DNA from: Chloroflexota bacterium
Lineage (GTDB): Bacteria; Chloroflexota; Anaerolineae; Anaerolineales; Villigracilaceae
DNA length: 64,000 bases
Direction of reading: 5' to 3'
Assembly: GCA_021787595.1 (NCBI GenBank)
Contig: JAJYLQ010000020.1
Coordinates: forward strand, 1-64,000
The number at the start of each line of letters is the position of its first letter. Position 1 is the first letter of the stretch. The notes under the pieces are model-generated. The model was not told where the DNA came from, did no database searches, and worked only from the letters and a program-made list of their open reading frames with translations. The translations under genes were made by a program, and so were the position numbers. Shown here piece by piece: positions 1-64,000 of this stretch.

Positions 1-30
1 GGTTCTGCTCATGGCTTTTCTACCGTTTTC

Positions 31-105
31 GCCCTCATCCCCAACCCTTCCCCCAAATGGGGAAGGGAGTCTCCTCTCCCTTTGGGAGAGGGAAAGGGTG
101 AGGGA
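31..105. repeat. GC-rich CCCTCACCC/GGGAGAGGG repeat (LTPNPSP type)
   Basis: This stretch alternates CCCTCATCCCC and CTCTCCC with GGGGAAGGG and GGGAGAGGG, so it can fold into two adjacent hairpins. The same sequence style recurs inside coding sequence at about 19243-19324 and 20836-20900. Positions 1-228 hold no gene that I can support. The repeat lies past the 3' end of rsmG. Confidence 0.6.
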
Positions 106-228
106 GAATTGGCAAGGAACGATTGCTTGACCTTGCGCTGTAATGCTATAGAGTCCCACACGTTTAAAGGCCCAACTGCCTGTGGAAACTTATAAGACTT
201 TTGAGACGTATCAGACTATGAGACTAAA

Positions 229-939
229 CTACAACGGCTGTTTTGCTGCCATCCCCGCTTTGCGCGGATACTTCGGCGGCGTGGCCGCGGATTTATCCAC
301 CAGAACCAGGTAGCGGTCATCAGGCACGCCCGGCAAATTGACGGGAATTACCTGCCGTAACTTCCCGCCCAATAATTTCATCGCTTTTTCAGCGGACTGC
401 GCCTCGGCGGGTCCGCTTTCGCCTTTTTGCGCCAGCATCGTCCCGCCGACTTTGGTCAGTGGCAGAAGATATTCGGCCAGCACTTTCATATCGGCGACCG
501 CGCGCGCCACGGCCCAATCATATTTTTCGCGATGGTCCGGTTTTTGTCCGATGTCCTCGGCGCGAGTTTTGATGACTTCCACGTTATCGAGTCCGATCAT
601 GCGGACGATATGTTCGCAGAACATGGCTTTCTTGCCGACCGACTCCACGAGCGTCAGCTTCATCTGCGGATACAAAATTTTCAGGGGAAGGCCCGGGAAA
701 CCCGCGCCCGTCCCAACGTCAACGAGACGATGCGGTGGATTCGCACCCCACGCCAGCACGCAGGAGAACGAATCCAAAAAATGTTTGGTGCGGATCGCTT
801 CCGTGTCGCGGATGGCCGTCAGATTGAATTTGCGATTCCAATCCAGAAGCTCGCGTTCATACGTGACCAGCGCCATGACCTGCCGCCCCGTCAAATGGAC
901 GTGAAATAATTCCTGTGCGTGCTGAACGAGTTTTTCCAT
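229..939 (-). CDS. rsmG: 16S rRNA (guanine-527-N7)-methyltransferase RsmG
   Basis: RsmG (GidB) uses S-adenosylmethionine to methylate N7 of G527 in 16S rRNA. The 236-residue protein has the SAM-binding loop VDVGTGAGFPGLPLKIL and the downstream signature TRAEDIG, at the usual family length. An upstream in-frame extension to about 1101 exists, but it runs through the terminator of the preceding gene and has no family similarity, so I chose the ATG at 939 (MEKLVQHAQ). The gene follows the DUF4349 gene on the same strand, separated by a terminator, so it probably has its own promoter. The assignment is firm. Confidence 0.93.
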   Translation of the reverse strand: MEKLVQHAQELFHVHLTGRQVMALVTYERELLDWNRKFNLTAIRDTEAIRTKHFLDSFSCVLAWGANPPHRLVDVGTGAGFPGLPLKILYPQMKLTLVESVGKKAMFCEHIVRMIGLDNVEVIKTRAEDIGQKPDHREKYDWAVARAVADMKVLAEYLLPLTKVGGTMLAQKGESGPAEAQSAEKAMKLLGGKLRQVIPVNLPGVPDDRYLVLVDKSAATPPKYPRKAGMAAKQPL

Positions 940-946
940 GCCTGTT

Positions 947-985
947 AAAAAAATTATACTCCCCTCCGTTTTGCGGGAGGGGAGT
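947..985 (-). terminator. Rho-independent terminator of the DUF4349 lipoprotein gene
   Basis: A perfect 10-bp stem (ACTCCCCTCC at 958-967 with GGAGGGGAGT at 976-985) and an 8-nt loop are followed, in the minus direction, by ATAATTTTTTT. It lies 10 bases past the stop codon of the gene ending at 995. Confidence 0.85.
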
Positions 986-994
986 ACGCTGGGA

Positions 995-1978
995 CTAATT
1001 CCTGTTTTCCTGAACTTGCAGCGCCGCTTTGGCCTTTTTCTTCCAAACCTTGCGGAAGATCCAGCGCAGAAGCAGGGCCGCCAGGAAGATCGGAATGGCA
1101 ATGGTGATAAGCACCGGCAGGACCAGCAGGAAGAACGTGATCAGGAAATTGATGAAGCCCTGCCAGAAGAAGATCAGGCTTTGGATCGCGTCACGCGCCA
1201 CGCCCTGCGGCTTCCATCCGCCGACCTGAAGCGGCTTGACCGTTTCTTCGGCCACGATGTGGACGGTGATCGCCGATAACGAAGCAGACTGACTGTAATA
1301 TTTGATCTGGCCTTTCAACACTTCGATGTCGCTCTCGACCTGTTGCAGTTGTTGATAAACGTCGAGTACATCCTGGGTCTTCGTGGCGTTCTGCATGATC
1401 TTCATCAATTGATCTTCGGCGGCCTGCTTGGCTGCAAGGCGTGATTGCAGATCAACATATTGATCGGTGACATCCTGACCGGCGCGCGTCTCATTCTTGA
1501 CGTCAACCGTGCCGCGCTTGATTTGAGCCAGCGCGGCATCGAGTTGATCCGCGGGCACGCGCACGACGACATCCGCCTGCGGAACCTGCGTTCCATCGCT
1601 GGCATCGGTTTGATAAATATTGGCCGATACGACGAATCCGCCCATTTGCGTCGCCATGTTTTGAATCGAAGTTGCACTGGCGTTTACATCCTTGACCACA
1701 ATGGTCAGTTCGGCGGTCTGAATGACAAGCCGGTCGCTGGATGGGGCTGCCTGATGGGTTGTCGCGCCGGCGGAGTTTTGAACCGCGCTTTTTGCCGCGT
1801 CATTTGCAAACGGGGCAGGTGCGGCAGGCGCTTGCTGCAATGATGGCGCACCTCCTCCTCCACCCATGCCATAAGAGACGGCAGGAGCCTGAGTTGCGGC
1901 AGGAGCCAAACGCATGGTGCTGCAAGCTGACAGAATCAAGATCGTGATGAAAGCAATGATCGTAAGTGAGCGTTTCAT
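995..1978 (-). CDS. DUF4349 domain lipoprotein
   Basis: The 327-residue protein begins with a signal peptide and the lipobox LSAC, so it is probably a lipid-anchored envelope protein. A low-complexity Ala/Pro/Gly linker follows to about residue 70. The DUF4349 domain comes next (LVIQTAELTIVVKDVNA onward), with a coiled-coil segment around the KQAAEDQLMKIMQNA stretch, and a hydrophobic transmembrane segment and basic tail sit at the C-terminus. The ATG at 1978 is chosen because AAGGAGG lies just upstream. A longer reading from 1996 would place that ribosome site inside the gene. DUF4349 proteins are widespread in Gram-positives and Chloroflexota. Their function is unknown, and nothing nearby narrows it. 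Confidence 0.85.
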   Translation of the reverse strand: MKRSLTIIAFITILILSACSTMRLAPAATQAPAVSYGMGGGGGAPSLQQAPAAPAPFANDAAKSAVQNSAGATTHQAAPSSDRLVIQTAELTIVVKDVNASATSIQNMATQMGGFVVSANIYQTDASDGTQVPQADVVVRVPADQLDAALAQIKRGTVDVKNETRAGQDVTDQYVDLQSRLAAKQAAEDQLMKIMQNATKTQDVLDVYQQLQQVESDIEVLKGQIKYYSQSASLSAITVHIVAEETVKPLQVGGWKPQGVARDAIQSLIFFWQGFINFLITFFLLVLPVLITIAIPIFLAALLLRWIFRKVWKKKAKAALQVQENRN

Positions 1979-2072
1979 TTCGTCCTCCTTCAACAAGGGC
2001 GTAAGGTGATTGATTTGCCTTAATGACGAAACGCAACTTTAAAAGTTCCGCTTTCCCCACTGCCTGCCGCCT

Positions 2073-2104
2073 ACGGATCACTGATTGCTGAACACTGCTT
2101 ACTG
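2073..2104. repeat. CACTGAT/GATCACTG short repeat
   Basis: The unit ATCACTGATTGCTGAACACTGCTTACTGA resembles the denser GATCACTGCTCACTGATTACTG block at 10968-11017. It fills the spacer between the metallophosphoesterase stop and the lipoprotein gene. I know of no function for it. Confidence 0.5.
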
Positions 2105-2106
2105 AA

Positions 2107-2838
2107 TTACCAGCCTTCCGCCAACCTCACCGCATGTTTCTCCGGCAGGTTCGATTCGCGGATACGCTGCTGGACTTCTGCAATGTTATATGCCACGCGG
2201 CGGGCTTCCCACGTATCGGCTTGGCTGTCGTAAATGGCATACGCGGCGCGCGGATCGCGGTCGCGCGGCTGGCCGACCGAACCGGGATTTAGAATCGCAC
2301 GCGGCGTAAGCGGGGTCGCTTCGCGCTCCCGCGCCACTTCCATCGTCACGCGGTCATTCTGCTCGTTCAGCTGGAATAGGCTTTGGATGTGCGAATGTCC
2401 CACAAAACAAAAAGGCGTATCGAAATGGTCGAAGTTGAGACGCGCCGAAAGCGTATTCAAAACATATTCCCACACCGGGTCGCGCGGGCTTCCATGTGCC
2501 AGCGTCACCTCACCGCGCACTTTTGTATTCTGCGGCATGGAAAGCAGGAAGTTCATGTTATCTGCGGTGAGAACTTTTTCGGTCCAGATCAGGGAACGGC
2601 GCGCATCGCCATTGAAAGCTTCCAGCGCCATCTTGCCAGTGACCGCCACATCGTGATTGCCCAAAACACAGGTCAGGCGGTTCAGCTCACGCACCTGTTC
2701 CACCACCGCGTTGGGGTCCGGCCCGTAGCCGACCAGGTCGCCGAGACACCAGGTTTCATCCACCGTGCCCGCATCGTTCAGGACGGTCTCCAGTGCGGTG
2801 TAGTTGGCGTGAATGTCCGAGATGACCAGAATGCGCAT
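2107..2838 (-). CDS. Metallophosphoesterase, YfcE-like phosphodiesterase family
   Basis: The 243-residue protein carries the calcineurin-like metal site: DIHANYTALE at the N-terminus, DLVGYGPDP near residue 35, GNHDVA near residue 61 and GHSHIQSLF near residue 150. These Asp, Asn and His residues bind two metal ions in the family. NPGSVGQPRDRDP is typical of the small YfcE/MJ0936-like branch, whose members hydrolyse phosphodiesters. The natural substrate is unknown. The start is 2 bases past the coaBC stop, so the two genes are probably co-transcribed. No signal peptide is seen, so it should be cytoplasmic. Confidence 0.88.
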   Translation of the reverse strand: MRILVISDIHANYTALETVLNDAGTVDETWCLGDLVGYGPDPNAVVEQVRELNRLTCVLGNHDVAVTGKMALEAFNGDARRSLIWTEKVLTADNMNFLLSMPQNTKVRGEVTLAHGSPRDPVWEYVLNTLSARLNFDHFDTPFCFVGHSHIQSLFQLNEQNDRVTMEVAREREATPLTPRAILNPGSVGQPRDRDPRAAYAIYDSQADTWEARRVAYNIAEVQQRIRESNLPEKHAVRLAEGW

Positions 2839-2840
2839 GA

Positions 2841-4076
2841 TTACTCCAACAGCGCCGCGACGCGTTCGATGATGGCATCGGCCACCTCCGCTTTACTCAT
2901 CAACGGCAAAGATTCCTGTTTCCCATTTGCAAATAATAAAGTAACTCGATTCGTCTCCACGCTGAAGCCTGCATCCTTCGATGAAATGTCATTGGCGGCA
3001 ATAAAATCCAATTTCTTCGACTCGAGTTTTTCGCCCGCGTTCTCGAGCAGATCGCGCGACTCGGCCGCGAATCCGGCCACGACGCGCGGCCGCTTCATTC
3101 CGGACTTTTGGCCTGCCGCTGCTTCCAAAATGTCTTCCGTCTCTTCAAGCTCGATCTGCGGAATGCCGTCCCGTTTCTTCATCTTGTTTCCCGCAGCCTG
3201 CTTCGGTCTGAAGTCCGCGACCGCGGCGGCCATGATGAGCGCATCGGCATCAGCGGATTCTTTCAATACCGCATTCATCATTTCTTTCGCAGTTTGAACA
3301 TTTACCACGCACACGCCGACCGGCGGAGTCAGCGACGTTGGCGTGGTGATCAAAGTCACGTTTGCGCCCGCGTCAAGCGCGGCCTGCGCCAGCGCATAGC
3401 CCTGTTTGCCTGAGGATTTGTTGGTGAGAACACGGACGGGGTCGAGAGGTTCCTGGGTCCCGCCAGCCGAGACAACGACTTTTTTAGCGGCGAGCCGGCC
3501 CTTTCGTCCGAGAACGAAGCGGATGTGGCCGATCAATTCAGCGGGTTCGATCAAACGTCCCTTGCCGGCCAAACCCGATGCAAGATGTCCCTCTGCAGGT
3601 CCGGCGATATACGCGCCTCGCTCTTTCAGCCTGGCAAGATTTTCCTGCGTGGCGGGATGATCGAACATGCCGCCGTCCATTGCTGGAGCAATCAGCAGCG
3701 GACACTGCGCGGTTCGGCTGCGCTCACCACGGGCCGCAAGCGCCGTGATGGTCAGCAAATTATCGGCTTCGCCGTGAGCGAGTTTTGCAATCGTGTTTGC
3801 CGTGCACGGCGCGATGACGAGAATATCTGCGCTCCTGCCGAGGCCAACGTGAAGCACATGCGCCTCGCCGCCCCAAAGATCGGATTCGGTGAACGCGCGG
3901 CGTCCGGTGACAGATTGAAATGTGAGCGGTGTGATGAACTTCTCTGCGGCGGGCGTGAGGATGACATCCACTTGAGCATCCATTTGTGTTAATTTGGATG
4001 CCAGATCCGCGGCCTTGAACGCCGCGATAGAGCCGGTCACGCCGAGCAGAATGCGCTTGTCTTTCAGGACGCTCAT
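2841..4076 (-). CDS. coaBC: Bifunctional phosphopantothenoylcysteine decarboxylase / phosphopantothenate-cysteine ligase
   Basis: CoaBC performs two steps of coenzyme A synthesis: ligation of cysteine to 4'-phosphopantothenate, then FMN-dependent decarboxylation. The 411-residue length fits the fused enzyme. The N-terminal decarboxylase half has GVTGSIAAFKAADL and APAMDGGMFDHPA. The ligase half begins near residue 188 and has VSAGGTQEPLDPVR, TNKSSGKQGYALA and NDIS. The start ATG follows the hairpin at 4103-4127, so the operon with the metallophosphoesterase probably begins here. The call is secure. Confidence 0.95.
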   Translation of the reverse strand: MSVLKDKRILLGVTGSIAAFKAADLASKLTQMDAQVDVILTPAAEKFITPLTFQSVTGRRAFTESDLWGGEAHVLHVGLGRSADILVIAPCTANTIAKLAHGEADNLLTITALAARGERSRTAQCPLLIAPAMDGGMFDHPATQENLARLKERGAYIAGPAEGHLASGLAGKGRLIEPAELIGHIRFVLGRKGRLAAKKVVVSAGGTQEPLDPVRVLTNKSSGKQGYALAQAALDAGANVTLITTPTSLTPPVGVCVVNVQTAKEMMNAVLKESADADALIMAAAVADFRPKQAAGNKMKKRDGIPQIELEETEDILEAAAGQKSGMKRPRVVAGFAAESRDLLENAGEKLESKKLDFIAANDISSKDAGFSVETNRVTLLFANGKQESLPLMSKAEVADAIIERVAALLE

Positions 4077-4102
4077 GTATTGATTATACTGCCTGAAAGA
4101 AA

Positions 4103-4127
4103 CGGGACGGACTAAAAGTCCGTCCCG
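4103..4127 (-). terminator. Hairpin terminator of the lamin-tail lipoprotein gene
   Basis: An 11-bp perfect stem (CGGGACGGACT, 3-nt loop, AGTCCGTCCCG) lies 9 bases past the stop of the minus-strand gene ending at 4136. A short T-rich stretch (TTTCTTTC) follows in the minus direction. The stem could also be one of the palindromic repeats common in this genome. Confidence 0.6.
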
Positions 4128-4135
4128 CGGTTTGT

Positions 4136-5173
4136 TTAATGATAAGGCGCATCACCTGGTGACCCGCCGCGGACTTCGTGCCAATTGCTCAATGTGTCCG
4201 GGCCGCGCGGATCAATGCGTTCGGCTGAGGAACAGGCGTGCAAATCCAGCGGCATCTCGTTGGGATCAACCGCGATCTCGTGGACATATTGGCTGAGTTT
4301 CGGCGTGCCGTATGTGGAGACGACCTTGTGGACGACGGTGTCCGTGCCGATGTACAAAACGACCGGCGCGCGTCCGGGACCGTTGCCGATGATGTTATAG
4401 GTATCGTCGCCGAGGCTGTCGCTTGCCGCCGCGGTCAGGATGATGCTGTTCGGCGCGAAATGATAAGGCATGTGGTTTTCGGTTCCGCCCAGCGTATAAG
4501 AAGGAGAAAGCACCACGGCAAAACCCCTGGCGGGTATGACGGTTGTATCCGTGATCACATCATCCTGGAGGCGGTCATTGGGCTGGCGCGTTGACCATGC
4601 CACTAACTCATCGGGCGTACCGCTGTCGCCGGGCGTGTAAAGCCACCAGCCATTAACGTCAACTGCCTGATTGCCATAATTGTACAACTCGACATATTCA
4701 TTCCAATGCCGGCTTGCCACATCGCCGCACGGGTTGGACATCACTTCGCTGATGATGATCGGCGGGGTTATTGACGCGGCCACGGGCAGTTGGGCGGCAG
4801 CCAAGGGCGGATCCGTGTTCGGCCCTGCGGCGGTCCCCACGATGCACTGGCGTGTCACGGGCGTCGGCGCGGCGGGCGCGGTCGAAATGATCGAAACGGT
4901 GATCGTTATTTTTCCGGGCGTGACCGGCGCGGTAAATTCCGCATTCAACCCGGGTGATGTGGTGACCAGACTTCCATCAGAAGTTGCCCAATTGATCAAC
5001 GCGTTGGGCGGGACCACGCCATCCAGCGTCAAGGCGACCTGGCCGCCCGGTGGAACGCTGCAATCTTCCGGCAGGATCTTGACTTCATTCGCAGCGGTTG
5101 GGACTCCGCTGCAAGCGCCCAGGCTGATGGCAAACAAAAAACCGATGGCGAAGGAATAATATAAACGTCGCAT
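4136..5173 (-). CDS. Lamin-tail-domain lipoprotein
   Basis: The 345-residue protein starts with a signal peptide ending at a lipobox-like LGAC, so it should be lipid-anchored outside the membrane. Residues of about 30-110 look like a beta-rich, Ig-like segment. The region from about 138 (IIISEVMSNPCGDVA, YVELYNYGNQAVDVNGWWLYTPGD) matches the lamin-tail domain, a beta-sandwich fold common in bacterial surface proteins and nucleases. No nuclease domain is visible, so a structural or adhesive role is as likely as an enzymatic one. It is followed by its own terminator and lies 21 bases downstream of a small membrane-protein gene, probably in one operon. Confidence 0.78.
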   Translation of the reverse strand: MRRLYYSFAIGFLFAISLGACSGVPTAANEVKILPEDCSVPPGGQVALTLDGVVPPNALINWATSDGSLVTTSPGLNAEFTAPVTPGKITITVSIISTAPAAPTPVTRQCIVGTAAGPNTDPPLAAAQLPVAASITPPIIISEVMSNPCGDVASRHWNEYVELYNYGNQAVDVNGWWLYTPGDSGTPDELVAWSTRQPNDRLQDDVITDTTVIPARGFAVVLSPSYTLGGTENHMPYHFAPNSIILTAAASDSLGDDTYNIIGNGPGRAPVVLYIGTDTVVHKVVSTYGTPKLSQYVHEIAVDPNEMPLDLHACSSAERIDPRGPDTLSNWHEVRGGSPGDAPYH

Positions 5174-5194
5174 AGTTCGTCCCCATCCAACTGA

Positions 5195-5845
5195 TTACTT
5201 GCCGGTTAGAATGTGCAGGGAAAATATGGCTCCCTGACTGCAAAAATCCTGCGAGGCCTGCACACTCAGGTAACCGTCTCCTGGAGTGTTTGCCAATTCC
5301 ACACCGACCTCGCATCCGTTTGTCGAACCCAGCGTTTGGAATGCATCGCCGCTATATTGCCACTTGCAGGACATGATGGCGTCTTTTTGCATCGGCTGAG
5401 CGACCAGCGTCAAATTGCTGCCTGGCTGTGCAGCCAACGTATCGCCGGGTTGGAGCGGATCCTGCCGCCCGGCGATTGCAAACGAGACGGATGTCGGCGG
5501 CTGGCATGCCGGGAAGACGATCAACAATCCGCCCACGGAAAGAGCAAACGTGATGGCGATCAACCAGAGCGGCAGGCCGGTCAAATAAATCCGGACCTTA
5601 TCGGAGGTCATCAGCGGCTTGATGGTTGGCAGTTCGATTCCCAGGCGCAGCAGGATCAACAATCCGCTGCTGATCATTGCCGCAAATGCGTACATCGCCT
5701 GCTGCGGGTCAGGACTTTGACTGAGCCAGGCGAGCACGGAATGTGGAAATAACAAGCGCAGGCGTACGGCGGCGATGGCGGCGGCCCAAAGAACAAGAAA
5801 GACTGCAAGGCCGCGAATAAATTCAATCGGCTTCCGGTTCATCAT
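5195..5845 (-). CDS. Membrane protein of unknown function with C-terminal extracytoplasmic domain
   Basis: I do not recognise a family for this 216-residue protein. Three hydrophobic segments are visible, near residues 13-30, 50-68 and 92-112. A soluble C-terminal part of about 100 residues (from CQPPTSVSFAIAGRQDPLQPGD) follows and looks beta-rich and probably extracytoplasmic. It is the first gene of a pair with the lamin-tail lipoprotein, 21 bases apart, so a shared surface role is possible but unproven. Confidence 0.6.
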   Translation of the reverse strand: MMNRKPIEFIRGLAVFLVLWAAAIAAVRLRLLFPHSVLAWLSQSPDPQQAMYAFAAMISSGLLILLRLGIELPTIKPLMTSDKVRIYLTGLPLWLIAITFALSVGGLLIVFPACQPPTSVSFAIAGRQDPLQPGDTLAAQPGSNLTLVAQPMQKDAIMSCKWQYSGDAFQTLGSTNGCEVGVELANTPGDGYLSVQASQDFCSQGAIFSLHILTGK

Positions 5846-6363
5846 TCATCCTTGGAAAGAATGAAATGATTATAGTTACGCCTTTCGATTTTGCACCTTA
5901 GGACGACTTTACACTTTTCAATTCCCTGACGTTTTGGAAAGGATTTATTTAAATGGGACTCATGGCTTGTAATAAAACCAGGCCAGACTCAACTGCCCGC
6001 TTCTTCCCGGAACTTGTGACGGGTCCGTTTCCCCCTGGCTTTTTTGTCTCGAACTTTTACCCGCGCTCCCTTGCTTTCCATATTTCTACCTGTCTTTTTG
6101 TCGCAGCGCGGTCTCAGCATGTGACTCTCTGTAAGCGCCGATTACCGCTCGGAGAAAATTCGGTTCATCAGGAATTGCCGCGATTCGGCATTTCTTTTCC
6201 GTGAAGTCCGCGTCAACCGCCTTTCGTGCTTACGGGAGTGCACAAGAACGGTTTAATCACGGCGATTCCCAGAGAGCCGAAAATTTTTCCATCCAAACTT
6301 GAAACGGCCTCTTCCATGGTCTGTGGATCGAACTGTGAGTGAAAATTCTTGTCGGCGTTTCCT
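5846..6363. other. Intergenic region with one weak small ORF
   Basis: No family-level gene is visible in this stretch of about 500 bases. One small minus-strand frame, 5989-6120, would encode a 43-residue, very basic peptide (starting MLRPRCDKK and containing KVRDKKARGKR). It has no convincing ribosome site and I do not recognise it, so I leave it as a possibility only. Longer open frames on the plus strand here read as non-protein-like sequence. Confidence 0.3.
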
Positions 6364-7032
6364 TTACGGCTTGTATTCGAACCTGTATCCCTCGATTTCG
6401 ACATACGGCTGCCAATGTTGATAACTGACCGCTCGAATGCGGTGGGCGATTTCTTCCCTGCTCATGTCGGGTCGAATGATGAACAGTTCGTTGAATTGTT
6501 TGCGCGTGAAGGGCGGGCGAGTCCATTTCTCGGACGAGGCCGGCAATTCTTTTCCATCCGCCAGGAGTTGGACGATTTCAAGGAATAAGGCGATTTGATT
6601 CTCGTATGTCCGCTCGAGCAGCGATTCGATGTCGTCTTCGGGGTACACCGGAAAACGTTTGACCGCGATGATCCTGCCGGTGTCCACTTTGGTCGCCATG
6701 TGATGACAGGTCGCGCCATATTCCTTGGCATCTTCGTACAGCGCGAAGTTGTTGCAGCCGATGCCGGGATATTCGGGCGAGGCGGGATGAAAGTTGATGG
6801 CGGCTTTCTTTGCGCGGTTCAATAATTCCTCCGGCACAACCCAGCGCGACAGGTATGAGATGATGTAGTCGCCTTCCCATTTGCGAATTTCATCGGGCAG
6901 CGGGTCGCCCCATTTGCCGAGACAAAAAGTAACCTGAGAAAAATTCTCTTGACAGAATTCGAGGGCGCGGACGCAGTCAGCGTCGCCCGCTTTGCCGAGG
7001 AAGAGAAGAGAAAAGTTGTTGTTCGACATCAT
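6364..7032 (-). CDS. Formyltransferase-fold protein
   Basis: The protein (222 residues from the ATG at 7032) has the 10-formyltetrahydrofolate-dependent transferase core: INFHPASPEYPGIGCNN (the Asn and His of the catalytic site), HHMATKVDTGRII (the catalytic Asp) and a C-terminal segment that could recognise substrate. It is shorter than methionyl-tRNA formyltransferase, which has an extra OB domain, so a sugar or small-molecule N-formyltransferase is more likely. The frame stays open to 7113, but homology begins at NFSLLFLGKAGD, so I used the nearer ATG. No neighbour reveals a pathway. Confidence 0.75.
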   Translation of the reverse strand: MMSNNNFSLLFLGKAGDADCVRALEFCQENFSQVTFCLGKWGDPLPDEIRKWEGDYIISYLSRWVVPEELLNRAKKAAINFHPASPEYPGIGCNNFALYEDAKEYGATCHHMATKVDTGRIIAVKRFPVYPEDDIESLLERTYENQIALFLEIVQLLADGKELPASSEKWTRPPFTRKQFNELFIIRPDMSREEIAHRIRAVSYQHWQPYVEIEGYRFEYKP

Positions 7033-7299
7033 GTTGTACCGCAAAGCCGCGAAGTATCCTTCATCTTTCTTCTTTTCTTCGCGGTAAATTTGAGCGAAAG
7101 TATTGCGCCGCACCTTTCCGTAACGAGATAATTTCCAAGTGAGATTTTATCCGTTAAACGGGTTTTTGTCTGGCTGCCGGGTGCGGCGCATTTTCTTAAA
7201 CACGCGGCCGCTTCCAGCCGGGGAAAGAAGCGAACAGTTAAACACAAACGGCGCCGTCTGCAACACGACGCCGTCAATCGTCCAAAAGCCAATTGCCAA

Positions 7300-7959
7300 T
7301 TACATCGAAATATATTCCCGCAGGTTATGTTCCACCGCGTATGCAGCCGCCTCGGCGCGATTGTTCACGCCAAGTTTCGACAGGATGCTGGAAACATAAT
7401 TCCGCACCGTGCCCTCACCGAGGAACAGCGACTTGGCGATCTCGCGGTTGGTCTTGCCTTCGGACACCAGCAGCAGCACATGTTTTTCCTGCTGGCTGAG
7501 ATGCGCGAAAGCCGATGCCTCCTCTTCCTTGACCGCGCGGCGGACCTCCTGAAAGACGCGCTGGGTCACCGCCGGATCCAAAAGCGCCTCGCCTCGGCTG
7601 ACGGCCTCCAGCGCCTTGACCAATTCGTCGCTGCCGATCTGTTTCAGGATATAACCCGACGCGCCGGCGCGGATTGCAGAGAACAGCATTTCATCCTCGG
7701 CGTATGAGGTCAACATAATGACCTTCGTGCCCGGGAACTTCGTGACAATTTCTTCGCAAGCCTCGATGCCGGACGTGCCCGGCAGGCGAATGTCCATGAT
7801 GGCGATATCTGGCTTGAGGGCCGCCACCTGTTCGACAGCCTCGCGCGCTGAACCCGCTTCGCCAACGACGTCAAATTGGGGATGGCGTTCGAGGAGCGAC
7901 TTCAAGCCGATGCGCACGACCTCGTGATCGTCCACTAAAATCAATCTTTGTTTTGTCAT
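7300..7959 (-). CDS. NarL/LuxR-family response regulator
   Basis: The 219-residue protein has a receiver domain with acidic residues D10 and D11, the phosphoacceptor D56 (IMDIRLPG) and the conserved Lys in YILKQIG. A LuxR-type helix-turn-helix follows ([40 protein letters not shown]). It resembles the DevR/LiaR branch. The start at 7959 is the first Met before the receiver ([13 protein letters not shown]). An upstream extension has no homology. No histidine kinase is adjacent, so the partner is unknown. Confidence 0.88.
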
Positions 7960-8129
7960 GGGGAATATCTTCCTCCGAGATGTCCGTGAAAGAGTATAGC
8001 CGAGAGGAGGATGCCTGACAAGGGCGGTTAAAAATTTGCAGGGGCACAGCGACGCAATAAATCGTCCTGGCCGTTTTTGAGTTCCGCTGTGCACTTACAG
8101 AACACATCACGCTTTAGCCTTCCGTTTGT

Positions 8130-9035
8130 TTATGTTTCCGCCATCTCCAGCGGTTCGACATGAACCGTCACGTCCGAGTTGGGCAGAAGCTCGCGCACTT
8201 TTTTTTCGATCTTCTCGGTGATGGCGTGCGTCTCGTTGAGCGTGCGCTCGCCGTCCATCGTCACGTGCAAATCCACGAACCAGCGCGCGCCTGAAGGTCG
8301 AATCCGCACCGCGTGGCAATCGTGGACGCCTTTCATGCGCCCGACTTTGGTGATGATCTGTTCGGTCATGCCCTCCGGCGCGGTATCGAGCAGGGCGCTG
8401 ATGGTGCGCCAGCCCAATTCGCCGCTGACGTAGATGACGATCAACGCGACGACCAGCGCCGCGATCGCGTCAGCCTCGGACATCCAATCGAGTCCCGGCA
8501 CGAATCGGGCGAGTGTCAAGCCGACGAGGCCGAGGATGACCACGGCCGAGGACCAGATGTCGGTCGAGAAATGAAGCGCATCCGCTTCGAGCGCCTGCGA
8601 GTTGTATTTCTGCGCGGCCCGGTAAAGGATCCGCGAGCGGGTGTAGTCAATCGCAATCGAGGTTCCCATCACGATGAACGACCAGATCGAAATTTCGACT
8701 TCGGCCCTCTTGAAGAATAGGCGATCCACGGCCTCGTATATGATCCAAGCGGAGGTGGCGAGCAGCAAAACCGTCTCGAACAGAGCCGAGAGATTCTCGA
8801 TCTTGCCGTGCCCGAAATTATGTTCCTTATCGGCGGGTTTGTCCGCCATGTGGACGGCGAAGAACGTCATGAGCGCCGCCACCAGATCGAGCGCGGAATG
8901 CGCGGCTTCGGCAAGGATACCAAGCGAGTTGGTGAGGATGCCGATAAGGATCTTGAAGGAGGTTAAACCGACCGCGGCAACGACCGAACTCAGCGCGGCG
9001 GCAGTTTTGTCTTTTTGTGCCTGGGTATGCGACAT
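8130..9035 (-). CDS. Cation diffusion facilitator family metal exporter
   Basis: The 301-residue protein is a CDF transporter, a dimeric proton/metal antiporter (Zn2+, Fe2+, Mn2+ or similar) in the cytoplasmic membrane. The two metal-site motifs are visible as AEAAHSALD in helix II and DALHFSTD in helix V, both of the HxxxD form. About six transmembrane helices are followed by a cytoplasmic ferredoxin-like domain (HDCHAVRIRPSGARWFVDLHVTMDG). The ATG at 9035 (MSHTQAQKDK) is preferred, because the upstream 160 codons of open frame show no similarity to the family. Metal specificity cannot be read with confidence. Confidence 0.87.
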   Translation of the reverse strand: MSHTQAQKDKTAAALSSVVAAVGLTSFKILIGILTNSLGILAEAAHSALDLVAALMTFFAVHMADKPADKEHNFGHGKIENLSALFETVLLLATSAWIIYEAVDRLFFKRAEVEISIWSFIVMGTSIAIDYTRSRILYRAAQKYNSQALEADALHFSTDIWSSAVVILGLVGLTLARFVPGLDWMSEADAIAALVVALIVIYVSGELGWRTISALLDTAPEGMTEQIITKVGRMKGVHDCHAVRIRPSGARWFVDLHVTMDGERTLNETHAITEKIEKKVRELLPNSDVTVHVEPLEMAET

Positions 9036-9559
9036 GATGTCCTCAATGTTTGGAATGAGGCCGCCTGTCGTAAAATCAATTGAACCGAGTCTGGGAATAC
9101 GACTTTGAGATTCTGGCGCCGATTGGAAAATCATACCCAATTCAGATAACGTTGAAAAGGGGTGAATGTCACGGATTCGATGACGGGCGCGGAAGGTTTG
9201 GCGTGCAGCCGTGAAAACATAACTTTTCCGGGTCTGGGATTCAGCCGCGAATTTCACGAATTGGTAAGAGAATGCGTTATCATCGGCAGCCAGGATTTTC
9301 ACGAACGGATCGGCCAAGTATGTGAGGAAATCTTCGGGGTCAAGTTGAGCAAAGGCGGCGCAGTTTCGATGGCGGCGCGTGCGGCAGAGCGTGAAAAAGT
9401 GAATCACTTCATTGGACCAGTTAATCCATGTAAATTCCTTATTGAATACTCGACAGATTTGCAAGCGGGCATTGAAGTAGAAAAATGCCGCCCCTCGAAG
9501 CGATGAGGAGCGGCACGCTTGAATCAATCATCTGACATACATCTGTGGAACGCATGGCG
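9036..9559. other. Intergenic region between metal exporter and jetD
   Basis: About 520 bases lack a recognisable gene. Both strands have open frames of about 100 codons, but neither has family features or a good start. The only clear element is the jetD terminator at 9481-9514. Remnants of a decayed gene are possible. Confidence 0.4.
9481..9514 (-). terminator. Rho-independent terminator of the Wadjet operon
   Basis: A 10-bp stem with one G-T pair (GCCGCCCCTC at 9487-9496 with GAGGAGCGGC at 9505-9514) is followed by ATTTTTC in the minus direction. It lies 45 bases past the jetD stop and marks the 3' end of the operon. Confidence 0.8.
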
Positions 9560-10945
9560 TCAAATCTGAATCGCTTCCTGCTCCAATTTAAGTCCGCGCT
9601 CGAGGAGATGCTCGATGGTTGGATGAACATCCTCCAGGACGGGATGAAGGGCGAGACGTTTGAGATTGTGAATGTCGCCCCGGGTGAAGGGGCGGGAGAG
9701 ATAAGCATAATTTTCGAACGTGCTGATATCCATGAGATAAGGCTGGATGCGCGGGTTGACTTGTCTGCGAAGTTGAGACAGAATGTTGAAACCGCCATAG
9801 TCTATATCGGACCAGAGGTAGATTGGCGTCTCTTCGGGGATCAGGCGGAGAAGGCAGCGTATCGAAGGGGAAGGATTACCCATGAGACAGAGTGCTGCAT
9901 GTTGCGTAGGACGTGTTCCGTTGTTTGGCTGTTTACCTGTATACCTGTTTACTTGATCTGTGCCGCGTGTTCCGTTCGTGCGGATGAATTCGTGGAAGGA
10001 GGTCAGGTTTTCGATACATAGGACAGATTCGGCGCGTATGGTAATTTTCTGAAGGGACGCGATTTGAGCTGCGGGGAATCCTACAGATGGTGCGAAAGAA
10101 TCAATGCTAATGATTTGACCGTTGACGTCGGTGAGCTCCCAGTTTCCAGCAAGATGAACATAACCCGGGTTGGCGACAAGATTGAGTTCGCGCAGGAGGT
10201 CTTCGGAGGTGAGTGATTTCCATTCGGGGTTGGCGCGGCGGGCAAGGCGCACCAGCGCAGGTTTGAGATCTTCAAAACGTTTGGAATCGTTGAAGACGCG
10301 GACGCTGAAGACTCGATACGGAGTCTCGGTTGTCAGCGCGGGCAATGCCTGTAGAACGGCGAGCAGGTCGGGGTTCAGGTTCGAATCGGTGAGGCTGAAA
10401 GGGGAGGGGGATTTTCCAGCGCGGAGTTGTCGCAGAGTGTAGTCCAGCGCGCGGGCGCGCCAATCCTCTTTTGAATAGCGGAATTTTTCGGCAAGGATCA
10501 AAGTTTCCATACGCGCACGATGGCCGGCGATGGGTTTGCGCGAGAGAAGATAGAAGAGCAGTTCGTGTTGCGTCCCTTCGACTGTGCTCAGGGCAGGGTT
10601 GCGCGTACCGTGTTCCGTTTTTGGGAGGGCAACGGATTGAAGGAGGTGGTTTGCTTCTCCTGATAACCATCCAAGACTCAATAACCCCTGTTGCTCAAGG
10701 ATTTGCAACTGCTGATTTGCGATCGTGCGCGGTTCGGGATCGGTTTGAGAAAAGTAGGTGGGGAGGGATAAATCTGTGAGGTTGATTTTTATGGAGCGCG
10801 GCACATCCGCCGTATTGCATGGAGCGTATTCCGTCTCGTTAACTTCTCGCAGAACATGGCCGCGTTTGGCTCGATTCTCGAACTTGTCCAGAAGCGCGTT
10901 GAGAATTACGGCGACATCGGGCGAGGGTGTGAAAGATATATCCAT
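9560..10945 (-). CDS. jetD: Wadjet nuclease subunit JetD (DUF2220, TOPRIM)
   Basis: JetD is the TOPRIM nuclease of the Wadjet anti-plasmid system and cleaves circular DNA extruded by the JetABC motor. The C-terminal DUF2220 domain shows the TOPRIM glutamate in LCIENLTSFHEF and the Asp pair in YLWSDIDYGGFNIL. About 461 residues are encoded from the ATG at 10945. An in-frame extension to 10978 lies in a repeat block and is rejected. Three segments look like repeat-derived inserts (codons near 10793-10836, 10566-10622 and 9893-9980). The last sits within the TOPRIM domain, between the catalytic Glu and the DxD, and is rich in Asn, Gly, Thr and Arg. All keep the frame. Whether activity survives cannot be told from sequence. 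Confidence 0.88.
   Translation of the reverse strand: MDISFTPSPDVAVILNALLDKFENRAKRGHVLREVNETEYAPCNTADVPRSIKINLTDLSLPTYFSQTDPEPRTIANQQLQILEQQGLLSLGWLSGEANHLLQSVALPKTEHGTRNPALSTVEGTQHELLFYLLSRKPIAGHRARMETLILAEKFRYSKEDWRARALDYTLRQLRAGKSPSPFSLTDSNLNPDLLAVLQALPALTTETPYRVFSVRVFNDSKRFEDLKPALVRLARRANPEWKSLTSEDLLRELNLVANPGYVHLAGNWELTDVNGQIISIDSFAPSVGFPAAQIASLQKITIRAESVLCIENLTSFHEFIRTNGTRGTDQVNRYTGKQPNNGTRPTQHAALCLMGNPSPSIRCLLRLIPEETPIYLWSDIDYGGFNILSQLRRQVNPRIQPYLMDISTFENYAYLSRPFTRGDIHNLKRLALHPVLEDVHPTIEHLLERGLKLEQEAIQI
9893..9980. repeat. In-frame repeat insert in jetD (TOPRIM loop)
   Basis: The plus strand reads TTGCGTAGGACGTGTTCCG, then TTTACCTGTATACCTGTTTAC, then GCCGCGTGTTCCG. The outer parts match the GTGTTCCGTGTTGCG family found in the spacers of this operon. 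The middle matches the TTTACCTGTGTACC run at about 19916-19930. The encoded peptide (NGTRGTDQVNRYTGKQ and following) is unlike the rest of the protein. Confidence 0.65.
10566..10622. repeat. Composite in-frame repeat in jetD, including CTTCGAC/GCTCAGG unit
   Basis: CCCTTCGACTGTGCTCAGGG at 10574-10593 is flanked on both sides by GTTGCG/GTACCGTGTTCCG units. On the jetD strand it reads TEHGTRNPAL followed by STVEGTQHEL. The CTTCGAC..GCTCAGG unit occurs again in two genes of this block, at 18523-18543 and 20809-20828. Confidence 0.7.
10793..10836. repeat. In-frame ATGGAGCG/GTATTCCG repeat in jetD
   Basis: This N-terminal segment of jetD reads NETEYAPCNTADVPRS and is made of the same degenerate ACACGNAACACG-type units, here as GAGCGTATTCCG. 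It is weaker than the other copies. Confidence 0.45.
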
Positions 10946-10967
10946 AACTGTTCTTACGAACCACGCG

Positions 10968-11017
10968 TCACTGATCACTGCTCACTGATTACTGATCACT
11001 GCTCACCGATCACTGAC
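10968..11017. repeat. GATCACTGCTCACTGATTACTG repeat between jetC and jetD
   Basis: Four or more overlapping copies of TGATCACTG or CTCACTGAT fill the spacer and run into the last codons of jetC. A related block lies at 2073-2104. Confidence 0.65.
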
Positions 11018-14000
11018 TCTCCAACTCTCTCATCATTTCGCTTTTATCAATCTCGATCACGAACGCGTGGCTGTTTTTGCGGACAACGGTGCAAACGGTA
11101 TCCACATACGGGAGGAGCGATCCGGACTTGTCGGGCGGCGTGGCGAGCAGGACCTGCAATCCCGCTTCCCGCATGAACTGGAGGGCGCTGGCGGTGCGGG
11201 CGGTGTCCATTTTGCCGAAGGCCTCATCGAAGAGGGCAAGGCGGATCGTATCGGACGGGCGCGGCTGGTTGAGACGATAGGCCTGGGCGAAGGATGCCGC
11301 CATCGCAACATAAAATGGCGTCGTGGTTTCACCGCCCGATTTTTTGGCGTTGATCTGGCTCAACAACGCGCGGTCGCTGTTTGGATAGTGAATGCGGATG
11401 TCGTATTGCAGGTAGGAGCGATAATCCTGTAGTTCACGCAATTCTGTTGCCAGTGTTTCGCTGGTTTGGTTATTGGATGTGAGCCGCTCGAGAAGCAAAT
11501 CCCAGGCCTGTTGATGTTTCTGGCGAAAATCAGAATCGGAGAGCGAGGCGCCCAAAACATTCTGGCTATCCATGACCATGTCATACATCAGGCGCAGGTT
11601 GGCGGCGGGCTGCGTGATGAATTCATAGCGTTCGCCGCCGAATCGCAATTGCGAGAGCGTGCTGTTGAGATACGAGAGCTGCTGGCGCGCTTCTTCGATT
11701 TGCTCGCGCAGGCGATGGATGAAATTCTCGACGAGTTCCTGTTCGGCGAGGGCGCGCTGGCGGGCGATTTGGGATTCGTATTGGGGCAGTTCGGAGTTGA
11801 TGAGTTTGTCGCGCTCAGATGTATAGCGTGTTGCGTCGTCCGTGTCATCGTAGCCAAAGTCGTATTTCATCGAGTAGGCTTGCTTGGTTTCGCGCAGGCG
11901 GTCGCGGTTGCGCGACTCGGCGGTTTGATAATCACCCTCGTAACGTTCCGCGTTTTGCAGGATGACATCCACGGGCTGGCGTTCCAAACGGCGCGTAAGT
12001 TCCCTTTCGATTTCGACTCGGAGGTCTTCATCGGCTTCTTCATTGGATAGAAACGATTCCGCACTTTGGATGGAAGTGTCTATCTCAAGCTCGAGGCGGG
12101 GGATCTCGACCTCGGCAAGATTCTTCGCTTCGGATTCCAACCCTCCGATTCGGCGCTCGACCAAGCCTGCTTCCGTTTGAAGACGCGTAAACTCCGCCTG
12201 GTGGCGCTCTACATCTGTTTTGAGGGTTTCGGTCGTGTGCAAATCGAGTTGCTGGAGTTCTTTGGTGAGTGTTTCGTATTGCGTGATGCGTTCGGGGAGA
12301 ATGGATAAAGCCTCGAGGGCGTGTTCGAGTTCGATGAGCGGACGGGTCTTTTCACTGGTGAGGGCGAGCCGTTCGCGCAGGGCAAAGCCGCGTTCACTGA
12401 GCGTGACCATCTCTTTGGCAATTTCATCGAGGCGCTGCTGGCGGTTTTCGATCTGACGCGGTGCCGACCGCTCGCCGATGAACCAGCGTTTGTAAGTTTG
12501 CGGATTGAGATGGCTGTCTGTATAGTTGCGGCGGACGAAGCATTCGCGCGTCACGGCGGTGCGATGGTCGCGCAGTTCTTCGAGAGAGTCGCATTCGATG
12601 TAGTGACCGAGGAGTAAGTCTATGAAGGCGCGGGCGGCGGGATGTTCGGTGACGACTTCTGACGCCAGTGAGTCGTGCTGCGTGGAGCGCATTGCATGTT
12701 CCGTTTTGAGGATACGTTCGGTGTCGAGAAGGGCAACACCGTGAAGATTGTCTTTGTGGCGGCGTTCGCGATAGAGTTTCATGGCCGCGTCGTAGTGAAT
12801 CGGCGGGACAAGGAGGGTGAAGCGATTGAAACCCAGAATCCCTTCGACCGCGTCCTGCCATTCTTTGTCCGGGATGTTCAATTGGTCGCAGAGGAAGACC
12901 ACCTCACCACTGGAGAGTCCCAGTTCGGCGCGCAGGAGCCGGCGGAGACGAACGGCGTTGGGTGCTTCACTTTCGTAACTGATTTCGCGATCGCCCGTGC
13001 GCAGTTTGCGGATCTCATCTTCGAGTTTTTCCGCTTCTTCGCGCAAAGATGTTGATTTCTCGTTGAGCAGAATTTGTTCGCGGGAATATTGTTGGGCGAG
13101 GGTTGCAAGAGCAGAGTGGTAATTTTGAATCGTGGAACGTGTAGCGTGTTCCGTGTCTGCTTTCTCCCTGATGAACGTTTCGAGTGCCGGTGGAATTTCG
13201 AAGGTATCAGAGGCGAGGAGTTTTTTGAGTTTTTTGGCATCCGTGTGTTCTTTGGTGAGAGCAGTCTCTGCTTCAGTTTGGCGCTGGCGAAGAAGGTTAA
13301 GTTCGGCTTCAAGAACGGTGAGTTTCCCGCGCAGCTCACGTTCTTTGATGGCAGTCTGGTCGGACTGCAGGGCGAGCTTCGCGTCGAGGAGGGCGGTCTC
13401 GGCAAACTTGAGATGAGACGAAAGCTGGTCGCGGTCATTTTCCGCGCGATGGAGGGAGAGACGGGTTTCGTCCAGTTTAAGGCGCGCGTTCTTCAATTCG
13501 GCGCTGTGGAGTTCCCCGCGTGCGCGGCGAACGATGTAGCCGTTGGTGATTCTGCGGCGGCGGTTGGCGAGCCGTTCTTTGTCGAGTTCTTCGATCTTGT
13601 CGAGGGACTCGATGCGTTCGCGCACATCGGCTGCCAGGCTTTCGAAGTGACGCAAGGTGTCGAGCTGCTCCTGCAGATTTTTTACATCGAGCAGATTTTC
13701 ATCGAGAAGATAATTCTGGACAAAAGAACGTATGTCGGTGAGCGGGCTGAAGGCGAGTCCCTTGACGATTTTGGCGGGAAAGGAATCTTTGAGCTGGCCG
13801 AGTCGGTTGAGGAGGTGGACGCGGTAATCTTCCAGCCGGGAGAATGTTTGGGCGCGGGAAGCAGGCGGCAGGGCGAAGTGATCGAGATTTCGTTTGAAGG
13901 CGCGGGTGTCGAAGAGATGTCCATTCGAATCCGCTTGAAAGAACCAGCGGTCATCCAATCCCGCGTTGTGGACGATGAAGTACATCACATCGGGCGCTCG

Positions 14001-14348
14001 TCCGTCTTCGTAAGCATCAATGACCGCGCCGTGCGAGAAGAACGTGCCATCCGGATTGCGGAATTCGAGTGCGATCACACCCGTCGCATCGCCGCGCAGG
14101 AAACGCTGACCCTCGGTGCCCAACTCGCCGCGCACGTAACTGGCGAGGGTGCGTTTGCCTCCGCTGAGGGCGGCTTGATTAAAACGCACATCGCGCTGAC
14201 CGCCGACGAGCGCAAATTGCACGGCATCCAAAATGGTGGATTTGCCTGCGCCATTGATGCCGATGAAATAAGTGCTTCCTGTGCAGTCAATGGTGGTGTT
14301 TTCGAACAAGTGCCAGTTGATGAGGCGGATTTTGGTTAATGTTTTCAT
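11010..14348 (-). CDS. jetC: Wadjet SMC-like motor ATPase JetC
   Basis: JetC is the condensin/MukB-like ATPase that, with JetA and JetB, extrudes DNA loops. The 1112-residue protein has the N-terminal Walker A loop GINGAGKST at residues 30-38 and a C-terminal Walker B segment IRLALFDEAFGKMD near residue 1040. Long, mostly charged coiled-coil arms lie between, with a globular mid-region near residues 480-600. The SGGETTTPFYVAMAASFA stretch is the likely signature region. Two in-frame repeat-derived segments sit in the coding sequence: TEHAMRSTQH (12674-12704) and TEHATRST (13130-13160). The length is normal for the family and there is no frameshift. It lies 69 bases downstream of jetB. Confidence 0.92.
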   Translation of the reverse strand: MKTLTKIRLINWHLFENTTIDCTGSTYFIGINGAGKSTILDAVQFALVGGQRDVRFNQAALSGGKRTLASYVRGELGTEGQRFLRGDATGVIALEFRNPDGTFFSHGAVIDAYEDGRAPDVMYFIVHNAGLDDRWFFQADSNGHLFDTRAFKRNLDHFALPPASRAQTFSRLEDYRVHLLNRLGQLKDSFPAKIVKGLAFSPLTDIRSFVQNYLLDENLLDVKNLQEQLDTLRHFESLAADVRERIESLDKIEELDKERLANRRRRITNGYIVRRARGELHSAELKNARLKLDETRLSLHRAENDRDQLSSHLKFAETALLDAKLALQSDQTAIKERELRGKLTVLEAELNLLRQRQTEAETALTKEHTDAKKLKKLLASDTFEIPPALETFIREKADTEHATRSTIQNYHSALATLAQQYSREQILLNEKSTSLREEAEKLEDEIRKLRTGDREISYESEAPNAVRLRRLLRAELGLSSGEVVFLCDQLNIPDKEWQDAVEGILGFNRFTLLVPPIHYDAAMKLYRERRHKDNLHGVALLDTERILKTEHAMRSTQHDSLASEVVTEHPAARAFIDLLLGHYIECDSLEELRDHRTAVTRECFVRRNYTDSHLNPQTYKRWFIGERSAPRQIENRQQRLDEIAKEMVTLSERGFALRERLALTSEKTRPLIELEHALEALSILPERITQYETLTKELQQLDLHTTETLKTDVERHQAEFTRLQTEAGLVERRIGGLESEAKNLAEVEIPRLELEIDTSIQSAESFLSNEEADEDLRVEIERELTRRLERQPVDVILQNAERYEGDYQTAESRNRDRLRETKQAYSMKYDFGYDDTDDATRYTSERDKLINSELPQYESQIARQRALAEQELVENFIHRLREQIEEARQQLSYLNSTLSQLRFGGERYEFITQPAANLRLMYDMVMDSQNVLGASLSDSDFRQKHQQAWDLLLERLTSNNQTSETLATELRELQDYRSYLQYDIRIHYPNSDRALLSQINAKKSGGETTTPFYVAMAASFAQAYRLNQPRPSDTIRLALFDEAFGKMDTARTASALQFMREAGLQVLLATPPDKSGSLLPYVDTVCTVVRKNSHAFVIEIDKSEMMRELESQ
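12674..12704. repeat. In-frame TEHATRSTQH-type repeat in jetC, copy 1
   Basis: On the plus strand this reads GTGCTGCGTGGAGCGCATTG then CATGTTCCG, a copy of the GTGTTNCG family. It encodes KTEHAMRSTQHDS in the hinge-proximal part of JetC. Confidence 0.6.
13130..13160. repeat. In-frame TEHATRST-type repeat in jetC, copy 2
   Basis: On the plus strand this reads CGTGGAACGTGTAGCGTG then TTCCGTGTC. It encodes DTEHATRSTIQ within the first coiled-coil arm. Confidence 0.6.
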
Positions 14349-14354
14349 GTGTCA

Positions 14355-14425
14355 AGTTCCTTGTTGCATGCTACGTGTTTCGTAAGAGCAAAAACGGGAC
14401 ACGCTCCACGTTCTACGCTACACGA
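14355..14425. repeat. Hairpin-forming GTGTTTCG/CGGGACACG repeat, jetB-jetC spacer
   Basis: The left half (GCTACGTGTTTCG) pairs imperfectly with the right half (CGGGACACGCTCCACG). It resembles the elements at 15047-15117 and 15628-15692. It extends into the last codons of jetB. Confidence 0.6.
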
Positions 14426-15038
14426 TTTCTTCAGTCTCTTCTTCAGCAGCAGAAGTTCTGTACTTGCGAACCCACGCGTCGAGTTCGTCTACGTTTTGAA
14501 TGGGGAGGATCATGCGAACCGAGCCGCGCAGCCGCAGGCGGGCGTCGGTATCGTGGACATCTATGGAGCGACCATCGAGAGTCTCGATCAACCCGATCGT
14601 GCGGAGGCGGCGCAGGAGGTTTTCGTACTGGATGATGCCGAGATCGCGTTCCTTGCCTGTAATCGTGCGGTATTCTTCGCGGACCTCTCCAATGGTGACA
14701 ACCGGATCCTGTGCAAGGCTGAGGCGCTCGATATGTTCTTCATACAGTTTGCGAAGGACGAGAATCATCAGGGTCTCGTCGAGTTTGTAGCGGGCGCGGC
14801 AATAACTGTATTCAGAGACGGCTTGAAAGATGCGATGATAATCATCATGCAGCAAGTTGAAGCCCGCGAGTTCGAGCGCGGTTTCGCAAGCGGCGCGATT
14901 GCGGTGGATGAAATAGTAATCATCCTTGTCATCGTCTTTGTCTTGATGGAGGAAGGCTTGTCCGAGGAGCCGGTTGATGACACGCGGGAGGTCGCGTTGG
15001 GATTTTTCGGGGAGGGAGGAGAGGTGGTTGAATTCCAT
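14418..15038 (-). CDS. jetB: Wadjet subunit JetB (DUF4194, kite-like)
   Basis: The 206-residue protein matches the DUF4194 family (kite-like winged-helix subunit related to MukE), which links the SMC heads to JetA in the Wadjet complex. Typical segments are LPRVINRLLGQAFLH near the N-terminus, LDETLMILVLRKLYEEH in the middle and a winged-helix end (YENLLRRLRTIGLIETLDG, RLRLRGSVRMILP). It sits between the four-helix-bundle gene and jetC, which fixes its role. The start at 15038 is the first Met of the frame, next to the repeat-filled spacer. Confidence 0.9.
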   Translation of the reverse strand: MEFNHLSSLPEKSQRDLPRVINRLLGQAFLHQDKDDDKDDYYFIHRNRAACETALELAGFNLLHDDYHRIFQAVSEYSYCRARYKLDETLMILVLRKLYEEHIERLSLAQDPVVTIGEVREEYRTITGKERDLGIIQYENLLRRLRTIGLIETLDGRSIDVHDTDARLRLRGSVRMILPIQNVDELDAWVRKYRTSAAEEETEEIV

Positions 15039-15046
15039 GGGGTACT

Positions 15047-15117
15047 CCGTGTTACGTGCAGTGTGTTGTGTGGTACGTGTTGCGTGAAGGCGGGAAACGG
15101 AACACGCTACACGTTAT
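15047..15117. repeat. Hairpin-forming GTGTTGCG/GGAACACG repeat, four-helix gene to jetB spacer
   Basis: TACGTGTTGCGTG and GGAACACGCTACACG form imperfect inverted arms with G-T pairing. It occupies the whole spacer and runs into the stop of the four-helix-bundle gene. Confidence 0.6.
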
Positions 15118-15608
15118 ATTTCTGAGAAAGGTACATCATCGAGCAGAGATTCAAGAGGATATGCTTCATACGGTGCGATTTGTTCGGCGATTTTTGAGGC
15201 TATCTTTTTGGCGCGGAATTCAGGGATGAGTTTGAGGAGGGTGCGAATGACGGAGACGAGCAAGCGCATTCGGTGGAGGGCAACTTCGTTCCCGAGAACA
15301 TGGCGGGATTTGAAATACCAATCGCGGGCTTCGCGTGCGGAGCCGAGGCTGTATTCGTAGAAGCGCGCCTGATCCTTTTTTGACGCTTTGCTGTAACCTT
15401 CGGCAATGTTCGCGCTGACGCTCCCTGCGGCGGTGTACAGTTGATCGGAGAGTTTTAACATTCTGGGGTCTTGTGAAAGTTTGGAAACATCAGACCACGC
15501 GATATCGCCGGTGAATAGTGCAATACGATAGACTTCCATGTGCCAGAGTGAGTCGGCAGTGATTTCGGGGGGAACGTTAGTGGTGAGCCATTCGTTGTAG
15601 GTGGGCAT
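15114..15608 (-). CDS. Four-helix-bundle protein (23S rRNA intervening-sequence type)
   Basis: The 164-residue, all-helical protein has the family marks LSDQLYTAAGSVSANIAEGYSKAS and the Arg/Tyr-rich helix RFYEYSLGSAREARDWYFKSRH. Such proteins (S23/IVP family) form pentameric bundles. They are encoded in rRNA intervening sequences or beside repeats, and their function is unknown. Here the gene lies between jetA and jetB and is flanked on both sides by the same hairpin repeat (15047-15117 and 15628-15692), which suggests it arrived as a repeat-bounded cassette. It may also have been adopted by the Wadjet operon. Confidence 0.82.
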   Translation of the reverse strand: MPTYNEWLTTNVPPEITADSLWHMEVYRIALFTGDIAWSDVSKLSQDPRMLKLSDQLYTAAGSVSANIAEGYSKASKKDQARFYEYSLGSAREARDWYFKSRHVLGNEVALHRMRLLVSVIRTLLKLIPEFRAKKIASKIAEQIAPYEAYPLESLLDDVPFSEI

Positions 15609-15627
15609 TGGAGGAGTTCCTTTCGGA

Positions 15628-15692
15628 GAGTGATGTGTATTACGTGTTGCGTGTTTCGTAAGATCACCAACGGAACACGTAACACGCTACAG
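15628..15692. repeat. Hairpin-forming GTGTTGCG/GGAACACG repeat, jetA to four-helix gene spacer
   Basis: TTACGTGTTGCGTGTTTCG and CGGAACACGTAACACGCTAC are near-inverted arms that differ mainly by transitions, so an RNA hairpin with G-U pairs is possible. It reaches the stop codon of jetA. Confidence 0.65.
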
Positions 15693-17129
15693 TTTATACA
15701 ACTCGAACGGCACGACCCGATACGTTCCCATATCAACGGGTTCGCCGCCTGTGACTTCCAGTCCATAAGAGACTTCGGGGTGATGGGCATAGGCGACGAT
15801 GGTGGTGAGCCAGTGCAGATCAGTGGAGATTTCACGGGGCAGTTCCGTGATGCACATTTTCTTGTGTCCGTTGAAGAAGCTCAGGACTTTCCGATTGACT
15901 TTTTCGGGTGAGAAAGCTTGGGTCACATCTTGCATGGTCAGCGCGCGGAGGGAGACCAAATCGTCGGGGTGGAGAATGGGGGCAACCACAGTATCGGATG
16001 CAAAAGGCGCGCGGCGCTGGGGCAGGGTGTAATAACTGTGAGGATCGGGCAGATCCACGGGATGGTGGCGAAGACCCGGTGCTTCAGGTGGAAGATATTC
16101 CATGCCTTCATCTTTCAGCGCTGACAACTTGCGTGCCAGCGAGACCAACCGGTCTTTGAAACTGCCATCAGAGTTTCCCAGTTGATAGCGGACCTGGCGC
16201 AGGGAAGTCCGAAGGTACTGTGCGTGGCGTTTGTCGATATCTTCGATGAGCGGGTCGAGTCCTTCGAGTTGGTGAACAATGAAATGAACATATCCTGCCA
16301 GGGTTTGCTCGGCTTGCGCAGGACTTATGCGGCTTTGCACCGAGAGTTCCTCGGCAGCGTGTGTCAGCCAGTCAGCATCCAACTCCCAGGTTTGCAGGCG
16401 GTTGGTGATGTCACGGCGGTAACGCGAAACATGATCAGAGGTTTTCAGGGCATGGTACGATGCGCCAAGCGTTTGAGAATAATCGTCGAATTGCAGGCGC
16501 AGGATATCGGCAATTTCCTTTTCGCGGGTGGCCCGCTCCACATAACGGCGGATGTTCTGGTTCAGTTCGCTCAATCCGCGTACCATTTGGCGCACGTTCT
16601 CATACGCCTGAGTCACTGCCAGAGCGGGTGAAAAATCCTTGTTGGTGTCGGCAGCGGTGATCAGTTGGTGCGCGGCGTATAGTTGACCCGGGAAATCATG
16701 CGGCTTTTGTTCCTGGATTTTGCGGAATGCTTCGAGGAGGGTGAAGGCGTAATCGGGCAGGGTGATGGTTTCAGTGTAATCGGCGTGCTGTTCGCGCTCG
16801 ATCCAGCCTGTCTCTTCGAGGCGGCGGATGAGGAAGGAGGCGTAATCCTGCTCGGGCCTTGGATTTGCCGTCGAAGCCGAATCCGACTCCGCCGGTATCT
16901 GATTCGCCATCTCGATCCTGATCTCATCCTCGGCATTCGCGCCCGCCTCCCGCAGATAATCCAAAATGTCAGCGATGACGACTTCCCGCGTCAGCCCAAA
17001 GCGGTTGAACTCCGCAAGGCTGTAAAGACGGAGCAGGATCGCCATGTAGTGACGCTGAAGTGTTACAGAGCCTTGCGTGATGAAGAGGTTGAACAGGTTG
17101 GAGGGTAGAACATCAAACGGACTTGCCAT
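15687..17129 (-). CDS. jetA: Wadjet subunit JetA (kleisin-like)
   Basis: The 480-residue protein begins MASPFDVLPSNLFNLFITQG, a start typical of the Wadjet JetA family (former DUF5716), and continues with helical, charged sequence (SLAEFNRFGLTREVVIADIL, RRLEETGWIERE). JetA is the kleisin-like bridge of the JetABC motor. The start at 17129 is the Met at the family N-terminus. An upstream extension overlaps the XRE gene, whose stop lies 17 bases inside jetA, so translation is probably coupled. The JetA branch suggests a type II-like system, a subtype inference made from memory of families. Confidence 0.86.
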   Translation of the reverse strand: MASPFDVLPSNLFNLFITQGSVTLQRHYMAILLRLYSLAEFNRFGLTREVVIADILDYLREAGANAEDEIRIEMANQIPAESDSASTANPRPEQDYASFLIRRLEETGWIEREQHADYTETITLPDYAFTLLEAFRKIQEQKPHDFPGQLYAAHQLITAADTNKDFSPALAVTQAYENVRQMVRGLSELNQNIRRYVERATREKEIADILRLQFDDYSQTLGASYHALKTSDHVSRYRRDITNRLQTWELDADWLTHAAEELSVQSRISPAQAEQTLAGYVHFIVHQLEGLDPLIEDIDKRHAQYLRTSLRQVRYQLGNSDGSFKDRLVSLARKLSALKDEGMEYLPPEAPGLRHHPVDLPDPHSYYTLPQRRAPFASDTVVAPILHPDDLVSLRALTMQDVTQAFSPEKVNRKVLSFFNGHKKMCITELPREISTDLHWLTTIVAYAHHPEVSYGLEVTGGEPVDMGTYRVVPFELYKL

Positions 17130-17364
17130 GCCCGGGTTCCCAAACGAGAATATCCTGCAACTCGCAGTTGAGCACGATGCACAAACGAGCAAGGGCATCG
17201 AGGTCTACGTGACGGGCCGCGCCTGAATCGAGGCGATAGACGAAATCTTTCGGCACGCCCGCTTTCTCCGCCAGTTTGCGCGGCGACATGCGCTCGCCCG
17301 TTGTAGCTTGATGCTGGCCGAGTAAAATGGTGATGCGGCCCGATGTCGAAATTTTAGAACGCAT
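17113..17364 (-). CDS. XRE-family small DNA-binding regulator
   Basis: The 83-residue protein is a single Cro/CI-type helix-turn-helix domain (SPRKLAEKAGVPKDFVYRLDSG, then LDALARLCIVLNCELQDILVW). It overlaps the start of jetA by 17 bases, so it is the first gene of the Wadjet operon and may repress it. No operator palindrome was identified upstream. This is my reading of position. Such a regulator is not a core part of the known system. Confidence 0.8.
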   Translation of the reverse strand: MRSKISTSGRITILLGQHQATTGERMSPRKLAEKAGVPKDFVYRLDSGAARHVDLDALARLCIVLNCELQDILVWEPGHGKSV

Positions 17365-17454
17365 GTTCTGATTTTACAGGCAGGTGATGGTTTTGTCAAG
17401 AGTTTTGGCGAGGAAATGTGACAGGTGTTGGATTGCTGCGTAGTATGTGGAGAG

Positions 17455-17898
17455 TTATTTTCTCCCCCGCGCAATTTTCGCCAGCCTGCGCTTGTATGCC
17501 AAGTCGTTGAATGGACGTGAATGCTTGAGGACAGGGAAAAGTTCCATGTTGAACTCATAAGCAATCGCATGAATGGCTTCATGGCGTGAAGCGCCGCGCT
17601 TCAATAAACCGGCTAATGCTTTTTGGACTTCGGGCGGGGTGTTTTGTTCCAATTGGTTTTCGATAATGGAGTGCATATTGATGTGCAAAATCGGGTTGAC
17701 GCCGTTGACCACAAGTTCGTCCCCGCCGAGTTGATCCAAACGTTCCCAAATATCAACATATTCGTTGTGTTCTTGCATTGCCTTGACGAGAACCGCATCC
17801 TCGCCTTCTAACGGTTCGCCTTCTTTGGCGCGCAGCCATAGGTCGTGCAAATTGTCACGGCGTATGGTTCTCATAATCTCCAAACTTTCATCATTCAT
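17455..17898 (-). CDS. DUF1841 family protein
   Basis: The 147-residue protein matches DUF1841: NPILHINMHSIIENQL in the centre and RGASRHEAIHAIAYEF near residues 104-120. The HEAIHAIA motif resembles a metal site, but no activity is established for the family. It lies 90 bases upstream of the XRE gene on the same strand. Whether it belongs to the Wadjet operon or to the preceding helicase module cannot be decided from spacing alone. Confidence 0.75.
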   Translation of the reverse strand: MNDESLEIMRTIRRDNLHDLWLRAKEGEPLEGEDAVLVKAMQEHNEYVDIWERLDQLGGDELVVNGVNPILHINMHSIIENQLEQNTPPEVQKALAGLLKRGASRHEAIHAIAYEFNMELFPVLKHSRPFNDLAYKRRLAKIARGRK

Positions 17899-17989
17899 TT
17901 TTCCTCTATTTCATCGCTCTCGAATTCTTCACGCCCCTTTCCAAGTAAATACAAATTATCGGCAAAGCGACTCCAAGTGGCGCAGCGCC

Positions 17990-19891
17990 TTACTTCCTCT
18001 TGCTCAACTCATCGAACCCTTTCCTCGCCTTTTCCAGAATTGCCTCATCCCGCCAGCTCGAAGGGATCTTCAACTTCTTTTCCTCGAAGGGCTTTCCCAC
18101 GCGGATATGAAAATAGCGCGTCTTTTTATCGGGCAGGTTATATTCTTCGCGGAAGCGCGTGAGCAGGAGGTTCATCTGCCTCTCGATATCGTCCGAGGGG
18201 CGGAACACCATCCCATTCGATTCGCAGTTCCACATTTTTTCACATTCACAATTGACGGAAATCCCCTCGTCGGTCATTGCCCACCAGCGCACGGCTAATT
18301 CATGTTGCCTGTGAATCATGTAAGCGGTGATCGTCCCTTCTGCAGGATCGCAATATACCTCCACATAATCAGCCAGCGGCTTGAGCGGCGCAACAAATCT
18401 CTGCGCGGTTGGTTTCGCTTTCCAGGTTTCCTTCCGCGCGGATTTTTTGGGGGCACTCTGCGGATTGGATACCGTTTTCGCGGACGCTTCCTTCTTCGCC
18501 GAATTTGATTCTGCTTCTTCGGCCCTTCGACCCTGCTCAGGCCAGGCTTTTTTCTCGACCTCGATGGTCTTGCGCGGCTCGCCGTTCAAGGCGTGGCATT
18601 CGCCGGCATGTTCGCTGCAGGTCACACGCCCACATTCCTTGCAGCGCGTCAAACTGTGGACGCATATCGGGCGCTCACACACGACGCACTCGGTCACTTC
18701 CTGCGCGCAAGTTTGGCAATATGTCCGCTTGCACTCCACGCACTGCGGCGCGAGGCATTCCGCGTGCACCAGATGGCCGTTCTCGCAGAGGTGAAGCGTC
18801 ATCCCGCCGCGGTGACAGACATCGCAGGGCAAAGGCTCGATGATATGCAGCAGCGGATTCCACGTCACCATGCGCTTGATCGCGGATGTGCGCTTGCGAA
18901 TCTCCACCGCCAAATCTAATTTGGGCATGGCGATGATCGCCAAGTTGACCAATTCCAACTGGATCCGCAGGTGATATTTTTGCTCCACGTCCAGCAACTT
19001 GGATTCGCGCTCCGCGTTGATGACCTCGATCTTTGTTTCCAGCGCGGGGCGGCGCTCTTCATCTGCTTTTTGCAGGCGCCTTTGCGCGTCCTTGAGCAGA
19101 TCGGCATAATAGTCGCTCAAGCGCGCCCGGTCGAGCTCGAGGAAGCGTGCCAATCTTTTTTGCAGGTTCGATAAAGTTTCGCCCAGTTCATGCGGGACAG
19201 CCTGGCGTGCGCGTTCCAAAAGGGCGGAGAGAGTCTTTGGACTGAGGGCAGGCTCCCCTCTCCCGCTCGCGCTGAGCGGAGCGCCAGCGGAGACGGAGCG
19301 AGGAGAGGGGGTGAGGGCAGGCTCGTTGTTCCAAAACGCGGGCGCGGAGGGAATGTGAAGAAATTGATTCTCCTCGTCGAGAATCCCCAGCCGCTCGATC
19401 TCCGCCCCGCTGACGGAGTATCCGTTTTGCAGGTCCATCCACACCGGTAAAACCAACTCTCGTTTTTCATCGGCAACCAAACTTACCTTGAAGTTGAAGC
19501 GCACGTAATGATGCTGGTGGATTTTTTCCTTCTCGGCGGGGAGGAAAAAGATTTTCGCGTTCGGCAGCGAAAACGCTTTTTCGATCTCGGAGGCAAATCC
19601 GGGCTTGTCGGGTCTGACGTTATTGATGAAGAATTGCCCGTTCGCACTTTGTCCGCGTAATTCTTCGACAATCGTTTCGATCAGCGCGTGCCCATAATGC
19701 AAAAAGGTCACGCCCTCCTGTTGGTACGCCGCGTCGAAGACAATCTTCTGGTGCGGGAAGATTCCCCAGCGCGCCGCCGCTTCATCCGGCAGCAGGACTT
19801 CATACGCGCCGAAAGCGGGCGGCTCGACCAGCGCGCCGACCTGGCGGAAATAACCAAGCACGAGTTCTGAGAGGGAGGTATCCTGATGCAT
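17990..19891 (-). CDS. Coiled-coil protein with cysteine-rich zinc-binding centre
   Basis: I do not recognise a named family for this 633-residue protein. Residues 1-190 are globular. A coiled coil spans about 218-310 (RLQKADEERRPALETK). Residues 356-432 hold about 14 Cys plus several His in B-box/RING-like spacing (CDVCHRGGMTLHLCENGH, CVECKRTYCQTC, CVVCERPIC, CKECGRVTCSEH). A disordered, Ala/Lys-rich linker (about 440-500) and a C-terminal globular domain follow. Three repeat-derived stretches interrupt or flank the gene, including a 69-base in-frame duplication at 19243-19324. The gene lies 82 bases downstream of the SNF2-type ATPase gene on the same strand, so the two probably act together. 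Confidence 0.65.
   Translation of the reverse strand: MHQDTSLSELVLGYFRQVGALVEPPAFGAYEVLLPDEAAARWGIFPHQKIVFDAAYQQEGVTFLHYGHALIETIVEELRGQSANGQFFINNVRPDKPGFASEIEKAFSLPNAKIFFLPAEKEKIHQHHYVRFNFKVSLVADEKRELVLPVWMDLQNGYSVSGAEIERLGILDEENQFLHIPSAPAFWNNEPALTPSPRSVSAGAPLSASGRGEPALSPKTLSALLERARQAVPHELGETLSNLQKRLARFLELDRARLSDYYADLLKDAQRRLQKADEERRPALETKIEVINAERESKLLDVEQKYHLRIQLELVNLAIIAMPKLDLAVEIRKRTSAIKRMVTWNPLLHIIEPLPCDVCHRGGMTLHLCENGHLVHAECLAPQCVECKRTYCQTCAQEVTECVVCERPICVHSLTRCKECGRVTCSEHAGECHALNGEPRKTIEVEKKAWPEQGRRAEEAESNSAKKEASAKTVSNPQSAPKKSARKETWKAKPTAQRFVAPLKPLADYVEVYCDPAEGTITAYMIHRQHELAVRWWAMTDEGISVNCECEKMWNCESNGMVFRPSDDIERQMNLLLTRFREEYNLPDKKTRYFHIRVGKPFEEKKLKIPSSWRDEAILEKARKGFDELSKRK
18523..18543. 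repeat. CTTCGAC/GCTCAGG repeat inside the zinc-binding gene
   Basis: CCCTTCGACCCTGCTCAGGCC is a third member of the family at 10574-10593 and 20809-20828. On the gene's strand it reads AWPEQGRRAE, in the disordered linker, and keeps the frame. Confidence 0.65.
19243..19324. repeat. 69-base in-frame insertion with 13-base flanking direct repeat
   Basis: The 13-mer TGAGGGCAGGCTC occurs at 19243-19255 and again at 19312-19324, exactly 69 bases (23 codons) apart. Between them lies a CCCCTCTCCC/GGAGAGGGG palindromic unit. The peptide shows the duplication as EPALTPSP and later GEPALSPK. This looks like a palindromic element that entered with a target-site duplication and kept the frame. Confidence 0.75.
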
Positions 19892-19892
19892 A

Positions 19893-19936
19893 GTTGCGTG
19901 TTCCGTGTGTACTTGTTTACCTGTGTACCTTTGTAT
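19893..19936. repeat. GTTGCGTGTTCCG + TTTACCTGTGTACC repeat
   Basis: The 5' spacer of the zinc-binding gene contains GTTGCGTGTTCCGTGTGTAC followed by a TTTACCTGTGTACC run. Both units also occur together in jetD at 9893-9980. Confidence 0.6.
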
Positions 19937-19973
19937 GCGTCAATTCATCCCTCATCTTTCATCCTTTCTTTTT

Positions 19974-21821
19974 TCATTCTGCTGAGAAATCCTCTCCGAA
20001 CAACGCTTCGTCATACGCCTGCGTTTTCTGATGCGTCTTGCGCGCCGCGACCAGTTTATCGCCGAGGTGATCGAAGTTCGCACGCAGGCCTTCCGCATTT
20101 TGCGCGCCAAGCCAGGCATCCACCAGCAGATCTTCGAAGTCGCGCTCGTCTTCGATTTGACCGAGGATCATATCCATTTCGCCGATGACCAGCTCGAACA
20201 TGTTGAGTTTCTGGTCGAGGATTTCGAGCAGGTAATCTTCCACCGTGCCGCGCGCGGACAGGTTATAGATTCGCACCTCGCGCGTTTGCCCCACGCGGTG
20301 GATGCGTCCCACGCGTTGCTCGATTCGCATGGGATTCCATGGAATGTCGAAGTTGATCATCGTGCGGCAAAATTGCAGGTTGCGCCCTTCGCCTGCCGCT
20401 TCGGTGGAAAGCAAAACATTTGCGCGACTTTCGAAATCCGCGATGGCCTGATTCTTGGAGGGCATGTCCATCTCGCCGTGATATTGCACAAAATCCACGC
20501 CCATCTTTTGCAGGAGTTCGGCAAGTTTTTCCAGCGTGCGGCGAAAGTGTGTGAAGATGATGGCCTTCTCCGCAGGATCGTGCAAAATCGTTTCGAGCAA
20601 TTTCTCCAATGCTTCCGCTTTTGCCCATGAATGGATTTGAGCGGAGCGTTCCGCGAAACCAAGCAAACGCTGGCGGCTTTCTTCATTGGTGAGGCGCGCG
20701 CCAAGCGAACGCAGGGTCGCCTCAGCTGCCTTCGGGCTGCTGCCAATCTCGCGCTGGAGAGTCAGCAGCGCAAAGCGATCCGTCTGGCGAATGCCCTCAT
20801 CCCCGTCCTCCTTCGACAGGCTCAGGGCGGCGCTTCTCCCATCGGGAGAGGGAGGATGTTGTTCCCCTCCCTCAACGGGGGAGGGGTTAGGGGTGAGGGT
20901 GGAGCGCACATAGTCGCTCACCGCTTTGTAAAACTCCGCTTCTTCTTCCGAAAGATTCAAGCGCACGGTATTTGCCTGTCGCGGCGGCAGGTTGATGTGC
21001 ACCTGGCTGCGCGTGTGACGCACCATCACATCGCCGAGCAGTTCGCGCAGCTGGCCGCGATTCTTCGGCAGGCGCGGGTCACCGCTGACCACGAATTGTT
21101 TACGGAATTCGCGCGGCGTTTTCAACTGCCCGGGCTTGAGCAGCGTAATCAGGTTGTATAGTTCGTCGAGGTTATTCTCGACGGGCGTGGCGGTCAACAG
21201 CAAAATATATTTGCGCTGCAGCTCATTGACGAACTTCCACGAGGCGCTGTTGCGATTCTTGAGATGATGAGCCTCGTCCAGCACAACCATGTCAAACGGG
21301 ATTTGAGAAAGCCGGGCGCGATGTTCGGCGCGGCGCGCGGTGGCGAGCGAAGCGATCAGCAATGGAAATTTTTCCCACGCCTCCGATCCCGCCATGCGGA
21401 ATTCCGCGTCCGCCGTCGTGACGAATCCCGTCAATCCGAATTTAACCGCCAGCTCCTCGCGCCATTGTTCCACCAGCGAGGCAGGTGTCACGACCACCAA
21501 ACGCTGGACGATGTTGCGGGCGAGATATTCCTTGATGACCAATCCTGCTTCGATGGTTTTCCCCAGACCAACTTCGTCGCAGAACATCCCGCGTCCGCGG
21601 AAACGGCGCAGCATGATCTGCGCCGCGCGCGTTTGATAATCGAACGGCGTAAAACTCAACCGGTCGAGGCAGATTAACTCGTCGAAACCGCTCACCAACC
21701 GCGCGTACTCCGCCCACAGGCGCAGGCGATACGTCTCACGGCTGGCGAATTTTCCCGCGCTGATGGTTTTGAAGATGGATTCGTCAACGGGCGTTAATCG
21801 AATATCTGGTGTCGAGCTCAT
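19974..21821 (-). CDS. SNF2/RapA-like superfamily 2 ATPase
   Basis: The 615-residue protein has both RecA-like halves of a Swi2/Snf2 ATPase: Walker A FCDEVGLGKTIEAG near residue 84, DEAHHLKN, LLTATPVENN, the second-half motif FTHFRRTLEKLAELL, and NFDIPWNPMRIEQRVGRIHRVGQ (motifs V and VI). These enzymes translocate on double-stranded DNA and remodel protein-DNA contacts. A linker near residues 308-345 holds repeat-derived sequence (LTPNPSPVEGG and ALSLSKEDG). The ATG at 21821 (MSSTPDIRL) is taken, and 21839 is an alternative. It leads a two-gene set with the zinc-binding protein. Confidence 0.85.
   Translation of the reverse strand: MSSTPDIRLTPVDESIFKTISAGKFASRETYRLRLWAEYARLVSGFDELICLDRLSFTPFDYQTRAAQIMLRRFRGRGMFCDEVGLGKTIEAGLVIKEYLARNIVQRLVVVTPASLVEQWREELAVKFGLTGFVTTADAEFRMAGSEAWEKFPLLIASLATARRAEHRARLSQIPFDMVVLDEAHHLKNRNSASWKFVNELQRKYILLLTATPVENNLDELYNLITLLKPGQLKTPREFRKQFVVSGDPRLPKNRGQLRELLGDVMVRHTRSQVHINLPPRQANTVRLNLSEEEAEFYKAVSDYVRSTLTPNPSPVEGGEQHPPSPDGRSAALSLSKEDGDEGIRQTDRFALLTLQREIGSSPKAAEATLRSLGARLTNEESRQRLLGFAERSAQIHSWAKAEALEKLLETILHDPAEKAIIFTHFRRTLEKLAELLQKMGVDFVQYHGEMDMPSKNQAIADFESRANVLLSTEAAGEGRNLQFCRTMINFDIPWNPMRIEQRVGRIHRVGQTREVRIYNLSARGTVEDYLLEILDQKLNMFELVIGEMDMILGQIEDERDFEDLLVDAWLGAQNAEGLRANFDHLGDKLVAARKTHQKTQAYDEALFGEDFSAE
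20809..20900. repeat. Two adjacent in-frame repeats in the SNF2-type gene
   Basis: CCTTCGACAGGCTCAGGG (20809-20828) is followed by GGGAGAGGGAGG (about 20844-20855) and CCCCTCCCTCAACGGGGGAG with GGGGTTAGGGGTGAGGG (20864-20900). The gene reads through them as LTPNPSPVEGGEQ and ALSLSKEDG, in a loop between the two ATPase halves. Confidence 0.75.
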
Positions 21822-22240
21822 CAATATCAGCCACTCCACACAATTGGCATATTTGGGTGTGTTGCGCGCTGTTTCACGCGGATATTTCGCGCAGGATTTT
21901 CTCGATCACTTGATCGTATGTTGGAGCAAGATCCTGAAGGCGGGGCATGAGAATCTCCAAACCGAAATGGAATGGCGCAAGTGTAACATAACCGCAAAAC
22001 GGATAAAGCGAATTCAACGAGACTCATGATTGTGCGGTGCTTCCAAGCGAACGGAGTTTATCCCACCACACCGTGCTGCGCATCACCTTTGACCCGTTGC
22101 GACACCTGCGCCGCACTGCTTTTATTGCAGCGCAGGTGAGCGTGCAGTGCCTGTGGCAGATGCGTTGGGTTTTCTCGTGGCGGCGTTCAGAAGTGTAAAT
22201 CATCCTGTCTGTCTGCGTTCATCTGTGGTTAAATAGGAAC
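21822..22240. other. Divergent intergenic region, SNF2-type gene / ruvA
   Basis: No gene is visible in these 419 bases. A bulged hairpin is present (CACCTGCG at 22103-22110 with CGCAGGTG at 22131-22138), without a T-run. Promoters for both flanking genes must lie here, but I see no convincing boxes. Confidence 0.4.
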
Positions 22241-22822
22241 ATGATTGCGACCCTGCGCGGTGAAATCACCCAAATCGAAGATAATGCCCTTGTTGTCGAA
22301 GTCGGTGGCGTGGGACTACGGGTATTCGTCCCGGCGCCTTTGCGCGGACGGCTCAAGGCCGGCGAAGTTATTTTGCTCTATACCCATCTTGTCGTCCGCG
22401 AAGACGCGTTGACGCTTTATGGCTTTGAATCCCAGGCGGACCGCGATCTGTTCACCATGTTGTTGGGCGTGGATGGCGTTGGGCCGAAAGTGTCACTCTC
22501 GGTGCTGTCAGCGCTCACGCTGGACGTTGTCCAACGCGCCGTGTTCAATGAAGAAAGTGAAATTCTCAGCCGCGTGCCCGGCGTGGGGAAGAAGACGGCG
22601 CAGAAGATCGTGCTTTATCTGCATGACCGGCTCAAGCCCGCCGACGCGCTGGCGAAGGTTGCAGCGCTATCGGATAAGGACAGCGAAGTTCTGGCCGCGC
22701 TGACCGCGTTGGGCTATTCCGTCGTCGAAGCGCAGACCGCCATCCAGTCCCTGCCAAAGGACGCGCCGGATAATGTGGAGGAACGTCTGCGATTGGCGCT
22801 GCAATATTTCACGGGAAAATAA
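22241..22822 (+). CDS. ruvA: Holliday junction branch migration protein RuvA
   Basis: RuvA binds four-way DNA junctions as a tetramer and loads the RuvB motor. The 193-residue protein has the OB fold start MIATLRGEITQIEDNALVVEVGGVG, two helix-hairpin-helix motifs (LLGVDGVGPKVSLSVLS and LSRVPGVGKKTAQKIVLYL) and the C-terminal RuvB-contacting three-helix domain (EVLAALTALGYSVVEAQTAI). The length is normal. It stands alone, since no ruvB or ruvC is adjacent. The call is secure. Confidence 0.96.
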   Translation: MIATLRGEITQIEDNALVVEVGGVGLRVFVPAPLRGRLKAGEVILLYTHLVVREDALTLYGFESQADRDLFTMLLGVDGVGPKVSLSVLSALTLDVVQRAVFNEESEILSRVPGVGKKTAQKIVLYLHDRLKPADALAKVAALSDKDSEVLAALTALGYSVVEAQTAIQSLPKDAPDNVEERLRLALQYFTGK

Positions 22823-22949
22823 ATCCATCGCGTCCGAATCAAAACAGGATCAACAAAAATTCCCAGTCATTGAAACGGCTTGGAATTTGTATTGATTCTC
22901 CGAAGAGGAAATTCGTGAAAATTCGCGTGAGTTCGCGGCTAAATCTTTT

Positions 22950-24200
22950 TTAACGCGTCGTCAAATAAAAGAAATCTCTCGAATGCGCGACGAGGTAAAG
23001 TGTGGGGTCACTTTCCATTTGATCCAAAAGCTGGACGGCTTTTAGATGACTGCCAGAAGCTTCATACGTTACGAAATGGGCATAATGTTTGTTGATGTCG
23101 AGCTGCATGGCAGTGTACGCTCCAGCGTTTTGCAGGGCCTGTGCCAGCGTGGAGACCGATGTGGCGTTGCCAACCGCGTAGATCAGATAGCGCCTGTCCT
23201 GTGTAATGCCCAATCCGGTGCGCCACGTGATTGACTGGTTGCCGATGGTGTTGCCCCACAGGGAAGTGTTATCAACGTAGACCCGCGGATCCATCTGCCC
23301 GGCTTCCAGGATGGGCGGACAGTTCTGCCGCAGCGCGATCATGTTCGGGTCGCCGGGGAATAAATCCTGTCCCCACGTGCCGATTTGAACGTGTCCATCT
23401 TTATAGATCGCGACCGTCGCGATTCCCGGATACGGCGGAATAAGCGTGGTGCCATCCACGACCATTCCATATTTACCGTTGACGGCTTTGAAGCCGCCGT
23501 TGAAACCGGCAACGAGACGGCTCATATCGGCGGGCGGAATTGTTCCCAAATTCGGGATTGCATCCGTAACGTTGGTCGCGTGCGATGGTTCCAAAAATCC
23601 TGGTTCCGTATGCAACTGAAGCATCGAAAGATCAATGCGCACGAGGGCAACACCGGCGTACGGCCGCGTTGGATCGAGGTTCAATAGCGCCTGCGCCATA
23701 ACCGGCTGCCCATTCACAGCTGGACCATAGGCCTGCCAGCCGATCTGCGGATCAGCCGTGACTGCATTCGTGTTCAGCGGTGTTGGAACTACCCGTTGGA
23801 AGATGGGCTTTTGCGTAATCGCAGCGGGTTGGTTTGCCGTCTGTGTTGGCGGTGGCGCGGGTTGCAGTGTGGGTCGAGATACTGGTGTGATGACTGGAGC
23901 AGTTGGCTGTGCGACAGATTGCTGGCCGAGCGTGATGCCGGGCCTTTTGCCGTCAGCCTGATATGCTAATTGGTTGATGTTATCTTGGATCCAAAAGGAT
24001 AGGCTTTCGATGTCTGCTGTCACTTGCGGCCCGGCCATCCCCCGGATCATATCAGCGACCTGCGCGCCGGTGGACGGCGAAAGCGCCGGGACGAGGGCCA
24101 CAACACCGATCAGGGATGCAAAAGAGAAGATCGAGAAGAGTGCCGCACAGCCCCATCCGTGCCTGGAGCGCTTTTGTTTCTTTCGAACCGATTGATTCAT
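22950..24200 (-). CDS. Phosphodiester glycosidase family secreted protein, copy 1
   Basis: The protein (416 residues from the ATG at 24200) has an N-terminal membrane anchor (CAALFSIFSFASLIGVVALVPAL) and a Pro/Thr-rich linker. A C-terminal domain of the NAGPA/phosphodiester glycosidase type follows (PYAGVALVRIDLSMLQLH, VAGFNGGFKAVNGKYGM, ATVAIYKDGHVQIGTWG, AMQLDINKHYAHFVTY). The family removes N-acetylglucosamine from phosphodiesters or acts on exopolysaccharide. The start is preceded by AAGGAATT. It is about 60% similar by eye to the next gene, a tandem duplicate. The function is probably cell-surface polysaccharide processing. Confidence 0.78.
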   Translation of the reverse strand: MNQSVRKKQKRSRHGWGCAALFSIFSFASLIGVVALVPALSPSTGAQVADMIRGMAGPQVTADIESLSFWIQDNINQLAYQADGKRPGITLGQQSVAQPTAPVITPVSRPTLQPAPPPTQTANQPAAITQKPIFQRVVPTPLNTNAVTADPQIGWQAYGPAVNGQPVMAQALLNLDPTRPYAGVALVRIDLSMLQLHTEPGFLEPSHATNVTDAIPNLGTIPPADMSRLVAGFNGGFKAVNGKYGMVVDGTTLIPPYPGIATVAIYKDGHVQIGTWGQDLFPGDPNMIALRQNCPPILEAGQMDPRVYVDNTSLWGNTIGNQSITWRTGLGITQDRRYLIYAVGNATSVSTLAQALQNAGAYTAMQLDINKHYAHFVTYEASGSHLKAVQLLDQMESDPTLYLVAHSRDFFYLTTR

Positions 24201-24362
24201 GAAGGAATTCCTTTTCCTGTCCATCTGAACGTTCCCGCGCCTCAGGGCGCAAGGCGTACGAACCACCTCATCTTAACTGCCGCAAATGAATTTCGGATGA
24301 AGAACAAAAGCCAGCCTTTCGCAAAGTTCTGCGGGCAAAGTGAGCCATACGTGCAGATCGAA

Positions 24363-25634
24363 TTAGCGCCGCGTCAGATAGAAGAAATCACGCACGCTGG
24401 GCGCCAGGTACAAATGCGGGTTATAGATCATTTCTGCCAGCAGCGGTTCGCCTGTCATCGGGAATCTTTGCGATGGATCACTGGCGGGTGCGTAGGTATA
24501 AAAGTGCGCATAATACTGATTGATGTCCAATTGCATGGCGTTGTACGCGCCCGCGTTTTGTAAAGCCTCGGCCAGCGTCGCGGCAGATGTTCCGTTGCCG
24601 ACCGCGTAGATCAAATAACGGCCATCCTGTGTGAGTCCCAGGCCGGTGCGCCACGTGATATCGGAGTTGCCGGTGTAGCCCCAGGCCTTTCGATTGTCGA
24701 GATACAGCCCCGGGTTGATCTGGCCCGCATCGATCAGCGGCGGACAATTCTGTCGAAACGCGAGCATGTCCGGCGTCTGCGTGAGCTCCGTTCCCCAGGT
24801 CCCAATCACGATGTGACCATCCTGATAAATCGCCACTGTTCCAAGCCCGTCAATCGGCGGGAGCAAAGTGAAATGATTGACCATCATTCCAAAACGACCA
24901 TGCACGCCTTTGAAGCCGCCGTTGAATGCGGCGACCAAATTACTCTGATCGGCAGGCGGGATCATTCCCAGGTTGGGGATGGCCTGACCAATGCCCGATG
25001 GATGAGACGGTTCGATGTTTCCCGGCATCATGTGAAGTTGAAGTTTGGAAAGATCAATGCGGACCAGCGCGACGCCGGTATAGGAGCGCGTTGGATCCAG
25101 CAATTGCATTGCGCGCGCCATGAGCGGCTGCCCGTTCTCAACCGGACCGTAAGCCTGCCACCCGATCTGAGGCGGATCAGTGACGACATTGTTGATCGGC
25201 GTCGGCGTGGGCGAGGGCGCGCTTGTGGCTGTCGGCGCGCTGGGCGCGAACGGCGTTTTAGTAGGAGCCGGAACTGCGGGGATTATTTTGGTGGGCGGAA
25301 TCGCGGATTGATCCGTTTGACTTTGTGGCTGGCTCGACCATTGAATTTCCGGTTGCCCGCCGCTGATTTGTGAGCGGAACCGATTGAACGAATCCTGTAA
25401 TCGGTAGGATACGCTTTCCAGCGCCGCGACCGGCGCGGGGCCGACGATGGCGCGCAGCAGGTCCGCGACATCCGCGCCTGCGGACGGCGAAACCACCGGG
25501 ACAATCGCCAGTAAAAACAAAAGCGCGCAGAAGATCGTCAGCGTTCCAGATGTGAGAACGATGATCCAACCGTTAAGCGGGCGTCGTCGTTTCTGCTTCG
25601 CGCCGTAAGTGGAAAGAGCTTGCAATCGAGCCAT
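24363..25634 (-). CDS. Phosphodiester glycosidase family secreted protein, copy 2
   Basis: This 423-residue paralogue of the preceding gene has the same order: basic N-terminus, one transmembrane anchor (IIVLTSGTLTIFCALLFLLAIV), a long Pro/Thr/Ala linker and the glycosidase-type domain (YTGVALVRIDLSKLQLHMMPG, VAAFNGGFKGVHGRFGM, AMQLDINQYYAHFYTY). The PSAGADVADLLRAI segment after the anchor is also shared with copy 1. It lies just upstream of copy 1 on the same strand with 162 bases between, so the pair may be an operon. Substrate specificity is not readable. Confidence 0.78.
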   Translation of the reverse strand: MARLQALSTYGAKQKRRRPLNGWIIVLTSGTLTIFCALLFLLAIVPVVSPSAGADVADLLRAIVGPAPVAALESVSYRLQDSFNRFRSQISGGQPEIQWSSQPQSQTDQSAIPPTKIIPAVPAPTKTPFAPSAPTATSAPSPTPTPINNVVTDPPQIGWQAYGPVENGQPLMARAMQLLDPTRSYTGVALVRIDLSKLQLHMMPGNIEPSHPSGIGQAIPNLGMIPPADQSNLVAAFNGGFKGVHGRFGMMVNHFTLLPPIDGLGTVAIYQDGHIVIGTWGTELTQTPDMLAFRQNCPPLIDAGQINPGLYLDNRKAWGYTGNSDITWRTGLGLTQDGRYLIYAVGNGTSAATLAEALQNAGAYNAMQLDINQYYAHFYTYAPASDPSQRFPMTGEPLLAEMIYNPHLYLAPSVRDFFYLTRR

Positions 25635-25799
25635 GAATGATTCCTTTTGCCAGAAACAAAGCCCGTGTCAACTTCGACACGGGCCTCGTCTGCAATGCGG
25701 CGGCATGTTGCATCGCGCGAGTAAATTGTACATGAAATTTCCATAAAATTACAGTTAGTCTTTACCGGCCTGCGCTTATAATCTGTGCAGGAGGCAGAG

Positions 25800-26651
25800 A
25801 TGCTCAATAAACGAGTCGTTTTCATTGGTTCTGGAGTTATGGCCGAGGCGATGATCGCCGGATTGCTCCGCCAGAAATTAGCGAAGCCCGCGAACCTGGT
25901 CGCTTCGGGTCCGCGCGCCGAACGCGGCGAAGAGTTGCACAAGAAGTATGGAATCCAAGCGACAACGGATAATGCCGCCGCGGTTCATGAGGCGGACGTG
26001 GTTGTTTTATCGGTCAAGCCGCAGAGATTGAGTGATGTGATGAAGGGAATCAAAAGCGTCCGTGCCGAGGCGCTGGTGCTTTCGATTGTAGCAGGCGCCT
26101 CGATCAAAAAGATCGGCGCCGGATTGAAGCATAAAGCCATTGTCCGCTCGATGCCGAACACGCCGGGACAGATTGGCGAAGGCATCACGGTTTGGGCCGC
26201 GTCGCATGAGACATCCGATGAACAGCGCGAGATGGCGAAGAAAATTTTGGGCGCGTTGGGACAAGAAGTCTTCGTCGAAGATGAAGGTTATCTCGATATG
26301 GCAACCGCGTTATCAGGCACCGGTCCCGCGTATGTGTTTTTGTTTACTGAGGCATTGATCGACGCGGGCGTGCACATGGGATTCCCGCGTCGCATCGCGG
26401 AACAGTTGGTTTTGCAGACTATCAAAGGTTCGGCAGATTTTTATGAGCAGGCGGAGAAACATCCGGCCACGCTGCGGAATCAGGTCACGTCACCGGGTGG
26501 GACATCCGCCGAGGCGTTGTATTATCTCGAGAAGGCCGGTTTCCGCACGGCAATTTCGCGCGCAGTGTGGGCCGCGTATCAACGTTCATTGGAATTGGGC
26601 AAGGAAAAGCCAATCCATATTCCTGAGGCACATGACGTAGAGGAGACATGA
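25800..26651 (+). CDS. proC: Pyrroline-5-carboxylate reductase
   Basis: ProC reduces 1-pyrroline-5-carboxylate to proline with NAD(P)H. The N-terminal Rossmann motif is VVFIGSGVMAEAMIAGLL, followed by DVVVLSVKPQ and the C-terminal catalytic signature ALSGTGPAYVFLFTEALIDAGVHMG and VTSPGGTSAEALYYLEKAGF. The 283-residue length is normal. The ATG at 25800 follows AGGAGG at good spacing. The frame extends 15 bases upstream through that ribosome site and is rejected. Its stop overlaps the start of the acetyltransferase by 4 bases. Confidence 0.95.
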   Translation: MLNKRVVFIGSGVMAEAMIAGLLRQKLAKPANLVASGPRAERGEELHKKYGIQATTDNAAAVHEADVVVLSVKPQRLSDVMKGIKSVRAEALVLSIVAGASIKKIGAGLKHKAIVRSMPNTPGQIGEGITVWAASHETSDEQREMAKKILGALGQEVFVEDEGYLDMATALSGTGPAYVFLFTEALIDAGVHMGFPRRIAEQLVLQTIKGSADFYEQAEKHPATLRNQVTSPGGTSAEALYYLEKAGFRTAISRAVWAAYQRSLELGKEKPIHIPEAHDVEET

Positions 26652-27181
26652 AGCCGCCTGAAAAATTCGAGACCGAACGTCTCATTCTTCGTAGGCCGCG
26701 TATCGAAGACGCGCCAATCCTGTTCGTTGAGTATATGCAGGACACAGAAGTAACCCGTTATGTGATGTGGCGTCTACATACGAATGTCGACCAAACTTTG
26801 GAATTTTTGAAGGGTTGTATTTCGGCATGGGACGATGGAAGGCGCTTTCCTTATGTAATCACGTTTAAAGAAGTCGATAAGCCTGTTGGCATGGTGGATT
26901 TTCACATAAATGGTTTACAGGCCGGTATTGGCTATGTGATCGCGCGGGCATATTGGGGTCAGGGATATATGTCGGAGGCAGTTCGTGTGATTGTCAAATG
27001 GGCGTTAAGTCAGCCATCCATTTATCGCGTTTGTGCTGATTGCGATGTGGAAAATAAAGCCTCAGCCCGCGTGACGGAAAAGGTTGGAATGCAGCGCGAA
27101 GGAATTATGCGACGTTACATTATCCATCCAAATGTTAGCACTGAGCCAAGAGATTGTTATTTGTACGCTATTGTGAGATGA
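26648..27181 (+). CDS. GNAT-family N-acetyltransferase, RimJ/RimL type
   Basis: The 177-residue protein starts with the RimJ/RimL signature FETERLILRRPRIEDAP and has the acetyl-CoA-binding segment GYVIARAYWGQGYMSEAVRVIVKWAL, then CDVENKASARVTEKVGMQREG. The family N-acetylates proteins, amino acids or antibiotics, and the substrate is unknown here. It overlaps proC by 4 bases (ATGA type) and is probably co-translated. Confidence 0.9.
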   Translation: MKPPEKFETERLILRRPRIEDAPILFVEYMQDTEVTRYVMWRLHTNVDQTLEFLKGCISAWDDGRRFPYVITFKEVDKPVGMVDFHINGLQAGIGYVIARAYWGQGYMSEAVRVIVKWALSQPSIYRVCADCDVENKASARVTEKVGMQREGIMRRYIIHPNVSTEPRDCYLYAIVR

Positions 27182-27653
27182 AATTTGACCTGCAAAACCG
27201 ATACCGTCGTTCCATCCGATTGAAGGGTTACGATTATTCTCAACCAGGCGCATATTTCGTCACGATGGTGACGCAGGGACGCGAATGTTTGTTCGGCGAA
27301 ATTGTGAATGGTGAAATGTTGTTGAACGAATTCGGCAGAATCGCGGATGAATGTTGGCGTGCAATCCCCAATCATTTTCCAAATGTGGAATTGGGCGCGT
27401 ATATCGTTATGCCGAATCATGTGCTGCGCCCCTACGGTCCAAACCAAATGTAAAACCAGGTTCATTAGGCGCAATTATTCGGTCGTATAAATCCGCGGTT
27501 ACGCGTCGCATTGGACGCGAATTTAACGCGAAAAATATTTGGCAAAGAAATTATTACGAACGCGTGATTCGAAACGAAAAAGAATGGGATAGAATCCATC
27601 GGTACATCGAATCCAATCCGTCTCATTGGGCGGAGGACGAAGAAAATTATTGA
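27178..27653 (+). pseudogene. Broken REP-associated tyrosine transposase (RAYT)
   Basis: The first frame (27178-27453) reads FDLQNRYRRSIRLKGYDYSQ and runs to YIVMPNHV, where the second His of the HUH motif should follow. It then shifts and stops. The continuation, KPGSLGAIIRSYKSAVTRRI and WQRNYYERVIRNEKEWD, lies in another frame and ends at 27653. A short deletion after MPNHV is the simplest cause. The element overlaps the acetyltransferase stop (ATGA) and is followed by a perfect palindrome at 27658-27684. It is non-functional as read, unless frameshifting occurs. Confidence 0.8.
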
Positions 27654-27657
27654 ACGC

Positions 27658-27684
27658 GTAGGGGCGACGTCACGTCGCCCCTAC
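27658..27684. repeat. REP-like perfect palindrome
   Basis: GTAGGGGCGACG, a 3-nt loop TCA and CGTCGCCCCTAC form a 12-bp perfect inverted repeat directly after the broken RAYT. The pairing of REP-type palindromes with RAYT genes is well known. The half-unit GCCCCTAC occurs at 27427-27436 within the pseudogene, near its break. Confidence 0.75.
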
Positions 27685-27695
27685 AAAAAACAACC

Positions 27696-29729
27696 ATGTC
27701 CCTCATCACTGCACATTCCCTCACCAAATCATTCGGCGCGGAAGATCTCTTTCGCGACGTTTCGTTTTCCATTGCCAAAGGTGCGCGCTTCGCGCTCGTC
27801 GGGCCGAATGGAATCGGCAAGACCACATTGTTGCGAATCCTCGTCGGACTGGAAGAACCGTCGGCGGGAAAAGTGACACGCGCGAAGAATCTTCGCTTTG
27901 GATATTTGCCGCAGGAGGCGGACTTCCAACTCGAAGGCACCGTCTGGGACGCGTGCATGTCCGTCTTCGCGGATTTGATTCAGCGTCAGCGCGAGCTGGA
28001 AAAGCTCGAAGCCGAAATGTCGGACCCGTCGAAACGGGAGGCGGCCTTGGTCCGGTATGGACCGATGCAGGAAGACTTCGAGCGGCATGGCGGCTACGTC
28101 TATCAAGTTCGAATCAAACAGGTCCTCACCGGTCTCGGTTTCGATCCATCGGATTTCAATTTGTCGCTCGATCATCTTTCCGGCGGACAGCGTACGCGCG
28201 CGTTCCTTGCAAAACTCCTGCTTTCGAATCCCGACTTGTTGTTGCTCGACGAGCCGACCAATCATCTCGACATCAAAGCCGTCGAATGGCTCGAAGGTTA
28301 TTTGAGCCAGTGGGAAGGCGCGGCGCTGATCGTCTCGCATGATCGTTATTTTCTCGATCACACCTGCAACGCGCTGCTTGAAATGGCCGTGAGCGGATCG
28401 GAACTTTATCGCGGCAATTACAGCACGTATTTGCAGGAGCGCGAGAATCGCTGGAACCATCGCGTCGAAGTTTTCGAATCGGAACGCGGGAAGTTGTTGA
28501 AGGATGTTGAATACATCAAGAAAAATATTTCGGGGCAGAACGTCCAGCAGGCCAAAGGCCGATTGCGGCGGTTGACGCGCGTGGTGCAGGCGATTGAACA
28601 GGTTGGCATGGACGCGGTGGTCAGCACGAATTGGTCGCAGTTGGATGTGGAGACGACGACTAGCCCGTTCAGTGTGGACGAGGCCGAGCGGCGCGTGCGC
28701 GCATTACGCCCGCCGCTGCGCGTCACACCGGACCTTCATCTACATCTGCGTTCGACGGCTCGCTCCGGCGATTTGGTGATTCGCACGCGCGATCTTGAAA
28801 TTGGTTATCCAGGCAGGATGCTTTTCCGCGCACCGGATATCGAGCTGCGACGCACCGAGTGCGCGGCGTTGATCGGACCGAACGGCGCGGGCAAATCCAC
28901 GTTTCTCAAGACGATCCTCGGTCAACTCGGACCGTCGGCGGGTGAGGTGATTCTGGGAGCGAGTCTGCGCATCGGATATTTCGCGCAGGCGCATGAAGGA
29001 CTCGATCCCGATAAAACAGTTTTAGACGAAATCCTTGCGGCGTCGCCCGGCATGTTGCCGTATCAGGGACGCGAGTACCTCGGCAAATATCTTTTCTCCG
29101 GCGATGATGCCTTCAAGAAAGTGTCCATGCTTTCCGGCGGCGAACGCGGACGATTGGCATTAGCCAAGCTGGCACTGGAAGATACGAATTTGTTGCTGCT
29201 GGATGAGCCGACAAATCATTTGGATATTCCGTCGCAGGAAGTTTTGCAAGCCGTGTTGGACGCGTATAAAGGAACGATTCTATTGGTCACGCATGATCGT
29301 TATCTTGTCGACACGCTTGCGACTCAAATCTGGGAAGTTGCAGATCAACCTTCCGAAGGTTTTAAACCTTCGGAAGGTTCGAGACTGGTTGTTTTCAAAG
29401 GCACGTATTCGCAGATGAAAGAGGAAAGAGAAAAAGAAGCGGCGCGGATGGCGGCGCAACAAGTTGTAATTCCCGAAGATCGAAGATCGAATATCGCAAT
29501 CCGCAAAACGCAAAACGCGAAGACGAGAGAGGAAAGAAGGAAGATTGCTCAGATGCAGGAACTGGAAAATACCATCGCCGCGCTCGAAGCGGAGTTGGCG
29601 AATCTTGGCGCGCAGCTTGAAAGTCCCTTTGTGAATCCGAATGAAGTTGCGGTGATTGGAAGAGAATACGAACGCGTGCAAAAAGAGATGGATGAGAAGC
29701 TGGCGGAGTGGGAAAGAGTGCAGGGATAA
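27696..29729 (+). CDS. ABC-F family ribosome-associated ATPase
   Basis: The 677-residue protein has two ABC domains in one chain and no membrane segment, the ABC-F layout (EttA/Uup/YdiF type) that acts on ribosomes in translation control or antibiotic protection. Domain 1 has GPNGIGKTTLLRIL and LSGGQRTRAFLAKLL, and domain 2 has GPNGAGKSTFLKTILG and LSGGERGRLALAKLAL. Both have LLLLDEPTNHLDI. The linker is around residues 240-330, and the C-terminal arm is a coiled coil (NTIAALEAELANL). A 33-base palindrome sits in frame in the segment after domain 2 (29347-29379). The exact ABC-F subgroup is undecided. Confidence 0.9.
   Translation: MSLITAHSLTKSFGAEDLFRDVSFSIAKGARFALVGPNGIGKTTLLRILVGLEEPSAGKVTRAKNLRFGYLPQEADFQLEGTVWDACMSVFADLIQRQRELEKLEAEMSDPSKREAALVRYGPMQEDFERHGGYVYQVRIKQVLTGLGFDPSDFNLSLDHLSGGQRTRAFLAKLLLSNPDLLLLDEPTNHLDIKAVEWLEGYLSQWEGAALIVSHDRYFLDHTCNALLEMAVSGSELYRGNYSTYLQERENRWNHRVEVFESERGKLLKDVEYIKKNISGQNVQQAKGRLRRLTRVVQAIEQVGMDAVVSTNWSQLDVETTTSPFSVDEAERRVRALRPPLRVTPDLHLHLRSTARSGDLVIRTRDLEIGYPGRMLFRAPDIELRRTECAALIGPNGAGKSTFLKTILGQLGPSAGEVILGASLRIGYFAQAHEGLDPDKTVLDEILAASPGMLPYQGREYLGKYLFSGDDAFKKVSMLSGGERGRLALAKLALEDTNLLLLDEPTNHLDIPSQEVLQAVLDAYKGTILLVTHDRYLVDTLATQIWEVADQPSEGFKPSEGSRLVVFKGTYSQMKEEREKEAARMAAQQVVIPEDRRSNIAIRKTQNAKTREERRKIAQMQELENTIAALEAELANLGAQLESPFVNPNEVAVIGREYERVQKEMDEKLAEWERVQG
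29347..29379. repeat. Near-perfect 33-base palindrome inside the ABC-F gene
   Basis: Arms AACCTTCCGAAGGTTT and AAACCTTCGGAAGGTT pair over all 16 positions around a single T. The gene reads through it as QPSEGFKPSEGS, in the linker between the second ABC domain and the coiled-coil tail. It looks like an inserted element that kept the frame. Confidence 0.8.
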
Positions 29730-29779
29730 ATATAAAAGAAATGCTATACTGTATTTGAGAATTCTCTTGGAGATCAACG

Positions 29780-30670
29780 ATGCCTAAAAACCCTCTTGCC
29801 GAAGTCTTTGGCTACCCTGTGGATAATATGACACAGGATGCAGTAAATCATCGGCATGGCAGGTTATGTCCCTTCCATAATTCCTCAGGAATTAATTGCA
29901 CAAAAAGCAGTGCTACCGACCCTATTGGTGTATGTTCAATTTTTGAAGGAAGCAAAATTGTTGCTACTTGTCCTATTCGTTTTAGAGAAGATTTTCAAAT
30001 CGTTTCTGACGCGGCTGATTTCTTCTTCCCAGGAAGTAAATATGTTGCTCTTACAGAAGCTAGGCTGAAAGATTTATATGGAAAATCTGCTGGAAATATT
30101 GATATTGTCCTTGCCGCGATCGGAGCAAAAGGCGAGATAATTGATTTTGGCGCGGTTGAAGTACAAGCTGTGTATATAACTGGTAACGTGCGAAATGTAT
30201 TTGAGAAATACATGGACAACCCAAAACTTAATTACAAAATGGAATGGCCTTCTAAGAACTATCCGAGTCCAGATTATTTATCGTCATCGCGGAAAAGGCT
30301 TGCTCCTCAATTAATCTATAAAGGTGGCATTCTACATAAATGGGGCAAAAGGATGACGGTGGTCGTTGATGAAAATTTCTTTGGTCAACTGCCTGAACTT
30401 GAAGATGTTGACAAAGAATCGGCAGATATAGCATGGATGGTTTATGGATTTCAGAAGAGCAAGGGGCGATATGCTTTGAAACAGAAGGCTATCAAATATA
30501 CTCATTTTGAAGATGCGTTAGCTACAATAACTACTCCCGACATTGGCGACGTAAATGATTTTGTCGAATATCTGAAAGATCGAATTGCAAAAGGAAAGAC
30601 GATGGGAACGCCAGCGCAATCTGGTATAGCCCCAGAAGTTGAACCGCTGCCCAACTCTTTTGATAAATAA
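29780..30670 (+). CDS. NotI-like type II restriction endonuclease
   Basis: The 296-residue protein resembles the NotI endonuclease family. Cysteines C30, C40, C52 and C64 (LCPFHN, GINCTKS, GVCSIF, VATCPIR) match the unusual iron-binding N-terminal Cys4 site, and the PD-(D/E)XK-like centre is visible as NIDIVL (D108) and GAVEVQAVYITG (E127, Q129). A metal-dependent double-strand cut at an unknown site is expected. The GC content is clearly lower than in neighbouring genes, as in the following methylase, so both were probably acquired together. The methylase starts 4 bases past the stop. Confidence 0.8.
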   Translation: MPKNPLAEVFGYPVDNMTQDAVNHRHGRLCPFHNSSGINCTKSSATDPIGVCSIFEGSKIVATCPIRFREDFQIVSDAADFFFPGSKYVALTEARLKDLYGKSAGNIDIVLAAIGAKGEIIDFGAVEVQAVYITGNVRNVFEKYMDNPKLNYKMEWPSKNYPSPDYLSSSRKRLAPQLIYKGGILHKWGKRMTVVVDENFFGQLPELEDVDKESADIAWMVYGFQKSKGRYALKQKAIKYTHFEDALATITTPDIGDVNDFVEYLKDRIAKGKTMGTPAQSGIAPEVEPLPNSFDK

Positions 30671-30674
30671 TCTT

Positions 30675-31565
30675 ATGGAACAGCTTGGATTTTGGGAAGT
30701 TGAAGTCCCACGAAAAGTAGTGAATGTTGCTTCTGTGCCACAGCGGAGTCCTTTTCGCTATCCTGGTGGTAAGACATGGCTTGTTCCAAGGATTCGACAG
30801 TGGCTAGCTGGTTATTTTCCAAAGCCCCGATTTTTCATTGAGCCTTTTGCCGGAGGCGCTATTGCGGGATTAACTGTTGCTTTCGAGAATTTGGCGGAAA
30901 CTGTTTTGTTGGTTGAAAAAGATGAACAAGTTGCGGCAGTTTGGGACACCGTCATTGTTGATGATGGTGGTGCTGAGTGGCTAGCGAATGAGATTGTGAA
31001 CTTCAATCTGAACTTGAAGACGGCTAAAGACCTGATTTTGTCTCGTCCCAAACTGACTAGAAAGATAGCGTTCAAAACAATCATTCAAAATAGAATAAAT
31101 CACGGAGGCATTCTTGCTGATGGGGCTGGGCTTTTAAAGAACGGCGAGAATGGCAAAGGGATTCTGTCCAGATGGTATCCGCAAACATTGAAGAGGCGAA
31201 TCCTTGATATTTCTGGTGTCAAGGAGCAAATTAGATTCAGGCGAGGCGATGGATTCCAGACGATAAAAAAATATCTCTACAATCCCAATGTTGTGTTTTT
31301 TATTGACCCGCCATACACCGCATCGAAGAAGAAAGCTGGCACTCGGCTTTATAAATATCATCAAATAAACCACGAAAAATTATTTGAGCTAATGTCGAAA
31401 GTGAACGGCGATTTTCTAATGACTTATGACGATGCGGATGAGGTGCGGTCGTTGGCATTGAAATATAGATTCGAGACTCGCCTAGTTGCTATGAATAATA
31501 CTCATCATGCTACAATGACAGAATTAGTTATTGGGCGCGATTTGAGTTGGCTTGGCAGAAGGTAA
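30675..31565 (+). CDS. D12-class N6-adenine DNA methyltransferase
   Basis: The 296-residue protein has the Dam/D12 order of motifs: FRYPGGKTWLV near residue 27 (motif X), FIEPFAGGAIAG near 54 (SAM-binding motif I) and FIDPPYTA near 210 (catalytic DPPY, motif IV). It methylates adenine N6 and should protect the host from the adjacent nuclease. The ATG at 30675 was chosen although no strong ribosome site is seen, since a TTG at 30639 would lie inside the upstream gene. Low GC matches the nuclease gene. Confidence 0.88.
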   Translation: MEQLGFWEVEVPRKVVNVASVPQRSPFRYPGGKTWLVPRIRQWLAGYFPKPRFFIEPFAGGAIAGLTVAFENLAETVLLVEKDEQVAAVWDTVIVDDGGAEWLANEIVNFNLNLKTAKDLILSRPKLTRKIAFKTIIQNRINHGGILADGAGLLKNGENGKGILSRWYPQTLKRRILDISGVKEQIRFRRGDGFQTIKKYLYNPNVVFFIDPPYTASKKKAGTRLYKYHQINHEKLFELMSKVNGDFLMTYDDADEVRSLALKYRFETRLVAMNNTHHATMTELVIGRDLSWLGRR

Positions 31566-31639
31566 ATTACTTTTTATTGAAAACGAAAGTGCTCTACTTG
31601 TAGTTACTTGGGGACATCTAGTTCTGAAAGGAGGCGCAC

Positions 31640-32659
31640 ATGTCTTGGAAGAATCAACTGCGAAGCGACTCGTTGCCGTGGTTGCTGGAGTCCGATAATC
31701 CTGGTGTGCGCTATCTCGCCATCCGCGATCTGCTCGATTTGCCAGCCAATGATCCAAAACTGAAATCCGCGCGCAAGTCCGCGCACAAAGACGGACCGAT
31801 TGCGGTTATCTTATCCAATATGGAGAAAGAAGGATATTGGGTCAAGCCCGGTCCCGGCTACAACCCTAAATATCGGTCAACAGTTTGGGCAATGATTTTG
31901 CTGGCACAGCTTGGCGCGTCCGTGAATGAAGATAAACGCGTCGAAACAGCCTGCAACTATGTGCTCGATCACATGTGCGAAGGTGGTCAGTTTACAATCA
32001 CAACTTCCGGCGCGCCTTCGGGAACGGTGGACTGCTTGCAAGGGAATATATGTTGGTCGCTGGCAGAACTGGGATGTGATGATCCGCGTTTGAAAAAGGC
32101 ATACGAATGGATGGCGCGCACGGTCACAGGCGATGGAATTGCATCGAAGGAAAATAAGGACGCGCCTGTCCGCTATTACGCGTATAAATGCGGGCCAACT
32201 TTTGCATGCGGCGCGAATAACAGCCTTCCCTGTGCGTGGGGCGGAGGCAAAGTGATGCTGGCGCTGAGCAAAATTCCTGAGAAGCAGAGAACGCTGCTAA
32301 TCAAGAGAGCCATCGGGCAAGGCGTGGATTTCTTCCTCGGCATTGATCCCGCGACGGCAAAATATCCGACGCGGCTCGGCGATGATAAACCCAACCGCGA
32401 CTGGTGGAAGTTTGGATTTCCCGTTTTCTATATCACCGACTTGTTGCAACTTGCTGAAGCATTCGTTGGATTGGGTTATGGCAATGACAAGCGGTTATCG
32501 AACGTGTTCAACATCATCCGCGAAAAACAAAATGAACGTGGTCAATGGCTGATGGAATACGACTACGCGGGAAAGACATGGTTTGAGTTTGGTGAAAAGA
32601 AACGGCCCAATAAATGGGTCACATTGCGAGCGATGAAAGTGTTGAAAGCGGTTGGCTGA
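31640..32659 (+). CDS. Alpha/alpha-toroid (prenyltransferase/squalene-cyclase-like repeat) protein
   Basis: The 339-residue protein shows repeated helical pairs typical of the terpenoid-cyclase/prenyltransferase toroid (LAIRDLLDLP, STVWAMILLAQLG, VDCLQGNICWSLAELG, FYITDLLQLAEAFVGLG). No catalytic DXDD or zinc motif is evident. Cys and His occur at several places (CEGGQF, CGPTFACG), but the arrangement does not match protein prenyltransferase. A soluble, cytoplasmic protein is expected, and I do not assign a reaction. It stands alone between the restriction pair and the sulfur operon, preceded by AAAGGAGG. Confidence 0.55.
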   Translation: MSWKNQLRSDSLPWLLESDNPGVRYLAIRDLLDLPANDPKLKSARKSAHKDGPIAVILSNMEKEGYWVKPGPGYNPKYRSTVWAMILLAQLGASVNEDKRVETACNYVLDHMCEGGQFTITTSGAPSGTVDCLQGNICWSLAELGCDDPRLKKAYEWMARTVTGDGIASKENKDAPVRYYAYKCGPTFACGANNSLPCAWGGGKVMLALSKIPEKQRTLLIKRAIGQGVDFFLGIDPATAKYPTRLGDDKPNRDWWKFGFPVFYITDLLQLAEAFVGLGYGNDKRLSNVFNIIREKQNERGQWLMEYDYAGKTWFEFGEKKRPNKWVTLRAMKVLKAVG

Positions 32660-32863
32660 CTTATTCAGGTTCACCGCAAAGGGCTTAGGGCGCAGGGCGT
32701 TACGCGGCGCGAGGCGCCACTTGCAATGACAGGATAAAAGGACTGGCTTCGGCCAATCCTTTTTGTTTATGTTTTACGCGCACCGAACCGTTGCTTGCAG
32801 TTGCCATTCCTGTCTGCATAAAACATGGGCCGAAAGAACACAGGTCAACTTGCCTTGCAGGCC

Positions 32864-32930
32864 GTCTAAGACTTTTCTTAGACGACTTAAAACAAGTCTT
32901 AGAGCTGCGCCTGAATGAATTCCCTATAAT
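32864..32930 (+). promoter_or_regulatory. Promoter of the dsr operon with two operator palindromes
   Basis: Site A is CTAAGACTTTTCTTAG (32866-32881, 16 bp), extended by one base on each side to GTCTAAG and CTTAGAC. Four bases later comes site B, CTTAAAACAAGTCTTAG (32886-32902). Twenty-two bases after B is TATAAT (32925-32930), with no good -35 box. The layout is repeated at 58485-58551 on the other strand, where site A is identical. A transcription start near 32937 would give a short leader before the first gene at 32956. This is probably an activator-dependent promoter. Confidence 0.75.
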
Positions 32931-32955
32931 GAAGTCGAACTAATGGAGAAACAAT

Positions 32956-33147
32956 ATGCAGATCGTATTTGCCGCAGTCGGAATCATCGTCATTTTCTGG
33001 GTTGTGTTTTGGCTGGCGCAAAGGGTTGCGTCGCACGCCTCGGACGCCCGTGATGTGCGCCACACACTGGAGACCGGTGCACGGATGCTTGGCGGAAGCG
33101 ATTATTTGCGCTCCTACCCGCCGGTCAAGTCTGAGGATGAAATGTAA
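32956..33147 (+). CDS. Small single-helix membrane protein, first gene of the dsr operon
   Basis: The 63-residue protein has an N-terminal transmembrane helix (QIVFAAVGIIVIFWVVFWLA) and a short charged tail (ARDVRHTLETGARMLGG). I do not recognise a family. It starts about 20 bases after the expected transcription start and has AGAAACA upstream, a weak ribosome site. Its place at the head of the operon suggests a role with the exporter or the respiratory complex. About 230 bases to the next gene hold no further ORF of note. Confidence 0.55.
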   Translation: MQIVFAAVGIIVIFWVVFWLAQRVASHASDARDVRHTLETGARMLGGSDYLRSYPPVKSEDEM

Positions 33148-33376
33148 GACGCAGTACCTCGCGATCCGCACGGCGTCCGGGGATGGCCCGTGCCTCATTG
33201 ACAAGTGATCGCTGAACCTCGTTCGACGTGTCGGTGCCTTCGCAGCCGGACATGAAGCGAAGTTCGCGGGAAAGGAGAGGATCCGAGTAAAAAAGAATAG
33301 GTTTGTTTTCCGCGGACGGATTGGAAAAGATATCTTTTTGATCGTGCACCTAAAATATTGAAGGAGATGTGATCTT

Positions 33377-34735
33377 ATGGCAACTCATGTAAATGTAGCG
33401 CCCGCCGCCACACCTGCCAAGCGCAAGATTGACTGGAGTTCGCTTTGGAAAAAGGAAGACTGGTGGGCAGTCTATCTCGGCTTGTTCTTCGTGGTCATCG
33501 CGTATATCGCCATGGCGATAAACCCGAAGAATTCGCCTCTAAACATTGTCAAAGCCGCGACGCCAGCCGTTTGGCCCAAGACTAGCCTGCTGGCTAACCT
33601 TGGCGCCAACTGGGGCAGCTACGTGTTCCTATACGTGTTGCTGCTTGTCCTGACATTGATTGCTTCTCTTCTGATGGGAGAAAAAGCCGGTAACTACATC
33701 AAGGGATTCACTGTGCTGTTCATCCTGGGCCTGCTTACTCTCATCATTGGCACCTGGCAGTTCTTCAATAAATATGGCCTTGAATATCCGTTCTGGGCGC
33801 TAGTCATTGGGATGATCATCGGCAACATCTGGACTTTCCCGGAATGGTTCCAGGCCGCATCCAAGCGCACCGAGTTCTTTATCAAGACTGCCATTGTCCT
33901 GCTGGGCGCGTCGCTTTCCTTTACCGCGGTCGTGCAAGGCGGCGGTTGGGGCTTTCTGGAAGCGCTGATCATCGTGGCCGGCGGTTTCACCGTGGCGTTC
34001 GTCATTGGCAGAGCTTTGGGCTTCGATCAGAAGTTCGCCGCTGTGCTCGGCGCGGGCGCGTCGGTGTGCGGTATCTCCGCTGCGATCGCGATGGGCAGCA
34101 GCGTAAAGGAAGAAGAGAAAAAGATCAGCTATGTTCTCTCGCTGGTCATGATTTATGCCCTGATATTGATCTTCCTGCTGCCGCTGCTGTCTAAAGGCCT
34201 GTTCATGTTGAACGATTACGTGTCGGGAGCATGGATTGGCGGTTCGGAATTGGCGGATGCCGCCGGCCTGGCGAGCGCAGGAATGATCGGTGAAAAAGCT
34301 GTTCAGGCGTTCACGCTGGTGAAACTGAACCGCGACATTATGATCGGCTTCCTGTGCTTCATTTTTGCATGGATCGCCGCAACTTCGTGGGAGAAGAACG
34401 CCGAAGGCAAAGCAGACCCGATGGTGATCTGGTATCGCTTCCCCAAATTCGTCGTTGCCTTCTTCCTCGTCTCGTTCGTCGTCACCTCGTTTGTCGTGAG
34501 CTATACCCAGCCCGTCGTGAATGTACAGTTCATCGCCAATCTAAATACGATCCGTACCTGGTTGTTTGTGATGGCCTTCCTGTGCATTGGGTTGAACATG
34601 AAGTTCAAAGAGATACGAGCGATGGGCAGTAAGCCGTTGATCGCCTTTACGGTCGTTGCGCTGGTCAACGTGATTCTGGGCTTCATTTGCGCGAACCTGT
34701 TCTTCGGAGGCATCCTGGCAGCACCGCTCCACTAA
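33377..34735 (+). CDS. YeiH-family putative sulfate/sulfite exporter
   Basis: The 452-residue, strongly hydrophobic protein matches the YeiH/UPF0324 family (putative sulfate exporters). The central GASVCGISAAIAMGSSVKEEE and SGAWIGGSELADAAGLAS segments are typical of it. Roughly 10-12 transmembrane helices are visible, with an extra N-terminal soluble segment (residues 1-28). Location at the head of a sulfite-reductase operon supports a role with an oxidised sulfur anion or a sulfonate, but direction and substrate are not known. A ribosome site AAGGAG precedes the ATG. Confidence 0.8.
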   Translation: MATHVNVAPAATPAKRKIDWSSLWKKEDWWAVYLGLFFVVIAYIAMAINPKNSPLNIVKAATPAVWPKTSLLANLGANWGSYVFLYVLLLVLTLIASLLMGEKAGNYIKGFTVLFILGLLTLIIGTWQFFNKYGLEYPFWALVIGMIIGNIWTFPEWFQAASKRTEFFIKTAIVLLGASLSFTAVVQGGGWGFLEALIIVAGGFTVAFVIGRALGFDQKFAAVLGAGASVCGISAAIAMGSSVKEEEKKISYVLSLVMIYALILIFLLPLLSKGLFMLNDYVSGAWIGGSELADAAGLASAGMIGEKAVQAFTLVKLNRDIMIGFLCFIFAWIAATSWEKNAEGKADPMVIWYRFPKFVVAFFLVSFVVTSFVVSYTQPVVNVQFIANLNTIRTWLFVMAFLCIGLNMKFKEIRAMGSKPLIAFTVVALVNVILGFICANLFFGGILAAPLH

Positions 34736-34888
34736 CAAACGCGGATTTCTCGCTCAGAGGAAGACGATGTAGTGTTGATGGATCGCAGCAAGGATTACTG
34801 GAGAACCCGGAGGGAAAGCAAGGCCCATGAGTTTTGCTTTCCCTCCAAACTATCAATCTCGGGTGTGATCATAAGGAGGTAGAAAATT

Positions 34889-36076
34889 ATGGCTAAGGAA
34901 TCCAAGACTCCTTTACTGGATCAGCTTGAAGAGGGACCGTGGCCCAGCTTTGTGAAAGAGATCAAGCGGGCGGCCCAAAAGAAGGATTCAGCCAAAGATT
35001 TGCTCGGCCAGCTCGAACGTTCGTATAACGACCGGATTGGCCACTGGAAGCACGGCGGCATCGTCGGCGTGAAAGGATACGGCGGGGGAGTGATCGGCCG
35101 TTATTCCGATCTGCCGGAGGAATTTCCGGCCATTGCCGAGTTCCACACATTCCGCGTCAATATGCCGTCGGCGTGGTTCTACACAACGGATAAGTTACGC
35201 AAGCTCTGCGATGTGTGGGACAAGCACGGCAGCGGATTGACCAACATGCACGGAGCCACCGGCGATATCATCCTGCTCGGCGCTCCAACAGAAGAACTGC
35301 AAGCCTGTTTTGATGATCTGTCCGACATCGGCTTCGACCTGGGCGGCTCGGGCAGTGACATGCGAACGCCCTCCTGCTGTGTGGGGCCTGCCCGTTGCGA
35401 ATTTGCCTGCATTGACACTTTGAACCTGCTGCGTGAGGTCACTCTGGAATTCCAGGATGAACTGCACAGGCCGATGTTCCCCTACAAATCCAAGATCAAG
35501 ATTTCGGGCTGTGCAAACGATTGCGTGGCCGCCGTGGCCCGCTCCGATATTTCGGTCATTGGCACCTGGCGCGATAGCATCCAGGTTGACGATGCCGAGG
35601 TCGCCAATTATGCAAATAGCGGCTTGGACATTCAATCGGAGGTTGCAGACCTGTGCCCGACCGGCTGTATGAAATGGGACGCCGAGGCCAAAAAGCTGAC
35701 CATTGATAACGGCGAATGCAATCGCTGTATGCACTGCATCAATGTGATGTGCAAAGCGCTGCGGCCCGGCAAGGAGAAGGGAGCCACCATCCTGGTGGGC
35801 GGAAAAGCCCCCATCGTGCGCGGCGCCCTGCTTTCCTGGGTGCTCGTTCCGTTCATGAAGATGGATCCCCCGTACACTGAATTCAAGGATTTGGTGCGCC
35901 GCATCTGGGAGTGGTGGGATGAGAACGGCAAGATGCGCGAGCGCCTCGGTGAGTTGATCAACCGCTTGGGCATGCGCACCTTCCTGGAGGCGGTGGGCTT
36001 GCCGCCGGTTCCACAGATGGTCAGTATGCCGCGCGCGAATCCGTACTACTTCTGGGATCCTGAGGAGGTGAAATGA
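34889..36076 (+). CDS. dsrA: Dissimilatory sulfite reductase alpha subunit
   Basis: DsrA with DsrB reduces sulfite using sirohaem and iron-sulfur clusters in the cytoplasm, delivering trisulfide to DsrC. The 395-residue protein has the sirohaem/[4Fe-4S] motif C164-x5-C170 with C208-x3-C212 (SGCANDC). A ferredoxin-like insert carries C256/C260 and the CxxCxxC run at 277-283. [19 protein letters not shown] is a typical substrate-side region. The ATG follows AAGGAGG. It is slightly short for the family but intact. The dsrB start overlaps by 4 bases. Confidence 0.95.
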
Positions 36077-37137
36077 TGGCCGCCCGTACTGACTTTGGCC
36101 CTCCAGATTACAAGGAAATGCTGCCGCCTGTAATCGTCAAGAATTATGGGCAGTGGAAATATCATGAGCAGGTAAAGCCCGGCGTTCTGAAACACGTTGC
36201 CGAGTCCGGCGATGAACTGTACACCGTGCGGGTGGGTTCCGGGCGTCTGGTGAGCACGGACTGGATCCGCGATGTTTGCCAGATCGCCGATCAATTCTGC
36301 GACGGGCATTTGCGTTTCACCAGCCGCCACAACCTGGAATTCCTGATCTCCGATAAAAAACAGGTCGAGCCGCTGATTGCTCACCTGAAGGCACAAGGCT
36401 ATCCAATCGGCGGGACCGGTCACGCCATCAGCAACCCGGTGCACACCCAGGGCTGGATCCATTGTCACACGCCCGCCACCGACGCCTCCGGCATCGTCAA
36501 GTCCGTGATGGATGACCTGTTCGAGTATTTTGCGGATTCGAAACTGCCGGCTTATTGCCGCATTTCGCTGGCTTGCTGCCTCAACATGTGCGGCGCGGTT
36601 CACTGCTCGGATATTGCCATTTTAGGTATTCACCGCAAGCCGCCGAAGATCAATCACGAGGTTGTGCGCGCCAAGTGCGAGATCCCGAATGTGATCGCGG
36701 CCTGCCCGACTGGTGCGATCCGCCCCGACCCCAAGGAAAAGTCCCTCACCGTTAACGAAGAGAAGTGCATGTACTGCGGCAACTGCTACACCATGTGCCC
36801 GGGCATGCCGCTGGCAGACCCGGTCGGTGATGGTGTCTCGATTTGGGTGGGCGGAAAGATCTCCAGCGCGCGCACACCGCCCAAATTCTCGCGTCTGGTC
36901 ATCCCGTATCTGCCCAATAATCCGCCGCGCTGGCCCGAAGTGACCAGTGCCGTCCGCAACATCGTAGAAACGTGGGCGGCCCACGCGCACAAGCACGAAC
37001 GCATGGGCGAGTGGATTGACCGCATCGGCTGGGAACGTTTCTTCAGCCTGACCGGAATCCCGTTCACCATGCAATTGATTGACGACTACACCCTGGCCTC
37101 TGAGACTTATCGCTCCACACCTGCTTTCAAGTGGTAA
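36073..37137 (+). CDS. dsrB: Dissimilatory sulfite reductase beta subunit
   Basis: The 354-residue protein has all hallmarks of catalytic Dsr[28 protein letters not shown] (C131) and [19 protein letters not shown] (C169-x3-C173, sirohaem ligand side). A ferredoxin domain follows, with [17 protein letters not shown] near residue 232. The beta subunit carries the functional sirohaem. The start overlaps the dsrA stop (ATGA) and is served by GGAGGTGA inside dsrA. Nothing is missing. Confidence 0.95.
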
Positions 37138-37158
37138 GGAGCGGTAAGGAGGTGAATG

Positions 37159-37368
37159 ATGGATGATGAGGTAACAGAAGAATTGAAGAACCGCATCGTC
37201 GAGTTCTTCAAGCAAAAAGGGAAGATGATGACCCACCGTGACGTTGCCAACGGCTTGGGCCTGGACTCAAAATTGGCCAAGAAGGCGCTTACCGAACTGG
37301 TCAATGCCGGCACCCTGGAATTCACGTCCTTTGGCGGCGCCACATTCATTAAGCTGCCCGATGCTTAG
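37159..37368 (+). CDS. dsrD: DsrD, allosteric activator of DsrAB
   Basis: The 69-residue protein is a winged-helix domain of DsrD type (KNRIVEFFKQKGKMMTHRDVANGLGLD, LVNAGTLEFTSFGGATFIKL). DsrD stimulates sulfite reduction by DsrAB. It is found mainly in organisms that reduce sulfite or sulfate and is generally absent from sulfur oxidisers, so it points to the reductive direction. The start follows AAGGAGGTGA. The ATG at 37156 is an alternative. Confidence 0.9.
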   Translation: MDDEVTEELKNRIVEFFKQKGKMMTHRDVANGLGLDSKLAKKALTELVNAGTLEFTSFGGATFIKLPDA

Positions 37369-37409
37369 TAGTGAGTGCTTCGAACCATAAAAACTGTTAG
37401 GAGGTTTAT

Positions 37410-37727
37410 ATGCCTTTATTGGATTTGGCTGGGACGCAAGTGGAGGTGGACGAGGATGGTTTCATCCAGGATCCTGCCTCCTGGTCAGAGATGCTTGCGG
37501 CCGCGCTGGCCAAGATGGAAGATGTCGAAAACCTGACCGAGGATCATTGGAAGGTGATCAAGTACCTGCGGACCTACTACCAGCAGTTTGGTATTGCTCC
37601 CATGGTTCGCAAACTGTGCAAGGAGACCGGCTACGATCTCAAGGCAATTTACGAACTGTTTCCCAGTGGGCCGGCCAAGGGCGCTTGTAAGATCGCCGGC
37701 CTGCCGAAACCGACCGGCTGCGTCTGA
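37410..37727 (+). CDS. dsrC: DsrC sulfur carrier protein
   Basis: DsrC receives the sulfur from DsrAB as a trisulfide on two C-terminal cysteines, which DsrMKJOP-type complexes later reduce. The 105-residue protein ends ACKIAGLPKPTGCV, giving the diagnostic Cys-x10-Cys pair with the last Cys next to the C-terminus. The rest (HWKVIKYLRTYYQQFGIAPMVRKL, LYELFPSGPAKGACK-like) is typical. GGAGG lies upstream. A hairpin after the gene (37803-37843) could raise its transcript level relative to the downstream genes. Confidence 0.95.
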   Translation: MPLLDLAGTQVEVDEDGFIQDPASWSEMLAAALAKMEDVENLTEDHWKVIKYLRTYYQQFGIAPMVRKLCKETGYDLKAIYELFPSGPAKGACKIAGLPKPTGCV

Positions 37728-37802
37728 TCTCACCTCTGCAACTCTGGAGCGCGGACTTTAACCTGCAATTTGACGCGGATTGAAGTCTGCATTAGGGATT
37801 CA

Positions 37803-37843
37803 AAAGGGATGGGGGCTTGCACTCCATCCCTTTCTTTATCTTA
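37803..37843 (+). terminator. Partial terminator or processing hairpin after dsrC
   Basis: AAAGGGATGG (37803-37812) pairs with CCATCCCTTT (37824-37833), followed by CTTTATCTTA. The U-rich tract is interrupted, so partial read-through to dsrM is expected. This fits the high demand for DsrC seen in other organisms. Confidence 0.55.
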
Positions 37844-37938
37844 CGAGATGCTGTGGACGATCCTATCCAGATCGCCGTGTTGTACGTGAACGCGAGTGAG
37901 TGTAGAGTTTTTATTAAGAAGCGATATTGTGAGGCTGT

Positions 37939-38682
37939 ATGGACGCGAGCGACATCCTTTGGACTTTCCTGTCATTATTCTTTATTGGCTTGGCATACTT
38001 CTCGGTCATTACCTTCGTGGCCGGCATGTTATGGAAACTGATCGGTTATCTGCGCACACCGATGCCTCTGCCTCATGCGCTCACGCCTGCGCCCAAGACA
38101 GAAGGCGGCGCCATCCTGCGGGTTCTGGGCGAGGTGACGATCTTTCGGAGTTTATTCAAAGCGGATAAATGGTTGTGGGCCGGGGCCTGGGTATTTCATA
38201 TTGCCCTGGCGGCTGTGCTCTTTCGCCATCTGCGCTATTTCACTTATCCCGTGCCTGGCCTCATTTTGTATATGCAGAATGTGGCTTTGTTCTTTGGCTG
38301 CTTGTTTGGGGCGGCGATCTTGTTTTTGTTCTGGCGGCGATTGGCTCTGCCGCGCACCTTATACATCTCGAACATCCCGGATTATTTTGTGCTGGTGTTG
38401 CTGGGCTTGATTGCCGGCTCCGGCCTCACCCTCAACTACTGGCTGCATGTTGACATTGTGGATGTCAAGGGCTTCATCCTGGGATTGATGACGCTGCATC
38501 CGGTCGAAGTTCCCAGGTACCCGCTCTTTCTCTTCCACCTGTTCCTCGTCCTGATCCTGATGCTTTATTTCCCGTTCAGCAAATTACTGCACGCGGGCGG
38601 AGTCATCTTCAGCCCGTCGCGCAGCCAGCCGTATCAAATCCAGCAGCGCGGGAAGCGCTACGTCAACCCTCTGGAGCGTTAA
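37939..38682 (+). CDS. dsrM: DsrM, cytochrome b-type membrane subunit
   Basis: The 247-residue protein has about five to six transmembrane helices and resembles the NarI/DsrM family of haem b subunits that pass electrons between menaquinol and the DsrK side. Candidate haem-ligand histidines lie in VFHIALAAVLFRHLRYF and in the helix near YPLFLFHLFLVLILM. A cytoplasmic end (SPSRSQPYQIQQRGKRYVNPLER) follows the last helix. It stands directly before dsrK, as usual. Confidence 0.85.
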   Translation: MDASDILWTFLSLFFIGLAYFSVITFVAGMLWKLIGYLRTPMPLPHALTPAPKTEGGAILRVLGEVTIFRSLFKADKWLWAGAWVFHIALAAVLFRHLRYFTYPVPGLILYMQNVALFFGCLFGAAILFLFWRRLALPRTLYISNIPDYFVLVLLGLIAGSGLTLNYWLHVDIVDVKGFILGLMTLHPVEVPRYPLFLFHLFLVLILMLYFPFSKLLHAGGVIFSPSRSQPYQIQQRGKRYVNPLER

Positions 38683-38690
38683 GAGTATCC

Positions 38691-40136
38691 ATGGCCAAGT
38701 TTGATGAAACTCCCATCGTAAAAGATCCCGCTGTGAATGGCGTGTTGTCGGCGCCAAAGCTTCGCGAGCATGCTTCCGCAGAGGTTCGCTGCCATCCCAG
38801 CAAGCCTAAGGATACTGCCGCGATTGACCTGCCCACCGAACGCGTCCCCGATTGGCAGGAGCGCGCCGTTGCCAAGCTTGGAGAATTGCTCGAGAAGAAC
38901 AAGGCGCTGCGCGTCTATATGGACATCTGCGTCCGCTGCGGGGCCTGTACCGACAAATGCCCGTTCTTTTTGGGGACGGGCGACCCGCAGAATTTTCCGG
39001 TGGCGCGCGCTGAACTGATGCGAAAAGTCTACCGCCGCTACTTCACTCCGGCGGGTCTTTTCCCGGACCTCGGAGAGGCTGCCGATTTCGACGAGGAAAT
39101 GCTCCAGAAGTGGTACACCTACTTCTATCAATGCTCGGAATGCCGGCGCTGTTCGGTCTTTTGCCCGTACGGGATCGATACCGCCGAGATCACCATCGCT
39201 GCCCGAGAGATCATGGCTTCGATTGGCGTCGCCACCAAGTATGTAACGGAGGTGGTCGCAAAAGTTTACTCGACGGGCAATAATCTCGGCATCCCGCCTG
39301 CCGGATGGAAGGATAACTGCGAGTTCCTCGAGAGCGATGTCAAAGAAGAAACTGGCCTTTCGGTCCGTTTTCCCGTAGACGAGAAAGGCGCCGAGGTGCT
39401 GCTCGTGCCTCCCTCCGCCGACAACTTTGCCAACACCGACACGATGATCGGCTATGGAAAGTTGTTCCATTTCTTGGGCGTCAGTTGGACGACCAGCACG
39501 TATTGCAATGAGGCGGGCAACTTCGGCCTCTTTCTCAATTTCGCCAACCTGAAAAAAGTCAACCGCCGCATTCTCGATGCGGCCCGCGACCTGGGCGTCA
39601 AGACCATCATCTGGGGCGAATGCGGGCATGCCTGGCGCGCTGGCATTTACACGCCCACTCTCAACGGCCCGATGGACGATTTCGAGCCGCCTTATCCTTA
39701 TCACATCAGCCAGTACATCGTGGACATGCTTCACAAGGGCGCCTTCGAGGGGCACATTGATAAATCTGCCAATGATGAATACCTCGTTACCTATCACGAT
39801 CCATGCCAGTCGGCCCGCGCCGGTTATCTCATCGAGGAACCGCGCGAGATCATCCGTGCCGTCTGCAACCGTTTTGTGGAAATGCCGGATGGCACCATCC
39901 GCCAGAAAACCTTTTGCTGCGGCGCCGGCAACGGACTGCTGACTGATGAGATCATGCCCATCCGCATGGCAGGCGGCAAGCCGCGCGCCATGGCGGTTAA
40001 ACACACCGGAGCCAATTACCTGGCGACGGTCTGCGCGATCTGTAAGGCGCAGTTGCCGGAGTCCATGCACTATTGGGATGTGCCTGTCAAGGTGGGCGGC
40101 GTGATTGATTTGTTGGCGCGCGCCATCAAGATGTGA
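38691..40136 (+). CDS. dsrK: DsrK, HdrD-like iron-sulfur subunit
   Basis: The 481-residue protein is cytoplasmic and related to heterodisulfide reductase HdrD. It has two [4Fe-4S] ferredoxin motifs (C80, C83, C86 and C90 in DICVRCGACTDKC, and YQCSECRRCSVFCPYG) and C-terminal CCG-type motifs (YHDPCQSAR, TFCCGAGNGL, TVCAICKAQL) for the non-cubane cluster that reduces the DsrC trisulfide. The start 9 bases after dsrM indicates co-transcription. The order dsrM-K-J is conserved. Confidence 0.92.
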   Translation: MAKFDETPIVKDPAVNGVLSAPKLREHASAEVRCHPSKPKDTAAIDLPTERVPDWQERAVAKLGELLEKNKALRVYMDICVRCGACTDKCPFFLGTGDPQNFPVARAELMRKVYRRYFTPAGLFPDLGEAADFDEEMLQKWYTYFYQCSECRRCSVFCPYGIDTAEITIAAREIMASIGVATKYVTEVVAKVYSTGNNLGIPPAGWKDNCEFLESDVKEETGLSVRFPVDEKGAEVLLVPPSADNFANTDTMIGYGKLFHFLGVSWTTSTYCNEAGNFGLFLNFANLKKVNRRILDAARDLGVKTIIWGECGHAWRAGIYTPTLNGPMDDFEPPYPYHISQYIVDMLHKGAFEGHIDKSANDEYLVTYHDPCQSARAGYLIEEPREIIRAVCNRFVEMPDGTIRQKTFCCGAGNGLLTDEIMPIRMAGGKPRAMAVKHTGANYLATVCAICKAQLPESMHYWDVPVKVGGVIDLLARAIKM

Positions 40137-40150
40137 GTTCGGAGCCTTTG

Positions 40151-40447
40151 ATGCGTAAAGTAGCTTTGTCTTTGGTTGCCGTTGGTATCCTGCTCCTGGT
40201 CGCGGCTTGGTATCCGCACTATGTGGAAAAGCCGGTCAAGGATGGAAAAGGACCTTTATCTGTTTATGTTGACCCCAGTCTGTCGGCTCCCGAATATCAC
40301 AGCCCACTGGACTGGTGGGAACTGCATCATGCAGATATTCTGAATCGCGGCGATTTGACCCAATCCGATTGTTTGCAGTGCCATGATCCTGAAAGGTCCT
40401 GCAACCACTGCCACCGCTATGTGGGCGTGGCGGAGATCACTCCCTGA
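40151..40447 (+). CDS. dsrJ: DsrJ-like periplasmic cytochrome c with two CxxCH motifs
   Basis: The 98-residue protein has an N-terminal membrane anchor (ALSLVAVGILLLVAAWYP) and a short extracytoplasmic part with CLQCH and CNHCH near the C-terminus. Family DsrJ normally binds three haems, and only two CxxCH sites are visible here, so it is either a shortened DsrJ or one with an atypical third site. HADILNRGD precedes the haem region, as in DsrJ. A GTG at 40133 overlapping dsrK is an alternative start, but GGAG before 40151 supports the ATG. Confidence 0.78.
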   Translation: MRKVALSLVAVGILLLVAAWYPHYVEKPVKDGKGPLSVYVDPSLSAPEYHSPLDWWELHHADILNRGDLTQSDCLQCHDPERSCNHCHRYVGVAEITP

Positions 40448-40471
40448 ACGATCCGGGCGAATGGTTGAAAT

Positions 40472-40924
40472 ATGACAACGACGAATCCTTCTCAAACACC
40501 AAGACCATCGGTCTTCACCGCACGCCGCCAGTTCATTCAACTTGGCCTGGCAGCGGTTGGTGCAGTCTGGTTGGGGACCTGGCTGCAGTCGCTCCTGTTC
40601 CCTTCGCAGAATACTTCACAAGCGGCCCAGCCGGTTTCTTTTCCGCTGGCTGATCTGCCGGTGGGCGGGACCAAAGCGATCAGCTATGGCGGCCTGCCTG
40701 TCCTGGTATTGCGTACGCCGGAAGATTTGCGCGCGTTCTCTCTGGTCTGCACACATCTCGGTTGTACGGTCCAGTGGCAGGCGGGTGGAAAGGAATTCTA
40801 TTGTCCCTGTCATGGCGGCCGCTACGATGAATTTGGCGATGTGCTGTCCGGCCCGCCTCCAATTCCGCTGGAACAAATCCCAGTGCAGGTGAAAGGGCAA
40901 ACGGTAACGGTCGGTGAGATGTGA
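40472..40924 (+). CDS. Rieske [2Fe-2S] protein with Tat signal
   Basis: The 150-residue protein has a Tat-like signal (ARRQFIQLGLAAVGAVW) and a Rieske domain with ligands C93 and H95 (CTHLGC) and C111 and H114 (CPCHGG), plus the disulfide pair C98 and C113. Rieske proteins move electrons in quinol-oxidising complexes. One inside a dsr operon is not part of the standard DsrMKJOP complex, so it probably serves the Mo-family module that follows. No cytochrome b partner of bc1 type is in the operon. Confidence 0.85.
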   Translation: MTTTNPSQTPRPSVFTARRQFIQLGLAAVGAVWLGTWLQSLLFPSQNTSQAAQPVSFPLADLPVGGTKAISYGGLPVLVLRTPEDLRAFSLVCTHLGCTVQWQAGGKEFYCPCHGGRYDEFGDVLSGPPPIPLEQIPVQVKGQTVTVGEM

Positions 40925-40937
40925 TGGATAAAATAAC

Positions 40938-41306
40938 ATGAAATACTTCCTGATCCTTTTCGGTGCGCTACTCTTGTGCGTGTCTTTATTGCTGGGAACA
41001 CCCTCGTCAACGAAGGCGTTGCCCGAATACGCGGCTCAAACCGGCGAACCGTGTGCAACCTGCCATGTCAGTCCATCGGGAGGTGGGCCGCGCACCCCGC
41101 GCGGTCTGGCGTGGGTGGCTTTGGGCAAGACGGGCAATGTGCCGGATTTGACGCAGTCGCTGGAAATACTGGGGGTCAAGCTCAGCGTGGATTCGGCTTA
41201 TTACACGGTGGCAAATTCCCAGGTCCAGGCGGCGGAAGTGTTAAACGCCGCGCCGGCTCAAGGTCAAAAATTATTCCGTTGGCTGAGTCAACATGACGGC
41301 AATTGA
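40938..41306 (+). CDS. Small secreted monohaem c-type cytochrome
   Basis: The 122-residue protein has a signal peptide (FLILFGALLLCVSLLLG) and a single haem site CATCH (C39-H43) early in the mature part. The tail (KLSVDSAYYTVANSQVQAAEVLNAAP) shows no further haem site. I do not recognise the family. It overlaps the next gene by 14 bases and probably carries electrons to or from the complex encoded there. Confidence 0.75.
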   Translation: MKYFLILFGALLLCVSLLLGTPSSTKALPEYAAQTGEPCATCHVSPSGGGPRTPRGLAWVALGKTGNVPDLTQSLEILGVKLSVDSAYYTVANSQVQAAEVLNAAPAQGQKLFRWLSQHDGN

Positions 41307-43659
41307 TTCCAAACCCACGTCGCGGATTTCGCGCCGGGACTTTATCAAAGTCGGCGCGGCAACGGCCGTGGCCGGGGCGGGCCTGGCCGCGTTGAAAAGT
41401 GCTGACAAGCCGCTTACAGTCCAGACTGTTCCATTGGAGGAGACGGTTGTCAAAACCACCTGTGCGCTGTGCCCGTCGGGGTGCGGGCTGAACGTGCGCG
41501 TGGTCAATGGAAAGGCTGTGAAGGTGGAAGGCAATCCGCTCCATCCGCTGAATCAAGGTGTATGCTGCTTGAAAGGGCAGACCGCGCTGGAAGTGTTGTA
41601 CAGCCCCGAACGGATCGAGCATCCCCGCATCCAAACCGGGGAACGCGGGTCGGGTGACTGGAAGGAAATTTCCTGGGATGAAGCGCTGGGCATCGTCGCG
41701 AGCAAAATGGCCGGACTGCGTTCCTCCGGCAAGGCACACGGCGTGGCGCTCATGCACGGCGATTTGTGCGGAGAGATGCGCCAGGTGGTCCAGCGTTTCA
41801 TGCAGGCATACGGATCGCCCAATGTGATTTCACGTGAAAGCCTGGGCGAGGATGCGGCCCGCATGGCCATGTGGTTTTCGCAGGGCGTGAACGTTTTGCC
41901 GGTCTATGATATTGCCAGCGCCAATTATGTGATGACTTTTGGCGGCAACCTGCTCGAGACCAGCCGGAACCTGATCGGTTATCTGGGAGCAGCCGCTTTC
42001 ATGCACCGCGGCCGCCCGGAGCGCGGCAAGCTGGTCGCGGTACATCCGCGCCGTTCTGTGACCGGCATCAAGGCCGACGAATGGATTCCCATCCGCCCCG
42101 GCACCTACGGCGCGCTGGCGCTGGGCATGGCGAACGTCATCATCAACAGCGGATTGTATGATGAAAACTTCGTGCGCGACTTTACTTTTGGCTTCGACGA
42201 CTTCACGGACACAGACGGGAATTCTCATCAGGGATTCAAATCGCTGGTTCTGGAGTCTTACACTCTTGACCGCGTCTCGGCTGTTACGGGCGTCGCCACC
42301 GATGTTATCGCCCGCGTGGCTGGCGAGTTCGCTTCCAATCGCCCGGCCATCGCGGTAATGCCGACCGAAGCAGGCGAACTTTCCAGCGGCAGTGCGCTTT
42401 ATACAGCGCTGGCGGTGCACGCGCTCAACGCGCTGATCGGCTCGATTGACGCCAAGGGCGGTGCGATCGTTCAACGTTTCCCCGATTTGAAGGATTGGCC
42501 GTACTACATGCCCGACTCGACCGCGCTGGTGGGCGGATCCAAAGAGCGCGTGGACGGCGCCGGGACGCAATTTCCGCTGGCGATATCCGTGTACCAGAAT
42601 GTCCCCGAACGCATCCTGGCCGGCGAGCCGTATCCGCTGGAAATGCTCATGCTCTTGAACGCCAACCCGGCGTATGACATGCCGAACAACGGACGCTGCG
42701 TCGAGGCATTGTTGAAGGTCCCGTTCGTTGTCAGCTTTGCGCCCACCCTGGACGAAAGCGCGGCACATGCCGATTTGATTCTGCCCGCCAGCACTTTCCT
42801 CGAAATCTGGGGCGACGATTATCTGGAAGGCACGGGTTTCCCCGGCATTTCCCTGCGCCGCCCAGTAGTGGAACCCGTCCACGACACACGCGATCCCGGC
42901 GATGTGTTGCTCGATCTCGCTCACCGTCTTGGCGGACCTCTGGCAGAAGCCTTCCCCTGGACTTCTTACAAAGATTTGATGCTCGATCGTTTATCCGGCT
43001 TCGATTGGAAAAAATTCGAAGCCAATGGCAACTGGTCACAGTTGGTTTACTTCAATGCCGTGCCTGGCAGCCAGGCCTGGAATGAAGTGGTGGGACGCGA
43101 CCGCTTGAACGCTCCCAAAGATGGAAGATTCGATTTCTTCTCCCGCGAATTATTCGCCCTGCTCGGTTCGGACTCCAGCCAGGCCTGCCTGCCGCACTTC
43201 GAGATTCCCTCCACCCTGGCAGACAGCACGGCCGGCGCGCTCGAATATCCGTTCCTGCTTGTGACCCAGCCGTTGATCACGCAGTCGCAGGAGTGGCAGG
43301 GCATTATCCCGACCCTGGAGGAATGTTACGGCTTGCAGGGCAACGTCAAATGGGACAGTTGGGTCGAGGTCAGCCAAAAGGCTGCGGACGCCCTCGGACT
43401 GCAAAACAATGACCGGGTCTGGATCGAATCGGCGGCGGACCGCGTGCAGGCTGTGGTGCGCGTCCGGGCGGGCTTGTGGCCCGATGCGGTCTTCCTGCCG
43501 CCCGGCCAGGGACATCGCACCCTGGTGCGCTGGGGCCGTTACGCAGACGATAACTTCGTGGTGGGCACGAATCCCAACGCGTTGATCGAATTCAGCAGCG
43601 AACCGTTGACTGGGCTGGCCGTCTCCGGCCCGGCGCGCGTCCGCATTTATCGTGTTTGA
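41293..43659 (+). CDS. Molybdopterin-family oxidoreductase catalytic subunit (PsrA/PhsA or QrcB-like)
   Basis: The 788-residue protein begins with a Tat signal (SRRDFIKVGAATAVAG), then a [4Fe-4S] site at C57, C60, C64 and C91 or C92 (CALCPSGCG and GVCCLKG). The long domain of the DMSO-reductase family follows (DWKEISWDEALGIVASKM, LLNANPAYDMPNN, VSFAPTLDESAAHADLILP). Candidates are a polysulfide or thiosulfate reductase or the Qrc-type menaquinone reductase, which keeps the fold. The protein ligand to Mo cannot be decided without alignment. It overlaps the cytochrome gene by 14 bases and precedes an FeS subunit and an NrfD subunit, as in Psr, Qrc and ActABC sets. Confidence 0.82.
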   Translation: MTAIDSKPTSRISRRDFIKVGAATAVAGAGLAALKSADKPLTVQTVPLEETVVKTTCALCPSGCGLNVRVVNGKAVKVEGNPLHPLNQGVCCLKGQTALEVLYSPERIEHPRIQTGERGSGDWKEISWDEALGIVASKMAGLRSSGKAHGVALMHGDLCGEMRQVVQRFMQAYGSPNVISRESLGEDAARMAMWFSQGVNVLPVYDIASANYVMTFGGNLLETSRNLIGYLGAAAFMHRGRPERGKLVAVHPRRSVTGIKADEWIPIRPGTYGALALGMANVIINSGLYDENFVRDFTFGFDDFTDTDGNSHQGFKSLVLESYTLDRVSAVTGVATDVIARVAGEFASNRPAIAVMPTEAGELSSGSALYTALAVHALNALIGSIDAKGGAIVQRFPDLKDWPYYMPDSTALVGGSKERVDGAGTQFPLAISVYQNVPERILAGEPYPLEMLMLLNANPAYDMPNNGRCVEALLKVPFVVSFAPTLDESAAHADLILPASTFLEIWGDDYLEGTGFPGISLRRPVVEPVHDTRDPGDVLLDLAHRLGGPLAEAFPWTSYKDLMLDRLSGFDWKKFEANGNWSQLVYFNAVPGSQAWNEVVGRDRLNAPKDGRFDFFSRELFALLGSDSSQACLPHFEIPSTLADSTAGALEYPFLLVTQPLITQSQEWQGIIPTLEECYGLQGNVKWDSWVEVSQKAADALGLQNNDRVWIESAADRVQAVVRVRAGLWPDAVFLPPGQGHRTLVRWGRYADDNFVVGTNPNALIEFSSEPLTGLAVSGPARVRIYRV

Positions 43660-43686
43660 TCGGAATTTTATTTCTGGAGGCAGAAC

Positions 43687-44373
43687 GTGACCCGCTGGGG
43701 AATGGTGATTGACCTGGATAAATGTGTGGCCTGTCAGAGCTGTACCGCAGCCTGCCGGATGGAGAACAACACGCCCGTTGCCGGGAAGAATCAGGCTGAT
43801 ATGGGGCGCACGATCTTGTGGAACGAGGTGCTGCCTTTGGCGAACAGCGAATCTCCCGATGCCAGCGAGATGTTGATCCCGCGCCCCTGCATGCACTGCG
43901 ATGATCCTCCCTGCGTGAAGGTTTGCCCGGTTCAAGCCACGTATCGAACCGATGAAGGCGTCGTACTGATCAACTATGACCGCTGCATTGGCTGCCGCTT
44001 CTGCACGGTGGCTTGCCCCTTCCAGGTGCGCTACTTCAACTGGTTCGAACCCGAATGGCCCGAAGCGCTCAAAGCCCATCTCAATCCTGATCCCGAGGTT
44101 GCGCCGCGTCCCAGAGGCGTGGTCGAGAAATGCACCTTCTGTGTCCAGCGTTTACGCAAGGCGCGTGAAACGGCGCAGGCTGAAGGCCGTCCATTTTCCG
44201 CTACGGATTATGTCCCGGCTTGTGTGGAAACCTGCACGGCTCACGCGCGTTATTTCGGCGATCTCGACGATCCGAACAGCCTCGTGTCGCAGCTGGCGGC
44301 CAGTCCGCGTGCCTTCAGGTTACAGGAAGAGATGGGCACAAAGCCGAAGGTCTATTACTTGAAACAAGGATGA
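43687..44373 (+). CDS. Four-cluster ferredoxin subunit (NrfC/PsrB/DsrO-like)
   Basis: The 228-residue protein has no signal peptide, and four [4Fe-4S] clusters are implied: KCVACQSCTAACR (C13-C23), CMHCDDPPCVKVCP, CIGCRFCTVACP with the later VEKCTFC, and the last CVETCTAHARYFGD. It is the electron-transfer subunit between the Mo-family protein and the NrfD membrane subunit. The order matches PsrABC and QrcBCD. Absence of an own signal suggests export as a complex with the Tat-bearing subunit. GGAGG precedes the start. Confidence 0.88.
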   Translation: MTRWGMVIDLDKCVACQSCTAACRMENNTPVAGKNQADMGRTILWNEVLPLANSESPDASEMLIPRPCMHCDDPPCVKVCPVQATYRTDEGVVLINYDRCIGCRFCTVACPFQVRYFNWFEPEWPEALKAHLNPDPEVAPRPRGVVEKCTFCVQRLRKARETAQAEGRPFSATDYVPACVETCTAHARYFGDLDDPNSLVSQLAASPRAFRLQEEMGTKPKVYYLKQG

Positions 44374-44383
44374 TTCACTACAA

Positions 44384-45739
44384 ATGACTTCAATTCCTAG
44401 CCGCGAATCTGAACTTGAACGGATTGTCCTGGCGCCATTGCGCCGGACTTCCAAACAGTTTTATGTGGTGCTAGCCGGCCTGAGTCTCGTCGTCCTTCTG
44501 GGCGCGGCGGCGCTTGCGAATCAGTGGCGGCTGGGGCTGGGTGTTACCGGCCTCAACCGACCCGTTTACTGGGGCGTTTACATTACCAATTTCGTGTTCT
44601 TCATCGGCATCAGCCATGCCGGGACCCTGATCTCCGCCATCCTGCGCGTGACTCAGGCGGAGTGGCGCCGGCCAATCACACGCATCGCGGAGGCCATCAC
44701 ATTCTTTGCCCTCATTATCGGTATGCTTCAAGTCTGGATTGACATGGGACGGCCGGAACGAATTATCTTTCCCTTCATCTTTGGCCGCTTCCAGTCGCCC
44801 TTCTTGTGGGACTTCACTTGCGTTGGCGTTTACTTCATGAGCAGTATGCTTTATCTGTATCTTCCGCTCGTGCCTGATCTGGCACGCCTGCGTGACCGCA
44901 TGACCGATGCCCCGCGCTGGAGACACTGGTTGTATACGGTCATGTCATTCGGCTGGCATGGGAACGCGGAGCAGCATCGCCGCCTGGAGATCGCCATCGG
45001 CATCATGGCAATCGTCATCATCCCGGTCGCGGTTTCGGTGCATACGGTCGTCTCGTGGATTTTCGGCATGACCATGCAGCCGATGTGGCATTCCACGATC
45101 CTTGGCCCTTATTTCGTGGTCGGTGCGATCTTCTCCGGCATCGCCATGCTTTTCCTGTTCATGACGCTCCTGCGCCGCGCCTGGCATCTCGAGCTGTGGA
45201 TCGGCGAGAAGCAATATAACTATCTCGGTATCTTGCTGCTGGTGATGAGCGCCTTCTGGGGCTACTTCACCCTGGCTGAGTTTTTGACCACCGGTTACAG
45301 CACGATCACCAACGAGACCGCAGTCTTTCATGCCAAATTGCTTGGCGAGTACGCGCCTGCTTTCTGGGCCATGGTCACGGCCAATTTGGTGATCCCTTTT
45401 GCGGTCCTGATGCGTCGCCAGGGACGCAAACCGCTGGGCACGTTCATCGCCGCGCTTTCGGTCATCATCGGCATGTGGATCGAACGATTCCTGATTGTGG
45501 CGCCCAGCCTCACCCGGCCCTCGCTCGGATTCATGCCGGCTGTTTATACACCGTCTCTCACAGAAGTGGCGATCACGGCTGGGTCGTTCGCATTGTTCGC
45601 CCTGCTTTTCCTGCTGTTCTTCAAGGTTTTCCCAGCCATCTCGGTTTGGGAGGTCGAAGAAGGCCAGGCAGTCGAGGCGGTAAGACAAAAGGCGCGCGAA
45701 CTGGCGCACGAAGGCGCGCAGCCGGCGCTCAGGAGTTGA
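44384..45739 (+). CDS. NrfD-family membrane subunit (ActC/QrcD/DsrP-like)
   Basis: The 451-residue protein has about ten transmembrane helices and the family marks GLNRPVYWGVYITNFVFF and GISHAGTLISAILRVTQAEWRRP, with HTVVSWIFGMTMQPMWHST further on. These suggest a quinone-interacting NrfD-type subunit, closest by eye to ActC/QrcD. It is predicted to exchange electrons with menaquinone on behalf of the FeS and Mo-family subunits. It may take the place of DsrP in the DsrMKJOP complex. It is followed by a small membrane gene 2 bases later. Confidence 0.85.
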   Translation: MTSIPSRESELERIVLAPLRRTSKQFYVVLAGLSLVVLLGAAALANQWRLGLGVTGLNRPVYWGVYITNFVFFIGISHAGTLISAILRVTQAEWRRPITRIAEAITFFALIIGMLQVWIDMGRPERIIFPFIFGRFQSPFLWDFTCVGVYFMSSMLYLYLPLVPDLARLRDRMTDAPRWRHWLYTVMSFGWHGNAEQHRRLEIAIGIMAIVIIPVAVSVHTVVSWIFGMTMQPMWHSTILGPYFVVGAIFSGIAMLFLFMTLLRRAWHLELWIGEKQYNYLGILLLVMSAFWGYFTLAEFLTTGYSTITNETAVFHAKLLGEYAPAFWAMVTANLVIPFAVLMRRQGRKPLGTFIAALSVIIGMWIERFLIVAPSLTRPSLGFMPAVYTPSLTEVAITAGSFALFALLFLLFFKVFPAISVWEVEEGQAVEAVRQKARELAHEGAQPALRS

Positions 45740-45741
45740 AT

Positions 45742-45906
45742 ATGGCCTACTGGTTTATCAATACTCCCGGCATTGGTTCCATCATCGTGTTCGCGGTTGG
45801 CATCTCGGTCTTTATCGCTTACCTGAGGATGCTTCGTTGGATTCAAACCACGCCGCCCGACCCCGACCCTAAAAACGAGACATCAACTTCGGACGTGGAT
45901 AAATGA
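45742..45906 (+). CDS. Small single-helix membrane protein
   Basis: The 54-residue protein has one central hydrophobic helix (IGSIIVFAVGISVFIAYLRML) and a Pro/Asp-rich tail. It starts 2 bases after the NrfD gene stop and ends by overlapping the next start by 4 bases. This tight packing supports it as real, probably a small accessory subunit of the membrane complex. No family is recognised. Confidence 0.6.
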   Translation: MAYWFINTPGIGSIIVFAVGISVFIAYLRMLRWIQTTPPDPDPKNETSTSDVDK

Positions 45907-47996
45907 TGCGACGAATCCTGATTCCCTGCCTGATCTTCCTCGCGATGATGGCGTTTGCCGTTTCGTCGGCTTCCGCTTCTTCTCCGACCATCAGCCCGTC
46001 GCCATTAAACGGGCCGACTCTCGTCCCAGGCAATTATTGCATCTCCTGCCATCTGGCAAACGACCCGCGGCTTGCCGCAGTCACCGAGTGGAAGGGGAGT
46101 ATCGCACGCGAGATCAATAGTCCCTGTCCTGCGGCGACCAGCATTCACCAACAACTGTATTACACCGAGCGGATGCTGCTGATGATTGATCGGGCGCAAG
46201 CGTCGGTGGGCGCTCTTCCTGCACAGAGCCAGGCACAGTTGGAAAACTACACCCAGCTCTACAGCCGTCAACTGGACGAACCTGTAACGAGCCTGGCCGC
46301 CTTTACGACCGACGCGCAAACAACGCGCTATCGCCTGAATAAGATTTATACCAGCCTCAACCAGGTGGCTGAGGCCGCCAAACAGCGTACGATCTTCCTT
46401 TGGGCGGGCGTGGTTACTTTGATTGTGCTTGGGTCGCTGGTATGGGGACTCTATAACACCCGCGCTTTCCGCAGCGGAGGGACGAAAAGGCCCCCTTCGC
46501 TATTTTGGCGTGTGATCTTTATCCTGGCTGTGCTGGGCCTCTTCACGCTGCCAATCCTGCGCGTCCCGGCAGCGGAGGGGACAACGCCCACAACTGAGGA
46601 ACAGACGACTCAATCCGTTTTGGACACCGCCAATCGAGCCGCCTCGGCCGCCGACAACGTCCAGGCGCGCGCCTGGATGTTGTCGCGCCTCGGCAAGGCC
46701 TGGAATGAAACCGACCCGGCCCAAGCCCAGTCTGTTCTTGGCGAGGCGCTGGGTTCTGTGCAGCAGGCCCGCGAAAACGAGAATGCTCTGTGGGGCCAAT
46801 CCCTGGCCGTGCAGGAAACCGCAGTTGGCATTTCGATTGACATGGAAAAAGCTGACTTGATCGCAGTAAACCTGAACGCAGCCCGCGCCCGCAACTGGAG
46901 CCTGCCCTTGATTGCAGTCGAATGGAATACAACGGATTCCACCCGCGCGGTCGAACTGCTGCAGGCCGAGCAAAATGCCCTTTCATCTCAAACTGGAATC
47001 TATCGCGACCTTCAGTTACGCAGCGTGGCGCTGGCCTGGGCCAGGGTCGAACCGTCGCAAACGGCATCCGCTGCCGGGGCGATTCAAGATGCGTTCATCC
47101 GCTCATGGACCCTGCGCGAGGCCGCGGTCATCACAAAGGATGCGTCCCTCTTCGATCTTGCATCCGAAGCTGCGCGCCAAATTGCGGATCCTGTCCAGCG
47201 GGCGCGGGCATTACAGGAGGTGGCGGCCGCATCTGGCGACAAGCGTTTCTTCGATGAAGCCTTGTCGGCGTTGAATGGCGTTAGCGGCGTGCCGCTGGCT
47301 TATGCCTTGAGCGATCTGGCGGCTGCCTCTGGCGATGTCACTCTTGCAGACCGAATTGATCCCGCCTATCCCGACGCGCGTACCGCCGCATTGTTGCAGT
47401 TGGGAAAATATCAACTCGCATGGAAGTCTGCCTCTGCCATTGCGGATCCGTACGAGCAGGCCCATGCCCAAGCCGCGATTGCCGGCGCGTGGGGAAACGC
47501 GGAGGCTGCCATGCAGATCAAAGTCCCGCTGTATCGCGACCTGGCTTTGCGCGATATCATCCGCAAAACCGGCAATGCGGCGCTGGCGGATTCCATTAAA
47601 TCTCCCTACTACGAAGTTCAGGCGCTGACCGCGCTTGGCCAGTACGGCGCCGCTATCCAGGCCTCGAACGGATTGGGCGATTCGTATCCGTTAGTTGATC
47701 TGGTCGCCGCCTTGTCGAAGAAGGATCCGCAGACGGCATTGCCGCTGGTTGATAAGATGACGGGTGATGTGGATAAGGCGGCCGCGTTGCGGATAATTGC
47801 CGCGGCAACGGGAGATCAGACGCTTTTCGAGAAGGCGCAGGGCATGGCGCTGGCGGCGCGGGTTTCGGGTGATGTGCTGGCGCCCTCCGAAGCCTCACTG
47901 GATTTGGCAGACTCGTTTTGGATGGTCAACCCGGTGGATGCACAGTCCGCCCTGCGCCAGGCGTATGAGACGGCGCAGCGCATTCCGATCAAATAG
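45903..47996 (+). CDS. Secreted monohaem cytochrome fused to membrane helices and helical-repeat domain
   Basis: The 697-residue protein has a signal peptide and a CISCH haem site (C46-H50), then a helical region of about 100 residues. Two hydrophobic segments follow, near residues 160-183 (IFLWAGVVTLIVLGSLVWGLY) and 200-222. A long Ala-rich helical solenoid follows (ARAWMLSRLGKAWNETDP, EAARQIADPVQRARALQEVAAASGD), repeating at about 30-35 residues like HEAT or TPR units. I know no family with this order. It overlaps the preceding gene by 4 bases and lies in the same operon, so a scaffold or assembly role is a guess. Confidence 0.6.
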   Translation: MMRRILIPCLIFLAMMAFAVSSASASSPTISPSPLNGPTLVPGNYCISCHLANDPRLAAVTEWKGSIAREINSPCPAATSIHQQLYYTERMLLMIDRAQASVGALPAQSQAQLENYTQLYSRQLDEPVTSLAAFTTDAQTTRYRLNKIYTSLNQVAEAAKQRTIFLWAGVVTLIVLGSLVWGLYNTRAFRSGGTKRPPSLFWRVIFILAVLGLFTLPILRVPAAEGTTPTTEEQTTQSVLDTANRAASAADNVQARAWMLSRLGKAWNETDPAQAQSVLGEALGSVQQARENENALWGQSLAVQETAVGISIDMEKADLIAVNLNAARARNWSLPLIAVEWNTTDSTRAVELLQAEQNALSSQTGIYRDLQLRSVALAWARVEPSQTASAAGAIQDAFIRSWTLREAAVITKDASLFDLASEAARQIADPVQRARALQEVAAASGDKRFFDEALSALNGVSGVPLAYALSDLAAASGDVTLADRIDPAYPDARTAALLQLGKYQLAWKSASAIADPYEQAHAQAAIAGAWGNAEAAMQIKVPLYRDLALRDIIRKTGNAALADSIKSPYYEVQALTALGQYGAAIQASNGLGDSYPLVDLVAALSKKDPQTALPLVDKMTGDVDKAAALRIIAAATGDQTLFEKAQGMALAARVSGDVLAPSEASLDLADSFWMVNPVDAQSALRQAYETAQRIPIK

Positions 47997-48015
47997 AATG
48001 GATGGGAAGACGCCT

Positions 48016-48387
48016 ATGGAATCCCAGAAAGTTCTCGTGGTAATGACCTCCGGCCCTGGAACGCCCGAACGCTGCGCCGCGCCGTTCTTCTTTGCGACTG
48101 GCGCCGCCGCGTTGGGGCATGATGTCAGCATGTTCTTTACCATGCAGGGAGCCCAACTGCTCAAGCAGGGCGTGGCTGAAACAGTTTACGCCAAGCAGGG
48201 CGGGCGCTCGATCCGCCAATTTATGCAAAGCGCCATCGAAGCGGGCGTGAATTTCTTTGTTTGTTCGGCTTCACTCGAACTCAACGATATGACGCCGGAC
48301 GACCTGATCGAAGAGGCAGATCATTTGGTCGGCAGCGTCTTTTTGACAGAACGAGGTTTGGAATCGGACCTGGTTCTGAGTTTTTAA
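48016..48387 (+). CDS. DsrE-like sulfur relay protein
   Basis: The 123-residue protein has the DsrE/DsrF fold pattern (KVLVVMTSGPGTPERCAAPFFFATGAAALGHDVSM, then FFVCSASLELNDM and EEADHLVGSVF). Members of the family carry or transfer persulfide on a conserved Cys. The Cys in NFFVCSASLEL is the best candidate. GGGAAG lies upstream of the chosen ATG, and the ATG at 47998 is also in frame. Only one such protein is seen, not the DsrEFH triad of sulfur oxidisers. Confidence 0.8.
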   Translation: MESQKVLVVMTSGPGTPERCAAPFFFATGAAALGHDVSMFFTMQGAQLLKQGVAETVYAKQGGRSIRQFMQSAIEAGVNFFVCSASLELNDMTPDDLIEEADHLVGSVFLTERGLESDLVLSF

Positions 48388-48413
48388 TTCGTTCGCAGTG
48401 ATTTGGAGAATGT

Positions 48414-48611
48414 ATGTTCATCATTACCGTTGATATCGAAAAATGCCAGGGATGCGGCGATTGCGTCGAGAATTGCCCGCAGCAGCTCATTGTGCTGGTC
48501 GAGGAAAATGGCAAAAAATATGCCGTATACAGCGGCAGCCCTGACGATTGCATCGGCTGCATGTCCTGTGAGACTTGCGAAGAGAATGCAATCACGATCA
48601 CCGAAATTTGA
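48414..48611 (+). CDS. Two-cluster 4Fe-4S ferredoxin
   Basis: The 65-residue protein has KCQGCGDCVENCP and DDCIGCMSCETCEENA, two [4Fe-4S] binding motifs of the bacterial ferredoxin type. It lies in the dsr operon between the DsrE-like gene and dsrN. It probably provides electrons to sulfite reductase or to the DsrE-linked relay, but that is inferred only from position. Confidence 0.88.
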   Translation: MFIITVDIEKCQGCGDCVENCPQQLIVLVEENGKKYAVYSGSPDDCIGCMSCETCEENAITITEI

Positions 48612-48659
48612 GGGCATTGGAGTTCGAAGTTCCCGGACTTTGGACCGTGTGGTTTCGAG

Positions 48660-50087
48660 ATGAACCAGGAAACCCAGCGCCTGCCTCGATTGGTCATTGC
48701 CGCGCCCCAGGGACGCAGTGGAAAGACAACTGTCACTCTGGGTCTGTGCGCGGCCTTTAAAGCGCTTGGCTCCGTTGTTCAGCCATATAAAAAGGGTCCC
48801 GATTACATAGACCCCTCCTGGTTGAGCGAAGCGGCCGGGCGCGCCTGTCGTTCGCTCGATCCTTTTTTCTATGAACAGCCCGGGTCCCTTTTGCAGGCTT
48901 TCGTACATTCTGCTCAAAAGGCAGAGTTGAGTCTGATCGAGGGCAATCACGGCCTCTTCGATTCCTTCGACGAAGCTGGCGCGGGTAGTACCGCAGCAGT
49001 CGCCCGCACCCTGAATGCGCCGATCCTGTTGGTGGTGGATGCGGCGCGTATGGGCCGGAGCATCGCCGCCATTGTGCATGGCTGCCAGACTTTCGAGACG
49101 GATACGAACATCGCCGGCGTGGTTTTGAACAACATCGCACAGGGACGCCATGAGATCCGCACGCGCCACGCCATCGAAAGCAATTGCAATATTCCGGTGA
49201 TCGGCGCGCTCCCGCGCGACGAACGATTGACCATCCCGGAACGGCATTTGGGACTGGTGCCGCACGCTGAGGAGGGTGCGTTTCTTTCCGCCATCACGAC
49301 CTGCCAGCAGGCCGTTGAGAATTATCTCGACCTTGACCTGGTCCTGCGCATCGCCAAGTCTGCGCCGCCTCTTTCGGCGGCTCCTGCCTCGCCATCTTCC
49401 TTTTCTTCTGTCATAGCAGATCGCCCGCGGATCGGCGTCCTCCGCGACCAGGCTTTTACTTTCTATTATCCCGAAAACCTGGAAGCCCTCGAGCAGGCAG
49501 GCGCACAATTGGTCTTCATCAACGCGTTCAGCGGCACCGCTTTGCCAGGCCTGGATGCGCTCTATATCGGCGGCGGCTTCCCCGAAATCTTCATGGATGA
49601 ATTATCTGCAAACATGAGCCTGCGCGAGTCCATCCGCCGCGCCATCGAAAGCGAGCTGCCTGTTTACGCGGAATGCGGCGGGATGATGTATCTCTCGCGC
49701 CGCATCCATTGGGGAGAAAGATCGGCGGAGATGGTTGGCGTGCTGCCCTGCGAGATCGAAATGACTGGTCAGCCCCAGGGACATGGCTATGTGGTCGCGC
49801 AGGTGGATCAGCAGAATCCATTCTTTGCGCCGGGCACCATCTTACGCGGGCATGAGTTCCATAATTCGCGCCTGACGCGCTGCGCCGGATTCGATACCGC
49901 CTACAAACTGTCACGCGGCAACGGACTGGGCGGCGGGCGCGATGGGATTGTCATCCATAACGTCCTCGCTTCCTATATCCACCTCCACGCCGCCGGCGCG
50001 GCGGATTGGGCGAAAGGTTTGGTGCAGCGCGCAAGGCTTTACCAGCTGTCTCACAGCCTTCAGGAATCCGGCCTTGAGCGGAGATGA
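48660..50087 (+). CDS. dsrN: DsrN, CbiA-like sirohaem/cobyrinate a,c-diamide synthase
   Basis: The 475-residue protein is of the CobB/CbiA amidotransferase family: an N-terminal ATP-binding domain (LVIAAPQGRSGKTTVTLGLCA), the dethiobiotin-synthetase-like middle, and a C-terminal glutaminase-type domain (YAECGGMMYLSRRI, nucleophilic Cys in AECGG). Within dsr operons this gene is called dsrN and amidates the sirohaem of sulfite reductase. Cobalamin synthesis is an alternative, but no cob genes neighbour it. The hemA start overlaps or abuts it. Confidence 0.85.
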   Translation: MNQETQRLPRLVIAAPQGRSGKTTVTLGLCAAFKALGSVVQPYKKGPDYIDPSWLSEAAGRACRSLDPFFYEQPGSLLQAFVHSAQKAELSLIEGNHGLFDSFDEAGAGSTAAVARTLNAPILLVVDAARMGRSIAAIVHGCQTFETDTNIAGVVLNNIAQGRHEIRTRHAIESNCNIPVIGALPRDERLTIPERHLGLVPHAEEGAFLSAITTCQQAVENYLDLDLVLRIAKSAPPLSAAPASPSSFSSVIADRPRIGVLRDQAFTFYYPENLEALEQAGAQLVFINAFSGTALPGLDALYIGGGFPEIFMDELSANMSLRESIRRAIESELPVYAECGGMMYLSRRIHWGERSAEMVGVLPCEIEMTGQPQGHGYVVAQVDQQNPFFAPGTILRGHEFHNSRLTRCAGFDTAYKLSRGNGLGGGRDGIVIHNVLASYIHLHAAGAADWAKGLVQRARLYQLSHSLQESGLERR

Positions 50088-50088
50088 A

Positions 50089-51387
50089 ATGGAAATGATC
50101 CCGCCTTCCATCCCGATTCTGATGATTGGACTCAATCATAAAGTCGCGCCCGTGGAAGTACGCGAGCGGCTGGCTTTTGGTCCGGAGCGCGTCTCATCTG
50201 TTTTGCATGAATTGATGGGCGAAGAGGATTCTGAAGGACGATTGATCGAAGAAGCCGTCCTGCTTTCCACCTGTAATCGCACGGAAATTTATGTCCATGC
50301 CTGTGATGGGGCGCGGGCAGAATCCGAATTGCGGGAATTCTTTGCTCGACATGCCAGCTTGTCCGTAGACCGGCTGCGGACGATGGAATACTTCCTGCGG
50401 GGCGAGGATGCAGCTCTTCATCTGATGCAGGTTTCGGCGGGGTTGGATTCGCTGATCCTCGGCGAGGGCGAGGTCCTGGGACAGGTACGTTCCGCATCCG
50501 AGATGGCGCAGGCCGCGGGCGCAAGCGGACCGATGTTGTCGGCGCTCTTCCGTTATGCGCTCCAGGCCGGAAAGCGCGCTCGCACAGAGACCCCCCTCGG
50601 ACAGGGAAATATTTCGGTCGCCGGCGTGGTCGTCGAGTTGGCCGAGCAGGTTTTCGGCCCGTTGAAAGACCGCACGGCTTTGCTAATCGGCGCGGGAAAG
50701 ATCAGTTCGATCACCGCGCGTGCACTGGTCAAGGCAGGGCTGCGCTGCATCCTGATTGCCAACCGCACGTACGAACGCGCTCAAAAACTGGCAAAGAGCC
50801 TCGATGGAACCGTGGTGCATTTCGATGCACTGGAGGATACATTGACGCAGGCCGATATCGTGATCTGTTCAACAGGCGCGCCGCATGTTGTGCTGCATGC
50901 AGACGCTGTTTCAAGAGCGCAGCAAGCCCGGCATGGCCGCCCGCTGTTGATCGCCGATCTGGCGGTTCCGCGCGACGCCGACCCGCAGATCGCTTCGATA
51001 CCGGGCGTTCGCCTGACCAACATAGATGACCTGGGAGTCGCTGCGAGGACTTGTCATTCCCCAACGGCTTCGGTTTGCCAGGCGGTCGAGGAGATCGCGC
51101 ATCAGGAATTGGAGGATTTCTGCCGCTGGGTCAATGCCCGGCGTTGCGCTCCCCTGATCGAGGCGCTCTATCAAAAGGCCGAAACAATTTATCAGGCGGA
51201 AGTGGCACAGACCCTGCGGCGCCTCGGCCCGTTGACGCCACATCAGGAACACTTGGTGCAAGCTTTGGGGAAATCCATTATCGGAAAGCTGCTACACGAG
51301 CCTGTAACTTGTTTGCACGAATTGCCGAGAGAGCAGGACATCTCCACCTACGTTGAGGTCGTTCAGCGTTTATACGGCATCCGATAA
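50089..51387 (+). CDS. hemA: Glutamyl-tRNA reductase
   Basis: HemA converts glutamyl-tRNA to glutamate-1-semialdehyde, the entry step of tetrapyrrole synthesis. The 432-residue protein has LNHKVAPVEVRERLAF, the catalytic STCNRTEIY (Cys nucleophile), the NADPH-binding LLIGAGKISSITARALV and the C-terminal dimerisation helices. The ATG at 50089 follows dsrN by 1 base, although the frame is open further upstream inside dsrN. It closes the dsr operon and probably raises precursor supply for sirohaem. No hemL is near. Confidence 0.93.
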   Translation: MEMIPPSIPILMIGLNHKVAPVEVRERLAFGPERVSSVLHELMGEEDSEGRLIEEAVLLSTCNRTEIYVHACDGARAESELREFFARHASLSVDRLRTMEYFLRGEDAALHLMQVSAGLDSLILGEGEVLGQVRSASEMAQAAGASGPMLSALFRYALQAGKRARTETPLGQGNISVAGVVVELAEQVFGPLKDRTALLIGAGKISSITARALVKAGLRCILIANRTYERAQKLAKSLDGTVVHFDALEDTLTQADIVICSTGAPHVVLHADAVSRAQQARHGRPLLIADLAVPRDADPQIASIPGVRLTNIDDLGVAARTCHSPTASVCQAVEEIAHQELEDFCRWVNARRCAPLIEALYQKAETIYQAEVAQTLRRLGPLTPHQEHLVQALGKSIIGKLLHEPVTCLHELPREQDISTYVEVVQRLYGIR

Positions 51388-51515
51388 AATAAAACTCGCT
51401 GCGAAGAATCGATCAACGCGGACGATATAAGGAACAACTCTGCCTTTTTTCTATCGATTGAGTCACCTCATGCAGTACTTCGCAAACTCAAAACGCGCTA
51501 ATAGGAGTTTATGAA

Positions 51516-52790
51516 ATGCGAATCACAATTCTTGCCGTTGGCTCACGCGGCGACGTGCAACCCTACATCGCACTGGGACTTGGCCTGCAAGCCGCAGGCT
51601 ATGACGTTCGGATCGCAGCAGCCTCCAACTTCGAATCATTTATTCGCGAGTATGGATTGGGCTACGGACGGCTAGACGCCGATTTTCGGGAATTGATGCA
51701 AAACGATCGCGCCCAAGACGCCATGGCAAGCCGCAATCCACTCCGCCGACAACGCGAACTCATGGGGTTGGTTCACCAAACGCTGGAACGTTTTGCCACA
51801 GACACATGGGAGGTCTGTCAGGACGCGGACGCGGTCATCTATTCATCCATTGCCGTAACCGGTTATAGCGTTGCGGAAAAATTGGAGATCCCGAGCTGCT
51901 GGGCTCCTTTGGCGCCCATGAGTCGCACACGCGCCTTTCCGAGCGTGTTGGCACCTATCAGCGATCGAAACAAACAGCTTAATTGGCTCACCCACCTGAT
52001 CGAAGAACAGATCGCTTGGCAACCTGCGCGCGGATTTATCAACCATTGGCGGCGCGAAATGTTGGGGCTAAAACCATTCCCATTCATGGGGCCATATGGA
52101 AGGCTCGAAAGGGAGCGCTTCTCTGTGCTCTACGGTTTCAGCCCATCCGTGATTCCAAAGCCATCGGATTGGGGCGACAGCATTCATGTCACAGGGTATT
52201 GGTTTCTCGACCAGTCCAGCCACTGGCAACCACCTGCGGCGCTGGTGGACTTCATCGAATCCGGAACGCCACCCGTGTATATCGGGTTTGGCAGCATGAT
52301 CAACCGTGATGCGGAGGCACTGACACGATTGATTCTGCAAGCGGTGGTGAGATCCAAACAGCGGGCTGTGCTGGCAACTGGCTGGGACAGCTTGGGCAAT
52401 GTGGATGAATTGCCCGATACGATATTCCAGATCGAATCGATCCCGCACGAATGGCTCTTCCCACGTATGGCAGCAGTCGTACATCATGGCGGGGCAGGCA
52501 CAACGGCCGCTGGGTTGCGGGCCGGAATCCCTTCAGTAATCGTTCCCTTTGGTGCAGATCAGCCGTTCTGGGGCCAACGTGTGTATGAACTGGGCATAGG
52601 TCCCAAGCCGATCTCGCGCCAAAATCTTAGTGGCGAGAGTCTCGCCGAGGCCATTACGCACGCCGTCTGTGATAAGGAAATGCGCCGACGCGCCGTTGCC
52701 ATAGGTGAACAAATCCGCGCTGAAGATGGTGTGAAGCGTGCGGTGCATGTATTTCAACGGCAGGTTTTGAGTCGCTTCTCGTTGAGTTAG
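51516..52790 (+). CDS. Glycosyltransferase of the UDP-glycosyl/rhamnosyl (GT1/GT28-like) family
   Basis: The 424-residue protein has the two-domain GT-B fold: N-terminal acceptor side starting MRITILAVGSRGDVQPYIALGLGLQAAGYDVRIA, and the C-terminal donor-binding segment (WLFPRMAAVVHHGGAGTTAAGLRAGIPSVIVPFGADQPFWGQRV). The family adds sugars to sterols, macrolides or glycolipids. The substrate is unknown. It stands alone 128 bases past hemA with GGAGTTT upstream, and is probably not in the dsr operon. Confidence 0.88.
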   Translation: MRITILAVGSRGDVQPYIALGLGLQAAGYDVRIAAASNFESFIREYGLGYGRLDADFRELMQNDRAQDAMASRNPLRRQRELMGLVHQTLERFATDTWEVCQDADAVIYSSIAVTGYSVAEKLEIPSCWAPLAPMSRTRAFPSVLAPISDRNKQLNWLTHLIEEQIAWQPARGFINHWRREMLGLKPFPFMGPYGRLERERFSVLYGFSPSVIPKPSDWGDSIHVTGYWFLDQSSHWQPPAALVDFIESGTPPVYIGFGSMINRDAEALTRLILQAVVRSKQRAVLATGWDSLGNVDELPDTIFQIESIPHEWLFPRMAAVVHHGGAGTTAAGLRAGIPSVIVPFGADQPFWGQRVYELGIGPKPISRQNLSGESLAEAITHAVCDKEMRRRAVAIGEQIRAEDGVKRAVHVFQRQVLSRFSLS

Positions 52791-52879
52791 CGTCTGTGCT
52801 GTCAATGGGCGGATAAAGAACAAATAATCAAATTCAATACAAACGAGGATAAGGGGAAAACCTTGCTAACTGATTCCCA

Positions 52880-53473
52880 TCAGTCATCAAAAAAGCTAAC
52901 CTGATCGCATCGCGTCAGCCTGATATGATTGCCAAGCATAGGGGCGTTGGCAAGATGCCATGTGGTGTATTGCTCGGCGTATGCCATATCAGAAGACATT
53001 CCATCCACAGGCACTACCACCTCAAATCCACGGAAAACGGCTGCGCTCGCCGTGTGCAGCACCGCACCGTGGGCTGCGCTGCCAACGACAACAACTGTTT
53101 CGATTCCCTTTTCTCTGAGAATCTCCTCCAGCTTGGTCTCTAAAAACTTATCTGGTCCGGATTCCACAATCTGTTCGTCGGCTAGCGGAGCGACCTCAGC
53201 GATAATGTCGGAAATCATGGCTTGAGGAAAGATGCTATATGTAACCAATACAGCCTTTCCCCTTCCTTTATCCAGCAGCCTCTTAATCCTTGGAACCGAG
53301 GCGGCGCAGCGCGGTCGTCTCTCAGGAATGCAATTTTGCCTAAGGATATCCAAGATAAGGATGGCGCTCTTTTGGGGATCTAAAGTAACCGCCTCTATCT
53401 TTGGCGCAGGCGGCACTTCTACATCATTCCATTCATCAATGATTGTTCGTCCTTCAGTGTAATTAGATGTCAT
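52880..53473 (-). CDS. Isochorismatase-family cysteine hydrolase
   Basis: The 197-residue protein has the family pattern (AILILDILRQNCIPERRPRCAASVPRIKRLLD, PDKFLETKLEEILREKGIETVVVVGSAAHGAVLHTA, FEVVVPVDGMSS). The catalytic Asp lies in LILDILRQN and the Lys in DKFLETKL, but the usual nucleophile region, often VVxGxxTxxCV, reads VVVGSAAHGAV with no Cys there. It is therefore a divergent or inactive member, and the reaction is unknown. It starts 60 bases downstream of the six-haem operon stop. Confidence 0.75.
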   Translation of the reverse strand: MTSNYTEGRTIIDEWNDVEVPPAPKIEAVTLDPQKSAILILDILRQNCIPERRPRCAASVPRIKRLLDKGRGKAVLVTYSIFPQAMISDIIAEVAPLADEQIVESGPDKFLETKLEEILREKGIETVVVVGSAAHGAVLHTASAAVFRGFEVVVPVDGMSSDMAYAEQYTTWHLANAPMLGNHIRLTRCDQVSFFDD

Positions 53474-53532
53474 GCAAATTCTCTCCTCTCATGTGCGAAT
53501 TTCCAGTTTCTCCTCATATTTGACTTCATTCT

Positions 53533-55437
53533 TCAAGGTTTGGGCAGATTCGCGGTTGTTTGATTAGGTTGACTTTGCCCGTTGGGATGGCACGTCGTAC
53601 ACAGCGCCAGTTCAGGCTTGTTTTGTTTCTGCGCTTCTTGTATGTGACACGCGAGGCAGCTTCCGTGCATTGCGTCCAGGTAGGAGGGCGCAAACATGTT
53701 GAAAGCTGTCTGTCCCGCCTGTGGAACCATCCCTGTATGACAGTTTTGACAAATCACTGAAGTGAGGGGCAGATGCTCTACGGAGGAATGGCATTTTGTG
53801 CAGCTTGTATTCCCGCCCAAAGTTGTTTCATGTATCGTGTGATCGAAAATTGACTGAGGCTGGTAGTAATCTGTGTGGCAAGCTGAACAGGCCGTTGCCT
53901 GATCTCCGGGTTTATTCAAATGATGACAGGTCTGGCAGGCGGCCTCTTCGCTGCCCAATTCCTTTGTCAGGAATACCTGGTGATCCTGATGTGTAAAACG
54001 TACAGTATAGTTCGCGTTGTTGCCGTTGATGGTCAACACATCCCAGCCTTTTGCTGGTGTTACAGGGGTCGCTGCCCGGTCGTTGCAACTGGCGGGCGAA
54101 GAAAGCAGGGAGGGCGGTAATATTTCCAGAGCTTTTGTCAGAGTCGCGGGGTCGGTTGGTTGGCTGTTGCAATTTGCCGGCGGGTGGAACATCAAGGGTA
54201 ACGCCAGCGCGACCACAAAGATCGCCAACCCGCTGCGCCTGGCAAAGATAGCCCTCCCGGGTGTATCCTGCTTGGCAAAGGCGGCTGGGTCGTCGAGGGT
54301 CGAGATGTCCGTCGGGGCCGGAATCTCTGCTCCCAGCAGTGCCAGATTTTCAGCGAAGAACAAGTAAACCAGAATGGCCGCGGCCGGAATGGCCAGTGCG
54401 ATGGCGGTTTCGCTCAAGGAAGGGAAATAGTGCGTTCCCTCAGCCTGGTACATGGTGAACATGCTAAGCGACATGCGCTGGCTGACGATCCCTGCAAGGA
54501 TCAACACAGCGCTGGTCAACAGGCCCTTTCGGCTTTCACGCACCTTCTTGATGCCAAGCAAAATAAGCGGCAATACGCCGCCTATAAAAATTTCCGCCAG
54601 GAACAGGATACTTTGCCAGGAGCCGTCCAACGCGCCGGGCAGCACGCCGCGCAGGAACAGGTCGCTGAGGCGTAATATCAAATAAAGTCCGAGCGGCAGC
54701 GGCACCCATTTGCCGAGGAGGGTAAGCAGTTCAAAGCGCATCCCGCGTTTGAACCAGCGTTCCATGATAAAGCCTTCCACGACCAGCGCCATCATCCCGG
54801 CCGAGATGGCGCTGGTGAAGAACAGAGATGGAAGCCACGGGCTGTACCAAAGCGGATTCACGCGGTGGCGCATAATCAGGAATAGCGATCCAAGCGAGGA
54901 CTGATGCAGAGTGGAAAGTACGATCCCGGTAATGACCAATGGCAGCGTGAGCTGATGGAGCCAGTGCGCGATCTTTTGGAGGATGGGGTGCTGAAGCCAG
55001 GGATGTTCCAGAACAGTCGGGGAAAATTCGAGGATCAACACCGTCAGGTACAAGATCACGCACCAGGCGATCTCGAACATAACGGAGCGATCCTGCCAGT
55101 TTACGATCCGGTACATGTGCCAGGGCAAGCCCAAGTCGAAGATCAGCGATACGACGAATGAGCTGTAGCCGAGCGTGGCGATGAGAATGGCCCGCCTCAG
55201 AAGGGGTCGGAGGCTTTCGATGTGAAAAATATATACCACCGCGGCGAGTGTGAATCCGCCTCCGGCCAATGCCACGAAACACAACTTGAAGGCGATCCAG
55301 ACGCCCCATGGGGTGGCATCGGTCAAACCGGTGGCAGCGCCCAAACCGCTCGCAAAACGGATGACCGCCGCAACGAGGCCGGCAAATGCAACGGCCCAGA
55401 GTCCATCTTTTATCCAGGTGCGAAGCGTATTGTTCAC
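53533..55437 (-). CDS. NrfD/HmcC-type membrane subunit fused to six-haem cytochrome c
   Basis: The 634-residue protein has an N-terminal NrfD/HybB-like membrane domain of about ten helices (residues 1-365, e.g. GVWIAFKLCFVALAGGGFTLA), then one more helix near 403-418. The C-terminal multihaem domain shows six CxxCH sites, starting at residues 501, 517, 546, 563, 594 and 613, plus several extra His for axial ligation. In standard systems the NrfD (DsrP) and cytochrome (DsrJ or HmcA-like) subunits are separate, so this is a fusion of the two. It ends the minus-strand operon, which starts at the second twin-operator promoter. Confidence 0.85.
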   Translation of the reverse strand: MNNTLRTWIKDGLWAVAFAGLVAAVIRFASGLGAATGLTDATPWGVWIAFKLCFVALAGGGFTLAAVVYIFHIESLRPLLRRAILIATLGYSSFVVSLIFDLGLPWHMYRIVNWQDRSVMFEIAWCVILYLTVLILEFSPTVLEHPWLQHPILQKIAHWLHQLTLPLVITGIVLSTLHQSSLGSLFLIMRHRVNPLWYSPWLPSLFFTSAISAGMMALVVEGFIMERWFKRGMRFELLTLLGKWVPLPLGLYLILRLSDLFLRGVLPGALDGSWQSILFLAEIFIGGVLPLILLGIKKVRESRKGLLTSAVLILAGIVSQRMSLSMFTMYQAEGTHYFPSLSETAIALAIPAAAILVYLFFAENLALLGAEIPAPTDISTLDDPAAFAKQDTPGRAIFARRSGLAIFVVALALPLMFHPPANCNSQPTDPATLTKALEILPPSLLSSPASCNDRAATPVTPAKGWDVLTINGNNANYTVRFTHQDHQVFLTKELGSEEAACQTCHHLNKPGDQATACSACHTDYYQPQSIFDHTIHETTLGGNTSCTKCHSSVEHLPLTSVICQNCHTGMVPQAGQTAFNMFAPSYLDAMHGSCLACHIQEAQKQNKPELALCTTCHPNGQSQPNQTTANLPKP

Positions 55438-56216
55438 TTGCCCTCCTCGGGCGGCTGACTCGTCTGCGTTTTCCCGGCCAGCTGCGCTTGCATGCGCCGC
55501 CCGATGATCCAGAACAGGCCGGTCATCAGTCCGGCAGTTACGAGGGTGACAGCAGGCACTTTGCTCAACCAGTCCCAGGTCAGTTCCGGGTATGGCCTCT
55601 CGCCAAGTGTGCCGTTGAAATTCAGGAAATCCAGCGGGACATTCGAAATGTACATCAACGCCGATCCGCCGAGTTCGAATTCGCCGAACACTTTCGGAAG
55701 GTATTTGTCCGGTGACTGTCTCAAGCGCGCATGAGCCAGATTGAGCAGTTCACTGCGTTCCCCGAACGTAAGCGCCTGCTGCGGGCAAGCCTCGACGCAA
55801 GCTGGCTCCTGTCCTTCGGACAGACGCTGGTAGCAGAAAAAACACTTGCCCACCACCGGCGTGGGCGAATCCCATTCGTAGCGGGGAATCCCAAATGGAC
55901 AAGCCATCAGACAGTAGCGGCATCCCATGCACTTCTGTTTGTCGTACAGCACGATTCCTTCCGGGGATTTGTGCATGGCTCCGACCGGGCAGACCGAGAC
56001 GCAGGCCGCGTCCAAACAATGACGACAGGATTTACGCACAAAGCCGCCCTGCGGGGCGTCCACGATCGCCAGCCAGCGTTGAGCCGACAAGCCGTCCGCC
56101 TCCTGCTGCGGGATATGGTGTTCAGCCCCCAAATGGTTGGCCATCACGCAGGCATCCACGCATTTGTTGCAGCCGATACAGCGAGTTACATCAACAAGAA
56201 GGCCAACCTGTTTCAT
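55434..56216 (-). CDS. Four-cluster ferredoxin subunit (DsrO/HmcB-like)
   Basis: The 260-residue protein has CIGCNKCVDACVMANH near the N-terminus, CRHCLDAACVSVCP, KCMGCRYCLMACPFGIPRY and KCFFCYQRLSEGQEPACVEACP, implying four [4Fe-4S] clusters. A C-terminal transmembrane helix (VPAVTLVTAGLMTGLFWII) anchors it, unusual for the DsrO-type subunit. It overlaps both neighbours by 4 bases and passes electrons between the haem and membrane subunits. Confidence 0.87.
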   Translation of the reverse strand: MKQVGLLVDVTRCIGCNKCVDACVMANHLGAEHHIPQQEADGLSAQRWLAIVDAPQGGFVRKSCRHCLDAACVSVCPVGAMHKSPEGIVLYDKQKCMGCRYCLMACPFGIPRYEWDSPTPVVGKCFFCYQRLSEGQEPACVEACPQQALTFGERSELLNLAHARLRQSPDKYLPKVFGEFELGGSALMYISNVPLDFLNFNGTLGERPYPELTWDWLSKVPAVTLVTAGLMTGLFWIIGRRMQAQLAGKTQTSQPPEEGK

Positions 56217-56917
56217 ATCTTCCTCCCTTGCGGGCCGTGTAAAGTTTGGATCACTTCACTTCCGCCGCGAGGCGTAAGATGCCAGGCAACCTCGGCTCCC
56301 AGGCGGATGAACGGAAATAGCACACAGTGGGCAATTTTCGAGAACGGAGCGACCAAGAGCAGCGCCATCCCGTTGAGAACGTGGAAAAGCATCAGTTCGT
56401 CGTACGGGATCGGATTCCAATCGCGGCCCGCCAAGTAACCCGAAACGAGGATGTTCAAGAGCAGGAGCAGCAATAAATAATCGGATGTCCTGCTCAAGCG
56501 CTGGGAACTCATGACGTAAATCCGGGAAAGCAAAAGGAAAGCGGCTCCCGCGATCCCGATCAGTGTTAAGACATCCAGTATCGGTTTGGAGATGGACCAC
56601 CAGGCAAAACCGATGTTGGCCTGCAAAATATCCAGGTGATTGCGCAGGAACAGCCCAACCAGCAGGATGCTCACATGCAAACCGAAGGATGCAAAACTGT
56701 ATGCCGGCCGGGCGCGATGCAGATGGTTAACTGGCAGGAGCCATGATAGGGTCTGCCGTAAGATTTGACGATAAGGCATACGGCGGTTGCCGGCGCGGTG
56801 GACTGCGGCGAGGATGTCCCAAACTGTCAGGACGATCAAACGCAGCAGTCCAAGCGCGAACACGGCCAGGACAAAAAGGAAGGCGGGACCCTTCGCAAGG
56901 GTCAACCAGGTTGGCAT
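56213..56917 (-). CDS. NarI/DsrM/HmcE-like cytochrome b membrane subunit
   Basis: The 234-residue protein has about five transmembrane helices. Candidate haem-ligand histidines lie in ASFGLHVSILLVGLFL and ELMLFHVLNGMALLL. It sits between the DsrK-like and DsrO-like genes, so it corresponds to the quinone-facing b subunit of the complex. It overlaps the DsrO-like gene by 4 bases. It resembles DsrM and HmcE about equally by eye. Confidence 0.75.
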   Translation of the reverse strand: MPTWLTLAKGPAFLFVLAVFALGLLRLIVLTVWDILAAVHRAGNRRMPYRQILRQTLSWLLPVNHLHRARPAYSFASFGLHVSILLVGLFLRNHLDILQANIGFAWWSISKPILDVLTLIGIAGAAFLLLSRIYVMSSQRLSRTSDYLLLLLLLNILVSGYLAGRDWNPIPYDELMLFHVLNGMALLLVAPFSKIAHCVLFPFIRLGAEVAWHLTPRGGSEVIQTLHGPQGRKI

Positions 56918-57018
56918 ATTTGAGGCTGCCTTTCCTGTGCAGGATTTTTGAAAATCACGAACATACTTGTTGCCGCCGGTCGAGTCATGGCGTCAAACGC
57001 TATTCCTCGACCAATGTT

Positions 57019-58389
57019 CTACAACTCCACGGCTCGCAGTATCAGATCATGCACGCCGACGATCTGCACTGGAAGTTTGTAATAATCAACCAGCTCGCGC
57101 AGTTGTTTTTTGCAATTCGCGCAGGGCGTGGCGACAATTTGCGCGCCGCTGGCGCGGATCTGCTCGGCTTTCGTCTTGCCCGAAACTTTCATGCGAAAGT
57201 CATGGGTTTCATCCAGCGAAACCAGCCCGCTGCCTCCGCCGCAGCAGTAGTTTTCCCTGCCATGCGGATTCATCTCGACGAAATCGCTTACGAAGCTTCG
57301 CAGGATCTCACGCGGCTGATCAACGATCCAGCCCGAGCGGGCGATGTTGCAGGGATCATGATAGGTAACGCGTTCTGTTATCACACCCGGCTTCAACCGC
57401 AGTTTCCCGGCTTTGACAGCCTGCCAGGTCAATTCCAGAACGCTGACAACAGGCAGGTTCTGGTCCCCCGCGAAAGTCGGGACGAATTGCCGTGCCGAAC
57501 GCGCCGCGTGCCCGCACTCGCCCACCAGAACCTTTTTTGCCTTCAGGCGCCGTGCTTCTCCGACAAGTTTATGAATGATGCGTTCCAGGATCCAATCGTT
57601 ATAGAACAGGCCGTAGTTGATTCCGTCGAAATACTGCGATCCGATGGTCCATGAGGTGCCGGTCGCATGCAGGACTGCGGCATTTCCCATCAATGTATCC
57701 GCTTCCATCAAATAATCACTGACGGCCGGGAAGAAGATATACTCCGCGTTTTCCTGATCCACCGGGAAGTCAACCGATGCGCCTTTCGTCTCGCGCAGCT
57801 CGTCCTTTAGAAATTCGAGATTGTCCAACAGGGCAGGCAGCGGGATGGCCGAAGTGTTTGCGGTCGCGCCTTCCAATTGCTCGCGCACCGAGACGACCAG
57901 TCCTTTTGGAGCAATACCGGCCTCGCTCAGGATGTAGCGTCCGAGATGGGTCATCAAACCGTGATCGAGGCCCAGCGGACAATCTATGGAACAGCGCCGG
58001 CAGGCCATGCAGCGGTAAAAGCATTCTGCCATCTCGTCCATCTTCGCCTCGCTGAGCGCGTCCTCGCCCAGGATGCGGCTGCGAAACTGACCGCTCGATG
58101 TGAAGTATTGCCGATACACGTCGAGCAGCAGTTGTGTTCGATAACAGGGGATATCGCGCGGGTCGTTCGAGGCCTGATAGACCTGGCAGCTCGCCGCGCA
58201 GCGCCCGCATCGGGCGGTGGTCCTTGCGAATAATTCGACGATGAAGCGATAGTTGCTGTGCCTTAAAATGGCGGCAAAGGCTGATAGGAACTTTTCCGCC
58301 CGGTGGTTGCCCTCGCCAGCGTTCTCTACATGATAGGAATATTTGTGATGTGTCATCGGGGAGCTTTGTGAAGAGGGGGAATCTGCCAT
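57019..58389 (-). CDS. DsrK/HmcF-like HdrD-type iron-sulfur subunit
   Basis: The 456-residue protein is a second HdrD-type subunit: RCGRCAASCQVYQ and CMACRRCSIDCPLG for two [4Fe-4S] clusters, then YHDPCNIARSG, NYCCGGGSGLV and TPCANCKKQL as CCG elements. It is the first gene of the operon. The ATG at 58389 is preferred over the GTG at 58398, since AGGTGA sits just before it. It is clearly distinct in sequence from dsrK in the first operon. It should act on a thiol/disulfide such as DsrC or a related partner. Confidence 0.86.
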   Translation of the reverse strand: MADSPSSQSSPMTHHKYSYHVENAGEGNHRAEKFLSAFAAILRHSNYRFIVELFARTTARCGRCAASCQVYQASNDPRDIPCYRTQLLLDVYRQYFTSSGQFRSRILGEDALSEAKMDEMAECFYRCMACRRCSIDCPLGLDHGLMTHLGRYILSEAGIAPKGLVVSVREQLEGATANTSAIPLPALLDNLEFLKDELRETKGASVDFPVDQENAEYIFFPAVSDYLMEADTLMGNAAVLHATGTSWTIGSQYFDGINYGLFYNDWILERIIHKLVGEARRLKAKKVLVGECGHAARSARQFVPTFAGDQNLPVVSVLELTWQAVKAGKLRLKPGVITERVTYHDPCNIARSGWIVDQPREILRSFVSDFVEMNPHGRENYCCGGGSGLVSLDETHDFRMKVSGKTKAEQIRASGAQIVATPCANCKKQLRELVDYYKLPVQIVGVHDLILRAVEL

Positions 58390-58446
58390 GTGAATCACCT
58401 GTCCCGGATCTCAAGGATGTGCAGGACAATAAATTCGATAATGCAA

Positions 58447-58482
58447 AATCAGATTGACATCTCGATGAGAGTCAATCTGATT
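58447..58482 (-). promoter_or_regulatory. Extended inverted repeat at the start of transcription of the DsrK/M/O/P-like operon
   Basis: AAATCAGATTGAC and GTCAATCTGATTT are perfect 13-bp arms, with TCTC/GAGA continuing the pairing inside around a bulged A. The element begins just after the expected -10 box (58485-58490), so it would overlap the transcription start and leader. It may be a repressor operator or a leader hairpin. The first promoter lacks it. Confidence 0.6.
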
Positions 58483-58484
58483 TC

Positions 58485-58551
58485 ATTATAGGAAGTTTAT
58501 GGAGTCCCAGGCCTAAGACATGCTTTAAGCAGCCTAAGAAAAGTCTTAGGC
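58485..58551 (-). promoter_or_regulatory. Promoter with two operator palindromes, twin of the dsr promoter
   Basis: Read on the minus strand: site A CTAAGACTTTTCTTAG (58549-58534), 4 bases, site B CTTAAAGCATGTCTTAG (58529-58513), 22 bases, TATAAT (58490-58485). Site A is identical to the one at 32866-32881, site B matches at 15 of 17 positions, and the spacings are the same. Both promoters share CCTATAATGAA around the -10 box. No clear -35 is seen. The target is the operon ending at 53533. Confidence 0.8.
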
Positions 58552-58651
58552 TGCCTGTTCATGTTTCGAACCGGCCTGAGTCATTCTCTCTGCGAAGGAC
58601 CTTTTATGTCACCGATGCGGCAGGGCGGGCGCACGCGTGAAACCGAAAAGT

Positions 58652-59305
58652 TCATTCGACGATTTCGGGGCTTACCAGATGCTTTCGGGCGGCGAAGCGA
58701 ATTAATTCGACTGTGTTCTGCACGCCAAACTTCATCATGACATTCGTGCGATGCACGGAGACCGTCTTGGGGCTGATGCCAAGTTTCTGGGCAATCTCCT
58801 TGTTGCTCTTTCCCTCTACAGTCAATTGCAGCACCTGATGTTCCCGTTCTGTCAAATGCTGCGCATCGCCTCCGTGATATTCTCCATCCTGAGAATATCC
58901 CTGCAGGACTTCCCTGGTAATGTTACTCGGCAGGAACGTGCCCTGCTCATAAACCTGTCTCAGGGCATTGAGCATCTCGCGCCTTCCAGATCGCTTCAGC
59001 ACATACCCTGCAGCGCCTGCCTGCAGGACCGGTATGATATACTCGCGATTGTCGTGCTGGGTCAGGATCAGCACTTTGACTCGCGGGAAATGTTCCTTGA
59101 TGAAACGCGTGGCCTCGAACCCGTTCAACTTGGGCATGGAGAGATCCATGAGGACGATATCAGGCAGCGATTTTTTGACGTTTTCGATCGCTTCGGACCC
59201 GTCGGCTGCTTCGCCCACGACGATGATATCCTCCTGGCTTTCCAGAATGGACCGAATTCCATCGCGTAAAATAGCGTGATCGTCGGCCACAAGAACTCTA
59301 ATCAT
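58652..59305 (-). CDS. NarL-type response regulator adjacent to the sulfur operon
   Basis: The 217-residue protein has a receiver domain (MIRVLVADDHAILRDG, phosphoacceptor D54 in IVLMDLSMPK, VLILTQHDN, Lys in YVLKRSG) and a LuxR helix-turn-helix (LTEREHQVLQLTVEGKSNKEIAQKLGISPKTVSVHRTNVMMKFG). The start at 59305 overlaps the kinase stop by 8 bases, so translation is coupled. Its gene ends next to the twin-operator promoter. It is the best candidate for the protein that binds the CTAAGACTTTTCTTAG sites, but that is inference. Confidence 0.85.
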   Translation of the reverse strand: MIRVLVADDHAILRDGIRSILESQEDIIVVGEAADGSEAIENVKKSLPDIVLMDLSMPKLNGFEATRFIKEHFPRVKVLILTQHDNREYIIPVLQAGAAGYVLKRSGRREMLNALRQVYEQGTFLPSNITREVLQGYSQDGEYHGGDAQHLTEREHQVLQLTVEGKSNKEIAQKLGISPKTVSVHRTNVMMKFGVQNTVELIRFAARKHLVSPEIVE

Positions 59306-61760
59306 AGGCAAATTCCCTTTCTGGAATGGGAACGCGGATTTGAATTTGTGTTCCGCTTCCGGGAGCGGTACGGATTTCCATCTCGCCTCCCAGCAACTCG
59401 ATCCGTTCCTGCATGCCGAGGATGCCGAGGCCGCGCATCTCACCCGCCAAAAGCAGATCTTTGTCCTGATTATCTTGGGAGGCTGCCATACTTAACTCGG
59501 TCAAATCGAATCCAATGCCGTCGTCGGTGATGTTCACTTTGGCTGTGCCGTCCTGCAGTTCCATTTTGATGCGAACGTTGCGGGCCGCCGCGTGGCGGGC
59601 AATGTTGTTGATGGCTTCCTGTATCACGCGATAGAGTGCTGTTTCAGTTTCGGGTGATAGGCGCGGAAATTCTGCCTCGCCATCCAGGGAATTAACGCTG
59701 GAACTGGCCTCCACGGTTACGTGGATGCCCTTGGGCTTGAGTCGGGTCTTAGCCAGCCAGCGCAGGGCCGGGACCAGTCCCAACTGATCGAGCATCGAGG
59801 GGCGCAAGTCAAAGATCAGTTTATGGATATTGTCCAGTGTATGCTGGGTCAGGCCGCAGATCCTTTGCAGCCTCTCCCCGGTCGCTGAATGCGCGTCCCT
59901 TTCCATCTCGCCTTCCGCTTCGTAGAGCAGGGCAGTGAGCGATTGACTGATCTCGTCGTGTAATTCCCGGGCAATACGCTTGCGTTCGTCTTCCTGGGCG
60001 GCCAAAGCGTCCTTGAACAACCTGCCGCGGACCCGTTCCTTGCGCTGCACTTCGGCATACAGGCGGGCGTTCTCGACGGCGATTGCTATTTGACTGCCGA
60101 TGGCTGTGAGCAACTTTTGTTTTTCCTCCTCGAACTGTTGGTCACCGCGGGTGCCCACACACATGCTGCCTAGGGCCGAGCCTTTGGTCATCAGCGGCAC
60201 ATGCATCAGGGCAGTAACATGTTCCCGCCGCAGCGATTCGGCTCCCCGCCCGCGATAAGGGGAGAGGTCTGGCACGATCATGACCTTTTCGATTTCCATT
60301 ACACCGCCGCAGGAACTATCCAACAGTCCCACTTGATGGGCCAGGCGGGCGGCATTTTCAGAAAGTCCGCGGTACGCCATCAGTTTCAACTGCCTCCTTG
60401 CCGGGTCCTGCAGGAAGATCGCTACCATGTCAATCCCGGCAAGCTGGGAGACCTCTCCCAGGGCCCGGTTCAGGATGTCTTCCAAATTGAGCGATTGGTT
60501 GATTGTCAGAGCCACCGCATTCAACGTGGACAATTGCTGGGTGCGCTCCCGCACACGATTGTCCAATTCATGATTCCACAACCGGATTTCTTCCAGGGAC
60601 TGCTGCAAACGTGTGCACATGCTGATGAAACTGTGGGACAGGATTCCAATTTCGTCGCGGCGGGCAGCTTTTCGGGTCAACGATGCGGACAGCGTACATT
60701 CGACGGATTCCAGCGTCGAGGTATCGAACTGCACATCGCCAACTTTGCGCGCCGCCTCGGTGAGCATTTGGACAGGCGCGATCACGCTGCGGGTTGTTAT
60801 AAGCACCAGCACAAGCGCTCCCAGCAATGTCAGGGATCCAAAGGCCAAAACCTGTATCACCAGGTTCCGCACAGGGTCGAACAACTCCTGTGGATCGTGC
60901 CAGAATACAATTCCCCAGGGGACCCGTGAGAGCGGGGCAAAGGCAATTACGGTGCCTGTGCCTGTGTCTGTCAACTCGTTCCCTGTGCAGCCCAGACAGC
61001 CCTGTACTGGCTCTCCTTTGGCAAATAATTGACGGGTCACATCTTCCATCATGTTGGGCGGAAGCCTTTGGTCTGCCCGCGAACTGACCAGAACTTGTCC
61101 GCTCTCATCCAGGACCTGCAAGGTCCCGCTTTGTTCCAGTTCCAGTGAACCGCTGGATTGGAAAATATCTGGATTGGAGAGGTCCAGCACGGCTGCCAGG
61201 CTGCCGACCGGGATTTTGCTGCCCGGGCGCATGACGGGCACAGCAATGATCGCATAAGGCCGCGGCATCCCCTCCGCTGAAATACTGGAGGATGAACTGT
61301 CTTGCAACGCGGAAACCCGCTTCCAGTCCACATTTGGAACGGCGGATGTGGCAGCAATCAAGTTGGCATTCAGATCGAACAAGTAAATTCCCTGTACGGC
61401 ATGAAAATCCTTTTCGAAAACCACCCGCCAGTCTTGAAGGTTGGCCTGAGGATCATCCACGTTGATTTGTGAAGACAGGATCGTAAGCAGGCCGCTGATC
61501 TGCCCCAGATTGGAGTCCAAATTCTCCGCAAGAATGCTGGCATGCAGCGCGTGCTCATTCAATAGCTGCTGGGTTACCTGGCGGATGGTGACGACGCCGA
61601 TGTAAGCGGAAATGGCAATTAGACCCGTCAGGCCTATGATGACCAACGCAGTGATCTTGGCACGCAGGCCAATATCAAACCAGTCCTGGGCAGCGAGGCG
61701 ACTCAGCCAGTTGCGAAAGCGCTGTTTCCGGCTTGAAAAGGACTTCTCTATTTCCTTCAT
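59298..61760 (-). CDS. NarX-type sensor histidine kinase with extracytoplasmic sensor domain
   Basis: The 820-residue kinase has a helix at about 36-58, an extracytoplasmic Cache-like domain of about 240 residues, a second helix near 301-322, a HAMP-type linker and a GAF domain around 420-570. The HisKA_3 dimerisation domain has H601 (ARELHDEISQSL), and the ATPase domain has NIARHAAARNV and TDDGIGFD. A CLGC motif (C255, C258) lies in the extracytoplasmic part, near the end of the sensor domain, and might sense redox state or bind a metal or a sulfur species. The downstream NarL-type regulator is its partner. Confidence 0.87.
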   Translation of the reverse strand: MKEIEKSFSSRKQRFRNWLSRLAAQDWFDIGLRAKITALVIIGLTGLIAISAYIGVVTIRQVTQQLLNEHALHASILAENLDSNLGQISGLLTILSSQINVDDPQANLQDWRVVFEKDFHAVQGIYLFDLNANLIAATSAVPNVDWKRVSALQDSSSSSISAEGMPRPYAIIAVPVMRPGSKIPVGSLAAVLDLSNPDIFQSSGSLELEQSGTLQVLDESGQVLVSSRADQRLPPNMMEDVTRQLFAKGEPVQGCLGCTGNELTDTGTGTVIAFAPLSRVPWGIVFWHDPQELFDPVRNLVIQVLAFGSLTLLGALVLVLITTRSVIAPVQMLTEAARKVGDVQFDTSTLESVECTLSASLTRKAARRDEIGILSHSFISMCTRLQQSLEEIRLWNHELDNRVRERTQQLSTLNAVALTINQSLNLEDILNRALGEVSQLAGIDMVAIFLQDPARRQLKLMAYRGLSENAARLAHQVGLLDSSCGGVMEIEKVMIVPDLSPYRGRGAESLRREHVTALMHVPLMTKGSALGSMCVGTRGDQQFEEEKQKLLTAIGSQIAIAVENARLYAEVQRKERVRGRLFKDALAAQEDERKRIARELHDEISQSLTALLYEAEGEMERDAHSATGERLQRICGLTQHTLDNIHKLIFDLRPSMLDQLGLVPALRWLAKTRLKPKGIHVTVEASSSVNSLDGEAEFPRLSPETETALYRVIQEAINNIARHAAARNVRIKMELQDGTAKVNITDDGIGFDLTELSMAASQDNQDKDLLLAGEMRGLGILGMQERIELLGGEMEIRTAPGSGTQIQIRVPIPEREFAYD

Positions 61761-61917
61761 AACTTCCCTCCATGCTGCCTCCGATAGTCAACTATTCCGG
61801 CGGCATGAAGATGACATCCATGTTTTTATAGGAACAATACACTCGACCCATGGCGGGACGATGCCCAAACCAACAAGACCCGTTCCGCTAATGAGTTGAG
61901 TGTGTCCCAAAAGAAAT

Positions 61918-62712
61918 TCATTCCAGGGAAAATTCAGCCTCGGGTCTGAACCATTTCAAGGTCGAGCGCAGGTTGACCACTTCGCCAACGACAATAATGG
62001 CCGGAGGCCGGATCTCACCTGCTTTATCCAGGATATTTGCCAGTGTCCCTGCCAGGACTTTTTGACCTGGCAGCGTTCCTTGTTCGATCAGTGCAACCGG
62101 TGTTTCGGACGGACGGCCTGCTTCTTTCAAAGACGCGACGATCGCTGGCAGATTGTGTACGCCCATCAGGAAGACCAATGTATCAATGCCCTGTGCCAGT
62201 GCTTCCCAGTTCAAGTCGAGCGGCTCCGATTTGGCGCAGTGACCAGTCACGAAGGCCACGCTGGCCGCCATACCGCGGTGCGTCACAGGGATGCCTGCAT
62301 AAGCCGGGACCGCAATCGCGCTGCTCACGCCCGGTACGACCTCGAAAAGGATGCCGGCTTCCGCCAAAGCCTGCGCTTCTTCGCCGCCGCGGCCGAATAC
62401 AAAGGGATCTCCTCCTTTCAGCCGCACAACGATTTGGCCCCGGCGCGCCTCCTCGATCAATATGCTGTTGATGCGTTCCTGTGGAATGGGGTGGTGATCG
62501 GGTTCCTTGCCGGCGTCGATTAATTTGGCCTGTGGAGCATAATCGAGGAGCAGGTTGTTGGCGAGGCGATCATACACGACGACCTCAGCTTTGCGCAGGC
62601 AATCGAGCCCGCGCAGCGTGAGCAGGCCGGGATCGCCCGGACCGCCGCCAACCAGATAGACTATTCCAGCAGGGTCCTTCCCATTATTTCTGGTGCAGTA
62701 GTGCTCGTCCAT
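61918..62712 (-). CDS. cobA: Uroporphyrinogen-III C-methyltransferase
   Basis: This enzyme (SUMT, also called CobA or SirA) methylates uroporphyrinogen III twice to give precorrin-2, the branch point to sirohaem and cobalamin. The 264-residue protein has VYLVGGGPGDPGLLTLRG, DRLANNLLLDYAP, RLKGGDPFVFGRGGEEA and VVPGVSSAIAVPAYAGIPVTHRG, all family signatures. Its gene overlaps the precorrin-2 dehydrogenase gene by 29 bases. With dsrN and hemA in the dsr operon, it supplies the sirohaem of sulfite reductase. Confidence 0.93.
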   Translation of the reverse strand: MDEHYCTRNNGKDPAGIVYLVGGGPGDPGLLTLRGLDCLRKAEVVVYDRLANNLLLDYAPQAKLIDAGKEPDHHPIPQERINSILIEEARRGQIVVRLKGGDPFVFGRGGEEAQALAEAGILFEVVPGVSSAIAVPAYAGIPVTHRGMAASVAFVTGHCAKSEPLDLNWEALAQGIDTLVFLMGVHNLPAIVASLKEAGRPSETPVALIEQGTLPGQKVLAGTLANILDKAGEIRPPAIIVVGEVVNLRSTLKWFRPEAEFSLE

Positions 62713-63325
62713 AAGTCAGCGCCACATCTTTCCCGTGTGTTTGGATGATGTCCAGAATATCTGAATCGATTAGGCACAGGGCGGCCTGCAGGCGGGCTTC
62801 GCCGGTTGGAAAACTGGCGATCAGTTCCGGGCGCAGTTCGGCCAGCACTTCGGTCAGCACGCCGTACTCCGATCCGATCAACACCTCGAGACGTTCGCGC
62901 AGCCTGCGCGCCAGTGCCGGGCTGCCTCCGCCGGTTGAGATCGCAATGCTCATTTCGCCGCGCTGGACTATTGCCGGCAAAGTGAAGTTGCTATGCTCTG
63001 GATCATCTACAACGTTAATGAGACAGCCGCGTTCTTGCGCCTCGCGCCACACACATTGATTCACGGCTGTATCGTCCGTGGCAGCAATAACCAGAAATGC
63101 GCCGCCAAGATCCCCGTCCTGATAGGAACGCGCTAGAAAAGTGATTTCGCCGGAATCAGCCAACACTTGCAACTCTGGCGCAAGCGCGGGGCTGATGACT
63201 TTGACCTTGGCTCCAGAAGCCAGCAACCTCTGAACTTTTCGAGCAGCGACTTTTCCCCCGCCAACCACAACCGTTTTATGGAGTTGCTGTCCTATCAGAC
63301 ATATTGTGTAATTTATCACTATCAT
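62684..63325 (-). CDS. sirC: Precorrin-2 dehydrogenase / sirohydrochlorin ferrochelatase-type protein
   Basis: This 213-residue protein is the NAD-dependent oxidase (CysG N-terminal/SirC/Met8 family) that turns precorrin-2 into sirohydrochlorin, and in Met8-type enzymes also inserts iron. It has [28 protein letters not shown], a later [14 protein letters not shown] and [14 protein letters not shown] near the C-terminus. The true start may be further in, because [12 protein letters not shown] is atypical, so I kept the 63325 start with caution. No separate SirB-type chelatase gene is nearby. Confidence 0.88.
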
Positions 63326-63337
63326 TTTGTATCATAC

Positions 63338-63353
63338 TGACTTCCAGAAGTCA
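63338..63353. promoter_or_regulatory. Short inverted repeat upstream of the sirohaem genes
   Basis: TGACTTC and GAAGTCA are 7-bp arms around CA, 13 bases upstream of the sirC start. It overlaps a weak promoter-like TTGACT on the minus strand. It could be an operator. It does not match the twin sites of the two respiratory operons. Confidence 0.35.
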
Positions 63354-63426
63354 AATGATGGAGGTCACAATTTTTTTGTGCCATTTTGTGCGATTTTTGT
63401 GTCAGGGCCTTTGCAGTTCAGGTAGA

Positions 63427-63582
63427 GTGTGGTTACAATCAAAAACGGGAGCAATTAGCGGTAAAGGCCTCTTCACGCAGGGACTTGAATCCGAACTGTT
63501 GAGCGGGCGTGTCAACTGTGCGGTTCATTCGCTGGAGGATTTGCCCGTCGAGAATCCAAACGGATTGACGAAGCGAAAGTGA
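63427..63582 (+). pseudogene. hemC: hemC (porphobilinogen deaminase) fragment
   Basis: The translated stretch [18 protein letters not shown] followed by [19 protein letters not shown] and VENPNGL matches an internal part of HemC (typically KGLFTKELEDALL, DIAVHSLKDLP). The N-terminal start and the rest of the enzyme are missing, and it runs into a hemB fragment in another frame. It is a remnant, not a gene. Confidence 0.82.
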
Positions 63583-63671
63583 TGCTCGAAACGCTGACTG
63601 CCATGAAACGCGCCGGCACGGATTTGATTTTGTCGTATCGCGCCGCGGACTCGGCAAAGGGGTGGGAGTGA
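63561..63671 (+). pseudogene. hemB: hemB (delta-aminolevulinate dehydratase) C-terminal fragment
   Basis: In another frame the sequence reads [18 protein letters not shown] then TDLILSYRAADSAKGWE and a stop, matching the C-terminus of HemB (WIDEERVMLESLLSIKRAG-like). The junction with the hemC fragment lies at a GGATTGA sequence, which suits both genes. A deletion from within hemC to near the end of hemB explains it. Confidence 0.8.
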
Positions 63672-63690
63672 TCCGCTGATTTGCGCGAAG

Positions 63691-63728
63691 ACTCAACTAC
63701 TGCCGCCTTTAGGCGGCAGTAGTTGAGT
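63691..63728. repeat. Perfect 17-bp inverted repeat
   Basis: ACTCAACTACTGCCGCC and GGCGGCAGTAGTTGAGT are perfect arms around TTTA. It lies between the hem remnants and the SWIM-finger gene, with no T-run, so it looks more like a mobile palindromic element than a terminator. Confidence 0.7.
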
Positions 63729-63773
63729 TCCAAAACAAGTATAATCCCCAAAAGCCCTCAATCGGAGTTTCCC

Positions 63774-64000
63774 ATGCCCACTGACATTCAGGAACAAATC
63801 GAGCGGCGGCGCGAGCGCGCCCGCGCCGAGATTCTCAAGATCGCCAACAAAGGCAATCATCCTGTCTTCAGCGTCTTTGAAGTCAGTTCGGTTTCCAAAA
63901 AATCTTATCGGGTGGAAATCCGCTCCCTCGACGAGCTGCAAAACTCCTGCACCTGTCCCGATTACAAGAACAACCTGATCGGCACCTGCAAACACATCGA
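63774..64000 (+). CDS. SWIM zinc-finger protein, probably SNF2-type helicase N-terminus (partial)
   Basis: The gene starts at 63774 (MPTDIQEQIERRRERARAEI) and runs off the window after 75 residues. The visible part ends with a SWIM-type zinc finger, CTCPDYKNNLIGTCKH, which precedes the helicase core in bacterial SWIM/SNF2 proteins. GGAGTTT lies upstream. The helicase identity is inferred, since the core is not in the window. Confidence 0.65.
   Translation, partial: MPTDIQEQIERRRERARAEILKIANKGNHPVFSVFEVSSVSKKSYRVEIRSLDELQNSCTCPDYKNNLIGTCKHI

Follow-up and report, generated by a model that had tools for sequence, protein, structure and literature searches.

To our knowledge, the control of dsrAB transcription is poorly understood. 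HcpR, a regulator of the CRP/FNR family with the operator TTGTGAN6TCACAA, has been predicted to act over sat and apsAB, and in the available portion of that study dsrAB is noted as absent (PMC545781). Neither dsr nor sulfite reductase appears as a term in the available part of a response-regulator map of D. vulgaris (PMC3333781), and that of a review of 950 dsrAB genomes lacks the term regulator (PMC10591310). narX-like and luxR-like genes are present in gammaproteobacterial reverse-dsr clusters, according to the accessible text of a paper that also cites an investigation of how dsr is regulated in Allochromatium vinosum (PMC4411801), and a LuxR-related regulator gene flanks dsrAB in the single-cell genome DEH-C11 of the Dehalococcoidia, another Chloroflexota class (PMC4959651, accessible text). 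The response regulator UvrY binds TGTAAG-N6-CTTACA; its main targets are csrB and csrC, and its site lies far upstream, at about -183 (PMC4682653, available portion). The literature searched, which leaves out most subscription papers, yielded no dsr regulator with a defined operator.

The window analysed here (the whole stretch of DNA, bases 1-64000 of contig C55 in a Chloroflexota genome of 4.08 Mb and 63 contigs) contains two promoters, P1 and P2, with the same twin-operator layout. P1, on the + strand, has operator A at 32866-32881 (core TAAG-N6-CTTA at 32867-32880), operator B at 32886-32902 (core TAAA-N6-CTTA at 32888-32901) and a TATAAT -10 box at 32925-32930; P2, on the - strand, has an identical operator A at 58534-58549, operator B at 58513-58529 (core TAAA-N6-CTTA) and TATAAT at 58485-58490. 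This layout had been described in the first-pass annotation, and direct comparison of sequences and coordinates agrees with it throughout: site A is common to both promoters at 16/16 positions and site B at 15/17, the A-B gap is 4 bp and the gap from B to TATAAT 22 bp in both, CCTATAATGAA surrounds both -10 boxes, and the two face opposite ways. It is better to regard operators A and B as copies of a single palindrome, TAAG-N6-CTTA, with TAAA as the left half of B. Their centres are 21 bp apart in both promoters, and the end of B's CTTA lies 23 bp before the -10 box. If transcription starts 7 bp past the -10 box, operator A is centred at about -63.5 and operator B at about -42.5, over the position expected for a -35 element. 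P1 is without a -35-like hexamer; the slot reads GAGCTG there and GGCCTG at P2, and in consensus promoter scans no -35/-10 pair uses either -10 box. Judged from the sequence and this presumed start, both have the features of activator-dependent sigma-70 promoters, namely a -10 box, no -35 element and a candidate activator site near -41. P1 and P2 are 86% identical over the operators, 31% upstream and 38% downstream.

Site A is rare. With up to three mismatches it matches three times in the window (both A sites and, on the other strand, operator B of P1), and 100 shuffles gave a mean of 0.17 matches, with 0/100 reaching three. In the whole genome only the two A sites are found at up to two mismatches (the reversed pattern has 3 matches on one strand and 4 on the other), the looser CTAAGN6CTTAG is found only at the P1 and P2 places (6 for its reversed pattern), and the full pattern of twin operators and -10 box, at up to three mismatches, is again found only at P1 and P2 (control, 0). 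Copies scattered without regard to promoters, which would speak against a regulatory role, are not what the genome contains, since there are two places only. Chance, a dispersed repeat or the end of a mobile element might be suspected as the source of the match because the exact 16-bp site also occurs in 13 stretches of a viral collection, but there site A stands without its partner (twin pattern in 0/13 stretches searched). With two genome copies, and the layout conserved at one operon in 11 genomes (below), such an origin has virtually no likelihood, and it was set aside on the genome-wide counts. The idea that the dsr operon and a second electron-transfer operon have a promoter layout in common is supported by this rarity and by conservation in relatives (below); the further idea that the two form a regulon stands as regards the shared promoter on both, which in turn suggests co-regulation. 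P1 and P2 are the only two members detected in this genome.

The putative operon behind P1 (32956-51387, + strand), recognized by gene order and profile matches, begins with a 63-aa ORF, a YeiH-family transporter, dsrA, dsrB, dsrC, dsrM and dsrK. These are followed by genes for a small CxxCH protein, a Rieske protein, a small cytochrome and a PhsA/QrcB-like molybdoprotein, then a QrcC/DsrO-like protein, a DsrP-like protein and a haem-containing 697-aa protein, and last by a DsrE-like gene, a gene of the cobyrinate amidase family (dsrN) and hemA. The region from dsrK to the DsrP-like gene (40133-45739), with its Rieske, PhsA/QrcB-like and QrcC/DsrO-like genes, has the same gene order in G041, G043, G363 and G077 and looks to encode an unusual Dsr/Qrc-like complex. 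The operon head appears to be mosaic: the 63-aa ORF and YeiH (32956-34735) match genome G298 of family f53 at 41% and 78-79%, and YeiH matches the YeiH genes of the promoter clade at only about 29-34%. The operon behind P2 (53533-58398, - strand) encodes a Hmc/Tmc/DsrK-like FeS protein, an HmcE/TmcC-like protein, an HmcB-like protein and an HmcC-like protein with a cytochrome tail, all of which score below the curated cut-offs of Hmc/Tmc-type models. At the start of the P2 transcript (58426-58488, - strand) a strong hairpin is predicted (-22.6 kcal/mol, z -4.9) from a folded stretch that takes in the end of the -10 box. G041 has, by eye, a similar inverted repeat at the same place, and the short P1 leader is without one.

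Among 396 sampled genomes of the class, dsrA is present in 16 (E up to 1e-50; G042 and G187, and likewise G045 and G339, have the same matches at the same coordinates and were counted once as G187 and G339, and G315, whose dsrA is in two pieces, was counted once). The twin pattern, searched as TAAGN6CTTAG-N6/7-TARR-N6/7-CYTA, is present in nine of the 396 (the reversed pattern has 4 matches): eight have dsrA (G000, G077, G175, G187, G192, G235, G292 and G363), and G383 does not (1/380 non-dsrA genomes). Fisher's test gives 8e-12 for this association, a value overstated by the relatedness of the genomes. The eight dsrA genomes without the pattern are seven of family f53 (G085, G163, G181, G278, G298, G315 and G339) and G193, whose DsrA is divergent (40% identical). 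Of 15 dsrA genomes compared, five (G363, G187, G292, G077 and G175) each have a single CTAAGN6CTTAG, located upstream of YeiH and dsrA, and the other ten have none; G041 and G043, reached through their dsrA loci, have it at the same place, and it was not found in L018, L019, L022 or L024 (Chloroflexota by title). The layout is therefore kept in related genomes at the head of the dsr operon; the first-pass annotation had named a lack of such conservation as grounds for refutation.

In a separate sample of 41 relatives, CTAAGN6CTTAG occurs in five: our own genome and G024, G028, G032 and G033, the last four with five copies in all and no dsrA beyond weak 29% matches. Weak dsrA matches of this kind in G013 and G033 (29% identity, E 2.5e-6 and 7.2e-5) were not counted as dsrA, and the G028 site was taken as unrelated; by eye it lies where a gene begins whose N-terminus looks HTH-like and whose neighbours resemble ABC-transport genes, and no B operator is visible. 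The genus mate G004, a 98%-complete bin in which dsrA was not detected, had seemed to be a counterexample, having the regulator but neither dsrA nor an exact site, and was dropped as such when a promoter with one mismatch was found there. Downstream of this promoter (contig C94, L214) are two small ORFs and then a YeiH gene truncated where the contig ends; the regulator, kinase and siroheme genes discussed below are on contig C38 (L172) near another contig end. Since YeiH leads the dsr operon in most relatives, G004 probably has dsr genes that were not assembled and are missing from the bin, and a binning gap may hide the operon.

Twelve promoters from 11 genomes align, with 1.4-1.6 bits per column in the operators and 1.7 in the -10 box, and only 0.13-0.38 in the gap, spacers and flanks. 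In the tabulated promoters the A-B centre distance is 21-22.5 bp and operator B lies 23 bp from the -10 box in 11/11 cases, and G004 fits the same fixed pattern. A bound regulator could in principle repress here, its occupancy of operator B blocking polymerase until a signal relieves the block, and the overlap of B with the -35 place, where repressors also bind, agrees with this; but no -35-like hexamer stands in the slot of the 11 promoters (except TTGATT in G192), and the constant 23 bp suits contact with polymerase, so that we regard repression as quite improbable and activation as the preferred reading. A third TAAG-N6-CTTA site is present upstream in G043 (L126:1471-1534), G187 (L132), G363 (L131) and G292 (L133), with an opposite-strand -10-like box 23-24 bp beyond it. 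This possible divergent promoter faces, by eye, P-type ATPase genes (G043, G292), a TerC-like gene (G187) and a radical-SAM gene (G363).

The adjacent two-component system, of NarL/GacA type, is most likely the reader of the P1 and P2 operators; the first-pass annotation had left the regulator unnamed. Its response regulator (58652-59305, - strand; 217 aa), the proposed operator binder, has a receiver and a LuxR-type HTH domain (PF00072 and PF00196 above cut-off) in the order typical of the NarL/FixJ (LuxR-HTH) type and a recognition helix that reads PKTVSVHR; the overlapping upstream gene, with PF07730 and PF02518, supplies the adjacent kinase of that type. Solved-structure relatives of the regulator include VraR, NarL and RcsB, and it matches the MctR, UvrY/SirA/GacA and NarL models, all below cut-off (165.2 bits against 280 for the UvrY/SirA/GacA model NF007018, which does not assign it to that family). 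The sensor histidine kinase (59298-61760, - strand), its proposed partner, has GAF, HisKA_3 and HATPase_c domains, sub-threshold dCache_1 and HAMP matches, and a CxxC in the sensor region. In the portion of the kinase alignment compared, this CxxC is present in G000, G004, G041, G043, G363 and G292 (the rows of G077, G192 and G235 are without the sensor region), five aligned f53 kinases have CxxCH in the sensor region, and a cysteine in CGGV of the GAF region is present in 14/14 rows. CxxCH is a c-haem-type motif, and as a guess the signal may be a redox, haem-ligand or sulfur-compound cue. Siroheme genes (61918-63325, - strand; a uroporphyrinogen-III methyltransferase and a CysG N-terminal type) lie next to the kinase and regulator genes, an arrangement also found in relatives.

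Some other transcription factor, from a gene elsewhere in the genome, might bind these operators, the neighbouring system controlling something else, for example siroheme synthesis. Candidates are many, as the regulator has 60 matches in its own genome at E up to 1e-3, and in G292, G077 and G192 it is neither on the dsrA contig nor near dsrA (in G292, as in G235, it is among other dsr-cluster genes away from dsrA, and in G077 and G192 it is beside siroheme genes). G175, moreover, has the sites, and the clade regulator was not found there among 11 matches at E up to 1e-30, none of the three checked by motif reading PKTxSVHR. Against this, G041 (72% identity), G043 (57%) and G363 (64%) have an orthologue on the same contig as dsrA, and in most genomes of f53 it is linked to dsr (on the dsrA contig in G181, G085, G163, G278 and G315, next to a YeiH gene in G298, but in G339 on a different contig). 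A tree of 40 regulator rows places the regulators of the motif genomes in one clade (98/97), which coincides with the motif in 10/11 genomes (the G187 member is a truncated gene, L192), and among the 41 relatives searched the regulator exceeds 50% identity only in its own genome and in G004 (79%), the best elsewhere being 48%. The geometry of the sites is also of the UvrY/GacA type. Together with the covariation described next, these points make an unrelated factor rather unlikely, and the adjacent system remains our choice.

The recognition helix and the half-site vary together. PKTVSVHR accompanies an operator B that ends in CTTA (G000, G004, G041, G043, G187, G292 and G363) and PKTASVHR one that ends in CCTA (G077, G192 and G235). 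In family f53, where the helices are VKTVMVH, VKTVMAH, EKTILAH or AKTVITH, the regulator adjoins dsr but the exact motif is missing; four of the seven genomes (G085, G163, G278 and G315) have shifted half-sites, TARR-N6/8-CYTA, 22-24 bp before TATAAT or TAAAAT and upstream of YeiH-dsr. These are the only four matches in the 122 kb searched (ten loci from the seven f53 genomes and G193); as controls, 30 shuffled sets gave none, and 1.13 Mb of dsr loci, most of them of other phyla, gave one. The scan was not blind, having been designed after palindrome and half-site searches had shown such sites, and with about three independent changes the covariation is suggestive only.

The best explanation, and one that we consider likely, is that P1 and P2 are activator-dependent sigma-70-type promoters under a dedicated two-component system that activates them through tandem operators; binding, activation, phosphorylation, the signal and co-transcription are what we infer from the nucleotide and protein sequences. 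The kinase would sense its signal and phosphorylate the response regulator, whose dimers would bind the two palindromes 21 bp, or two helical turns, apart. As operator B sits where a -35 element would be expected, with A just upstream of it, bound regulator would recruit RNA polymerase to TATAAT and so switch on the dsr and Hmc-like operons together. The near-uniqueness of the sites, their conserved spacing, their co-occurrence with dsr and the single regulator clade support this model; G175, with the promoter and without the clade regulator, and G383, with the twin pattern and without dsrA, speak against it. So do the regulators unlinked to dsrA in G292, G077 and G192, the lack of the exact motif in f53, the CTAAGN6CTTAG copies in four genomes that have no real dsrA, and the scores of related regulators, which fall short of all curated family cut-offs. 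P2 probably arose by duplication of the dsr promoter. G363 has hmcF-E-B-C downstream of dsrN, oriented like dsr, and a single occurrence of the twin pattern, ahead of the dsr operon; in the window the hmc operon runs opposite to dsr and has its own copy of the promoter. P2 would best be explained by a duplication that went with a rearrangement, under selection on the operators, rather than by an independently evolved operator pair. More tentatively, at somewhat less than an even chance, this may be a dedicated sulfur-respiration switch that has been co-inherited with dsr across Chloroflexota families, in which the kinase, through its extracytoplasmic CxxC (CxxCH in f53), senses redox or a sulfur compound and helix and half-sites have changed together. 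If so, the dsr regulatory code could be read from sequence in uncultured lineages.

The proposed system is like NarX-NarL in having a NarL-family regulator and a HisKA_3-type kinase beside a respiratory operon, but the NarL model is below cut-off and the target here is a reductive-type dsr. NarL heptamer sites also differ from the operators here. Like the HcpR regulon of Desulfovibrio (PMC545781, available portion), it would be a regulon of sulfate-reduction genes recognized by comparative genomics and marked by palindromic sites, but the operator at P1 and P2 is a different one and the nearby regulator is of another family. In DEH-C11 the LuxR-related gene served as a marker, and the words promoter, two-component and histidine kinase are absent from the accessible text (PMC4959651). 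BarA-UvrY and GacS-GacA (SirA) likewise have a LuxR-HTH response regulator, and the UvrY operator has the TAAG-N6-CTTA core seen at P1 and P2 (PMC4682653, available portion). The outer bases here are C/G, not the TG/CA of TGTAAG-N6-CTTACA, the kinase has GAF and HisKA_3 domains, and in place of the distant csrB/csrC site there is an operator pair at -63.5/-42.5 before respiratory genes. A cis-element, a candidate regulator and a kinase can now be named for dsr in uncultured Chloroflexota, which makes the control of sulfite respiration there testable. Systems of this kind are known; what appears to be new is the present member, with its operator code and its link to dsr.
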